DNA of 64,000 bases, from contig NC_088712.1 in the NCBI RefSeq assembly GCF_963576615.1, positions 23,775,870-23,839,869 on the forward strand. The letters are read 5' to 3'. Under the pieces are notes generated by a model that had not been told where the DNA came from, did no database searches, and saw only the letters and a list, made by a program, of their open reading frames with translations. Shown here in pieces: positions 1 to 64,000 of this stretch. The DNA is from Watersipora subatra. Its lineage: Eukaryota; Bryozoa; Gymnolaemata; Cheilostomatida; Watersiporidae. A program made the position numbers and the translations under genes. Each line of letters begins with the position of its first letter. Position 1 is the first letter of the stretch.

Positions 1-10
1 AATCAATAAT

Positions 11-688
11 CACTATGTTTCCATGATGCGCAGTGCTTCGGAGTTGCGCTATCTCCAAATCATGGAAACGGCGTCTTCGCACTGAAATCACTGCGCACTG
101 TTCAGTGCGAAGCCAGTGCAAATTCCCAGCAAAGAAACAGCAACTGCGCAGTGGCTGCGCATAGCTCTCATGCCGTGGATACAGATTCTTCAAAGGCCAT
201 AAACTAGTACAAAGGTTGTCCTGCTAATCTTGTTTTTTTTATTCTTCCGATCTTCTTTCACTTAAATTTAACTAAGGTCTGCATTCACGAGGATGACGAG
301 GTGATTACTTTCCTGGACTTTGTTATCGATGCCAACACATTTCGAAAAATAGGTGGCAAGTCCAAAATTAACGTATAAATAATATATTACTTAAAATACT
401 TATTAAAAATATATTACTTTGTAAAAAGTGTGTTAAGGTTTGTAAAACCTTGTGAATGTGTATTGTAAATAAAAGTATAATGAGGACAGAATCATAAAAA
501 GACCGTTTATGACGTTCGGTATCCGTGATCGATTCTATTTTTCCATCAGGCGATTCGATTTATACAATTTCTCTTCTCTGGCTAATTTGCTGAAATTCTG
601 AAAACCACTGCGCAGCATGGAAACGTACAATCCCCTCGACTTTGGAGGGGGGCTGCTTCGCAGTACTGCGCACCATGAAAACATAGTG
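11..688. mobile_element. Non-autonomous CACTA (EnSpm-like) element
   Basis: The ends are inverted repeats beginning CACTATGTTT: the left end reads CACTATGTTTCCATGATGCG and the complement of the right end reads CACTATGTTTTCATGGTGCG. The triplet AAT flanks both sides (8-10 and 689-691). The second copy of the flanking segment (around 48546-48560) has one AAT and no element, so it acts as the empty site. Several copies of a GCGCAGT-type motif sit near both ends, as expected for transposase binding sites. No transposase reading frame is present, so movement would need a transposase supplied elsewhere. The CACTA start and 3-bp duplication point to EnSpm/CACTA; the family call is inferred from those two features. 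Confidence 0.8.
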
Positions 689-1101
689 AATCAGTACAGG
701 CCCTGGCAAAAGTGGGTGCAATGTAACAGTAATTATACCTTGCACAACATTACCCACTTTAAACGACTGCATCTGTACCTTTTTTATCTGTCAGCATCAC
801 TCGTTAGATTAATGTTGCATTTGCCAGTAAATATGTAATAAGCTTTGATATTTGTTGGTAGTAGTCTGAGCTAAATGCTGGTATTATTTCCTAAAGTACT
901 GTTACAGTACCGATTCTGTTTGTTTACAGCTTGAACACGGTTGTTACTCCATTACAATGTAGGCTACACAGTAGGCTACAGACGCTCAGTACTTTAGATA
1001 GTCTTCAATCATACATAGAAGAATGTGAGCTGAGACACATGATGAAGCATGTGGTCGCACAGCAAGACAAGAGCTTCACTGCTCCACTCAATGCCGGTAC
1101 G
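689..1101 (+). repeat. Duplicated segment, copy 1 (intron end plus exon)
   Basis: This stretch is closely similar to 48546-48965. Similarity starts at the CACTA insertion point and stops just after the sequence GTACG. Both copies contain a polypyrimidine-like tract, an AG, an open exon-like stretch and a GT. Such an abrupt end just past a splice donor suggests either a duplicated exon or copies of one dispersed element. Confidence 0.7.
930..1096 (+). CDS. Putative internal exon, unknown product (copy 1)
   Basis: An open stretch of 167 bases lies between an acceptor (TTTACAG) and a donor (GTACG). Read in the open frame it gives about 55 residues, starting LNTVVTPL and containing LDSLQSYIEE and MKHVVAQQDKSF. 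The partner at 48791-48960 is open in the same frame and differs by a clean 3-base insertion and a few substitutions, which supports coding use. I do not recognise the family. No other exons of the same gene are visible nearby, so this may be an exon of an unrecognised transposon or of a dead gene fragment. Confidence 0.35.
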
Positions 1102-1975
1102 CTCTTAACGTTCTGAAACTGGTTACTTACAGGCTTTAAATATACTTACAGGCTATAAATATATTTATATATAAATATATATAATGTTCAATTAGGCCTG
1201 CCTGGGCTATCAGGGAGTCTGGAATGACAGATTTTATTACATGTATAGCAAGCTTTGTGTTTTTGTTTAGTGATATTACGCTAGGCTTTTTCGGTTGAGT
1301 TACTAATAGCGTATGAGTATCTAATTAGCGTTTGCATGGCGCAATGTCATATTATGCTTGCTCTTGCGGCGTTGTTAGTATGTGCTCCAACTAGTCATTG
1401 ACTACAGGCTAGGCTAATGGCAAATGGAAAGCAACCACATTACCTGTCCCAGTTTATAAGCTGATTTTTAAGACTCGTGCAATGTTTGGCATTCTGCTAG
1501 TCTCTATATATAAAACTAGCTGTACCACCAGGCATTACCTGGGAAATAAAAAAGTCTTTGGACCGGAAATTGATTTGTATTTAAAACATAACAACAATTC
1601 TCCTTTTTACTTTCAAACTACATACCATGAGAGAAGTGTTTTGTATAGTTGAAATAAATTAGGAGACAAATAAAAACAACTGTAAACGTTTTAAGACTTT
1701 GTCAAACAAATGTGCCTTTCAAGCTAGTAGCCTGGCATATTGCCAATGAAAATTCCACTAAGCTAGTTAATAATATTAGGCTTGTAATGACCTAAAGCCA
1801 TGACTTTGTGCCTGCATTGTTGTCCAGCTCAGCTGTTCACATAATAGCTATAGCCATGATGACTACCAACAGACCAACATATATACAGGCACACATATAT
1901 ACTACCCTGTTGTTTTTGTTTTGTATGAGCGTGGCAAAAATCCTTGAGTTCGTGACCCGGCTAGCCCGTGATGAA
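1102..1975. other. AT-rich sequence, no gene seen
   Basis: No coding exon, RNA gene or clear repeat boundary is supported here. A short 63-codon open stretch at 1808-1999 overlaps the start of the R1 repeat and shows no family likeness. Confidence 0.5.
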
Positions 1976-3030
1976 GATATTATATTGTCCAGTCCATGAT
2001 TTGCTTAACCTAGCTTTCAGTGTATATATTCGATTCATATCCATTGATCTCTCATTTGTTTGTAGAAAACCAGGGCAGCAAGATGACACTGTGACTTAAA
2101 AGTTGACACTGCATGGATACTCAGAATATTTCAGGTGTCAGATAAAATTTTTGAACTAATAGCGAAGATCGACAGCTGTTATTTAGCATCATACCCAAAA
2201 TTTCCTTTTAGGAGCAAATATTGTGTTGATGACCAATCCTCAGATGCAAAACTTCAAAATGTGTTCATTGATTAATCTGAAAGCTTTTTGTTCGTGGAGT
2301 CAGCATAATGATTTGATTACTCTACCATGATGATGGTTTACTGTTATTATAAATCAGCTTGAGAGTTTGACAGATTTGTAACCACCAAATAGGACCACAT
2401 AATGTGAAATATAGCTGGTACGATGAGAAAAGAGAAAACTTTCAATATGACTAACATGGTGCAATAATAACAAGCATGGCTGTGACAGAAACTTAGTTGT
2501 GTTTGAACAAAACTGAAGTGATTAAAGCCAGTTAATATAAATCATAGACTCAGGACCAAAATGTATCTTATTGAAAGTTTTGGTAAATATTGTCAATTCA
2601 TTAATTTGACTCTATGTGTATTCTCATATATATGTTCTTGTTTATGTTTTATAGATATTCTTGGTCCATATTCTCTTAGAGATACCTTGTGTATATTTTC
2701 ATAGAGAGTATTTGTGTATATTTTTGCAGATACTTTTTTTGTACATTTTCTAGATATTCCTTGTGTATATTTCCATAGATATTCTATCCGTACATTTTTA
2801 TAGAAAATCCTTTGGTATATTTTCAAAGAGGTTTTTAGTGTATGTTTTCATAAAGATTCCTTAGGTATTTGATAAAGATTATTTGTGTATCATTTTATAA
2901 AGAGTCTTTATGCATACTATCATATAAATTTCTTTGTATACTTACTCAGAGACTCCTTCTTTATATTTTCACACAAATTCCTTGGGTATATTTTCAGCAA
3001 AATTAATTGTGTTTATTTCTATAGATTTTC
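1976..3030. repeat. Long repeat R1, copy A, left part
   Basis: Closely similar to 58037-60142 once the Harbinger-like insertion in that copy is removed. For example, the stretch around 2065-2090 (AAACCAGGGCAGCAAGATGA) recurs at 58141-58160. Related but more diverged sequence is at 51580-52200. The copy ends in a 25-bp satellite that is interrupted at 3031 by the Kolobok transposon and resumes at 11117. It has no coding potential that I can see. Confidence 0.8.
2600..3030. repeat. 25-bp satellite array, R1 copy A
   Basis: A diverged tandem array with a period of about 25 bases, built on GTGTATATTTTCATAGA followed by a short GATTCC-like spacer. Roughly 15 imperfect units are seen. The same satellite occurs at 11117-11210, 52190-53530, 53990-54260, 56560-56850 and 59690-60235. 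Kolobok inserted at a TTAA inside this array. Confidence 0.8.
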
Positions 3031-3034
3031 TTAA

Positions 3035-3170
3035 AGAATAGAGAAAGCATAATATTATTATGCTTTATTATTTATCTTGAGGTGTTGAATGGTGTTTTAA
3101 AAAAAGAATCAAGGAGATTGACCAACCAGAAGCTGAGATATAGCCAGCCAAACATAGGTCTACCAAAAAA
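3035..3170 (+). repeat. Kolobok left terminal inverted repeat
   Basis: 136 bases matching the reverse complement of 10977-11112 with about three mismatches. It begins AGAATAGAGAAAGC. Positions 3046-3068 form a near-terminal palindrome (AAAGCATAATA, one T, TATTATGCTTT). Weaker similarity continues inward, for example TGACGTAT followed by AAATCGACTT in both ends. Confidence 0.93.
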
Positions 3171-3531
3171 CATAAGTGTTTTGGTGATCCTCATATTAGC
3201 ATAAAAATATGACGTATGAAATCGACTTGTGTGCCATTGGTCAATCAAGCCAACTAATGCGCGCTCCTATAACAATCACAACGGTTTAATTGGTTTAATC
3301 GTAGAAAGAATAGACTAATCAAATTGGGCCTAACAATCATTGCTCCAAAGATTCCGAACCAGTCCCTCTGACGTGTAGATTAGTTTTAGCATGAAATAAT
3401 TACACGCATCTATGATCTCGCAGTATCTCGCTATCTTGGTAGTCCAGCTCAGTTTCGTTGTTCTCCCACTTGGCTTCCGTGTTCGTACTCGTCGTTAGCG
3501 CAGCTCAGATTTTCTAATTTATACCTGTTAA

Positions 3532-4528
3532 ATGGCTGGTTTTGAGCCTAGAAAGCGTGCTGCTGAGCCTGACAGCGAGGAGCAGGAAGTAAAAAGGAGG
3601 ATCGATATGCGAAATTTGGTAAATATAATGATCAATCTTTCGCTCTGCCTATAAGTTAATATCTATGACCATGTTGTTACATTCAATACTAACGATAAAT
3701 GTATGGTATGCATTTTAATAATCATACATACATGTCATATATATATATATATATATGAGCGCTATCTATCACGAATGTCTAACATCATTGATCGCTATTG
3801 CAAAATATTTAAGTATCACTCCTACCTGAAGGTTTGTTAAAATCAAAGCTGTAGATAGTTGACGGTGCTCTCATTGAGCTTATTGTATAATTGTTTGAGA
3901 CTTGCAGTCCTTTCATCATTCTAGGTCAGTGTTAAGTTTGGCCACATGAAGTGGTGTACGTGTGGCAGCTGTACGCTGCAACCCACCCCGGAAATGAATC
4001 GTTGCTGTTGGAGCCACAAAGGTGCACGGATGAAGATGATGGGGAAGACCTTCCTATGCTTTACTGACAACCCTGCACTAGAGCAGCTGACATCTGAGGC
4101 AGTGCTAGAAAGTGCGTACAACCACTATCTTGCTTTTCATGGTAAGAATAAAAATTACCATCTCATGTTGCATTATAGTTGCAGGTTTCATCATATACCA
4201 AATACATTACTAGTTGTTGGTCTATGTCATAGCATTATGGATGGTCGACTTACCTTTTAATAACAATATAATGTTTGTTTATTCCTTTATTGCAGAAGAC
4301 ATGTTTCCAGAAAACCCAACCCAGGATGATTACAGGCGCAAGGATAGGTTTAGTGCCTACAGATCGATTGTATTTTGGTTGTTCTCAGGCCTAAAGAAAC
4401 GGGACAGACGTGCCCTGCCTGCATGTGTTTATCAGTATGTGAGAAAGAAATTCCCCTTTATTAATAATAATAATGATGACGATGATGAACCTGATTCACT
4501 TTTGTTCAGCAAATTTGTTTCGAGGTGA
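3532..4528 (+). CDS. P2X7-ballast-domain zinc-binding protein, Kolobok accessory gene
   Basis: Three exons, 3532-3618, 3925-4141 and 4296-4528, join in frame to 178 residues with good GTAAAT and GTAAGA donors. Exon 1 starts MAGFEPRKRAAEP and is charged. Exon 2 holds the cysteine cluster: W39, C40, C42, C45, C56, C57, C74 (motif KWCTCGSC, then a CC pair). Exon 3 has SAYRSIVFW and LPACVYQYVRKKFP (C145), then an Asn/Asp-rich tail. This order (WCxCGxC, CC, YR..W, PxCV..IRxxFP) is the intracellular ballast domain of vertebrate P2X7 receptors, also known in invertebrates as small stand-alone proteins. There is no channel or membrane segment, so it is not a receptor. Its position inside the inverted repeats makes it part of the transposon. 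A role in DNA or metal binding during transposition is inference. Domain recognition is strong; function is unknown. Confidence 0.88.
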
Positions 4529-4629
4529 TTATTTTTATATTTATCTCTAGTTTATACATATTTTATGCACACAGATGTTTATATATAAATATATAATCAT
4601 TGTAACCAATCTCAGTCTTTGATGATTCT

Positions 4630-7600
4630 TTATCGCTTCTTAGCCTTTTTCTTTGGGATGATGAGCACCTTGGACGTTGCAGTTTTCTTAACTCTTGATT
4701 TCCTAGCTGTGCCTCTTTTTGTGGTCTTAGCTGCTACCAATATTTTCTTAGCTGCTGCTGAGGTAGCTTTCATCTTCCTGTCAACATGAACAATATCGAT
4801 GCAAATTTCATAATATTCATAGCATGCCATCAGCTCCAGACTGGAATGGACAATCAAACCATGAGCCATCTGGGTTATATTTAACCCGTCCTCCGCCAGA
4901 AAGGAGAAATAAAGCCCTGATGGCCCAATAACCGAACCTTGACATGAACAATATTAGTGCAAATTACATGTCATAGCATGCCATTAGCTACAGACTGGAT
5001 TGTCAGGGATTAACGAACCTTTTCCTATTAGCTTCAGTGGTAGCCATTGTAACATGGTGTGGCTTTCGTATCACTCCCGGTCTGCTCTTCTGTCTTGATA
5101 TTACCTCCTCCCTTGTTAACTGGGATCCTGTCGAGGCTAGTGTTGGTGGTATTATGTCTTCTAGTGGAATAGGCTTTGTTCTGCTTTGCAGGTAGGATTC
5201 GAACTGTAGAAACATCCTGTCTCTGTATGCTGGTAAAAGAAAGCATTTTCCTATGTTAATTGAATAGAACAGTGACCACACCACATATTTCTTAGTAACC
5301 TTATTTCTTATAACCTTCTAAGTTCATATAATTATGAGACCTCGTAAGTGCGGTATGCATAAAGTGGCAATGACCAATGATGTTTCTTTTGGATGAGAAG
5401 AGATTCTCTGGTCTTTTCCCATTGCCCATTTTGAGTTATTGTGGCCATGAACATGTTGAAATATTATACCGATGCAAAACTTTGATAGCCGAAACTCACC
5501 ATATGTTGGTGGCACCCTCAAAGGAATTGAAGTTTGCTGTTGTTTGGTAATCTTCTTTCTAACAATTTGCTGCCTTACAGTCCCATCCTTGTTGATGATG
5601 ACTGGCCGATTGACATCCTCGTTATGGTGCATAACTGTCAATTGAATCCTGTCACACCAAAGAACACAATGATTCATAGAATATTCAGTAAAACACACTG
5701 GCACTGCATATACCACTACGACAACATTAATTTACCATCAACATTTACAGCCATAGTAAAAGCATTTATGAAGCAAAATATGTACAATGATGCAACACCT
5801 TGGAGCAGTAGGTGGGCAATGTTTTGTGTGCCCTGTTTGTGGTTGGACAAGGGCTTGCCTATCTCAACATAGGGCCAAGTCCAGGTTACAGAATAGTATT
5901 TTGTTCATGCATTTACAAACTGCTATGACTGGATGACCTTGAGTCAATATCATACAAACGTGATACCATCCACATTGCTGAATTTACCAACAGATGTCCC
6001 TGTATAGACGGTCAAATAATGCTACACATTTGTGATCTACATACCTTGACTGCATACCAGAGTATGAGAAGTAACTCATCTTTGGTGCATTTCTGTTTAG
6101 TTCGGCATGATAGCTCTCGAGGGCTGCCGTGTCTGCAGAGCTGGCTCTCATCACTGCCTCAAGAATGTCTTTTTTGTGCACCACAGGAGTTAGGGCTTGA
6201 TAAATACCTTTCCACCTAAAACATAGCCATATAAATAAGAATTTGTAGGGTTATTTAAATCATGTGTCTGTTTGACAATGGATTAAATGTGGATAAGAAG
6301 AAATGAATTATTGAGGCAGCTAGACTACCTCACTGTCCTGTGTTATTGATTACCATAAATATGTTATTATATCATATCTGTTAGTTACCTTTGAGCAGCC
6401 AGTCTATTATTTCACCATTACCATCAACACCAGACAAGTCGTCATGCGGACACTCTTTATAGTGCATATTAGCAGGAAACTCGTGGATATCCTATAGCAG
6501 AAGAACAAAATATGTCAATGCTTCAGTTTAATAGCAAGTTAACCAATTGAACACCATCACTGATGATACTGGTATTTTGTGGCCTTCTGCAAGTACGTTC
6601 AGTAAAAGTAATTGTTTTGGCCTACAACAAATTTACCAACCTGTAGATGGGATAAAACACTTTTCCACATTTCTAGACGAAGAGGGGAGTTGAGAGGCGA
6701 AAATTCAGCGCAATGGTACACATGACTGACCACAGGCTTGATCCAGTTGAGAGTTTTTCTCAGCGACACAATCTTACCAATGTCTAGCATTTTAGTCTTT
6801 AGTCCTACAATCGTCAATCAATCATAAAAGTGATTCCATCTGGGTGAATGAAACAAAGCTAAATTAAAGTACCATCACAGTAACCAGCTCCAGTCTAAGC
6901 TTTATGTTTACCTTTTGCAATATGCCAAGGGTCAAATGTATGTGTAATGCTAGGCAAATTCTTGGCTACAAAGGCATTCACAGTTTTGTGCCGGTCCGTG
7001 ACTAACTCTCTTATGCTCAAGCCTGCGTCTAATACCTCTCCATGGCATCTCTTGAGTCCCTCTAATTCCATAGCGTTGGAGCTGGATACCTCTGTTACCT
7101 ACATACATAAAACAACACCAATCCATGTCATGTAGGAAGTTTAAATGCACTGTAGAGTGTGACAATATGCTGTTATTGTCCCCTGAATTACAAATTGTTT
7201 TAACTACCTTTACTAGCTTTGCTGATAGGATGAAGTTCGTCTCACAATCCATCAAGCTATAAAGCCCATATATGGCAGAGTGCCCTGCTGTGTCACACCT
7301 TCCATCTCCTGCCACAACCACAGGTCCCCTCACCGTCTTCCACAGATTAATTTTCATGGCAGAAAATTCATCTCTAATGATCTGAAAAATTTCATACAAT
7401 ATGATTGCTCAAAACATTAATGATACTGGGACATATATTATGACAGCTCAGAGACCAATATAAACGCCTTGTATTTTGATCAGACGATGACTGTGGACAC
7501 AATAACTATATTCCATGTCCATGTATATTATTACATATGGATGTGTTGTATGACAACAGCATTCAAATCAAATTTAGCACATACAATAATATCCATCTCA

Positions 7601-9895
7601 GTATTGGAAACATGTCTAGGTTTTTGGGCGGGTGAGCAACTACACAAATCCACCACACAATTGTGTAGAGCTGTGCTCACAATAACAACTGTGCCAAAGG
7701 GAACACATTCATCAACCCAAGTGCTGTATATATGGTATATAAATATACCCTACCTGGTGCAGATAAGTCCTCTGGTAATAGTGAAGAGTTTGTACCGTCG
7801 GTACACAAACCTTCAGGGAACTGAGAAGCCTTAAAGACTTTGCTGGCAGGGAGCCTGTGAATAGCACTGCAGCAGCTAGAAGAGCATTGATGGATGCAGC
7901 TTTCCCTATCATATCACAAGTTGACCATGTTCTGCAGAGAGACCAACACAAACAATATTATGACGATTTTAGCAACACTGGTTTAGCTTTGGTTGGCGAG
8001 AGATTTTGTGGCGCTACAAGTGTAGCGCCACAAAATCTAAACCAGTGTAGCTATGAAGAAGCGTTTAAACTACAAAATCTAATATTCACAATGACGTGAT
8101 TTCCGCTCCACTAACCTTGTGTGCATGCAAAACTGACAAGTGATGGTGAATGTGAGGGCGGCACCGAGTCTTCTTCCTTCTACATCACAAGACTTGGCAC
8201 ACAACATGCAAACTCCCAGTAACTCCGCCAACTTTCTTACGGACACGATAACTTTTGGCTCATCAAACCAAGTACCTCGGCTAAGAATATAATACATGAG
8301 TTTACGAACTACTATGTGGTGCCAGTGTGTATGGCAATTATAATAGGCAGCTGATATGATGTTGATTAACAATGGTGTAAGTTACCCCTGACTGAACATA
8401 ACCTCTTCTGGATCCTGGTCATCATCTCCACTATCTGGCTCGTAGTCAGGATCATTCCCATCATTATCGGGATCCTCTTCAGACTCACTGGATGAAGGGG
8501 CCACTGAGCTTAACTCATCCTGTGAAAGCAAGAAAATGACAATAGGCCAGCTGAATGAATATAAGCTTAATTTGCAACTGTATATAGGTGTAAGATTACC
8601 TCCTACCTACCTCACTGCCAGTGTCATAGTCAGATGAAAATTCTTCATCTGAAAATCCATCAGATTGATTTGCTGCGAAAAGTGGTGGCGCATCGATTAG
8701 ATTGCACTGTGTTGCAACAGACCGTCTTTTACATCTTCCAAGACGCTTCCCTGTCTGAGTTCCTGATGTAATGAAATAATAGGTCAGGTTTTCAGAACAA
8801 ATGAGTATAGTGTTAGTGTATAGTGTCAGTAGGTGGACTTGCAATCATGAATAAACAACCACATCCCTTAGCATTACATGAGGCATGTTAGTGTGTGTAA
8901 ATGGTATACATAATATTTCGGTTCTATAAGACTCAAAACAGCCATAACAACATTTTGTATGAAGGACTCTTACCTGTGCAGTTACTGCTTGCTGGTAGAG
9001 ATACAGCCTCAGTCTCAGGCTTAGAAAGTGTCACCCCAATTGGAAAAGAGCACCAGGGTTTAGGTTTGACAACATGGAAGGGTTTGATCTTAGGTCTGTG
9101 AAAGAAGGTGTTATAACAATAGGCGTCTACCTCAACTGTACAAATGATAGTTCAGATTGTCAACAAGTAGGAATGACTGGATGCCCTTGTGGTTGTGTAT
9201 TGTTAGTTAGTCGTGATTTTAACAGCTTTATAAAGTTTATTATTGTTCAGGCAAATGATTTATGTCATATAATATTAGTAGTACTTCTCTAGTGTCAGGT
9301 CTCGGATGATAGCCGATCTCTCTCTCTTAGTTAGTTCTGTGTCATCCATGCGCTCAATGACAGATGTAGGAAGGGTGGCCTGCACCTGGATGGTTGGCAG
9401 TGCATCTGGTACTAAATGTGGTCTGATTGGAGATAGAAAACATGGTTAGTGGCGTGTAAAACATTTGTTATGGTTATAATCGGCAGACAAGAAATTGACA
9501 TATCAATCATTCTTACCTTATATTTTCCTGAGGCATCATCACCATCATTTGATAATTAGAAATCATATCAGGTGCAAAATGATTCAAGCAAAGCTGGCTT
9601 GTCTTTGTTCTGACAAAGTTCTTTACCTTAATTCACAGAAAGAGGTGTTACTAGTTTAAATCACATCATAACATGGCCCACAAATATAATTTGCCAGCTC
9701 AAGGAAATCATTGCTAGTGCTGGGGTTAGGTTAACAGACATAGGACGGCTTTTGACATACCTTATCCAACACGAATTTAGTCCATTTATTGGCAACCGCC
9801 TCATTCTTTGGCCAATGAAATAGCCTCTCTGTGTTCTCACAGAGAGCAGCAACACAGTGAGACCGCTTAGACTTCTTAGAGCCATAAGTTGCCAT
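4630..9895 (-). CDS. Kolobok transposase with THAP DNA-binding domain
   Basis: Sixteen exons on - join without a stop to 810 residues: 9895-9761, 9626-9517, 9422-9285, 9095-8974, 8762-8611, 8519-8386, 8280-8116, 7931-7754, 7381-7208, 7098-6912, 6804-6641, 6491-6389, 6207-6045, 5648-5500, 5229-5019, 4777-4630. The N-terminus is a C2CH THAP zinc finger (C14, C19, W38, C58, H61) with an ALPTI box near residue 89. An acidic linker spans about 205-262. The catalytic region has VVVAGDGRCDTAGHSA (D404, D408), SSSNAMELEGLKRC, VTDRHK (D471), FDPWHIAKG (about 491-499), ECPHDD, and ALESYHAELNR (E618), a plausible RNase H-like acidic set. The tail is rich in Lys/Arg. It would cut at the inverted repeats and insert at TTAA. 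All splice phases agree. The last splice uses a weak GTTCGT donor; without it the protein would stop at 5003. Confidence 0.92.
7975..8048. repeat. Perfect long hairpin in a transposase intron
   Basis: Arms 8001-8018 and 8021-8038 are exact reverse complements (AGATTTTGTGGCGCTACA) with a 2-base AG loop. A second pair, ACACTGGTTT at 7975-7984 and AAACCAGTGT at 8039-8048, extends the stem across a 16-base bulge. It lies between the exons ending at 8116 and starting at 7931, in the same intron as the acceptor region. Confidence 0.85.
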
Positions 9896-10489
9896 GGTAT
9901 CAGTGTCCAACAGTATGGTAAGAAGCGTACAATGTTAGTCTAAAAAGATAAGAAATCATTGCTGAGCATGATATTCATTGTGACCAGCAGAAGAATATCA
10001 TTTGGTTTCATTTACATCTCCCAGCAAAGATCAGCAAATTATATATATATATATATAAATCTGGTAACAATGAAATTGCTGGTAACCACTTCAGTCTCAA
10101 GTGTCAAAGCACTTCATACTCAATTTGATTACCATGACCAAAAACTAAATGGATATTGATGATAGTTGGGTTTAGTTCAGTAAGTAATATATTAAATGAT
10201 AATATATGAACTTCAGCATAAGTATCTGCATAGTATTTTCTTCAATCAATCATCAATCGCGATTATCATTTGGAATTTTCTACAAATTATATTAATTACA
10301 TCGTTAATTCTATACAAAGTTATATTATTATTTTGTACAATATGCATTATGATTATATTAATTAATCATAAAAAACAATTATAGATAACATAGACAGAAG
10401 AATCAAATCAAAAGTTGTTTTCTTTTCTTACGACAAGAGCAGCACGGTCAAGTTATTCTTTTCAAAAATATGGATGTAGTGAACTTACA

Positions 10490-10760
10490 GTTTAATTAAC
10501 AGTGACAATAATCCTAAAAATCAACTGAATGCTGCAGTAGGTACAAAGATGAAGAAGGAACAAAGATTTACACCCGCGTGTCTTATTCGACTGGTGAACA
10601 AACTGCGAATAGCGGATATTGTAAATTATAGACCGGCATAGACTATACACGCGCCGTTTGTTCAACAGACGATCTTCGGTGCATATAGAGTTAAAGTTTG
10701 AGGCACAATAATCAAAATATCCTCTTCTGTTTTGACAAATCATGGCAGGGGGTTGTGGGC
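10490..10760 (-). promoter_or_regulatory. Likely 5' untranslated exon and promoter side of the transposase
   Basis: On -, a good donor (CTGTAAGT) follows position 10489 and a good acceptor (TATCTTTTTAG) precedes position 9939, so a leader intron of about 550 bases likely joins this stretch to the exon carrying the transposase start at 9895. It holds an 83-codon open frame that stops before the donor and lacks THAP spacing, so I treat it as leader. The transcription start is not visible. Confidence 0.45.
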
Positions 10761-10976
10761 AGTTGCCTTAACCACACAATGTTTGCTTGATTTTTTTGAG
10801 AAACCAAAGCTAGTCTGTAAATTATTTACTACCGCGAGAAGCGTTTCGCATCTCACAGCCTAAAACAATCAGTATACGCAATGGAGGTAAGGGTGCGCAA
10901 CTCCGGCACATGTCCAATAAGTCGATTTTATACGTCACAACTTTTGGGGTTTTCGAAGGGTTTTTCCTCCGATTCG

Positions 10977-11112
10977 TTTTTAGGTAGACCTATGTTTGGC
11001 TGGCTATATCTCAGCTTCTGGTTGGTCAATCTCCTTGATTCTTTTTTTAAAACACCAGTCAACACCTCAAGATGAATAATAAAGCATAATAATATTATGC
11101 TTTCTCTATTCT
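10977..11112 (-). repeat. Kolobok right terminal inverted repeat
   Basis: Reverse complement of the left end (3035-3170) with about three differences, ending ...CTCTATTCT before the TTAA at 11113-11116. It contains the same 23-base palindrome built on GCATAATA/TATTATGC. Confidence 0.93.
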
Positions 11113-12591
11113 TTAAGTGTATACTTTCATAAAGATTCCTATTGTATATTTTTAGGGAGATTCCTTGTGCATGTTTCCATAGAGGTATTTTGTGTATCTG
11201 GTAGAAAATTAAGGTTTGAATATTCCAGGATGACTAAATTCTATGTTTGATATAAACATAAAAAAGCTATTTCAATATCCATTTACCATTTGGAAAGCTC
11301 AAACCCAGTTTTAAAAAATTCAATGTGTCAGCCTGCCTAAAGTTGACTTGCTGACAAGTCTGCAAAGTATTTGAAAGTTGAGTCTGAATTCCAATTATCA
11401 TAGTGGACAACCACTAATAAATGTGCTAGCAAACATTCATAAACAATTTTGAAGGTCCTATTCAGTTGTCATAATTAACCAATAATCAATAATAATCAAT
11501 AATCAATAATAATCCATTATTTAAGTGATTCTTTAAAGTAAACTCTCACCAGCCTTACAATATCTCCAAAGATTTTAATTAAAATGTCGCCGGATCCCAC
11601 TTCATTTTGTCTCTTTAAAAATTAAGACGGAAAAATAGCACTATTAATAATCCAAACACAATGTTGACCCATAAATCAAGTAATGTATTCAACAATACAT
11701 TGGTATTTTAATATAGCATATTTAATAGGAACATAAAATAATCCATTTCTTTTACTGAATTTTGCAAACTTAACTGAAGATAAGAAAGTAGATTACTTGT
11801 AGACCACCTCTCATCAAAGGTAGTTTAATGTATGCTCCAAATTACAAACAAATTAACATGCAGATAAAAACACCAAATGCGTTCAATACATATCATGAAA
11901 ACACATTGTGCACATTCAAGTATGAATAAATGCATATGGAATATTAATTTTCCTGTCGATTTAAATCAAGATAAACTTATATATGTTCTGTCAATTAAGA
12001 TCATTGACCAAAAATTTTACTGTGCAGAAGTTAGCCTTATTTTTTCTAAATAGGAGAATGGTGAGATGTACTGTAAGCATGCATGTTTACTTTACTATTC
12101 TGCTGCATTAAACCAACACTTCAATTACAATACTCATTTTACATTTCATAGTCGAGGCTGGAGTTTAGGCTCCGTGTTTGACAACTAATTTATCCAACTA
12201 TCAGTCAAATCTGAGGTATTTAAGTTTGAAGATGGCATTCATCATCTGAGCCGTAACAAATAAACAGCTTGATGTTTTTGGGTGGTACTTATTGTTAGTG
12301 TGGTGCTCACATTTCTGTTCCTAAACAAGTTAGCCATACTTATTAGCATGTCTCTGTCAATTGATGGATGTAAGCAGGAATAATCTGACTAACTCATATA
12401 TTTGGCAAATATCTAACAATAAGACCCAGCATGGACTGTCTTAGGATGTATTTAAGGAGATTTTAACAAAACTAACCATTAGGAAACGATAATGGTTTGT
12501 TATGAAAACTAGTACAATAGCAATATACATGTGGTTTGGTATAATATCTTATGTAATACCTGTATGCACAATTATGCCATGTTACAGCAAC

Positions 12592-12672
12592 GTGATTCAA
12601 CAGTGTAGCGGATAGCGCGGCTGTTTGGGAATATTGATACCAGGGTCTAATTTCAGTGCAGTTCAATTTTCT
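12592..12672 (+). repeat. tRNA-like (SINE-type) module in R1 copy A
   Basis: GTGTAGCGGATAGCGCGGC resembles a tRNA A-box region and GGGTCTAATTTCAGTGC about 30 bases later resembles a degenerate B box, followed by a T-rich tract. The matching module at 61611-61690 is less degraded in the A box (GTAGTGGATAGCG). It does not fold as a full tRNA, so this is a tRNA-derived repeat and not a tRNA gene. Confidence 0.45.
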
Positions 12673-14295
12673 TTTATCTTCTCTCTTCTGTCTTAGAGAA
12701 TGTTTTTTGAGCAGATGAATGAACATGGCTCTTATCATAGTAAATAACGCTATAAGTCAAGTGTTGATAGACAGTGACACCTGATAAATACAGAGTCTCC
12801 ATGAGTGCATTCTTAAAGTCTCCACAAACTCTCTTCTTCTGTCTAGTTCATAGATATATAATGATTAGTGCTATTTAACTAGTAGGTTTGAAAGCTTCAA
12901 AGCTTTATAGACTATAGTTTGCATTTTAAAAGCTTGTGAAACTATATTTTAATAACTCGTATACATTTAGCAAACAACTTTGTGAAATAACAAAAGTGCA
13001 GTAAGGCTAAACGCTTCAAAAATCGCCAATACAGACCAGAAGTATCAGTTTTTAGGCTATGAACTATATTAATGAAAGAAACTAGAGTCAATTATTTTTT
13101 GCACCATAATAACCTAACAAAGCATTAACCGGCTACAAATTACATTTTATTAAACTTTCATGTTTGCAGACATATTAAAAATACAATATATAATGAAATA
13201 GTGCCCCGGTAACTTTATTGTAAGTTTATGAGCTGCCAAAAATGTATTTTACCACTAAAACTGTATTTTGAACCACTACACCATGTAATTTTGTTTGTTT
13301 GTTTGACTTATTCAAAATAATTAGCAATTGCAAATTTATATATATAAAAAAATTATTATAAAAATAGTAAATATTTATGATTTTCAAATGCAATGCTTAA
13401 ACTAAGCTAGCTAGCGCTTTCATGAAAACCTTACCAATTATTTCTTTGATAATTTTAACTTTTACAAAGATTGTCAATAATTAAATTTTCAGGTGTTGTT
13501 ACATGTATTCAAATTTTGAGGGAGAAATATTCTACTGTTCTTAAAAGAAATAATATTAGCTCTCTGGGTAATCGGTCTCATTTACATAATAAACTTAAGT
13601 TAAAACTAGTGTAAGTATATATTAAACAAAATATATTATCAATTGCAGTGATAAGAGGTATTTTCACTCAAGAGAATTATTCCACCTCTTGAATATCAAC
13701 CGTTTACTAACTCTACCAAACTTCATTTCATCGGCAGCTTTTTGTTTTGGTAAATTAATCTCAGTTAAATTAAAAATTTGACTATAAACCAAAAGTAGTG
13801 TAAATACATATTTTGAAAAAAGGAGAAAAAATTTTCTTATTGCAATAATAACATGAATTTTCACTCCACTAGGGGCAGCAGAAATGCCAGCTATTTCTGT
13901 TAACATTAATGTAAGTTATAAGTTCTTTATAGGAGGTGAGCAAAAGAAGAAGCTGTCCATTAAGACACGCTGAACAATAAAAGCTGGTTTGTAATGTAAT
14001 ATTTAGTGCAGCACTGTATCTCAACTACAATAATGTTGATAAAACAATCATGATATTTCTTATCATGCTTCTGATTCAGTTATGGGCTTATTTCTTTTCA
14101 TGTATACATAAATGTATAGCCAATATAGGGACTAGTAATTTGGAGTTGGAATACTTTAAATTTGGCACTTTCCCAGTATAACGGTTATGAATTCGACTGT
14201 TTATTATCATATACTACTATTCTGGCAATCTCAAGCAGTGTTATGGTTGCTATGTGTAATAATTATGTGCACAACTATGCCATAACAATTCAAGG

Positions 14296-14372
14296 TGGCT
14301 GACCGCTGCAGTGGTTAGCTTGCCATTCTGCAAAACTTAATATTTGAGTACAAATCTTGCGCAACACATTTT
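14296..14372 (+). repeat. Second tRNA-like module in R1 copy A
   Basis: GCAGTGGTTAGCTTGCC resembles an A box and GAGTACAAATCTTGC a B box, followed by T-rich sequence. The partner at 63836-63910 keeps GAGTTCAAATCTTGC. This looks like a degraded tRNA-derived SINE head. Confidence 0.45.
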
Positions 14373-15474
14373 TTCTTAACACAGTAGGTTTTATTGTGGA
14401 GAAACAAACAGACCTTGTAGCTTTTTAGCAATTTTAGGGAGTGTCACTTTTAAACAATAGTTAATCTAAATTACAAAGAACTAATATCATTTGACTGAAA
14501 CCCTCAGTATATGAATGTTTGAAGTGTATGGAACCCTCAAAGTATACAAAAGTGATATCTTAGGTTTGGGAATGCAGTAGTTTTTTTAGTTTTTCCTTAT
14601 CAAGTTCATAATTAATGATAGATTTTGTAATTTATTAGTCTGAATTTTAAGTTAATGTTGCACTTTGTAGTACTTCATGTATACAAATAAACTGAATCTA
14701 ACACAGTATAATTATTATATATGTACATGTGAAAATAACAACAATGTCTAGCTAAAAAAGTATTTCTTATTCTAATAGATTTAGTAGTTTTCTTCCCTTT
14801 CTGAAAACTGTTTTAGAAAAGCCTTAGATGTATATACAGTTGGGAAGGAATGGGCCTCATCTAGTGTATTAGTGTAGAGTAAGCTTCATACATATACTAG
14901 TATCAATGTGCATGTAACTGGTTAGAGCTATTAGTGACAGTAAAATATAAAACTACTGACCTTTTTGTGTCTGACAGCAAAGTGATGCCAGTTTAAGAAT
15001 AAACTTAGAAAACATCTTCTTTTCTTAAACAAATATATTTGAAGCGTTCCACGGACAGCTTTTGAACCAAACCGGTATTGTTTTATTAACACTGTTGGAT
15101 GCGATATAGAGGATTAAGCGATTTGATGATATACATCGCTTGTAGATGTTTTAAAATACTATTAATGTTACTCTGAAACATTTTAGTGTTGAATGTTCAA
15201 TAGATATAAAATTATAAAACTACTCTTTTTCAGTCTTGGTAATAATTGTGGATTATCGTGCTAATTTTCTATAAACTAAATATTCTAAAGAGTTATCCTT
15301 CCGATGAGATATGTGTGATTTATTATATAGATAACTAGGACTCACATTCTTCTGGCACCAACAAAAAATCCTCTGCATATATAAACACATATATAAATGT
15401 AAGGAATCTATTCATTAATCTCAATGTCTGTATGTATGTGTGTTTGTCTTTCAGTATTTCAGTATTTCCAGTAT

Positions 15475-15570
15475 AGCTACTACAATATTGGTATTCAATT
15501 TCGAGAATGCAACCACAAGTTTCAAACCACACGCTTGACCACTGAGCTATACAAGCCTTATTAATCCACG
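15475..15570 (-). repeat. tRNA-like SINE fragment
   Basis: On -, TATAGCTCAGTGGTCAAGCG matches a tRNA A-box region well. The following part (TCTCGAAATTGAATACC) resembles a weak B box. The lack of a matching acceptor stem argues against a functional tRNA. Confidence 0.45.
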
Positions 15571-15699
15571 CCCTCATCACAAACAAGACAACGTATGCAC
15601 ATGCTCCATAATGTATTATTTGAGCAATGCGCCTACGCGCTACAAAGAGTCCGTCGTAACTGTCTTTTGCCCAATTCTCTGAGAAGCAATGCTTTTTCA

Positions 15700-18230
15700 T
15701 TATTTTTTAAGAGAGATGTTTCTGATTCTTGTTCAGTACCATTGTTTTTTTTTCCTATAAAGATCTGAGCATAGTCTGGGATAAATGAATGAACATGGCT
15801 TTTATCATAAGATAGATACATTTAAGTCCAGCATCAGTAGACAGTAACACAGGATAGATATAATGACTCTATGATAACATGCTTAAAGTTTCCACAGCAC
15901 TCTTCTTTTTTTCACATTACAGCAGTGCAGAGGTCAGGGTTTTTTGAGTAGTTCGCTGAACAAGAAACTGTTTGTACTAGCCCAGGATAACAATATGGCA
16001 ATATGGCTACATATACATGTGTTAATTTGATAATCAGATTATAATTCTGAAAGTTAATGGTTTGCATTTTTAATATCATGTACAGCATGAAGTCAAATTA
16101 AAGAAAGAAAGTGTAATAAAGCTGAAAGTTGCCAAATTCACTCATACAGACCTATAAAGTGTTACAGTTTTTAGGTTATTAATCATATTAATGAAAGCAA
16201 AATAAGTCATAACTTTTCTAATGTAATTGCTTCAACTTTTTAGATCAGTGGTAAATCTGTTTCGTAAGTTAGTTTTTTTCAAATAACTGCAAAAATCTCT
16301 GCACACAAAAATATGCTGTTAAAGATGCAGAAGGCCCACGTTCTCAACAGGTTAAATCAAAATGTAGTGAAATATACCACATTTTCCTACCAAAAGTGAT
16401 AAAATCATACTTGAATATCATAAAAATGCATTAAGAGACACTATAGTTTCCAACTAGGTTTGATTACAATTCTAATGTTTTTATTTAAGATATAAAAGAG
16501 AAACTTAATGAAAATGAAACATATAATAAGGTAGTTTGCAATTTACTGTATCATACATATGTCTGCAGTTGCTGTGCCAACAGCAAAACATAAGCTTTAT
16601 TAAAGAGTTTGTACGGTCAACGATAAGGGTAAGTGAATTAATAACAGTGTATCACCAGTCAGAATTTATAAACTGTCGACAGTGATACTATAAAATAAGA
16701 AAACTTAAATAGGCAAATAAATTTAATCTAACTAAAGCTGCGGAATACAAGTAAAATGGGTGTTTCATGAAAATATCTCATCCTATATATTTTAAATATA
16801 TGAAAGATCCAAATACATATTGAAAAGAATGGTTAAGCAACTCAGATAACCTTTTCAGTAATCAAATAGTATTTTGAACTTTTATTTCTTTATATTTAAA
16901 AAATTGAAGTAGTTTAATTATTATCCTGGAGATAATGTAGAAACCTAGAAAAAATCTCACAATCATGTTTCGGCCTTCACACAACCGAGACCAGTCAACA
17001 TTCCTGGAAACCTTTGAGACAACAACGGAAATTCTAAAATGCTGCTGCCTAAAGCCTGGTTTCCATATTGGCTGTGAGACCCTGGTGGTAGTCTTGTGCA
17101 GCAAAACACTTGTGACACTAAACTTGTGAAGCTTCTCTTCACATAAAACTGCATTGCTAATAATGCAGTTTTATTAACAATGCAGCCGTTTATCTATTAA
17201 AATATTAAGCTGTCTTTTAAAAAAGGTTTGTTCAATATGCTGCTTCAACATGATCCACTCTAGCACAGCACAACTTGGGTAAGTTTTATTTGCATCTTTT
17301 CACCAAGTTTGCACTCTTGCTGTGACCAGCGGATATTACCTGTCACACGTGATTGTTGCATGTACGGTAAACAGGCTAAAGGGCCATCATGCACTGTTCC
17401 AACCATCGATTCAGATGTGGTGATGAGGTTGCAATTTAACAGACCGTTGCCAAGACCTTTGGACAAGGCGGATAATGTATTTTTGGGACTGTTGAAATTT
17501 CAAGTGTGATACTTCATTAAAACAGAAAGATATAACATCCTTGATTAAAAAACCCTCAAATAGTTTTTAAAAGTTTGCATATACACATTTTACTTTATTA
17601 CAAATGAAAACATTTTCATTGAAAATAGTCCACACTAAAAAAATAGGTTATATGTCAAGGGAGACAAGTCCTAATATTCCAGACACGATTATTCTCATTG
17701 TTTTGCAATTATTATATTGTATTAGTACTTGTATGGCCCTGGCAATAACTTAACTGGTTCCATTGTTTAATTAATAAAACTATGTTTCTGAAATTCTTTG
17801 TAAGAATAGATAAAACTAAAGGTGCAATGTCAACAATGGCTCATGGTGAAGTTGTCTTTTCCATCTCAAGTCAAGTTAGAACCATGACAATGCATGCAAC
17901 GATTCCTATTGTTGATCTGGCAGAGTGCCAGCATAGGCTCCTTTCAAGGGTCATGATAAAGAGTTTTTATTAAAGCAGTAACAAGGCTTAGAAAGGCTAC
18001 AGTCAACACCTGGCAACCTATTCCATTGATTTACTATTCATATATCCAAATCATATATCCAAATATAATTCCAAAGCAAAATGTAAGGAAGGGCTAAGAA
18101 CAAAACGAACATTATAGGTTAATTATAGTTTTTCTTTTTAATGTGTGTCTTTTTAACCCCGTGGCGTCTCCTTGAGGCGCTCTCGAGCACGGTATTTCTC
18201 GGTAGTAGATGGCGGTTCAGTGGAGAAAGT
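15700..18230. repeat. Long repeat R1, diverged copy A2
   Basis: Matches other copies in blocks: 15780-15900 with 12710-12830 and 55840-55960, 15990-16640 with 20220-20860, and 16690-18230 with 26045-27475. Sequence around 17000-17110 has an extra segment relative to the copy at 26340-26380. Short open frames at 17782-17973 and its partner 27042-27251 differ at about a third of residues and are not convincing genes. Confidence 0.7.
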
Positions 18231-18240
18231 AACTGGACAA

Positions 18241-19190
18241 ATAACAGCAAACAACAAATAAGCGAACAAACAACAAGCAAACAACTAACAAGCAAACAAT
18301 TAACAAATAAACAACTAAGAAGCAAACAACTAACAAGCTGACAACTAATAAGCAAATAATTTACAAACAAACAACTAGCAAGCAAACGACTAACAAGCAA
18401 AGAACTAACAAGCAAACAACAAACAAGCAAGCAACCAACAAGCAAACAACTAACAAACAAACAACTAGCAAGCATGCAACTAACAAGCAAACAACTAACA
18501 AGCAAACAACTAACAAGCAAAAAGATAACAGGCAAACAACTAACAAGCAAACAACTTACCAACTAACAAGCAAACAACTAACAAGCAAACAATTAACATG
18601 CAAACAACTAACAAGCAAACAACTACCAAGCAAACAACTAACAAACAACTAACAAGCAAATAATTAACAAGCAAATAACTAACAAGTAAACAGCCAACAA
18701 GCAAACAACTAACAAACAATCACCTAACAAGCAAACAACTAACAAGCAAACAACTAACAAGCAAACAACTAACAAGCAAACAGATAGCAAGCAAACAACT
18801 AACAAGCAAACAACTAACAAGCAAACAACTAACAAGCAAACAACTAACAAGAAAAAACTAATAAGCAAGCAACTAACAAGCAAACTACTAACAAGCAAAC
18901 ATCTAACAAGTAAACAACTAACAAGCAAACAACTAACAATCAAACAACTAACAAGTAAACAACTAACAAGCAAACAACTAGCAAACAATCATCTAACAAG
19001 CAAACAACTAACAAGCAAACAACTAACAGTCAAACAACTAACAATCAAACAACTAACAAGCAAATAACTAACAAGTAAACAACTAACAAGAAAACAACCA
19101 GCATACATACGACTAACAAGCAAACTACTAACTCGCAAGCAGTTAACAAGCCAGCTATTAACAGACAAGCATTTAGCAAATGAACAACTA
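18241..19190. repeat. 15-bp minisatellite array
   Basis: About 950 bases of tandem CTAACAAGCAAACAA and close variants, with roughly 60 units. The + strand is almost free of G and T-poor, so strands are strongly asymmetric. Because the period is a multiple of three, every frame stays open and gives artificial LLVSC-type pentapeptide frames on -. It begins right after a sequence shared with 27370-27475, that is, at the end of an R1 copy. Confidence 0.92.
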
Positions 19191-20200
19191 ATGAGCGCAC
19201 CACTAAAATATGTAACTGCGAAGTTGATGCCTGTGATTTAGAAGCAGCGAGCTGGGAGTTTTGTTGTCTTAGGTAGTGACAAGCAGGTATAGTGACAACT
19301 CTCATTGAGGAAGTTAATACAATGACAAGGTCTTTATCTAATCCTAGCTTTGCTAGCATCCAGCCAAGAAAAAACATTTACATGGTGGAAGTTTGCTGAT
19401 CCAGCAGACATTGAGTAACAGAGTCATTCAGAAGATAGCATCAGCTCTATCAGTAGCACAAAATTAATCGGTAGGGCACTGAGTTTCAGAGGATTTAGCG
19501 GTTGGATAAGTAGGGGAGGCAACTCTACCCACATGATAAGGAAAACCCTATTTATCATCCCAATTTGCCTTCTCATCCATCTCCAGTTTCTATGTGTCGG
19601 TCTCTATCAGGTCCTCTATTTACAGGTGTTCTAGTTGTTTTGCAACAATGACAGCATTGCTGACATACTGAGTGTTTACTGTCACTGTTTATCTCTTACA
19701 GTTACTGCCCTACTTAAATTCAACCCAATTTTGGTGTTTGCAGAAATAAAGAGGTTAAATGTACGCATAGTTTGTAACTCATGCTTTTGAGAGCTTTCTA
19801 TAACTGATATGGCCTCAAACATCAGTGTAGCCTGAGTCCCAACAACTCCACTTACACACCAACGTGTTAATTTCTATGAGTTTATCTCTAATGTTTGCTT
19901 TCCTGCTTTCTTATTCACTTGTACTGATTAGCATATTCTATAATTTACTCCAATGATAATGATATTTTTAAGGCAGTTCGAAAGTATCTTTATGCCACTT
20001 GGGGAATGTTTTGGCAGATAAAATTTGTTGGAGAAGAGGCGGAGTGTTTGTCTGTCACTTTGTACACACCAACTATTATGAGCGCTCCTGGCTAATCTCT
20101 ATTTTCGTAAAGTTATATATAGCAGTTTACCCTGAATTTGAAGCTTGTGACTGTCTAAAGGTAGAATAAAAATACTGATTTGTTGATGATGTAGCTGCTG
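19191..20200. other. Unassigned sequence, no gene seen
   Basis: No supported coding exon. No clear match to the other repeats in the window was noticed. It lies between the 15-bp array and the next R1 copy. Confidence 0.4.
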
Positions 20201-20865
20201 TTGTATTGAGTCAAAGGGATAATAATATAGCAATTTGGCTACATATACATGTATTTGATAATCAGATAATAATCCTGAAATATAATGGTTTGCATTTTTA
20301 ATATCATGTACAGCAAATAGTCAAATTAAAAAAACAAGGTATAATAAGGCGGAAAGCTGCTCTCCGAAAGTTCACTCATACAGACCTAAAGTGTTATTGT
20401 TTCTTAGGTTATTAATGATATTAATGAAAGCAAAATAAGTCTATACATTTCTAATGTAAATGCTTCAATTTTTTAGATACGTGGCAAATCTGCATTGTAA
20501 ATCTTCAAATAGCTGCAAAAATCTCTGCACACAAAAATATGCTGTTAAAGATGCAGAAGACACACAGTCTCAATAGGTTAAATTGAATTGTAGTGAAATA
20601 CACAACATTTCCTACTATAAGTGATAAAATCATACCTGAATATCATAACAAAGCATCAAGAGACACTATAGTTTCCGACTAGGTTTGATTAAAATCCAAA
20701 TGTGTGTAATTGAGATATAAAAGAGAAACTTAATGAAAATGAAACATATAATAAGGTAGTTTTCATTTTACTGTATCATACATTTGTCTGCAGTTGCTGT
20801 GCAAAGAGCAAAACATAAGCCTTATTGAAGAGTTTGTACGATCAACAGTGATAAGGGTAAGTGAA
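20200..20865. repeat. Long repeat R1, copy B, left part
   Basis: Matches 15980-16640 over most of its length (for example GGCTACATATACATGT, then GGTTTGCATTTTTAATATCA in both). It is interrupted at the TTAA of 20866-20869 by the piggyBac-like element and resumes at 23480. Confidence 0.75.
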
Positions 20866-20924
20866 TTAACCCTTTAGCGACCGCGAGGTTACGATGGAAA
20901 AACCGCTAGCGTACCAGCCAATAA

Positions 20925-21910
20925 CTGGCGCGATTTGAGCTTTCGACATGACCGCATAGAAACTGCAGTAACTTACATCAAAATTGTGGCAGTTACATAA
21001 ATTGACATGCATAGGAAAGCTGAGAAATTTATCTACAAGCTGATGCTTCTTTTATGTAGATAGCTTGCAAATATTTACCAACAGAAGTCTCAATTTGCTG
21101 AAGCAGTGAATTTTTTATTTTTGTACGTCATTTTTAATTGTATTTTTTAAATTGATAAAAGCAATTGACAAGGTTGTCTAAATAATTCTTGCATAGATTC
21201 ATATCTTCACAACAATTTGCAAAAAAAACTGGACGTCAAAGAGCATTGAAAGTGTAGATATGAGCTCCGTTACAATGCAGGAGCGCCTTTCCAAATTTTC
21301 ACCGCGTGACCCTAACGACCTGCGACAATCGAGGCTTGACATGGCCGACTAAAATTGGCTATAACTCGCATGCAAATTAGCATGGAGCTATAAATGAATA
21401 TGCATTTGAAAGCTTAGAAATTTCTCTACGGACAACCATTTATTCCCTGCAAATCGGCTGTGCACACTTTAGTCAAAATTCTGATTTAACAAAGTTGTCA
21501 CCTCTCTATCATGAAATGTCGATTACAAATATATTTTTAAAAGCAATATCTCTGCCAAAACTGGTTTATGATAAACATGCACGGTGTCATATGTTTACAA
21601 GAGTTTGCAAAAAAATTGGGTTATTCAAGCGCATCAAAAGTTGAGTTAGGTGCTTCTGTGCATTCCGGGAGCAGACCTTGGAAATGCTCCTATCGCCATG
21701 GCGATAAGCAGTGCAACTGTTACCCGACATGGCTTCTCAAACTCTGCTATAACTCTCGTGCAAATTGGCATAAGACTGCAAATGAATATGCATCTGAAAG
21801 CTGAGACATTTTCCTTCAAGCAGCTTGTCGAGACTGCAACTTGAGATGAATATATTCACAGATATGATTTTTTACTGGCAGATTTATGTGCATTTCTTGA
21901 AATTATAGAT
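20925..21910. repeat. Three diverged ~390-bp repeats inside the piggyBac element
   Basis: Three units start near 20930, 21335 and 21722. Each shares a GACATG near its start, then CGCATG/CGTGCAAATT-like text, an AAATGAATATGCAT stretch (in the second and third), GAAAGCTNAGAAATTT and a following run of CTAC/CTTC-like sequence. The third is the closest to the second. No coding function is visible in them. Confidence 0.65.
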
Positions 21911-22282
21911 TCAAGTAACAATTTTGCATATAAACTCATTGCACGGATTCAGGTGTGATGCAGCTAAGATCAATGTGTGCTGCAGCAAGGATTTACTGGT
22001 TGTGCACAAGAATTGAGTGGTGAGCCTGTATTCACACATTTTGTGAAGCAGCAAAAGACAGGAAGCAACATTTATTATGAGCAGTTACAGCAAATGATGG
22101 AGAAATCATTCTGCTAGATGGCAAAGTAATATGAGAACTGAACTCTTTTGATAAGGTGGGTGATAAGGGCAATGGGCATCAAATACAACATATCAATACA
22201 CAACAAATACAATAGATAATGACATTTCAGCGAACGTATGTACAAAAGCTAGCTATACAAAGCGAGGAAGCATTTGCAGAAA

Positions 22283-23161
22283 CTAAATAAAATACAATTT
22301 GTAAATAAATTTATTTTGCATGGTCGGGATCAAAATATGACTCGCATAGAGATATTCCACAAGAGAATCTGCTGCCGGTACCTTCAGCTTTACTTGCTCA
22401 TCACCCATGTATACAGACAACTTGTGCACATAGCCAGAGACAGCATCGGAGAGCAAATAACTTTGATCCATATCTGTTAGATGGAATACACTGTCTGAAG
22501 TTGAGCCGTCCTTTCCATGCCAGCAAGCTTTCATCTATAGATAGAAATTTATCAGGCAGCAAAACAGAATATAACCAGTCGCATATCATGGCAAAAACAC
22601 TTTTCAACTTGAACAATTTATTGCCAGCAGGGTCTTCAAAATTGTCAGTAAAAGGTAAACTTGCTTCTATTTTTCTTTCTACTTTCAATTTTATTAAAAA
22701 TCCGCGTAGATGATGAAGGAATGTGGAACAGTAAGACAACAGAGTATGCTTTTTGAGAATACCTATATGCAAAACTAAACCAATAACTCGTCACATATAT
22801 TTATCATCAACAGGCTCCGAAGCATCGCGATGTTTTTGAAAGCCATATTTATTCGTTTCGTTAAATATTACATTTATCATGGCCAATGTTATAAAAAGCT
22901 TCAAATAATAAAAAATACTTACCTGTTTAAGTATTCGAACTTATCTCCTGCCATGCTGTCATCAAAATGTAATTATTTTGGATTTAAATCAGCTCCTCTT
23001 TGATATCCGTCATTATTCCCTGTTTCAACGCCGGCCGTTTCAATCCCACTTTCGCAATCCAATTCACTCTGGCGATCTTCTTTTTCACTTTCATCGTCTT
23101 CCCCACATTCTTCTGACTTGAAATACTCTTCTTCACTTTTGAACCAGTCGATATAATCCAC
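22283..23161 (-). pseudogene. piggyBac transposase remnant
   Basis: The first piece (23161-22973) encodes an acidic N-terminal region starting MDYIDWFKSEEEY. The second (about 22712-22401) carries LPDKFLSIDESLLAWKGR and NFRQCIPSNRYGSKL, which match the piggyBac catalytic block around the first aspartate (IDE, then GR, then P.K.G.K). Continuation into KLSVYMGDEQVKL requires another frame near 22455-22500. The regions expected to hold the second and third catalytic aspartates are not seen, and the total is far shorter than the usual 500-600 residues. It is therefore a broken, internally deleted copy. Confidence 0.85.
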
Positions 23162-23483
23162 TAAACAAATTTTTTAGCCGAGCTCAAATAATCACAAACG
23201 TCCATGTTGATCCGCTTTCCATAAAGAAAGATCAAATCTTTACAACGTGTTCTTTTTGCACATGCGCATAAAATTTATTATTTTTAGCCTCAAAACAGTA
23301 GTAAAAAACTTACTGAAATTGCTCAAATTTTTAATTTTAATTTTTAGCGTTGTTTTTAAAATAAATACAACGTTTTAAAAAAGGTCTATCGAAAACGGCA
23401 AAAATGTCGGGTTTGTCGGTTTTGGTACGCTGAGACATTGCTCGTAAACCGACAAAGGTCGGTTTTGGTACGGATAGGGTTAA

Positions 23484-26400
23484 TAACAGTGTCTCGCCAG
23501 TCAAAATTTCTAAACTGCAAATTCTAACAATGGCTTACACAAATAGTTGGTTCAAAATTTAAAAATTATTGTAATTTTTTTTAAAGGCACCTACAAGAAG
23601 TTGTTTTCTCCTGTTTGATATGTAAACACTAACATTGCTTCAATGTTCAATGCATTGAGCATTCATCCAGCGTTTAAAGTTTGACTAGGAAATAGCAGGC
23701 TTATGATGACATTAGATCTTGATGATTTTCAGTGTGCCAAAAGTTGGCTCAACAAATAAAAAAGGTCACAAAAATGTTTAAATACGAAAGGAAAGTTCTG
23801 CTAGAAGACTTTGGTAGCCAATAAATTTCTCTATCTGCAAAAGTTCTGGCCTTCCAGGAGAGAACGGCTTCAAAGAAATGTTACATATCACTAACAAATA
23901 TAAAATGAGAATTTTTACTCGGTACAATAATTGTTTGTGTTTTTTTAAATTTTTCAAAACATGTGACGATAAAATTGTTGTGATTTACCAATGAAATTCG
24001 TAAACTAAACTATGAGTTTTCTTCATAAAACGACTACAAAATATATGTATCTTTTTAAAATCACCTATTAATAACTTATATTTAATTTAAATTAAAAGTG
24101 TTGTAAATAATTATTCCTAAAAGTGATGAAATGTTCTAAATTGCAGTAATAAATGAAATTTTAACTTCATGGAACCAACAGTAATACCAGTTATCTATTT
24201 TTTTAAATAAAAATTTAAATATTTTGGTAGGGGGGAAGACACACTGAGTAGCAAAGGCTCACTTTTAGGTAATATAATAATCGATGAAACACTCGTATCA
24301 ACTATTATAAAGTGATAATATAGTCATAATATTTCCTATTATATGCTTCTGATTGAGATATGGGCTTATTTCTTTTCATGTATACATAAATGTATAGCCG
24401 ATATAGGGACTAGTAATTTGGAATTGGAATACTCTAAATTTGGCACTTTTCTAGCAATAAAGTTATGCAATTTTAAAGCCATTTTCTAACTGAATATATT
24501 TATACTAATTGTTTAGTGCATTTTTAGGTTGTCGTATCCTACTTCCCATTTAGTCTTAAAATAATTGAGATGGAAAGATTGCACTTTTGCTAAATCAAAC
24601 ACATTTCAACACTAAACATCGATTATACCTAATGTCTTTATTATTGTACTGCATTGCTACATATCATGTTTAATAGGAAAATATAATAACCTGTTATTTT
24701 TACTGAGTATTGATAACCTTACTGAGAATAAAAATTTAATTACAAGTAGACCAGTTCCCATGAAAAGTTGATTAATATACGCTCCAAATTAAATATAAGG
24801 TAACATGTAGATAAAAAACACCAAATCATGTTAATACCAACCATGAGCATACGTTGTGCATATTAAAGCGTGGAAGAAAGTGATTGAATAACCATTCTCC
24901 TGTCATTGTTACTCCTAATTAGTTCCTATCCTTTTTATCAGGTAAGTCACTTGACAAATGAGGCTACTGTGCAGGAGGTCACATCTAGGTCACCATATAC
25001 TGCGCAAAGGAGAGACAGGGTGAGTGCCCTCTAAGCAAGCTGCTAACTATATTTAGGCTTTTGTTCATGAACACTTATCAGCTGTTCAGATTTTCATCTC
25101 CACACTTTAACAAGGAAGTGCGCTTGAGAGCTATTGTAAGGAATTGGAGATTATTATTATAACTTTAACAACCATAATGTTTGAACCATAATGAAAAACT
25201 TGACTTTATGAGGGGAAAGTTAAAGCTGTTAAATATTGTTCATGCATGTTTAGTTGAGTTATGACCTTAAGTTCAACGCATTAGAAATATCTTAGCAAAT
25301 TATTACTCAAAAACGACTAGTGTAAATTTGAAAATTACTTCAAATCATTACCATCTGAACCAAAACCAATAAAATGGTTGGATTTAGTTTTTGGTACTTG
25401 TTTGTTGTTATTTTAAGTGTGATGATCACATTTCTATTTACTAACAAGTTAGCCACACTCATCAGAATGTCTCTGCCAATTGAGGGATGTAAGCAGGAAT
25501 AATCTGAAGAATTCATACATCTGGTAAAATTCAAAATTTAACATTGGCATGCAGTTGACGATTGACCGCGTTTTTATGTATTTGAGCCAAATTTAAAAAA
25601 GGTTATCCTTAATGCAAGACTGGTGTTTTAATAAAAAAACTAGTGCATACAATAGCCAAGCACTGTGGGATAACATGTGTCATAATTGTATGAATATTTA
25701 TTCCATAAGACAGTAATGCGATTGAGTGGGGTAGTGGGTAACATGGATGTTTTGGTGTCTGGATGTATTGATTTTAATCTCTGTGCAGTACAAGTTTTTT
25801 TTTCTCAAAATGATCTTAGCGTAGATTCAGGCGAGTTAATGAACCAGCTCTTATAATAAAAACTAAAAATTACAATGCAGACCGCATGCCCACACTCCAT
25901 ATTTTTTGATGTGAATAAAACCACCACAAGAAAGTCCTAGTCGCATAATTTATGCTATGCATATAGAAACAGGTCTATACAAAATTATTTACATTAACAA
26001 TAAACTCAGATTCACTGAGTAGTTAATACATTCATTATTTCAAAAAAAGAAAACTTGAATAAACGAAGAAATTTAACCTAACTAAAGCTGCGGAATACTA
26101 GCAAAATGGGTGTTTAATGAAAATATCTTATCTTATATATTTTAAAGATATGAAAGATCCAAATACGTATTGAAAAGGCTTGTTAAGCAATTCAGATAAT
26201 CTTTTCAGTAATCAAATAGTATTTTGAACGTTTGTTTCTTTATATTTAAAATAAATTAAGTAGTTCAATTATTATCCTGGAGATAATGTAGAAACCGAGC
26301 AAAAAATCTCAAAATCATGTTTCGGCCTTCACACCACCGAGACCAGTCAACATTGCTTGCGACACTAGTGACACAACAAACACTTGTGACACTAAACTTG

Positions 26401-27475
26401 TGAAGCTTCTCTTCACATAAAACTGCATTGCTGTTACTGCAGTTTTATCAGCATTGCAGCCATTTATCTATTAACATAAACTTTCTTTTAAAAAAGGTAC
26501 GACATGCTGTTTTAAACATGAACCACTCTTGAGCACTATTTGGGAAAGTTTTATTAGCATATTCTCACGAAGGTTGCAGTCTTGCAGTGACCAGCGGATA
26601 CTACCTGACAAACTTGATTTTTGCATGTATGGAAACCAGGCTAAAGCGGCCACCATGCCTTGTTCCATCCATCGAGTCAGATGTGGTGAAGTTGCACTTT
26701 CACAGGCCATGGCCATAACAGCGGACAAGGCGGGTAATGTATTTTTGGAATTATTGAATTTTCAAGTGTGATACCTCATAAAAACGGAAAGATAGAACAT
26801 CCTTGATTAAAAAACCCTCAAATAGTTTTTAAAAGTTTGCATATACACATTTTACTTTATTACAAATGAGAACATTCTCATGGAAAATGATCCACACAAA
26901 AAATAAAGTAGGCTGTATGTCAAGGGAGACAAGTCCTAATATTCCAGACACAATTATCCTAATTGTTTTGCAATTATCATATTAGTACTGGTAAGGCCCT
27001 GACAATAACTTAACTGGTTCGATTGTTTAATTAATAAAACTATGTTTCAGAGTTTCTTTGTAAGAGTAGGTAAAACTAGAGGGGCATTGATAACAATAAC
27101 TCAGGGTGAAGCTCTCTTTTCCATCTCAAGCCAAATTAAAACCATGACAATGCATGCAACTAGTCCTATTGTTGATCTGGCAGGTTGCCAGCATAGGGTC
27201 CCTTCAAGGGTCATTATAAAGAGCTTTTATTATAACAGCAACATGGCTTAGAAAGGCTACAGTCAACACCTGGCAACCTAATCCATTGATTTATTATTCA
27301 TAAATAAAATATTTCTAAAGCAAAAAGTAAGGAAGGCCTAAAAACAAAACTAAAATCATAGGTTAAATATAGTTTCTATTTTCTACTGTTTGTCTTTTCA
27401 ACCACGTGGCGTCTCCTAGAAGTGCTGCCGAGCGCGGTATTTCTCGGTAGTAGATGGCAGTTCAGTGGAGAAAGC
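23484..27475. repeat. Long repeat R1, copies B (right part) and B2
   Basis: After the piggyBac element the R1 sequence resumes. Blocks match 62540-62660 and 63420-63710 (at 23490-24460), 12290-12420 and 55060-55170 (at 25400-25520), and 16690-18230 (at 26045-27475). The order shows two partial copies joined here. No coding exon is supported. Confidence 0.7.
25722..25800 (+). repeat. tRNA-like module in R1 copy B
   Basis: GGGGTAGTGGGTAACATGG followed by GATTTTAATCTCTGTGC, at the same relative place as the modules at 12592, 55728 and 61605. It is the most degraded of the four. Confidence 0.35.
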
Positions 27476-27748
27476 TGAATCTCTATGAATGTTGGCTAGG
27501 TTGCCAGAGAGCGATACGGGTGATGGATGCGGGTGATAAGTGGATTAGAAGAACACGACCGACTTAAGACCATGAAAACTTGGCTTTCATGTCAACTCTG
27601 TTACGGCTTGTCTTTTTATAGTAACTATGCCTTGTGTTACTCGCAGTCTCAAATAGAGACTCAGCTGCTAGTCATTTGTAATAATGTCTTTCCACATGTC
27701 TTTACACAACGACCTTTATTCTTGTGACATTGACTGTAGTCTCTGGTA

Positions 27749-30700
27749 TTATGAGTTCATCTTGTAGAAGATGACCTCATTGCTGCTATATTTAGGAAGG
27801 AGTAAGGTGGAACCTGACACATCTAAGGAGTACACACTACCTCCAGCTTTATCATCATGTGCCATCTGAGAGACTATATTCCCTACAATATATAATAATA
27901 AATACACAGTCAAACTTCCACCTATAAATATTAGCTCTACATGGACACTGCTGTCTCATAAACCGCATTGGCATTGGCTCTCTCATAAACCAATAATAAC
28001 CACTGCACCATGGAATGACACAAGGGCAGGGTAGCAGGTCCTCCCCTAGATTGGTACGAGCAACTCTATATTTATCTCAGGTGCGATAAGAGCTAGGGCT
28101 ATTTTATAACACACAGGACACTCACAAGTGCACTCATAAGTACTTGATTAGGAAGAACAGAGTACAGGATTTCTACAGCAATATAAAATTCATCACTGCT
28201 ATCTTACATAATGATAAGGTACTGATACACACTTTCTTGTTGTTAATATAACTCACTGCTTTAGTAGTTTTCATCTTATTTTTCATTAAAAATTATGACA
28301 AATTCTGTAAAATTTCAGTTTCGCTGTAATAGAATTTCAATAATTTTTTAAAACAGTTTCATTCAAATTTGCCTACAATGTGAACTCAGACTACCTTTTG
28401 CGAGAGCTCAGTCTATCAACCAATTTTGCTAGTCATATTTCAACTATGCAAATATTTGGCATGCTTCCTTATAACCATGTACACAATTTAACTATAATGT
28501 ATTCCTGCATAATATCAATACATATTATAATAACCCTGCATCATGCTAATAACTAACCTGTAGTAGAATTAATAATGCATATAGTCTTGTTGCTGTGTTC
28601 AGCCAGTAGAACATATTCTCCATGGCTGACCAGCGCATCAGGCTTCTCCACTTCCGTGAGAGTCCACATGACTTTACGGGTGGCCGTGTCTATTTTAAAT
28701 ACTTTGGAATGGCTGAAGGATGATAAGATGAGAGATGAGCTATCAGGGGCGCACATGGTGACAGGGCTGCTACCAGTGAGAGGACAGGGAATATGATGTA
28801 GAACCTGACCATCTAAGGAGTAGGTAGTGATCCTGCTGTTGGGTGGGTCAGCGATAAGTACCTTGTCTTTAATTATCACCAGCATGTCAGAGTAGGAGCG
28901 ATGATACGGATGCTCCCAGCTGGTGATGAGTTCCCCTTCCATGCTGTAGACACTGACTGTAAGAGGACTAGTATCAGACAGTGTGTAGAGCCTGTCCTTG
29001 TAGCAAGTGATAGACTCTACTGAACCGGAGGTTGAGATGAACTTGTTGGTGATGTTATTATCAATGTCTACTCTGCTGACTGTGTTATCCAGTAGTCCAA
29101 TATAAGTGTTACCCTTATAGTGGCAGATGGAGAGGGGACCGGATGGCAGTTGTATGCTGGACAGTCTGGTGAGTGACTTGGGGAGTTGAACAGGTGGAGC
29201 TTTTTGTTCTTCAACGATGATATCATGAGAGGAGGTAACTTCTAACTCAATATCTCTTCTCTCACCTGTAGAATATAGAGTGTACATGTGAGTAGCAACA
29301 GTTATTAACTATTTTATACAGAAATATTGCACTTGAAAGAAAATATATTAGCTCCTAGAAGTCAGGATTACAGTTTTATCATCATCTTCACATTCCTCTG
29401 TAGGTAATATTTAAGTCATTTTTATTAAGATTACATTTTTTCTGAGCGATACGAGAGCATTGAAAAACAATTATTTTACACAATGAAAACACTCAGAGTC
29501 AGTCAATATGACAGCGCTGCCATACAATGATGTACAACTATAAACTAATAATTAGTTATATAATACTAATATTAACTGCTATCAGCAGTGTCCAATATTA
29601 AGCATTGTTATAATGATTACTTGGAAGCATGCCAACCTGGCTTTTTTTACCCAGCTATTTCTCACCTAAACACCAAACTGTTAACTATTGATATGGCTAA
29701 AGGTGCTCTATCATTCCATGTAACAATGATAATTATTATGTGAATATGTTGATGGCAGCTCATACAGTAGGACCTGGTTAGGCAACATAGAGTATAAAAT
29801 ACACTGAGACTGCACATTATTGACAATAAAATCACATAACTCAGGGAACTACTGCATACACTATATTTTAAACAGTGGATCTGAGGCTAACTGATCATTT
29901 TTAGCAACAGACTAACTTTTCTATCAATTTGTAACCAAAACACAGGGTTATTAATTATTAATATGGTTTATGACTGAAGAGTCTATAAATATCAGACATA
30001 AAGTAGTGGTTCATCATACCCAGTATTTGACCCTATTTCCCAGAGGTTATGTTGCAGACCCCTTATAAAACAGGAATTTACCTCAAAATTGAAAATAGGG
30101 TTTGGTTAAGGAAGAGCTGTAATTTCAACCCTTCAGAACATTTAAGCGGATTCCTAAACTCTCACAATTACTATACATATAAATACATGTACGCGTCCCT
30201 CATTGTACATGCAGTACACTTGTATAGTAAAATGCATATGAAGGGATCAATAAAGGGCAGTTCACACTAAATCAGTGTATGACATAGTGAAGGCATCATA
30301 GAATGATGAATTTACTAAGGATATGTCAGAAACAATTGCAGCTGTCAATGTTGCCCCATATTTTGCTAAGCATCTATGACAGCCTGCAACATGTGCAACA
30401 ATCACTGTTCAGCATTAACACTGATTGACTGTCACGGATTGTGTAGTCTACAGTATAGTTACTGTAGGACTAGTATTTCATAACTTCAGCCACTACATTG
30501 TGTAATATGAACATTATGTCAGGGAATATTCATGTTGATGTAAATACTGAAGTTCTAGAGAAAGTGTGAATAATGTTACAGCAAATAATCACCATGTAGT
30601 GTGGGATTAACACAGACATACTGTGATACAGTGTGAACCATTTCATCGCTAATAGCCTGTGATGCTGTCGTCGATGCTCTGCGACTTATATGGAAATCAG

Positions 30701-33700
30701 GCTTTACGCACTCCTTGATTCCACTTGTCAGGTTACTTTTTATTAATGGATAAACTGCAGCAGCATTTCAGTTAGTAGTATCCAATGCTACACTCGCAAC
30801 TTTAACCCTTTGAACCCTGGCTGTTTTTCAATGTGTGTCAGTAACTATGGGAAAATTTTTCCACCCATCCAGAGTTTTTAAACTTTTATTAAGTATATTC
30901 AAATGTACTCATAATACAAAGGTATTTGGTAAAATACTAGTAAAAAAAGTCGAGCGACCCACAGTAAATTTCATCACACAGAAAAAAATGGTAATTCGCC
31001 ATTAGTGGGATAAAAATTAACACGGTTTTAAAAAAATTAAAAACTTTAAACTAAAGCAAGGCGTCATATTTTGCCTTCTCAATGGCATGTGCTACAAAAT
31101 GTGCTTGCTGATTAGGTACTTGTTTACTGTACTGTAATTTACTGCACGGTACCACATTCCACTCAAAGGTGAGAACACTCATTGACTGATTGTCTTCTAG
31201 TCAGCCAAAGCAAGAGTGTAATGAGGGATACACAGAGTACATTTGTCAAATGACTATTGTGGCTGGGTTATACTAAAATTATTTTTGTGAAAATGATGGG
31301 TGTGGCTTATATATGCTGTAATCCTGCAACTCAAAAATAACCTCCAGAGTTCGGAATGAGGCTTATACATGGTGGCAGCATTTTCACTAGGATTTACAGC
31401 ACCAAAATAAGATTTACTTCAAGGATTTATAGCCTGAACACATTATCTATCGCTCAAATCGACGATTAGCGATGCGATAGACTGCAATGATGGACTGCTA
31501 TGATGTCATTCTGCGATGAGCGGCGTATCCAATTGTTGATGGCGCCGATGCGATGGACTTTCAACATGTTGAACTTTGACACCGATGACAGCAACTATTA
31601 GCATCTTGATCGGCATCAGATCCAATCTCAACAGTTATGAAGATTTGTGTCAATTAATAATTGTAAGCATGGTGAAGAACTACGCTCATGATGAATTGCG
31701 TAATCAGATAATTAAAGATAACAAAAGGACTTGCAATATCACTGATGCAATTTAGTAATTTCTAATTGGCTGTTGGTTAGCCCTCACCTACAGCTCATCG
31801 CTCAAAGTGTGTACACCTTATCGTTGGTGATGACATACAAACAGCTAATTGTTGTAGTCCATCACACAGCTAAACATTGATTTGAGTGATAGTGTGTACG
31901 GGCTTTTACACAAGGATCTACCAAATATATTACTCTGAATGACTTTTAATAGATTCCAATTTATATTAATGGCTTCTGTATATATTTACTCAAAGAAATA
32001 TGTTTGTACGTATATGAAAAGCTGTTTGTGTCAAGGAAACCCTTTTGCCTTCATCGATCGAAAGACAATCATGAATGCAACCAGCACGTATTGGAAATTA
32101 ATAAGGTAGAGTGGAGATGGTAAAATTTACTATTTCAACCAAATACAGACACGCCAGTTCTTCCTCTACTGATTTTAACCAAGATGTCCGTTTAGAAACG
32201 ACACATCCACAAGGTATCACCAACACATTGCAAATGCATTAACAATGTAAGCAATTCATTTTGATGGCATATGAGTAGCTAGTCTTCACATGATACCATC
32301 ACTGAATGTCACTTGATAACAGCTAATCTCTGGATTACCCAGAGAGTTTAACCAAAAAGACTGAGATAAAATGACGCCTGTATAGCCCCATGTTATCCCA
32401 TCAATGTACTAGTAGCCATGCTACAAAAACATCACCTTCAGCACTGCCTACACTGAATAATATAACTTGTTGACACTGTTTTTCAATACTTTATGAGGAA
32501 TCAATATTAGTAAATAATACCTGAGCTACTTGTACATACTGTACTTGTACTACTGTACGGTGGACCCCCAACATACACATTCAATTAGTTCTAGTGGCAA
32601 ATTATAGACAAATACTGATACTTTCTGATAAAACTTATTAAACATTCATGTAAGTTCATCTTTAAGGGAAAAAAAGGCAAATAATTGCTTGTATTGCTTT
32701 GATATTCGATTGAATGAAATGGCAAGTTATTTGGCTACTATTCACCAAAAGTCTTTGTGGTGATAAGAGAAATATCTTCTATAAAGGTAGCAAGGTGGTA
32801 CTAGCAATAGGAAATTACAACCTCCTGAAATAAAACTACCTTCGATCAAATATCTAGCTTTACAATCATTTAGCTTCCAGCAAACCCTAAAATGTTGACT
32901 CCACGTGTCATCTGTTAACTAAAGTGGTGTCAACCTTATTAGGAAACATGCAGTGTATCCAACCCTTTATGAGGGTAGAAAACATATCCATTTATAGTTA
33001 TTCATACCCGTCTGCTTTAACTGTAGCTGATCTGTGAGTTTGAGTTTTGGTAAATCTTCTTTAGCAATTCTGTCCAACTCTGCCTTCAACTCCTTGAATC
33101 CTCGCACAATTGCAGCCTAAACATAGAGTGATATTTATAGAAAAACTCATGAAGGAAGAATATTAAATGTTGAGTGTTGTGTTAATAACTAAGGGTAATT
33201 TGATTGCACAGTCATGTCTCTAGATAGGAGTGCCTCAACATATGATATAATAGAGATGCGAACAGCATTTCGAACAAGTTTCTTCATGTAGACACGAGTA
33301 ATCTTCCACATACAACCCATTTTTCTAAAGTCACTACCCTACAGGATGAAAATATTCGTTGGTCATACAAATTCGCGATTTGGCGAACAGTCAATCCCGC
33401 GAATTATTAAATTCAGTGAATAATTAGTTCTATTTTTAATCACAAGAGAGAATAACTACTGCATCAAATGGAAAACTAGTCGCTAGCCTAGTTTTTAATG
33501 TAAATATACTAAACGTAATTGAGTTCCAAAACATTTTTCAAATCATTGCTTGAGCTTTGAGCTAACACCATTGGCAATGCATCACATGTTTTTACAAAAT
33601 TGGCCAAAATTGTTCGAGGTTGTCACAAGATATGCAGAATGGCGTCATCGCGAAAATAGCCGCGAGGCAGAAGTACTAAACGTAGCCGAGTTCCAAAACT

Positions 33701-36700
33701 TCTTTAAAATCATCGCCAGGCTTCGAGCTTTTTTGCCATTGCGTCAAAATTTACAAAATTATTCAAGGTTTTTACAAGTTATTCGGCATGGCTTCAGCAT
33801 AGCAAAAAAAAACTCTCCTAATATTTTTACATTAGAATCAACTCCATCAATATCTAATACCGAAGTCAAGGACGATCATGATACTGATCTGGACATTATG
33901 GAATGTATTTGATTTGCAGTGCAGATACATTTTTCCATAATCAGCTGCATTAGTTAATTATTTGTTTAAAAACTGATCGCTTTCATCAAATACTTCAGCT
34001 ATTGTTTTTGTACTTGCTCAACACTCGTTAATATTTTTTCTTTTTTGTGTTTATTGCAGATTGAGAATGAAACAACCTTCTCCAATTACGAAAACTAGAG
34101 ACAAGTATTAATAATATTCATCAAGGCAGGAATATTGGCAGAGAGGCAACCAGTCAACGTAGACCCCTTCATCGACAACAACTCTTTGATATCGCTGTAG
34201 CAAACATGATTAAATTATACATTTTATTTCATGTATAGATGTATTATAATTCATTACAAACTTGAGTGTACAAATAAAATATTTCAAATGCAAATAAAAG
34301 TTTACAAACGATGAATGGAGTAAATATAAACAGTTTAGTCCATATGGCGGTTGTCTAGCAATAAAATTAAACTGGTACTATTGATATGTGAATACTAGCG
34401 TGTAATGGTGCTTTCTGACTAGTTATTTTGGTAATAGCAGCTCTGTCGCTGTCACTGTCTTGGGTATGTGTTGAATGCGATCATCTCGCTACTACATGGC
34501 TGATAAGGAAGTTATCATCAGAACTCTCCTCGTGGCTTACTATTGCAAAGTTCTGCCAATTGGCCAAAGATTTGTGCTCGGAAAGGCGTTTTCGTTCCTT
34601 TTTTAAAAACAGATATACATGTATTCTTCTCGTAAGTAGCTGCGGTCACTTCAACCTCAATTTCCAGACCTCCCTGAATGATTGGTGATCTTCTAAGAAT
34701 GACATCTACCACCCTTGCAATCATGGTTCTTCGGTGTATGATGAAAAATCTCTCTCACACTAAAACAAATAATGAAGCGGTAGAGATGGAAAAAAATTAG
34801 TATTGCGTTTTACCGAAGAACCAAAGTAAAATTTAACCAATTTAGCAAATGTAAAAAACTCACTACTTACCACAAGTTGTTGGTTTATCAAAGGCCTCCA
34901 AAGCGATGAATATTAGTGAAAACCTCTGGACGCAGCAAAAATTGTTTACCATAGAATAGCATGATCGCCTCGCAGTTGTAAGCTAAATATAAACCGGAAC
35001 ACGCGGTATGCGCATGCGTAGTAATAACTATTCCTAGCCGCAATAGGGTTAACTTTTCCTAGAGAGCGGCAGTTTTCAGCTGCGAATAAATTCATCCGCG
35101 AATATGCATGAAAAGACAATTTTCGCGAAATATAACTCCGCGAATAAATTCATCCTGTAGGGTATATGACCAAGCGCAGTAATACTTCAACTGACGAGTG
35201 CCCAAAATTTGAGAAACTTGAGATACATTCCACCTTTAAGGCAAGTTTCAGCACTAACATATGGGCTTTGTTTGAGATACGAGTACATGAGTCGATGGTC
35301 AAGTATGTCAAAGGTGTTTCACGAGAACAACATCACCCAGTATGTTTCAACTGCATTTTTCAGAACAAAACTATGTGAATTAAAGGTACTGTGAGCAGAC
35401 CGAAAGCAAGTAGAAGCAAGGATAAGGCAAATGAAAGCGAATGATAACAATTAATAACAAATGGGAAACTATTGAAAAACATGCAGAATGTATGATTGAG
35501 CTAGCTCAGCAGTATAACGGAAATACATTCACAAATATTAAACAGAAGGCATTTAGTTTGCAAAATGAGTAACCATAGTTTATAAACATTGTAGCGATAT
35601 TCACGATCGGCAGCGATTTTCATGATAGCTGATGGATACGCTGCTCAGGCTTTGAATATAAGACAAGCAATTGGCCATCGACATTGTAACTGAGACGATG
35701 CCATGTGAAAAGGCCGGTGCCATCTAGGAAGACTATAAAACTAGACATTCGGACAAGTTGGCTAGTGGTCGCGCATTAGCCCTTTGTGACGACACCTGCG
35801 TTCGTCATAATCACAAGATGTTGAAAGGGTGACAAAGGCAATCGGCCTTGGATAGGTTTCTAGTCGAATAGTCTGACTGCTAAGCTGCAAGAAACTTAAA
35901 ATTATGAACGCCGACGAAATTTTAACTACGCTATGTTCAAACTAAAAGTTTGCTTCCATGTATCTGGATAAGAATCCAAAATAATTAAAGTCAACTGTTG
36001 TAGCGAGGAATAACATTTCCCTCCGTTCCTGGCAAATGCTAGCGTTAGCTGCTATTGTATGTATTTAATTTTACATTTTAATTAATTACAATTCCTTGCA
36101 TTACTTTTTATTTGTTGCTTTTTGAGAGCATGTTGTAGGTTAGGACAATAACCAACATGTTTCTTTCTGTTACAATATTTTATTTCAAGTGTTTTTGTTT
36201 GTGTCTTTCAGAGTACGGAAACCAATCAATACATATTTAATTGTTATATATATATATAAATAAATTGCACCAACCCGCGAATAAATCAACATACAAGCTC
36301 AATAACAGCATTAATATTGTAAGTCAAAGTATGGCTGTACATGAGAGACTGTGTTTGAGAACAGCATCACCCAGTCTTTCTCTCCGAACCAGTTTGAGGT
36401 ACTTAAAATATGGGTTAAAAGTTATAGAAAACGTGTGGCAAAAAGTGCCAAACAGGAAAGAGCTAATAAAAAGTTAAGATGACAAAATTAGACTTATCAT
36501 AGTAAAATATTGAAACATAGTTTCAAGTGTGTATTTAAAAAACTCAATTTATACAAGTTAAATTCAGTCTCTGTTACGTAGTGTGACAAAAGTTTTGTGT
36601 ACCGAACACATTGTTGTCAAGTCTCTCCAACTTCTGTTAGCAACTATATAAAATCATACAGTAGTGTTCATAGTAATGTTACATTTTATTGTAGATTTTA

Positions 36701-39700
36701 CCAACTAAATAGGTATTTACTACTTCCTTAGTGCGTGGACTGAATTATCAAAAATGTTGAGATACTTGAAAGCAAAAAATCAATTATTTTATTATTGAAA
36801 AGCAAAGGCTTTATTTTTATCAGTCTTTTTGATACTTGATGTTTTTTCTAGCTAGAAAGCTAAAAAACTGCTATATAAATGAAATCACATTCTGTACTCA
36901 ATCAGTCTGATACCAAACTACGAATAAACTACTAATGTTATTCCAACACTGGAAGGACTAAGTATTTCAAACCTTTGAAATAACCACATTATAAGCTTTA
37001 AGTTACTGAGAAACAAAACAAAAAGGTAAATACAAGTTTCCCCCAATAATATCCTGTTTTATGTAGTCTCTCTTTTGCTAAACAGTTTAACTAACATATA
37101 AACACCACACAAACACTAGTATACACAGTGGTATACAAACATATATACTCTACACAAGCACTAGTACACATGGGTATACAAACATATATACTCTACACAA
37201 ACACTAGTACACATGGGTAATCTAACATATATGTGACAGGTCGTGTCATTTTCAATACAAATGAGGTCAGATCACAAAATTGTTTTTTAGCCCAATGTAA
37301 TAGAGCAGTTTCTCAGCTTTTCAAAACTGTTTTCGGAATTGAAATCGAAGCAACTTAACCTGAGATACAGGTTTTTATCTTAGAAGGTGTTGGTCAATAT
37401 GGTCGACACCACAAATTGAGAAATTCGTCTTTAAAGTTGATGGATTGAATTTTAAACCGTAGTATTTGTTGACGTTTTGGAATGTCATAGCAACCGCACG
37501 CTACAGACATTATATTTTCATGAATGTTGAGATCTATAGGGAAGAGAACATGGCGAACGATATGAAATGGGTCCCGATGATGTCACTTCAGCTCGAATAC
37601 ATAAAACAGTGAGGTCAAAGTCACATGTTGTGTCATTGAAAAGGAGCACATTGATGCACAGTAAAGGAGTTACTACCAAATTGTGTTGCACATTGAATTG
37701 ATTATTTTGATCATAAAATTGATGCAAATGTATTAGTGTTAGAATAATAATCCAATGCACTCACAAAACTTTTACTGAGATGAATGAGTTAGCGTCTTTA
37801 GGGTAGACGATCCAGGCTTCTGAGCCCGAGGAGACAATTTGAGATCAATGTTACTTGTTTAGTAGCTAAATTAGATTCAAGTTAAAGCAAGTTAAGATTG
37901 ATTAAAATATTATCAAAATAACATGAATATAATATAATAATATAATATCAATAAAAAAATAAACTAGTAGCCCTGCTGCTACTGTCTATGATTGACGTTT
38001 ACGTTTCCGTATCGGGGCGATAGAGCTAGCCTTAGTAGACTTTTTAGTAGTCTTTTTACTTTCTGCGGCGGTTGAGCTGTGATGTATTGAGCTGACGTAT
38101 TGAGCTGTGATGGCTGTTGAATAGGCGCTGGGCACACGATATCTCTTTTACTCTCATCACATAACTCTCTGATTTCTTTGAAAAGATATTGCTGACGTTC
38201 AACAGTCAGACAAGGAGGCGGAATGATTTCAGGCCACCCTGACCTGGCTGACTCTGCAGACATAAGCTGTATATCTTCACTCTCCACGCTATTGGCATGC
38301 TTTTTTACTTGAACACTGCCTGCAGCAAAACAACGATTACTGCACACACTGTCTATTAGTATTACATTTATTGTACAACATTATTGAATTTCTCTATGTT
38401 GTACTTTCAAAGCCAAAATTCAGGATGGCAAAGAACACAAAACAAAGTAGGCCTAATCTTTCCGCCAATAAGATAAACTGGTGGTAGCTCTTAATTTGGC
38501 TGATCATTTTGCTTTTTGCATGAAAAAATCCACTTCAGTCCTTTATTGGAACAAGCACATTGCCATGATCATCCATGACAAGCTGGGCACTGTTTAGGCG
38601 AGCCAAGCCAAGCCATTTACTACCTAATTAAATAAAACTCAGATTAAGTAACCAAGAACCTTTAGATAGTTTCTGTAAAAATAGCGCAAGCAAGATTTGA
38701 AAATTCTCATTTCACTAATTGACAAAATGAGAAACATACCTCACCTATATCAGAAAGAGAGGAACTCTGTTAGTTCTGTATTTCCTTTTTAGCAAGCCAA
38801 AGCAGTAATCGCAGCTGAACTTCGTGTAACCTGCGACGAGAAAATTCAGTTCAATCTCCTTGTACAGCCCGCTTGCAACGCGCCAAGCCAAGTACTGTAT
38901 TACTGCGTTGTTTTTATTCTGGCCATTAAAAAGGGTTTGATATACATAATTGTATCAATACATTTTCAATACAAACATGAAACTTCAAAACATTGGTTGT
39001 TGCTTGCATACCAACAGTTGTCAGCGTGGAACAAAGCTTTCTCTTCATCAAGGCAATAGGTTTCTAGATACTGATGAATATAAGATATGACGCTGTTGGC
39101 TCCTTTTGTCGAACAAGCAGTCTCATCAATCAGATAATTCACTTGTGCAGGGAAGGTGTCACAGACCACTCCAAATAGCGCACACATCCGAGTGGTTTTG
39201 AAATAGAGTGGCCCAGGTTGCTGTGGGTTGGCAGGGTAGTGGACCTAAGAATTAAACAGAACGAAAATTTGTTGTTTTTCTATAGACATGCAAGTACATT
39301 TACTATTTATATTTTATTTTTTAAATGTATATTTTTGCTTATAAATTTGATCGTTTTTATAATTCTTAATTAGCATTTGCAATTGCTAATTGTTAAAACT
39401 CAGCAATGTTTCAACTTAAAACACTACGTTCATTGCTTTATACCTTGTAATAGTCGACTAATTAATGTTATATTTTGGGCTGCGTGTGCGTTATTGACGA
39501 AAACATGAAATAAGATTTGCGTTTTGCAACAAGCAATGTTTAAAAAAATGTTTTTGACCTACCTGCTGTGCATAATCAAAGCCATAGTGAGCAACATGAG
39601 GTCCAGTCAAAGGAGTGTTGGTACCAAGCTTCGAACCTTCTGTTAGATATTGTCGTGACGACAGGATCTCTAAACTACGACCGTTATCAGTAAAACTTGG

Positions 39701-42700
39701 CGGAAAATTTCCATCTAATCCATCATTCTCAAGATCTAAATCGATCTTACTGTTTCGAAAATCACTAATACTTCCTTCTCTACCCTGTAAATCTAAATAA
39801 TTCACATCGACCTCCTCAAATTCTTTCCAAAAGTCACCATCAACGATAAATCAGTAAGACATTTTAAAACGCGATACATAGACTGAATAACCGGAAATGA
39901 AATATCGCTATTTTTGTTATCCTTAGCAACCACTTCAAAGTCTGCAAAACAGTCTAATAAAGCATCTTAGCTAATCATACGCCTCAGAAACTGATTCCTG
40001 ACATATGATTCGCCCTAGAAAAGTCATGACCTCAAATTCCAAAAGTCTAAGCTGCATGGACCAGTTTCACTTTGAGAGCCTATTGTGCGCTATATGAAAT
40101 GCCGCGTTTGTATTGAAAATGATACGCGCTGTCACATATACTCTACACAAGCACTAGTACACGTGGGTATTCTAACATATATACTCTACACAAACACTAG
40201 TACACATGGGTAATCTAACATATATACTCTACACAAGCACTGGTACACACGGGTATACAAACATATATACTCTACACAAGCACTAGTACACATGGGTAAT
40301 CTAACATATATACTCTACACAAGCACTAGTACACGTGGGTATTCTAACATATATACTCTACACAATCACTAGTACACATGGGTATTCTAACATATATACT
40401 CTACACAAGCACTGGTACACAGTGGTATTCTAACATATACATGTATACTCTACGCAAGCACTGGCACACATAGGTATTCTAACATATATACTCTACACAA
40501 GCACTAGTACACATGGGTATTCTAACATATATACACTATACAAACACTAGTAGACATAGTGGTATACAAACATATATACTCTACACAAGCACTAGTACAC
40601 ATGGGTATTCTAACATATATACTCTACACAAGCACTAGTACACATGGGTATTCTAACATATATACTCTACACAACCACTGGTACACACGGGTATACAAAC
40701 ATATATACTCTACACAAGCACTAGTACACATGGGTATTCTAACATATATACTCTACACAAGCACTGGTACACAGTGCTAAACAAAACACTGTAAAACCTC
40801 TAAATGAACGCCATCGCCAATTGACTGCCACCCTGAGAGAAGGGTTAAAAAATAGACCGCCAGTCTCCAATTGAACCTCTATTTGACCGCCAACTTGGCA
40901 TTATTTGATCTTTTCAAGCCCACATTATCACTTGATCAGTAGAAAAAAGTGTTCAGAAAATTGTTTTATTAATGAATGGTTTATATCAATTAACAGTTAC
41001 CTAATTCTCTCGTTGTCCAAATCCAAAGCTTTTTGTTTTATGTTGTAAAAAATTTGAAAGCAACACCGTAGCAATAATCGGTCTCAGACTAACAGTAGCT
41101 CTCTGGTTAACACGGCATTTCTACTTCGAAGTAGCCTATATACATAAAAACGGCTCAAATTTATGACGGTTGATGGAACTTAGAAAGCAACGCCATAGAA
41201 TTAATGTCAAACAATCTCAGGCTAATAGTAGTTCCTTGTTTAACGCGATCCTAATACTTTAAAGGATATGCATATAAAACCGGTTCGCAAGTTTTGGACC
41301 AAAGGTCATACGTTTAGCGAGCCAACTATTAGCACAGCATGAATGCTAAATGCAGCAAGTGAAAGTTTTGCTCTGCCAAAACATTGTTTGGACGCTAATA
41401 CAGACTGGTTCCGCAGTGCGGAAGAATTAAAGACAGAAAAGATTGTGGATTGTATCGAACCACTACAAGATTGAACAACATCCATTGAAATCAGCAACCA
41501 AAACGCAGCTGTCCGAGCAAACAATGAAAATATTTTGGGTTTTAAAAACGTTAATTTTTGTTTCTGCATGTAATATAAGTATGGTTCGTTTATGTTACTT
41601 GTTCATGAATATATATTTGTATAATTTGATAGATCATTGTTGTATAACTTATAAATATGCAGAATTATAGCATGTTATTTAATAGCATTGTGTGGCTCTC
41701 TTAACACGGCTTGCAATGGATCAATGCTCATAACTCCATTTCTATTGCACACGAAAAGCTAGTTTTGGCTGCAAACTATATATATATATATATATATATA
41801 CAACGCAAGCACTAGTACACACAGGTATTACAGAATATATACACTACACCAGCATTGGTACACCAAAATATATACACTACACATCCACTAGTACACAAAG
41901 GTATAACAAAATATATACACTACCCCAGCACTGGTACACCAAAATATATACACTACACATTCACTAGTACACAAAGGTATAACAAAATATATACACTACA
42001 CAAGCACTAGTGCACCAAAAAATATACACTAGACAAGCACCAGTACACAGAGGTATACCAAGAAATATATACAACGCAAGCACTAGTACACACAGGTATA
42101 CCAGAATATATACACTACCCCAGCACTGGTACACCAAAATATATACACTACACATTCACTAGTACACAAAGGTATAACAAAATATATACACTACCCCAGC
42201 ACTGGTACACCAAAATATATACACTACACATTCACTAGTACACAAAGGTATAACAAAATATATACACTACACAAGCACTAGTGCACCAAAGTGTACCAAA
42301 AATATACACTAGACAAGCACCACTACACGGAGGTATACCAAGAAATATGTACTACACAAGCACTAGTATACACAGGTATACCCATGTACCCATAATACCC
42401 TCACATACACGAAATCCTGAACATTATCAAACACCTGAGGAACAATCCCAGCCAATATCTTACCGGGGGATGACTCTTAGTCCCAGTTTCTAGCAATTCC
42501 TTTTTGGTCCTCAGCCTATTCCACTGCTTGAGCAGCTCGTCTTCTATGAAGTCAGCAATTTTAGTCTGGGACTGTTGTCGGTTTTCCAGCAAACGTTTCT
42601 CTAGGGTGTCATATTTAAGTTTAACCTCATTTAGCTGTAACAGGAAATGGTAAAGGAAATAGAAATATAAATGCCAACATTCAGGAGTTGGAGTCTCTTT

Positions 42701-45700
42701 CTCTTGCTAAAACTAATGCTTCAATATCAGAGTAACTACTTGGATATAACATTAGGAAGAACAATATCTGTGGTAAGTTGATGGGGCCTCCTTCTATATT
42801 ACCTCAAAACGTAGACTCTTTCTCATATTACAGCAAATTTCATTGTGTCACAGCAACTACTTGGGTATAACAAAGGAAAGAAGGCCGTCCGGTATCTCAA
42901 CACGAATAATAATTACAAACCTGACTATCTCTAGTCTTGTGAATAAGTAGAAGCATGGCTTGTGTTTCATCATCAAAGTCTGCCTGTACTTTAGACACTT
43001 CCTTGAAGAGTTTCTCATATTCTTCATCCTTGGTTGTACTATCTTCTGTTATTATGGTGTTCAGCAGGGAGGCTGCCAGATCCTCCAGCAATAGGAAGTC
43101 ATGTGGTCCGCCTGCACAAGATTACCTTGATTGTTAGTATGAAAGAAATTCATGAACCAATAATAGCAAGTGATCAGTAGAAACGTGTCCTTTGGAATCG
43201 TACTAATAATGAATAAACTAAATCAATAACAATTAATTTTTACATTGCTTCAGTCCATATCAAAGACCCTTTTTCAACTTGAAAGCTTTCCATCTTTTTC
43301 GGTAAAATTTCAAATACACCATAGAAATAATTAGTAACTAATCAACCTAATAGAAGTTGAATGTTTGATAGAAAAATTGTGGAAAGTATTGGACAGCCAA
43401 AATAAAATGTTCATTTCATCGGAAACACCAAACAGAAGGCATCTATCAGAGCAAACGATGCAAATAATAATTTAAAAAATGCTCATTTGGTTTATGAGTG
43501 TATTAGAAGTAAGACTCACTTATGTCGCTTGTTTTTTAATATGTTTGTAGTGTTTGACAGATTATTAATATTATTATTATTATTATATAACGCATGAACT
43601 TGCAGATATATAACATTTTATTTGATAGCATCTTTGTGGTTTTCTAACTAGGGTAAAATGGGTCAACACTCCTAACTTATCTTATATTGTACATAGAAAG
43701 ATAGTTGTTGCTGCTAACCGTAGCAAACATAGCAACAAATGCAATGGGTTTTATGCAAAACTGTAAAATGTGGTTATATAACAGTAATATGCCCTTAAAT
43801 TTAGAATGAAATAAGCAACTAAAAGCTCCAACAAATTACACAGACTATAATATCATCGGGATGTATTGTAAGCAATATATATATCAATTGGTACAGAAAT
43901 TTTCCAGATTCCAAATGAATATTTATTAAGAGACTATGACAAGTTGGAGGTAAGTTAGCAAATTTATTGCCTGAAGGAGATTGCAGAATAAAAGCAAGAT
44001 CCACTTCACCAATAAAAAAGGGTTAAATAATCTTCTCAAAAGTCTGACGAGCTGGAAGATGCCAGTGTTTATAACTAGCATCAGCTGTGATATGACTGCC
44101 TGTGAACTTCACTACTAATTGTTTCAATGTTTATCCAGTCTACTTCAGTATGTAAATATCATCCTGCTATCTAATGTATGTACAGGGTTTACTCAATAAA
44201 CTTACCTTTCTCACATTTAGATGAATCTGCTACACATTTCATACAACTGATGGTATGACAGACTTTACATCCAAACACAAGTGGTTGATTCTCATGTTTT
44301 GTACAGATATCTGGCAGATGTTGGCTCTCCCCTGACATATACTGAGTCATAGAGACTGTATTATGATTATCTAGCAATGCATCATGGTGCTGAAATCATA
44401 CAAAACATAGCTACAGTGTTATTTAAACAAGGGAAATCACGATCACAGTGATATATCTGCTGAAGTAGTTGATCTAGAAATAAAAAAGAATCAATATTTG
44501 AAAACAGGCCTTGCTCATCAACAATTACTATCTAAGAATAAGATGCAAGCTTTTAGATTTTCTACACCTGGAAGGGAAGTAGTTGGGAATCCCATGAGGT
44601 AATAAACAAGTTAAATATGATTGGTGTAAAGTACATAACAGCATGAATGTTGCTGCATCATTGAAAGCTGTCATGATACTGTACAGCAATCCATTGCAGC
44701 ACGAGGCTCAGCATAATGTAGCATTATAAATAATACAATTTCTAAACTGCTAAAGAGAATGATGATCATATAGAAAATGATTGTTCTTAACGGAAGACAG
44801 GACTCCATGAGCCTCACCCTCACATGGGCCTGATTAGCGAGCAACAGTTTTAAACTGAATTTTACCTATTTGATATATTTAAGGCAAGATCTGCCTACAT
44901 AAAGGCTACTGGCTGCATACTATACTTCCTGTAATATGGAATCCATGGGCATACACTGAATTTCAAATCAGCTCCCTAGCGACCACAAATCAGGATAATC
45001 TCACACAACAAGATTCACAAATTCACAAAAATGACAAATGAGAAAAGACTATATTGATAATAAACCTCTGGTGATCCAATATGCATCAGATTGTCACCTA
45101 ATGCATTCAAAGTTATAACTAAGTGTAAAATGCTTAGCCTGAGCTCTGAAGCTCTAGTGCTAAATGATAAGCATCTAGAACCGGTACCCACCCTCAATTA
45201 CCATAATGATATATATACGCTAAGTAAATAATTAAAGAGAGAGGCAATGCAGATGGTTGAGACAAGTGAACGACTGGACTATTATATTTATATTTAATGA
45301 ATAACGGAGGTAAACAGCAGTAACTATGCTACCGTGTGAAATAAACACGCACATGACAAGCTGAACTGTGAAGCTATGAATTGTAGCAGCAACATTCAAA
45401 TCAAATATATTTTTGACATACCTCAAGGTGCTCTTTACAGAATTTCCTTGAACAATCGGTGCAGTAAGATGTGGCTTGGCGTTTGTGTTGTCGTATCTTG
45501 ATGCAAGTGTCACAGAGCCTTGCATCATCAACATCATAGTCGTCCAATGATTCGGGTGACATCTTATACACCTTCCTAAAAATCATTGGTTTACACGTAC
45601 CATAATATAATTACATAATGAACTATTCTCAATTATATAAAGTTAATTATTAAAGACTTAAATTTCGTTGCAAGTCTACCTTTAAAGACGTGAATGGTTT

Positions 45701-46200
45701 GACAGTTGAGCTAATAAGCAACTAGAGACAAGATTTCCAATGGAAATTGTAGTCTGTCCAATGATGATCACTCTTTCCAGTGAATTAAATGTACACAAAT
45801 CATTTCAATTAATGTACAAACATCGTTTCTTAATGGTCAATTATAAAGGTGTGTGATCGCATGGAATTAATATACTTGTCACTTAGGCCTAATATTAAAA
45901 TATCTGAGAGACAACTTTAATAAGAATTGCCTTCTAGAACAATAGCAGGGCCCAATCAATTATTCTTAATAGCTTGTTCACAAGCGTATTGAATATGTAC
46001 AATGTTAGCATCACAGTACCTTTGAGTATGACCTACCCGCAGCTTTGAAGCCCGCACCAGCAAATCTTGTTCTTTTCATAGTGTGATGTAAGACATGGCA
46101 TACAGTGTATGTGGCCGCAAGGTAGTTGTTTAGGATCAACAATTTTTTCATTTCTCAATCCACAAAATTCACATTCAATATCAAGAGAAGCAGAAGCCAT
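27749..46200 (-). CDS. TRIM-family protein: RING-like, two B-boxes, coiled coil, beta-propeller
   Basis: Eight coding exons on - join in consistent phase to 604 residues: 46200-46037, 45575-45422, 44389-44206, 43111-42921, 42634-42464, 33116-33008, 29265-28558, 27882-27749. The start MASASLDIECEFC opens a RING-like motif: C10, C13, C28, H30, C33, C36, then C47-x-C49, shorter than a standard last C-x2-C pair. B-box-like zinc sites follow: C76, C79, C93, C96, C101, H104, then C135, H138, C147, C150, C155, C158, C165. Residues about 170-325 are charged and helical, fitting the coiled coil. From about 345 to the end the protein reads as NHL-like six-bladed propeller repeats (SICHYKGNTYIG, SITCYKDRLYTL, MLVIIKDKVLIAD, NEVIFYKMNS). 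TRIM proteins of this plan are usually ubiquitin ligases in the cytoplasm. An acceptor just before the start (46203) implies an upstream leader exon. It looks intact. Confidence 0.9.
30251..30703. mobile_element. Candidate MITE in TRIM intron
   Basis: The left edge TAAAGGGCAGTTCACACTA and the complement of the right edge TAAAGCCTGATTTCCATAT share a start of TAAAG.C.G.TT, and the interior has GC-rich palindromic stretches. The target duplication is not clear, so the boundaries are approximate. Confidence 0.35.
31428..31910. mobile_element. Candidate MITE with ~30-bp imperfect inverted repeats
   Basis: The left edge AGCCTGAACACATTATC and the complement of the right edge AGCCCGTACACACTATC are similar, and both continue with CTCAAATC. 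The interior has repeated GCGATG/CGATGA-type motifs unlike the surrounding AT-rich intron. No coding capacity. The target duplication is unclear; a Harbinger or hAT relation is possible. Confidence 0.5.
33337..35162. mobile_element. DNA element with TA target duplication, class unassigned
   Basis: A 1826-bp segment whose ends begin CCCTACAGGATGAA on each strand and then diverge slightly to TATTCG. TA flanks both sides (33335-33336 and 35163-35164). Several CGCGAATA-like motifs lie near both ends. A 120-codon open frame on + (33550-33912) and short ones near 34518-34724 have no family likeness that I recognise. The interior has a partial tandem duplication: 33509-33610 resembles 33677-33770. 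It is in the long intron of the TRIM gene. Superfamily could not be assigned. Confidence 0.7.
35165..37087. other. TRIM intron sequence, no gene seen
   Basis: AT-rich intronic DNA with a short (TA)n at 36245-36259. No coding exon or repeat boundary is supported. Confidence 0.4.
37088..37232. repeat. 43-bp minisatellite, first part
   Basis: Tandem 43-bp units containing CTCTACACAAGCACTAGTAC and an ACATATATA. The array is cut at 37233 by the transposon below and resumes at 40136. Confidence 0.85.
37233..40135. mobile_element. DNA element with DUF7869-like DDE transposase, decayed
   Basis: A 2903-bp insertion in the 43-bp array. The left end GTGACAGGTCGTGTCATTTT and the complement of the right end GTGACAGCGCGTATCATTTT are inverted repeats and share the following CAATACAAA. 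Flanks share ATAT, but the site itself is an AT repeat, so the duplication length (TA to ATAT) is ambiguous. It encodes a degraded transposase on - (37979-39805). The superfamily is not assigned. Confidence 0.8.
37979..39805 (-). pseudogene. DUF7869-like transposase, broken
   Basis: Pieces occur in the expected order on -. The exon at 39805-39563 ends GFDYAQQ before a GTAGGT donor. The next (about 39243-39004) reads QQPGPLYFKT, GVVCDTFPAQVNYLIDE, TKGANSVISYIH, LFHADNC. A later piece near 38870-38760 has NFLVAGYTKF and DYCFGLLKRK. A piece near 38600-38530 has LVMDDHGNVLVPIKD, followed by TGA where relatives have Trp. The last (38347-37979) reads PPPCLTVERQQYLFKEIREL. These motifs (NYLIDE, HADNC, GHTKF-like, ERQ.YL..IR) are those I recall for a widespread invertebrate DDE-type transposase domain named DUF7869. 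GYTKF in place of GHTKF and the in-frame stop point to decay. The N-terminal part is not recognised. Confidence 0.72.
40136..40790. repeat. 43-bp minisatellite, second part
   Basis: About fifteen 43-bp units with CTCTACACAAGCACTAGTAC and GGGTATTCTAACATATATA, in register with 37088-37232. Variation is mainly single bases (CATGGG/CGTGGG/CACGGG). Confidence 0.92.
40795..41776. repeat. Repeat segment inserted between two minisatellite blocks
   Basis: Begins CACTGTAAAACCTCTAAATG and contains repeated GACCGCC-like motifs; its later part (41490-41776) resembles 43440-43720. It sits between two related 43-bp arrays, so it probably inserted into one array. It has no supported coding exon. The element type is unknown. 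Confidence 0.5.
41790..42385. repeat. 43-bp minisatellite, third block (variant)
   Basis: Units of 43 bp containing ACTACACAAGCACTAGTAC and AAAGGTATAACAAAATATA. Unit length and core match the array at 40136-40790. It starts next to a (TA)n at 41779-41803 and ends about 80 bases from the TRIM exon at 42464. Confidence 0.9.
43190..43730. repeat. Second copy of the 41490-41776 repeat
   Basis: Intronic sequence that resembles 41490-41776, for example ATATAACATTTTATTTGATAG compared with the earlier copy's ATAGCATGTTATTTAATAG. It includes a short (TTA)n at 43565-43587. No coding exon. Confidence 0.45.
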
Positions 46201-46201
46201 T

Positions 46202-47800
46202 GCTAAAATTAAATGACAAAAAAATATGATAATAAAATTTGAAAATTTCTATTGATCCTACAGAATTACACCGTAACCAATACATTATAAGATGATAACG
46301 GTATGAATGCTGTAGACCAGCTAATGCTTAATTGTTAGGAACATTATTTAGTGCCACTTATTATGTACAATACATCGGATGAAGCATTTCTAAAGCACCT
46401 AAATAAATGAAGTCATAAAGTTTACATTTAAAAATAAGATTGTTACATGCAACATTATTATTATATCATGTAAATAAAAATATCCAAGTGATGACTTGTC
46501 ATTTTGTAGCTAAGAGACTCATGATTGGTTCACCACATGACAAAACAAAGTAAATGGCTTAAAAAAGCAGTCTTCAAAAATGTCAACTCCTCACTGTCTC
46601 TAGCATGAGGCTGAATTAAAATTTCAACTTCCTTGTTCATATTCTCCTACATAATACTGTTATATACCCCTAGAGCGGAAGCAGTGATGTATTGGTAAAA
46701 CCAAGTTTTACCGCCAAAGATAACTTTAGTTAGCATAGTTTTATAGTATTCCTTACTATAGAACTATGCTAGATAGATATGTTGATAGAAATGTCATCAT
46801 AACAAGGTTTATAATTGACACTTTTACTGCTTAAATAGCATATAAGTCGGTATCAGCTCCTAACATAGAATGTTGTAATAAAGACTAATATAGCAAAGAG
46901 AACTGCTATAATATCTTACTACACTCCGAATCACACATTGTTAACATCTTGAGATCAACAATAGTTTATCCAGATATTAACCACATATCTATGCTCTCAC
47001 GCAACTCATCGCAAGTATCACCTATTACATTACGCGATCAAGCAACTTAGGATAACTTAAAGCAGAGCACACTAAAGCTAGTCATCGGTTCAGATACAAT
47101 CAGTTCTATCTAATAATAATTATTTAGCAGTTTAAATGCTCTTAATATATTAAGTAAATAGGCTCCAATAGATCATATCTTCTTGATTGTGCAGTGTGAA
47201 GAATCGATCATGGTCGTACGCCAACATTGTCAGTGAGCAGAAGTTATCGTAAGTGATTGGCCTGCATTAGCACAGATTAGACATGAGCATGTGTAGCAAA
47301 ATTAGCTTAAAGCACGTTTTCCTGAGTAAACAAGCTCCATTAACTGCATACAATTAAATTTAGCAGCTTAATACACAATGGAACATGATACTCACTATAA
47401 AACTATCTTAAGTGAGATAATTACGATATACAGTATACACTACTGTTCGCGAACTAGGAAGCTACCGGTGTGCCGCTCCCTTCTGCGCGCGCATTTCACT
47501 GCGCACTCGCAATATCCGGCAAAATTTGTTTCGTTTGCGCGCTTAGTAACATTAACGAAGCGTTGTAAAATCTGTCAAGCAGAAACAGATGGGGCAACTT
47601 AAATGTTGATATTTGAAAAGAGCAGACAACTACAAATTTAAAAATATCGCAAATCAAACCGAGTACTTTTTGAATAGAAGATGCGTTGTATGAAAATCAA
47701 GGGAGGTATTGTTTACCCGTTGATATTTTCTGAACGTCACGTTATGAAAAACGCTGTAAGGTGAGCAGTGCACAGTCTCGCCTCCCATAATATCCAGGTA
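46202..47800 (-). promoter_or_regulatory. Likely leader intron and promoter side of the TRIM gene
   Basis: An acceptor (TTTAATTTTAG) lies directly before the TRIM start at 46200, so at least one non-coding exon must lie upstream. The only GC-richer patch is 47450-47560 (containing GCGCGC and CTGCGCAC), which could mark the promoter. The transcription start itself is not visible. Confidence 0.3.
46731..46771. repeat. Short hairpin upstream of TRIM
   Basis: Arms TAGCATAGTTTTATAGTA and TACTATAGAACTATGCTA pair over 18 positions with one mismatch around a 5-base loop. A smaller hairpin (GGTAAAAC/GTTTTACC) lies at 46694-46712. Confidence 0.6.
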
Positions 47801-48545
47801 AAGATATCTGCTACACAGGAAACGCCTAATAATGAAAACAAAAAAATGTAGTGGAGTCGAAACAATCTTTAGTATTGCTCTAGCAAACTTCAGGGCTTAC
47901 GTGTAGCTGCTCTACTTTTAAGCAGGATTCTTCTAGAAGATCCTACAACCGAGCTTAAATAGGGAAAAATCTGGTTCCTATCAAAAAAGTCCTGCGATCC
48001 CGGTGCACGGAATACTGTATATACGGTAGAAGAATTCATTACCCTAAAAGTCCCACAACAACCCGCGTAATCTCTCTCACTCCAATCCTGTGTGTAATTG
48101 ACATAGGAAATGATAAATAACCGTAATTTTTCCAGAATAGTGTGTCATCTTTATTTTGCTACTAGCCCGAGGTGAGATAAGTAGTTAGTGAGTGGAGATT
48201 TGTTGTAAAATAATAAACCAACACCAAGTCTGGCTTGCATACAGGATAGACCAATAAACCATCCACAGAATTAGAGCAGAAAGTTCAGCAACAATTGTTA
48301 TTGAGCTTGGTGCTTTTCTTCTGTGATAGGTATGTCCTCCTGAGTGGTCTTATTGTTTACTAGGCATATTTATAAGTGAGAATTTTTATATTACGAAACA
48401 TTTACGTCAAAATCCCAAACACCCACCCTCTTTTTTCTTGTTAATATTATCGCTTGTTGTGTGACAGACTGATTGTGGTGACAAACCTTCGATCATGACT
48501 GTGTAGACTTATTAGGACTAAAGGTTAACGTAAATCTCAGTCAAT
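47801..48545. other. Intergenic sequence, no gene seen
   Basis: No supported exon or RNA gene. It could hold upstream exons belonging to the exon at 48791-48960, but nothing distinctive was found. Confidence 0.4.
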
Positions 48546-48965
48546 CAATAATCAGTACAGGCCCTGGCAAAAGTGAGTGCAATGTAAAAGTAATTATATC
48601 TTGCACAACATTACCCACTTTAAACGACTGCATCTGTACCTTTTTTATCTGTCAGCATCACTCTTTAGATCAATATTGCATTTGCCAGTAGATATGCAAT
48701 AAGCTTTGACGTTTGTTGGTTGTAGTCTGAGCTAAATGCTGGTATTATTTCCTAAACTAATGTTACAGTACCCATTCTGTTTGTTCACAGCTTGAACACG
48801 GTTGTTACTCCATTACCATGTAGGCATGTACACAGTAGGCTACATACGCTCAGTACTTTAGATAGTCTTCAAGCATACATAGAAGAATATGAGCTGAGAC
48901 ACACAATGAAACATGTGGTCGCACAGCAAGACAGGAGCTTCACTGCTTCACTCAATGCCGGTACG
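48546..48965 (+). repeat. Duplicated segment, copy 2
   Basis: Partner of 689-1101; it preserves the empty site of the CACTA element (TCAATAATCAGTACAGG) and runs through to the GTACG donor. Sequences diverge immediately after that point. Confidence 0.7.
48791..48960 (+). CDS. Putative internal exon, unknown product (copy 2)
   Basis: 170 open bases between TTCACAG and GTACG. The frame reads LNTVVTPLPCRHVHSRL, then LDSLQAYIEEYELRHTMKH. It is 3 bases longer than the copy at 930-1096 with the frame kept. The family is not recognised; see the note there on alternatives. Confidence 0.35.
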
Positions 48966-48991
48966 AATCATTGAATCCTTGAAAGATTACG

Positions 48992-48992
<1 letters not shown>

Positions 48993-49040
<48 letters not shown>
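48993..49040. repeat. (TA)n microsatellite, 3' flank of the LINE
   Basis: An AT dinucleotide tract that directly abuts the 3' end of the LINE fragment. Confidence 0.9.
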
Positions 49041-50076
49041 AAAATAAAAAAAAATTGTTTCCTCACCCCGGATACCCCGTATGGGTGGTAAATTCTGCTC
49101 TAACTCGGGTCTCCTACCAGAGACCTGGGAGTTTGAGCACTCGTCTCAAGATCTTAGCTGTTCCCAATAGCGCACTTTTCTGCAACTCACCTGAGTTGAT
49201 TGTTGTTGGTATTTGGGCAAGCCACATTTTATGCGCCGGTGTTATTGCGCCCAGTGCCCCAATCACTACTGGAATTACGGTTGTTCTTACATTCCAGCAT
49301 TTTTCAATTTCTTCTCCAAGAGGGAGATATTTTTCTACCTTTTCTTTTTCTTTGCTGGCTATATTGTAGTCATTGGGTACTGCTATATCTATTATAGTAG
49401 CCCTCTTGTTCTCCTTGTCTACCACCACTATATCTGGTTGGTTTGCTAGGACATGCTTGTCAGTTTGGATGTAGAAGTCCCAGAGGATCTTAGCGCGGTC
49501 ATTTTCATTGACCTTACCAGGAGCTTCCCACCAGTGTTGTGGTTTATTAAGGCCATACTCATCACATAGACTTCTATACACAATACCTGCGACATGATTA
49601 TGCTGCTCAGTGTATGCGTTCCCTACTAGCTGTCTGCATCCACTGATGATGTGTTGGATGGTCTCAGGTGCATCTTTGCACAGTCTGCATCTAGGATCGT
49701 CTCTAGTGTGATAGATTTTCGTTTGGAGTTGCCTTGTTGGGAGCACTTGCTCCTGGGCTGCCATGATTAGCGACTCTGTATTGGCCGTTAGGTTTCCTTT
49801 GTTCAGCCACATATATGTCTGGTGAAGGTCGCCACCCTTAGATATTTGTTGGTGGTAAGCACCATGAAGAGGTTTCGTATGCCAGTCAATTTCCTCATCA
49901 TCAGGGCATAGGTCCGTTGTGAGAGCAGCCGATTGAAATTCAGCTAGCAAATTATCTGAGATGGCCATGGAGGCTGCATATGCTTTGATGCTTCGCTCCT
50001 CCTCTTTCACTGTCTGCTGTACACTTTTGAGTCCCCTACCGCCATCTTTCCTATCAAGATACAATCTAATAGTATC

Positions 50077-50080
<4 letters not shown>
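49041..50080 (-). mobile_element. 5'-truncated RLE-type non-LTR retrotransposon
   Basis: The 3' portion of a LINE on - with a short 3' untranslated region (49041-49113) ending in a T/A-rich tail. It lacks the main reverse transcriptase motifs, starting after them at about 50080. (TA)n tracts border it on both sides, so it probably inserted in an AT microsatellite. Confidence 0.85.
49114..50076 (-). pseudogene. C-terminal part of RLE LINE polyprotein (zinc knuckle and endonuclease)
   Basis: An open frame of about 320 residues (the first ~4 precede 50064). It starts in the tail of the reverse transcriptase thumb (RLYLDRKDGGRGL). A CCHC knuckle follows: C126, C129, H138, C143 (counting from the codon at 50064; CRLC then ETIQHIISGC). 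Next is a restriction-like endonuclease core: ILWDFYIQTD, PDIVVVD (D211), TIIDIAVP (D226) and the lysine-rich KEKEKVEKY. This order is the C-terminal half of R2/R4/NeSL-type elements. It is open to its natural stop but lacks the rest of the protein, so it is a dead 5' truncation and not a functional gene. The clade cannot be fixed without the missing reverse transcriptase. Confidence 0.9.
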
Positions 50081-50109
<29 letters not shown>

Positions 50110-50170
50110 TATATATATATATATAGATATATATATATATATATATTTATATATTTATATATATATATAT
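50079..50170. repeat. (TA)n microsatellite, 5' flank of the LINE
   Basis: About 90 bases of AT dinucleotides with a few GATA/TTTA interruptions, directly abutting the truncated 5' side of the LINE. Confidence 0.92.
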
Positions 50171-51559
50171 ACAATATTTAAAAAAGTCTACCTTAAAACA
50201 TGAATAGCTAGAAATGACAATTAATGTTTTCAGTAAGCTTTTACTTTGTATTAATATAATCTAATATTTAAAAATATGTACCGTATAGTTTCCTATGATA
50301 TAACCATTGGTTGTTACGATTGAAAGCTTTTTTGAGCGTGCTCATTTATTTTCCATAAAAATCCAATGACAGAAACATTCATAATTTTTGATTTGCATGT
50401 CCTCCCAGGCATTTCAAAGAAAATATTGTCACTACTGTATAGAGAGAAAGTCAAACAAATTTTGTCTATGTATTTTTATTACAGCCCTGTGTATTTATAA
50501 TTAAATCAGCATGTATATTGATGTTGAAAAAATACATGCAGCCGGCATAAACTGTAGCAAGAATTAACAACAACCAAATACCAGAAATAGAGTTAACATC
50601 ACAGTTATGCTAAGATTTAAATAATGCATCAGAAGCCTTCTACTTGTTGACTGATGAGTATAATTAATGTTGCTGCTCATCTCTATGCGCTGGTAACTTT
50701 AGCTATTAACCTAATGTAGTTTTATATGTGAATAAAGTTAGATTTTTGTTGGCTAAACTTTGGAGGTGTAAGAAAACCAAATCTATCCAAAATACTTAAG
50801 TACAATGCATAATTTTTCACTGGTCTGGTTCATCCTTACACTAAAAACCAGAATGAATTAATTATTTTAGATGAACCTGAAAAACTAAATTAGTATTTCT
50901 TAAAATATATTGTTATTTTCTCTTGGTAGCTGGCAGTTGATTGTCAATATCATGAAACGTGATAGATATATCACTTAGTTTGAATGCCCTTACATTTTTT
51001 TCACTCAACCGATATATTTTTCAGCACTTAGGCTATGAACAGATGTTCCAGTATAACATGGAACACTTCATCAATCTATGTGTATCATAAATGCATCATC
51101 CTTTTGTTCAGTGTTGTTACATACAGTCTCCATGGTTAACCTGACGAACCAAATACCAACTAATACTACAAAATTGCAAACTTTTTGTTCTGCTAGAAAT
51201 TCAAGCGAATGTGCGATTTTGTGTGTGTAATAAATAGGTGTAAACTATCTGACATGTCGCAAGAAGGTTGTTTGACCTGAGCTAGATAGCAAAATACATA
51301 AGTAAAGCCATGCAATTTTTTGTGATCTCTAACTTTAGCGTTACATACTCAGATTTACACATCTCGTAGTGATTAGTTATTCTATGAAAGCATTACACTA
51401 TTATTAAATTCAATTTAAATAAATTTACAGCTAAACTTGCCATAGAATCAACCCATGAATAAAATGCCACAATGTACCAACAGACTACAGTTTTACTCAA
51501 GAATATAGAATATTGTTAATCGTTGGAAATTGGTAGGTTGCTAACAATAAAGACATTGT
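50171..51559. other. AT-rich sequence, no gene seen
   Basis: No supported exon, RNA gene or clear repeat boundary. Confidence 0.45.
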
Positions 51560-52189
51560 CAAGTTCATGAATTGCTCAACCTAGCATTTAAGTTATATAT
51601 TTGATCGAAATTCAGCAAACTGTTAATTGTTTGTAGAAAACTGAGGCGGCAATATGAGGCTTCTCTGTAATGTTGGAAATAAATAATCAAACTGTTTCAA
51701 CCAAAAGAGAATAATAAAATTGACCTGATAGCGAAGATCAACAGCTGTCACATTGAGTCATAATATGTAGTTTAATTCAGGAGCAAATACTGTGAGGATG
51801 ACCAAGTGCCAAACACAATAGTTGAAATGTTGTTTTTTGATTAATCTGACAGTTTTTGTTCCTGAAAGTGTGTTGATGAATGGATTGTTCTATCATAGTT
51901 GTTTACTGTTACCAGTTGCTGCTACTAAGCTGTTTATAACCAGCTTGTGAGTTTGACAGGTTCATAACCTCAAAAGAGGACCACATAATGTGAATTACTG
52001 CAGGTACTCCGGGAAAAAGAAAATTTTTCAACTCGAGTGAAACTATGCTATAATGACGAGCATCGCTATGACAGAAATCTTTTTCACGTTTGCAGACAAA
52101 TGAAATGATAAAAGCAAGTTCAAATATAGAAATAAAATACTCATGACCATAATTTTTCTTTAAAACATTTATTTTGTAAATGTTCGGTT

Positions 52190-53530
52190 CATTAGTCTGA
52201 TCTTATGTATATTTTCATTCAGATATTCTTGTGTACCTTTCATAGATAAATAATCCTTGTGTATAATTTCATAGAGATCTCATGTGTATATTTTTATAAA
52301 GATTGATTGTATATACTGTCATGGAGACTCATTGTGTATATTTTCAAATAGTTTTGGTGTGTATTTTCATAGCATTTTTGTAAATATTAGATTTATATAG
52401 CGGTTCAATGTGTATACATTTAGAGAGGATTATTGTGTATATTTTTATAGATATTATTTGGGTATATTCTCATAGATATTACTCATGAATATTTTAAAGA
52501 AGATTTTTTGTGTATATTTTCATAGAAGTTCCTCGAGTATAATTATTTCTTTAGATATTCCTCATGTATATTTCCATAGAGGACCTTGAGTATATTTTAA
52601 TAGAGGGTCCTTGTGCATATTTTCATAGATATTCTGTCGTGTGTATTTTCATGGAGATTCCTTGTGCATATTCTGATAAAGATTTCTGGTAAATAATTTC
52701 ATAGAGTTTACCTGTGTGTATTTTCAAAGAATTTCATTGTGTATAACTCTATATAGATTGTTTGCATATATTTCTATAGATGAGTGTTATGTATATTCCC
52801 ACGGATATTCTTCACTCACATTTTTTATAGATGACCGTACAGTATTCTTCTATAGAGGTTTATTGTCTATACTTTCATAGACATTCCTTGAGTATATTTT
52901 CATAGCAGCTCATTATCCATATTTTTAAATAAAATAACTGTCTATAGTTTCATAAAGGTTTCTAGTGTATGTTTCATGTTTCCATAGTTTCCTTGTGTAT
53001 ATTTTTATATAAGTTATTTGTAGGTAACTTAAAAAGAGATTTTGTGTATTTTCATATCAAATTATTGTGTATATTTTCTTAGAAATCCTGTCTTTATAAT
53101 GTTATATAGGTTTGATGTGTATATTTCTATAGAAGATGGTTACGTATGTTTTTATTCATATTCATCATGTATATTTTTATAGAGTACCGTTGTGTATGTT
53201 TTCATTGAAGTTCCTTGTGAATATTTTGATATAGATTATTTGTATATATTTTCATAGACATTCCTTGTGTGTATTTTTATAGATATTCCTTGTGGAAACT
53301 TTCAAAAAAATTTATTTGTATATTTTCATAGATATTCCTTGAGTATATGCACATATATATTCTGTGTGCATATTTTGCTAGAATTCTCTTTTGTATATCT
53401 TTATAGAGACATGTGTTTATATTGTGTATACTTTTAAATCGATTCATTGTCTATATATTTACTGAGATTCCTCGTGTATAATTCTATAGTGGTTGTTTGT
53501 GTATATTTTTGAAGAGATTTCATGGACATC
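52190..53530. repeat. Large 25-bp satellite array
   Basis: About 50 imperfect 25-bp units based on TGTATATTTTCATAGA plus a GATTCC-like spacer. It is the longest of the arrays in the window. Units are diverged and some are longer or shorter by a few bases. Confidence 0.88.
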
Positions 53531-53989
53531 CTTGGAAGAATCCTTTGGAGACCTGTTTCCTGTTTTAAATTGAGTCATACCATGGTGTTTATTTTAGCAG
53601 CAAATACTGTGCGTATGGCCATGCTGCAGACACACTACTTCGAATGTTGTTCATGATTTCACCTGTAAGCTTTTTGTTCTTGGAATCAGGATGATGAATT
53701 GGTTGTTTTATCATGGATGTTTACTGTCATTATAAATAAGCTTGTGATTTTGACAGGTTTGACAACCGCAAAAGAGGACCACAAAATGTAAAATACTGCT
53801 GGCACCACAAAAAATAGGAAAACATTCAACACGACTGGTGTGGCGCAGTAATAACAAAAAATCGCTATGACAGAAATCTGTTTTTGTGTTTGAAAATAAC
53901 TGAAATGGTTAAATCAAGTTCATATTAGAAATAAAATGATTCATGACCATGATTTACCATCTTAAAAAGTTGAGTAAACCTTTCAAAAT

Positions 53990-54260
53990 CATTAGTCTGA
54001 TCTTGTGGTTATTTTCATATGTTTTTTGTTGCTAAAGTTATATAGAAATTCATTTTGTATGTATTTATAGAGAATCATTGTGTATATTTCCGTAGAGATT
54101 GCTTGTCTATATTTCTATAGAATTCCTTGCATATACTTCTATTGATTTCTTACATACATTGACATAGAGATATACATTGTGTATATTTCAATATAGGTAT
54201 TTTGTGTATATTCCATAGATATACATTGTGTATATTTTCATAGATATTATTTGTTTACCT
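53990..54260. repeat. 25-bp satellite array, second in copy C
   Basis: About ten units of the same 25-bp satellite after a second copy of its lead-in sequence (ATTAGTCTGATCTTGTG). Confidence 0.8.
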
Positions 54261-55727
54261 CATGGAAACTAATCATTCGAATATGCCAACTTAACCAAAT
54301 TATATGTTTGATTAAAACATGAGTATTCTATTTCAATATTTTCTTACTATGTGAAAAGCTTCAAGTCAGTCTTGCTTGCCTTGACTTACTGACCAGTCTG
54401 TAAAATATTTACAAAATGAAAACAGAGTTGCACTTATTGTGATATTGATAATGTAAATTATAACAATATTAATAAGTTGTGATAAATATACAACCAAACA
54501 TTTATCAAGATGCATTCAAGTAATTATTCTCCTGTAACTTTTAATCAACATGAGTTTTTCATCTGTTCTATCAGATAAAATTTATGAAATAAGATGCAAC
54601 CATGCAGAGAGTAGTTTCAAATTTATGAAAAAGGGAATTGTGGGATTTACTTTAAGCAAGCCCAGAAATAATACTGCTCAGGTTTTAGGTTATGTTCATT
54701 TATTAGTTGTCTACATGTTCATCTCCAAATTTGACAAGAAAAGACTAATTGGTGCAATTTTGAGAAAATGAGATTAACATTACAACCTTATAAAAACAAA
54801 ATTTTAAGTATGGTAATATTCTTATAAAATACATAATCCTAAATATATGTTTAAATGATATCTCGTATTTAACAAACATTTGAATTATAGTATTCCGTAT
54901 ACTTTTCAATGTCGTGAGTTAAAGTTATGCTGGATGTTTGACAACTATCTTAGCCAATTATTACTTTAAACCAAATTATTCAAGTTTGAAGGTTGAATTT
55001 ATTATCAGAGCCGTAACAAATAAACTGTCTGATGTTATTGAGTGATATTGATTGTTAGTGTGCTGCTTACATTTCTGTTCATGCACAAGTTAACCACAGT
55101 ATTTAGCATGTTGCTGCCAATTGAGGGATGTAAGCAGGAATAATCTGACTAGCTACTATATCTGGTAAAATTCAAAAATAAGATTTGCATACACTGCCTG
55201 TTTATGTACATGTATTTAGGAGTGTAAAAAAGGCTTACATTAGTGCAATAATAAAAATAAATCGATAATAAGTAGTACATTAACCATACGGTGTTTGCTA
55301 TTGTACTATGATTATTGGCTAGGATTCTTGACAACTTATGAAATTTTGCAGGTGGTCATCCGATGTTCCTCTTATACTGAGCAAAAATCACACGTGTGGA
55401 GTGCACTCTAAGCGAGCCGAGAACTAATAATATTGAGGCTTTAAGTCATGTACATTCATCAGTTGTCTAGATTTTCATCTCCACACATTAATAAGATAGA
55501 ACACAGGAATGCGGTTGTGAGAAATTTGATATAATCATTATAACTTTTGAACCTTGCTCTAAATAAGGTAATAGTTATTATAAAAGTATTTTAAACCTAT
55601 ATTTAAACATTATGCTGCATTAAACCAACAAATATTGTTTCCATGAAAACTAGTATGATAGCCATTTTGTGTGGGATAAATTCATTTGCAATAATTGTTT
55701 GCATTTTAATGCCAAGATATAGCAATG

Positions 55728-55815
55728 CTATTGAAGTGGGTAGTAGGTAGTATGGCTGTTTGGGAACTTGGAAATCTTTATTTGATTCCAGTTCAGTGCA
55801 ATGCTCTTTTCTTAT
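55728..55815 (+). repeat. tRNA-like module in R1 copy C
   Basis: GTGGGTAGTAGGTAGTATGG followed by TTGATTCCAGTTCAGTGC, matching the position of the modules at 12592, 25722 and 61605. The B-box-like part keeps GATTCC. Confidence 0.4.
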
Positions 55816-56559
55816 AACAAGTTTAGCCTAGTTTTGTGCAATAGAATGAACTTGGCTCTAATCATAGTATAGACAGCTATAAGTCAATTACTAATAGACA
55901 GCAACATTTGATAGATAGAGTGTCTCTATGATAGCATTATTAAAGTCTCTAGAGCAATATTTTTCCAATTTATAACAATACCAAGCTAAGTGCTTTCTGA
56001 GTAGCGGTTTTTCAAGAAAACCATTTGCGCTTACACAAGATAGTAGGGCAACATAGCGGTAATGAAACATACACATTTGTATTCGGTTGATAATCAGTCA
56101 GTGAGCTTTGAAGACAATATATAGGAGTTTTTCATTACCTGCATAGATAACGTGATAATACATCCATAAATGTTATGTATAAACAAGTTGTTAGCAAGTA
56201 GGCTGGTTAAAGATTAAAAGGCTAATTAGTCTAAAAGCTATGAAAAGCACCCATACAGACCATATAAAAAGGCCTAATGAAGCTAAATGCTCTAAAAACA
56301 TCCATGCAAAACTATAGCACTTCAGTTTTTAGGCTGCAACCATATTAATGGAAGCAAAATGGGTCAACTGTTTTTTACAGTGATTGAACACACCTTTTGG
56401 ATTAGTGGTGACTCTCTTTTATAAATTGGTTTTTTGGTTAATAACTCCAAATATTGCTGCACAGGAAATAATGCTGTTAAAAATTCAGAAGGTAAAACTT
56501 CTCAAAAGGCTAAAGATAAAAAGTTAAAAGTAGTGAAGTACGTAACTAACTTCATTATA

Positions 56560-56850
56560 AGTGATTTTCATAAAGATTCCTTTTGCATATTTCCATAGAG
56601 GTTCCTTAGGTATATATTCATAGATATTCATTGTGTATATTTTTTATACAGATTTGTTGAATATATGTTCATAGAGACTCCTTGTGTGTACATGTACCTA
56701 CATGGAGATTCCTCGTGTATGTTTTCATAGAGATTCCTTGCGTATATTTTTAGAGAGATTTGTTGCTTAAATTAAAAAGACTTCTCTGTATGTTTTCATA
56801 GAGAGTTTTAGTGTATATTCTCGTGGCGATGCCTTGTATACCTGGCTAGT
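56560..56850. repeat. 25-bp satellite array between copies C and D
   Basis: About eleven units of the 25-bp satellite. Confidence 0.8.
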
Positions 56851-58256
56851 TCGATGGTTAATCTGAACATAAACAAGCTATTTTAATATTTACTGACACA
56901 TTGCAAAGTTTTAGTGCTGACTAGCTAACAAATCTTTAAAGTATTTAACAACTTGAGCCAGAGTTGTTAAATACCAAATTTAAGTTTCAATAACAAATGT
57001 ACCAATAATATTAAAAGCAAAAACTAATAATAAAAGTACTACCAAACATTTACCAAACTTTTTGAAAGTTTCATTCAATTTTCAGGAATCACAAATCAAT
57101 AATTTGAATACTTCTTTCAAAAAGTTTCTCACCAGCCAAGCTATGCCTTATAATATGTGTTGTATGTCTTTTTTAAAATGCCTTCATATCCTACTTCACT
57201 TTTTATCACAAATTAAGACAGAATTTTTGTCATAATTAAGACAGAAATATGGGACTATTAATAAATAATAAATAAAACAAATTTCAATCCTCAGCATCAT
57301 AAAGTATACTTATTAATTTATTATGCTCATTACATTACCTATTTAATTGGATAATATAATAACCCATTTATCTCACTTATTCTTTCAAACTTGACTGAAA
57401 ATAAAAAAGTAGATTACTAAGTGACTATTTCTCCTCGAAGGTTGATCGATGTATGCTCAAATTCAATATAAATTTACACCTAGATAAAACACTACATTAT
57501 ATTAACACCTACCATAAAATATGATATTGAAGTATAGAAAAATGTTTTTAACTAATGATTTCCCTGTCATTGATACTCAAAATTAGTGTGCATGTCTATT
57601 TGTTTTATCAAATGAGATTCTTGACAACTGATGCAATTGTGCAGAAGGTCATCTGTATGTCATCTTATACTGAACGAAGAATAAACTTGTGGAATGCTTT
57701 ACAAGCAAGTCTAGAATTTACAACATTTGAGCTTTAGTTGGTGTATATTTATTGGATTTATACGTTTTTCTAAGACATTGTCTAGTTCATGAGTTGTTCA
57801 ACTACGATGTAACGATAACCTACTATACCACTAACTTTTAGATTTGTGGGTGCACTACAACCAAGGCTAGAACTAACAACCTTTACTTCATGTAAATTTA
57901 TCAATTGTCTAAATTTATTAAGACATTGTCTAGTTCATGAGTTGTTCAACTTCATTGTGCAAATGTCACTATGTACGAAAAATCTAAAACTTGTACTCAA
58001 GAATATAGAGACATTTATTTGTTGGTAATTGATAGTTTGTTATTCATGAAGATATTATATTGTCCAGTTCATGATTTGCTCAACCTAGCTTTCAGTGTAT
58101 ATTTTTTATTCATATCCATTGACCTTTCAATTGTTTGTAGAAAACCAGGGCAGCAAGATGACACTGTGACGTAAATATTGAAACTAGATACTCAGAATGT
58201 TTCGGGTGTCAGATAAAATGTTTCAACTAATAGTGAAGATCGACAGCTGTTATTTA

Positions 58257-59271
58257 AGGCCGGGCCACACGTATTGTGTAATTTTAACTATTCTGGGAAA
58301 TTCTATTCGTACGAAATTTCTGACCTGCCACACGGAGTTTCTCCACCATGGACTCGTACGAAACTAACTTTCAACTAGCCAATCATAACGCGGTGATAAA
58401 TTGAAGCCGATTCCGTTTCAATCATTTGCTTCAGTACAAACATGCGGGTCAGATCTAAAAAGTTAACGATTTGTGAGTTTCTAGTCGTAATTCCTAATTC
58501 CTAAAATCGGTTGCGGAATGTACACGTAAATTAATTTCGGGGCCTACAATATAACTGCGCGTTAATAAGGTTGTTTCTACGCAACTACAAAACTGCTAAT
58601 GCTAGTTGCACTGAGTAGTTGTAGTAGGCTGTTGTTGTAAATGGTTTTTAGTATACTTTTGAATACAGCTTGTACATTGATAATATTATTACGAACTATT
58701 ACGTATGTACTACATTGAAAAACGGTTATTTTGTATGACTAGAGCAGGTTTTGGCTTGCCAACAAAACCGTTTTACTTTTTCTTTTAATTACAATACAAA
58801 TTTGAACCTGACTTTTCAGCAGTTATTAGCCTTGCTACAAAACAGTTATATTTCTATTAAATACATAATGGAACCTGACTTTTCAGCAAATATTAGTCTA
58901 GCTACAAAACATTTATATTTCCATTAAATCAATCCATTACGGCCATGGTACTACTGATTACATATAATCGCCAACACAGTACGCAGTTTTCAAACCGAGT
59001 TAGGAACTGCGGGCTAAAAACTCGCAAATCGTTATCTTTTTTAGATCTGACCAAACATGCGCAAAAGAAAACGACCTTCAACATTCAACTAACCTTTTCA
59101 ACCGACCAATCAAACAACGATTTGTAGGAATTTCTGACGTTTTGTCCAATTCAGGAACGTTCATCATGCGCAACCAACGATAGACGAATTCGTCCAAATG
59201 TCAATTCGTACGAATCGTTTCGTCCAAATTTCACCGATTTCGTGAGAATTTTGTCTCGTGTAGCCCTACCT
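58257..59271. mobile_element. Harbinger-like non-autonomous element
   Basis: A 1015-bp insertion in R1 copy D. The ends AGGCCGGGCCACACG and (complement of the right) AGGTAGGGCTACACG are inverted repeats. TTA flanks both sides (58254-58256 and 59272-59274) and is single in the empty site at 2190-2200 of copy A. Inverted similarity continues about 230 bases inward (GGTCAGATCTAAAAA, ACGATTTG and others). No transposase is encoded. A 3-bp TTA duplication with GGGC..CACACG ends fits PIF/Harbinger. Confidence 0.8.
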
Positions 59272-59689
59272 TTAGCGTCATACCCAAAAGTTCCTTTTAG
59301 GAGCAAATATCGTGCGGATGACCAAGCCTCGAATGCAAACCTTCAAAATGTATTTATTGATTAATCTGAAAGCTTTTTATTCTTGGAATCAGCATAATAA
59401 CTTGATTACTGTTTACGTAATGACTGTTTACTGTTAATATAAATCAGCTCGAGAGTTTGACAGATTTTTAACCACAAAAGAGGACCACATAATGCGAAAA
59501 TCTGCTGGTACAATGAGAAAAGAAAAAACTTGCAACTGGACTAACATGGTGCAATAATGACAAGCATTGCTGTGACAGAAAGTTGTGTGTATTTGAACAA
59601 AACTGAAATGATTAAACAAGTTAATATGAAAAATCAACTGATGACCACAATGTATCTTATAATAAGTTTTGGGGAACATTGCCAATTCA

Positions 59690-60235
59690 TTAATCTGACC
59701 CTATGTGTACTCTCATATAGATGTTCTTGTTTATGTTTTAAAGAGATGCTTGGTCCATATTTTCTCAGAGATACCTTGTGTATAGTTTCATAAAGATTAT
59801 TTACGTATATTTTATAGAGGTTATTTGTGTATATGCTTGCAGATATCTTGTTGGAAGTTTTTCTAGAGACTCTTTGTGTATATTTTCCTAGATATTCTAT
59901 CCGTACCATTTTATAGAAAGTCCTTGGGTATATTTTCAAATCGGTTCCTGGTGTATATTTTCAAAGAGATTCCTTAGGTATTTTTATAGAGATTATTTGT
60001 GAATTTTTATAAAGATTATTTATGCATACTATCATATAGATTCCTGTATATTCTTATACAGAGATTCCTTCTGTATATTTTCACACAAATTCCTTGGGTA
60101 TAATTTCATCAAGATTCATTGTGTATATTCTCATAGACTTTATTAAGTGTATACTTTCATAAAGATTCTTATTGTATATTTTCAGGGAGACTCCTTGTGC
60201 ATGTTTCCATAGATGTATTTTGTGTATCTAGTAGA
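59690..60235. repeat. 25-bp satellite array, R1 copy D
   Basis: About twenty units, matching 2600-3030 plus 11117-11210. The equivalent of the Kolobok target lies at 60143-60150 (ATTAAGTG) and is uninterrupted. Confidence 0.85.
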
Positions 60236-61604
60236 AAATAAAGGTTTGAATATTTCAGGCTGACTATATTCTATGTTTGATATAAATATAAACAAGCTAT
60301 TTCAATATTCATTTATCATTTGGAAAGCTCAAACCCAGTTTTAAAGAATTCAATGTAGCAGCCTTCCTAAAGTTGACTTGCTGACAAGTCTGCAAAGTAT
60401 TTGAAAGTTGAGTCCGAGTTCAAATTATCATAGTGGAAAACCACTGATAAATGTGCTAGCAAACATTCATAAACTTTTTTGAAGGTCAAAATTATTCAGT
60501 TGTCATAATTAACCAATAATCAATAACAATCAATAATTGAAGTAATTCATGAAAGTAAACTCTCACCCCCGTTACAATATTTCCAATGATTTTAATTAAA
60601 ATGTTGCCAGATCTTGCTTCCTTTTTTTGTCTTTAAAAATTAAGACGGAAAAATAGCACTATTATTAATTCAAACACAAGTTTGACCCCAAAATCAAGTA
60701 ATGTATTCAACAATACATTGGTATTTTAATATATCACATTTAATTGGAACATAAAATAACCCATTTCTTTTACTTGATCTTGCAAATTTAATTGAAGATA
60801 AGAAAGTAGATTACTTGTTGACCACCTCTCCGCAAAGTTTGTTTAATGTATGCCCCAAATTACATAGAAATTAAAATGCAGATAGAAACACCAAAGCTTT
60901 CAATACCTATCATGGAAACACATTGTGCATATTCAAGTATGTAGAAATGCATACAAATCAATAATCTTCCTGTAATTTTGAATCAAGATTAACTTATATA
61001 TGTTCTGTCAAATAGGATCATTGACCAAAAATTCAACTATGCACAAGTTAGCCTTATTTTTTCTAAATAGGATAATGGTGAGATGCACTGTAAGCATGCA
61101 TGTTTACTTTACAACTCTGCTGCATTAAACCAACACTTCAATTACAATACTCATTTTACATTTCATAGTCAAGGCAGGAGTTTATGCTCCGTGTTTGACT
61201 ACTAATTTATCCAACTATCAGTCAAAACAGAGTTATTTAAGTTTGAAGATGGCATTCATCATCTGAGCCGTAACAAATAAACGGCTTGATGTTATTGGAT
61301 GGTACTTATTGTTAGTGTGGTGCTCACATTTCTGTTCCTAAACAAGTTAGCCATACTTAATAGCATGTCTCTGTCAATTGATTGATGTAAGTGGGAATAA
61401 TCTGACTAACTCATACATTTGGAAAAACTACAATAAAAATATTTTGCATGCCCTGTCTCTGCATGTATTAAATGAAATATTAATAAAACTAATCATATGG
61501 AAACGATAATTTTTTTATGAAAACTAGTACAGTAGCAATAAATATGTGGTCTGGTATAATATCATGTGTAATACCTATATGCACGATTATGTCATGTTAC
61601 CGCA

Positions 61605-61690
61605 ATGTGATTCAGCGGTGTAGTGGATAGCGTGGCTGTTTGGGAATATTGATACCCCTGTCTGATTTCAGTGCAGTTCAATTTTTTTTC
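61605..61690 (+). repeat. tRNA-like module in R1 copy D
   Basis: GGTGTAGTGGATAGCGTGGC resembles a pol III A box and GTCTGATTTCAGTGCAG a degenerate B box, followed by a T-rich run. It is the best preserved of the four related modules. Confidence 0.45.
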
Positions 61691-63835
61691 TCATAACGGT
61701 CTTAGAGCTTGTTTTTGCAGATAAAAAAATATGGCTCTTATCATAGCAAAAAATGCTATGAGTCAAGTATTGATAGACAGTAACACTTGAAAAATACAGA
61801 GTCTCCATGAGTGCACTTTTAATCCTCATTAAGAGTCTCTTAAAAGTCTCTACAAACTCTCTTCTTTCCAGTTCCTTGAAATACGATGACTAGTTCTTTT
61901 TGACTAGCAAGGTTGAAAGATTCATAGCTTTATAGACTATAATTTGCATTTTAATAACTCGTAAAACTGTCCAATTTTGCACGTAATCTACTAGCAAATA
62001 ACTTTGTTACAGAACAAACGCGCAATAAGGCTGAAAGCTGAATAAAAAAATTGGCTAAAAGCGCCAATACAGACCTAAAGCATCAAAGTTTTCAGGCTAT
62101 GAACTATACTAGTGTAAGAAGAAAGAGTCAATTAGTGTTACAGCAAACAAATCAACTTTTTGTATCAGCAGTAAATCTGTTTAGCTAAACGTTTTTTTAA
62201 ACAACTGCAAATGTTGCTGCTAATAGTGAGGCATTTAAAAATGCAAAAGGCAAAACCTCTCAATAGGTAAAAAGTTGAACATAGTGAAATACATAACTAA
62301 GTTCACTGAATGATAAAATTGCACTTAAATATCCTAACAAAGCATTAACAGGTTGCAACTACAATTTATTACAGTTTCAAATTTTGTTAACTGAAAATAA
62401 ATACAATATATAATGAAAGGGTGCACAAGTAACTTTATAGTATATTTATCAGCAGTTAATGTGTACACCACAGAACACAAGCTTTGCTAAAGAGTTGGTA
62501 TAATTAACAGCACTTAGTGAAAGTGAAATAATAGCAATGTATTACCAGTTAATACTATAAATTGCAAATTCCACCAAGGGCTTACAAGCATCATCAGTTC
62601 AAATTTTACAAAAAATTTGCTTTGCTCCCAACAGAAGTTTTCTTCTCCTGTTGCTCAGCTTCATAACTGGACTAGGAAAAAGCAGGCGCAATTAATATTA
62701 GCCCTTTATGCGTGTCAGTGTTCCAAAACCTGGCCCATCTACTTATACTACGTTGAAATTATTTTTTGAACAAAACACGGCTTATGCTAAACAACTTTAG
62801 TAACTAAAAACTTTCCCATCTATATTCATTCTCGCTATGCAGGAGAACACAACTTCTAGTTGGTTCAATTTGCATTTAGTTTGTCAAATTTATATGTTTA
62901 ATAAACAATAATAAGAATAATAAACTTTCCTGATTTACAAATGAAATGCCTAAACTAAGCTAGCTAGCTTTTTCATATAAACCTTATCAAATATTTCATT
63001 AATAATTTTAATCTCTACAAAAAATACCAATACTTAATCTTTCAGGTGTTGTTACGTGTAGTCCACATTTGAGTGAAAATTATTCTACTGTTTTAAAAAG
63101 AAATAATATTAGCTCCCTGGTTAATCGGTCTCATTTACATTATAAACTTAAGTCAAAACTAGTGTAAGTATATATTCAAAAAATATGCTCTCAATTGCAG
63201 TGATAAAATGTATTTTCACTCAGGAGAATTATTCCACTTCCTGAATAGTAACCGTTTACTGGCTATACCAAACTTTGTTTCAGCGGCAGCTTTTCGTTTC
63301 GGTAAATTAGTCTCATTTACACATTGGCTTTAAATCAAAAGTTTTATAAATACCTATTTTGAAAAGTGATAAAAATTTTACAACTGCAGCAATAAAAAGT
63401 AATTTCACTCTAGTAGGAGCAGCATTATTACCAGTTGTCTATGTTTATTTTACTAAAAGTTTAAAGTTGTTAGTAGGAGGTAAACAAGAGCAGGATGTGT
63501 TCATTAAGACACACTGAGTAATAAGAGCTCACTGGTAATATAATAGTATAGGAAGCACTTATCTCAGCTTTAAAAAGGTTGATAAGATAGTCATAATATT
63601 TCCTATCATGCTTCTGATTGAGATATGGGCTTATTTCTTTTCATGTATACATAAATGTATAGCTGATATAGGAATTAGTAATTGGGAATTGGAATACTCT
63701 AAATTTGGCACTTTGCCAGTATAACGGTTATGAATTTGACTGTTTATTATCATATACTACTATTCTGCCAATTTCGAGCTGCGTGACGGTTACTTTGTGT
63801 AATAACTAAGCAAACTAGTATACTATACGGATACA

Positions 63836-63912
63836 AGGTGGCTGACTGTTGCTTGGGTTGGCTTGCAATTCTGCAAAACTTAATATTTGAGTTCAAATCT
63901 TGCACCGCACAT
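63836..63912 (+). repeat. Second tRNA-like module in R1 copy D
   Basis: GGTGGCTGACTGTTGC with GAGTTCAAATCTTGC about 50 bases later; the latter is a fair B box. Partner of 14296-14372. Confidence 0.4.
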
Positions 63913-64000
63913 TTCTCTTAACACGGTAAGTTTTATTGTGAAGAAACAAACAGACCTTGTACCTTTTTAGCAATTTTAGGTAGTCACATTTAAACAAGAG

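Follow-up and report, generated by a model that had tools for sequence, protein, structure and literature searches.

Does a gene for the ballast domain of the P2X7 receptor, lying beside a transposase between the ends of a DNA transposon, record a chance capture, or does it belong to such elements, and what would it do there? P2X7 is a much-studied immune receptor, and we know of no agreed role for its tail. The role of the transposon gene, KolX, might reveal that of the ballast in P2X7. The locus lies in a 64,000-nucleotide stretch of DNA (the window), and a preliminary description saw in it a three-exon plus-strand gene with the motif order of the P2X7 ballast, enclosed by TTAA-flanked inverted repeats of 136 bp, in an element that also encodes a THAP transposase. 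These points are borne out by the present analysis (Table 1), the repeats measuring 137 bp with TTAA on both sides.

The link between this kind of transposon and P2X7 has been in print since 2022. According to Kojima and Bao (2022; PMC9587614), the KolX protein of Kol0, a lineage of Kolobok transposons, matches P2X7 residues 476–595, stand-alone ballast proteins had previously not been recognised as Kolobok parts, and P2X7 originated when a P2X4-like gene was fused to KolX. The capture of the ballast had been described earlier, with no link to transposons, by Rump et al. (2020; PMC7016195). The suggestion in the preliminary description that the stand-alone family may be a Kolobok accessory protein, and the receptor domain of transposon origin, is supported here and had been published by Kojima and Bao (2022; PMC9587614). 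What the present genome adds is independent confirmation with numbers; it also supplies two near-identical full-length copies in which the KolX frame is uninterrupted, and it points to a candidate donor sub-lineage.

In the window sequence the element body spans positions 3035–11112 (8,078 bp) and is bounded by copies of TTAA; its first letters are AGAATAGAG and its last letters CTCTATTCT. The inverted repeats were found as 142-nt segments (3030–3171 and 10976–11117) that are 98% complementary, and they come to 137 bp once TTAA and one flanking base are subtracted. When the flanks are joined, a 25-bp minisatellite (TGTATATTTTCATAGAGATTCCTTG) is back in register with a single TTAA, and thus the insertion is clean; the element inserted into a TTAA inside this minisatellite. 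Arrays of the same minisatellite are found at 2615–2996 and, twice more beyond the insertion site, at 53170–53348 and 59713–60213. Elsewhere in the window, a minus-strand frame of 346 aa (49114–50154) matches zf-RVT weakly, at E 6.7e-5 and short of the cut-off, and is likely the end of a non-LTR retrotransposon, with similar frames at positions 488–1566 of locus L023; another minus-strand frame of 251 aa (28553–29308) has by impression the look of a repeat propeller, with no Pfam match at E 0.01.

Table 1. Features of the KolX-bearing element, in window coordinates
Feature	Position	Strand	Basis
TTAA target-site copy, left	3031..3034	.	sequence; joined flanks
Left terminal inverted repeat, 5'-AG	3035..3171	+	98% complementary to 10976-11112
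KolX exon 1, N-terminal part	3532..3618	+	splice model; shared by five of the six other family A copies
KolX exon 2: WCTCGSC, CC and C zinc-cysteine clusters	3925..4141	+	splice model, Pfam, alignment
KolX exon 3: AYRSIVFW and LPAC motifs, stop codon	4296..4530	+	splice model, Pfam, alignment
Transposase exon 16, lysine-rich tail	4630..4777	-	splice model; tblastn match in L009, L010, L011, partly L014
Transposase exons 1-15: THAP domain, GDGR, VTDRH, FDPWH, LESYH	5019..9895 (9895 down to 5019)	-	splice model, Pfam
Transposase exon 13, LESYH (candidate catalytic E)	6045..6207	-	splice model; role inferred
Transposase exon 10, VTDRH (candidate second D) and FDPWH (C/DxxH signature)	6912..7098	-	splice model; signature per PMC9587614
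Transposase exon 9, GDGR (candidate first catalytic D)	7208..7381	-	splice model
Transposase exon 1, first half of THAP zinc finger	9761..9895	-	splice model, Pfam
Right terminal inverted repeat, ends CT-3'	10976..11112	-	inverted-repeat search
TTAA target-site copy, right	11113..11116	.	sequence; joined flanks

The KolX gene is modelled as three exons encoding 178 aa. The protein is matched by Pfam P2RX7_C (PF20478; E 1.7e-11, above cut-off) and by P2X7 chains in the PDB (best E 3.1e-5); Pfam sees P2RX7_C alone in the model, and a P2X channel domain fused to the ballast is absent. When three KolX types (window, L026, and L022) are aligned with two P2X7 chains, all five sequences agree at the seven zinc-ligand cysteines, in the AYR core, and at one glycine and three prolines. 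They also agree at R119 and R151 of window KolX, the equivalents of R546 and R578. These two belong to the five residues that contact GDP in rat P2X7, namely R546, H547, R574, R578, and K583 (Rump et al., 2020; PMC7016195). The equivalents of the other three are missing from window KolX, and stand-alone proteins outside deuterostomes likewise keep two of the five contacts (Rump et al., 2020; PMC7016195). The exon borders of this gene model and of the transposase model were drawn from splice consensus and reading frame rather than from RNA, and several donors are weak.

The transposase on the minus strand is a 16-exon model of 810 aa, free of internal stops, in which THAP is matched at E 5.5e-8 and Mutator-like transposase at E 9.2e-8, above the Pfam cut-off in each case; exons scanned singly gave weak matches only (THAP 0.064). 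Its weak points are the donors of exons 3, 7, 11, and 15 and the acceptor of exon 13. The weak donor of exon 15 is the partner of exon 16, without which the protein would stop in exon 15. The motifs GDGR, VTDRH, FDPWH, and LESYH occur in this order and, together with the Mutator-like match, point to a transposase of the DDE type, the catalytic roles of the motifs being taken from the superfamily description. The GDGR of exon 9 is presumably the first catalytic D of the DDE core. No nuclease was identified when ten minus-strand frames and the two gene models were scanned with Pfam.

Kolobok termini are defined as 5'-RR and YY-3' (Kojima and Bao, 2022; PMC9587614), and those of the window element read AG...CT. 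The TTAA duplication of the superfamily is present in the window element, with TTAA also at L009, L017, L018, and L020, and the feature that marks the Kol0 lineage, a KolX with the P2X7 ballast cysteines, is present as well. The element is, with little doubt, a full-length and probably young Kolobok member with a KolX gene, and of the Kol0 type as judged by gene content.

Other copies of the window element's family (family A) show how KolX has fared. A second full-length copy, L009, is 98.1% identical across the 8,078 bp, measures 8,159 bp between its TTAA copies, and differs from window KolX by one replacement. L011 is a 3.3-kb deletion copy that has kept the inverted repeats and TTAA, with a KolX gene interrupted by a stop, and L010, L012, L013, and L014 are rearranged or decayed. 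Among the seven family A copies read, an unbroken KolX frame is found only in the window and in L009. Counted with stop codons and gaps dropped, and mostly in pairs that contain a dead copy, dN/dS of family A KolX is below 1 in all 20 defined pairs, the window–L009 pair being undefined: it ranges from 0.09 to 0.49 in the nine defined pairs among the window, L009, L010, L011, and L012, and from 0.31 to 0.65 in the 11 pairs that involve L013 or L014. Constraint is weak in the KolX of group b (pairs 0.31–1.34; pooled pN/pS 0.63), and in L016, of family c, a stop falls at the first Trp of the ballast domain.

How the two convergent genes, transposase on the minus strand and KolX on the plus strand, would work together can be proposed from their domains. 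The THAP zinc finger would bind the long inverted repeats, and the DDE core would cut and join DNA. KolX, with its seven zinc-ligand cysteines of the P2X7 type, would adopt a fold stabilised by zinc and, through it, bind either the transposase or the protein–DNA complex. We lean toward KolX being an accessory protein that aids transposition and is kept by selection, a reading based on sequence comparison. Against this stands the idea that KolX regulates the element or its host, for instance as a repressor or an early zygotic expression factor, and is kept for the survival of the element and not for its movement. KolX sequence is retained without the transposase core in the deletion copies L011, L017, and L018, which speaks for such regulation and counts against the main reading; the retention fits some role for KolX, but these copies could also carry it passively. 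The broken KolX frames of the five other family A copies, the stop in L016, and the weak constraint in group b likewise count against the main reading. Regulation is also favoured by Nanor, a likely product of KolX domestication, whose expression falls at the midblastula transition and for which a role in transcription has been proposed (Rump et al., 2020, PMC7016195; Kojima and Bao, 2022, PMC9587614). We regard a regulatory function as possible and the less likely of the two.

Whether KolX accompanies Kolobok transposases in general was addressed in the window's own 783.7-Mb genome. Of 152 matches to a ballast query, 150 were merged to at least 131 loci, a lower bound because 150 of 1,223 first-look candidates were scored. 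Transposase positions were obtained with queries from three families (A, b, and g), for which 42 of 102, 150 of 151, and 134 of 180 matches, respectively, were entered; those omitted are mainly further exons of elements already represented and, for g, matches beyond those listed. Omissions of this kind could only make the pairing count too low. Letters were assigned to the ballast groups from the part of the query matched (query span), from identity, and from the length of the frame; for group e, position also entered into the label. The pairing within 10 kb proposed in the preliminary description was found for 56 of the 131 listed ballast loci, against 145 of 20,000 random places drawn on nine contigs of known length, and did not extend to the other 75, which have no listed transposase match within that distance. 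The two genes lie on opposite strands in 55 of the 56 pairs, the sole same-strand pair being one half of a 3.2-kb palindrome (L022). Among the listed loci, pairing was seen in groups A (7/10), b (14/20), c (19/38), d (8/15), and g (8/12), and in none of groups e (0/27), x (0/7), and p (0/2). Five element families pair a ballast gene with a transposase, and the association is not a one-off.

From the side of the transposase, a listed ballast locus lies no more than 10 kb away for 55 of 221 listed clusters. The remaining 166, many of which came from the group b query, have no such neighbour among the listed ballast loci, themselves a lower bound, and could mean that there are Kolobok families without KolX. 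A further Kolobok-like transposase family, with 136-aa frames in many copies (e.g., C7:47473059, C2:52543276, and C5:21095994), is 32–38% identical to family g and paired with no listed ballast locus; it is perhaps a Kolobok without KolX. Two local arrangements were also observed. Three group g elements in the same orientation lie at an exact spacing of 8,905 bp (C9:16086068, 16094973, and 16103878), like a tandem triplication, and L022 (C5:46344000-46353900) contains a 3,231-bp inverted repeat of 99.97% identity with a ballast gene in each arm, either a recent palindrome or an assembly artefact. When viral contigs were scanned with the ballast alignment, 14 sequences matched the pattern, and none was confirmed as a relative.

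Several unpaired loci carry marks of transposons. L017 and L018 (group c) have been reduced by deletion to 4.94 kb; each retains part of a THAP domain, and their TTAA-flanked ends match perfectly over 18 bases. L021 (group b) has imperfect TTAA-flanked ends (14/18) 3.26 kb apart and retains part of the C-terminus of a Kolobok transposase; these three are deletion copies with TTAA ends. In L019 (group b) both group b end motifs are present, one of them without TTAA. L028 (group p) holds a piggyBac-type transposase piece (DDE_Tnp_1_7, 2.6e-14) and, at C10:35.67 Mb (positions 2613–4562 and 7706–9951 of the locus), tandem arrays of 477/478-bp units in which a C-terminal exon of KolX recurs about every 477 bp. 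A few piggyBac families encode a protein resembling the KolX C-terminus (Kojima and Bao, 2022; PMC9587614), and L028 is similar in having a piggyBac-type piece near repeated KolX C-terminal exons, which may be unrelated to its piggyBac copy; the window element itself is not a piggyBac.

The loci of groups e and x might instead be domesticated ballast genes of the host and not transposon copies, given that none of the 27 and seven loci, respectively, is paired with a listed transposase match and that 25 of the 27 group e loci are clustered at C6 22.5–26.7 Mb, in a group whose label is partly positional. L027, the single group e locus that was read, combines an in-frame stop with the intron shared among KolX genes and a weak TTAA-flanked inverted repeat (14/18) spanning 2,602 bp, and looks more like a dead, deleted element. 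We consider domestication of these groups rather doubtful.

The intron of L027 is part of a wider pattern. A splice donor in phase 1 after (F/Y)-H is present in five of six ballast types, namely A (TTTCATG|GTAAGA), c (TACCATG|GTAAGC), d (TATCATA|GTGAGT), e (TATCATG|GTAAGT), and g (TACCATG|GTGTGT), with acceptors traced in types A and e. It is absent from group b, in which the frame is open through the entire ballast domain, and the same search gave no (F/Y)-H donor match in the decayed family A copy L013. In P2X7, the ballast region is encoded in exon 13 (Rump et al., 2020; PMC7016195). Because types A, c, d, e, and g share this donor, their KolX genes appear to descend from one ancestor, and the pattern suggests that P2X7 and group b either belong together or lost the intron independently. 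That a host ballast gene was taken once by a single Kolobok element with no general tie, the outcome that the preliminary description held would refute it, is most improbable, being rejected by the genome census and contradicted in this genome by the other families: the 75 unpaired loci speak for it, but L017, L018, and L021 among them are deletion copies with TTAA ends, the ballast gene lies opposite the transposase strand in five element families, the (F/Y)-H intron is common to five ballast types, L009 is a second full-length copy, and KolX has been described as part of the Kol0 lineage (Kojima and Bao, 2022; PMC9587614).

The same comparison bears on the source of the P2X7 ballast. Group b and P2X7 have in common the lack of the (F/Y)-H intron. 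Group b (L022) also agrees with P2X7 at the H547 position and, like it, has PSC instead of PAC and the motif P-x5-Y-x-GFK at the C-terminus. In a seven-row tree, from which four rows of a first, 11-row tree were dropped (d, the piggyBac piece, one b, and one P2X7), P2X7 joins b with 91/92, a branch that is not starred; both trees have few rows and long branches (128 columns in the first and 129 in the second), and no starred branch bears on P2X7. Forcing P2X7 with A, e, g, or c alone gave AU p values of 0.046, 0.044, 0.015, and 0.016, for clades picked after the first tree, and the idea of a donor was formed on the same data. As a tentative proposal, which we hold to be rather less than an even chance, KolX comprises at least two old sub-lineages, one intron-bearing (A, c, d, e, and g) and one intronless (b), and the intronless one was the source of the P2X7 ballast, which vertebrates encode in a single exon. 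If true, this would name the donor branch, which is not named in the part of Kojima and Bao (2022; PMC9587614) cited here.

The window's genome also contains P2X genes. PF00864 gave 16 matches at about twelve P2X loci, eight of which are nearly full-length in single open frames of 408–454 aa. At C8:54.0-54.4 Mb, C6:30.2 Mb, and other places, almost the entire P2X domain is contained in single frames of 408–483 aa, and these genes are apparently intronless. A P2X–ballast fusion was not found when 14 of the 16 P2X matches were compared with the 131 listed ballast loci, the two left out being short further pieces of loci already compared; the nearest lie 1,425,368 bases (1.43 Mb) apart. The genome holds P2X and ballast genes, unfused among the listed loci.

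In comparison with known systems, the window element has in common with Kolobok Kol0 elements of the Kolobok-1_XT type (Kojima and Bao, 2022; PMC9587614) the TTAA duplication, the 5'-RR/YY-3' ends, a putative DDE transposase, and KolX, and is distinguished by its 16-exon transposase model and 137-bp inverted repeats. Its KolX has in common with the P2X7 ballast (PDB 6u9v and others; PF20478) all seven cysteines that serve as zinc ligands, the counterparts of R546 and R578, and the AYRS core, and differs from P2X7 in having no channel domain and in an intron that splits the ballast domain. Stand-alone ZCD/Nanor-like proteins (PANTHER PTHR36981; Rump et al., 2020, PMC7016195) resemble KolX in being short, in the C-terminal position of the ballast, and in the conserved residues. 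Whereas Rump et al. (2020; PMC7016195) reported one or few (<10) such genes per species, the present genome contains at least 131 ballast loci, many of them with transposon features.
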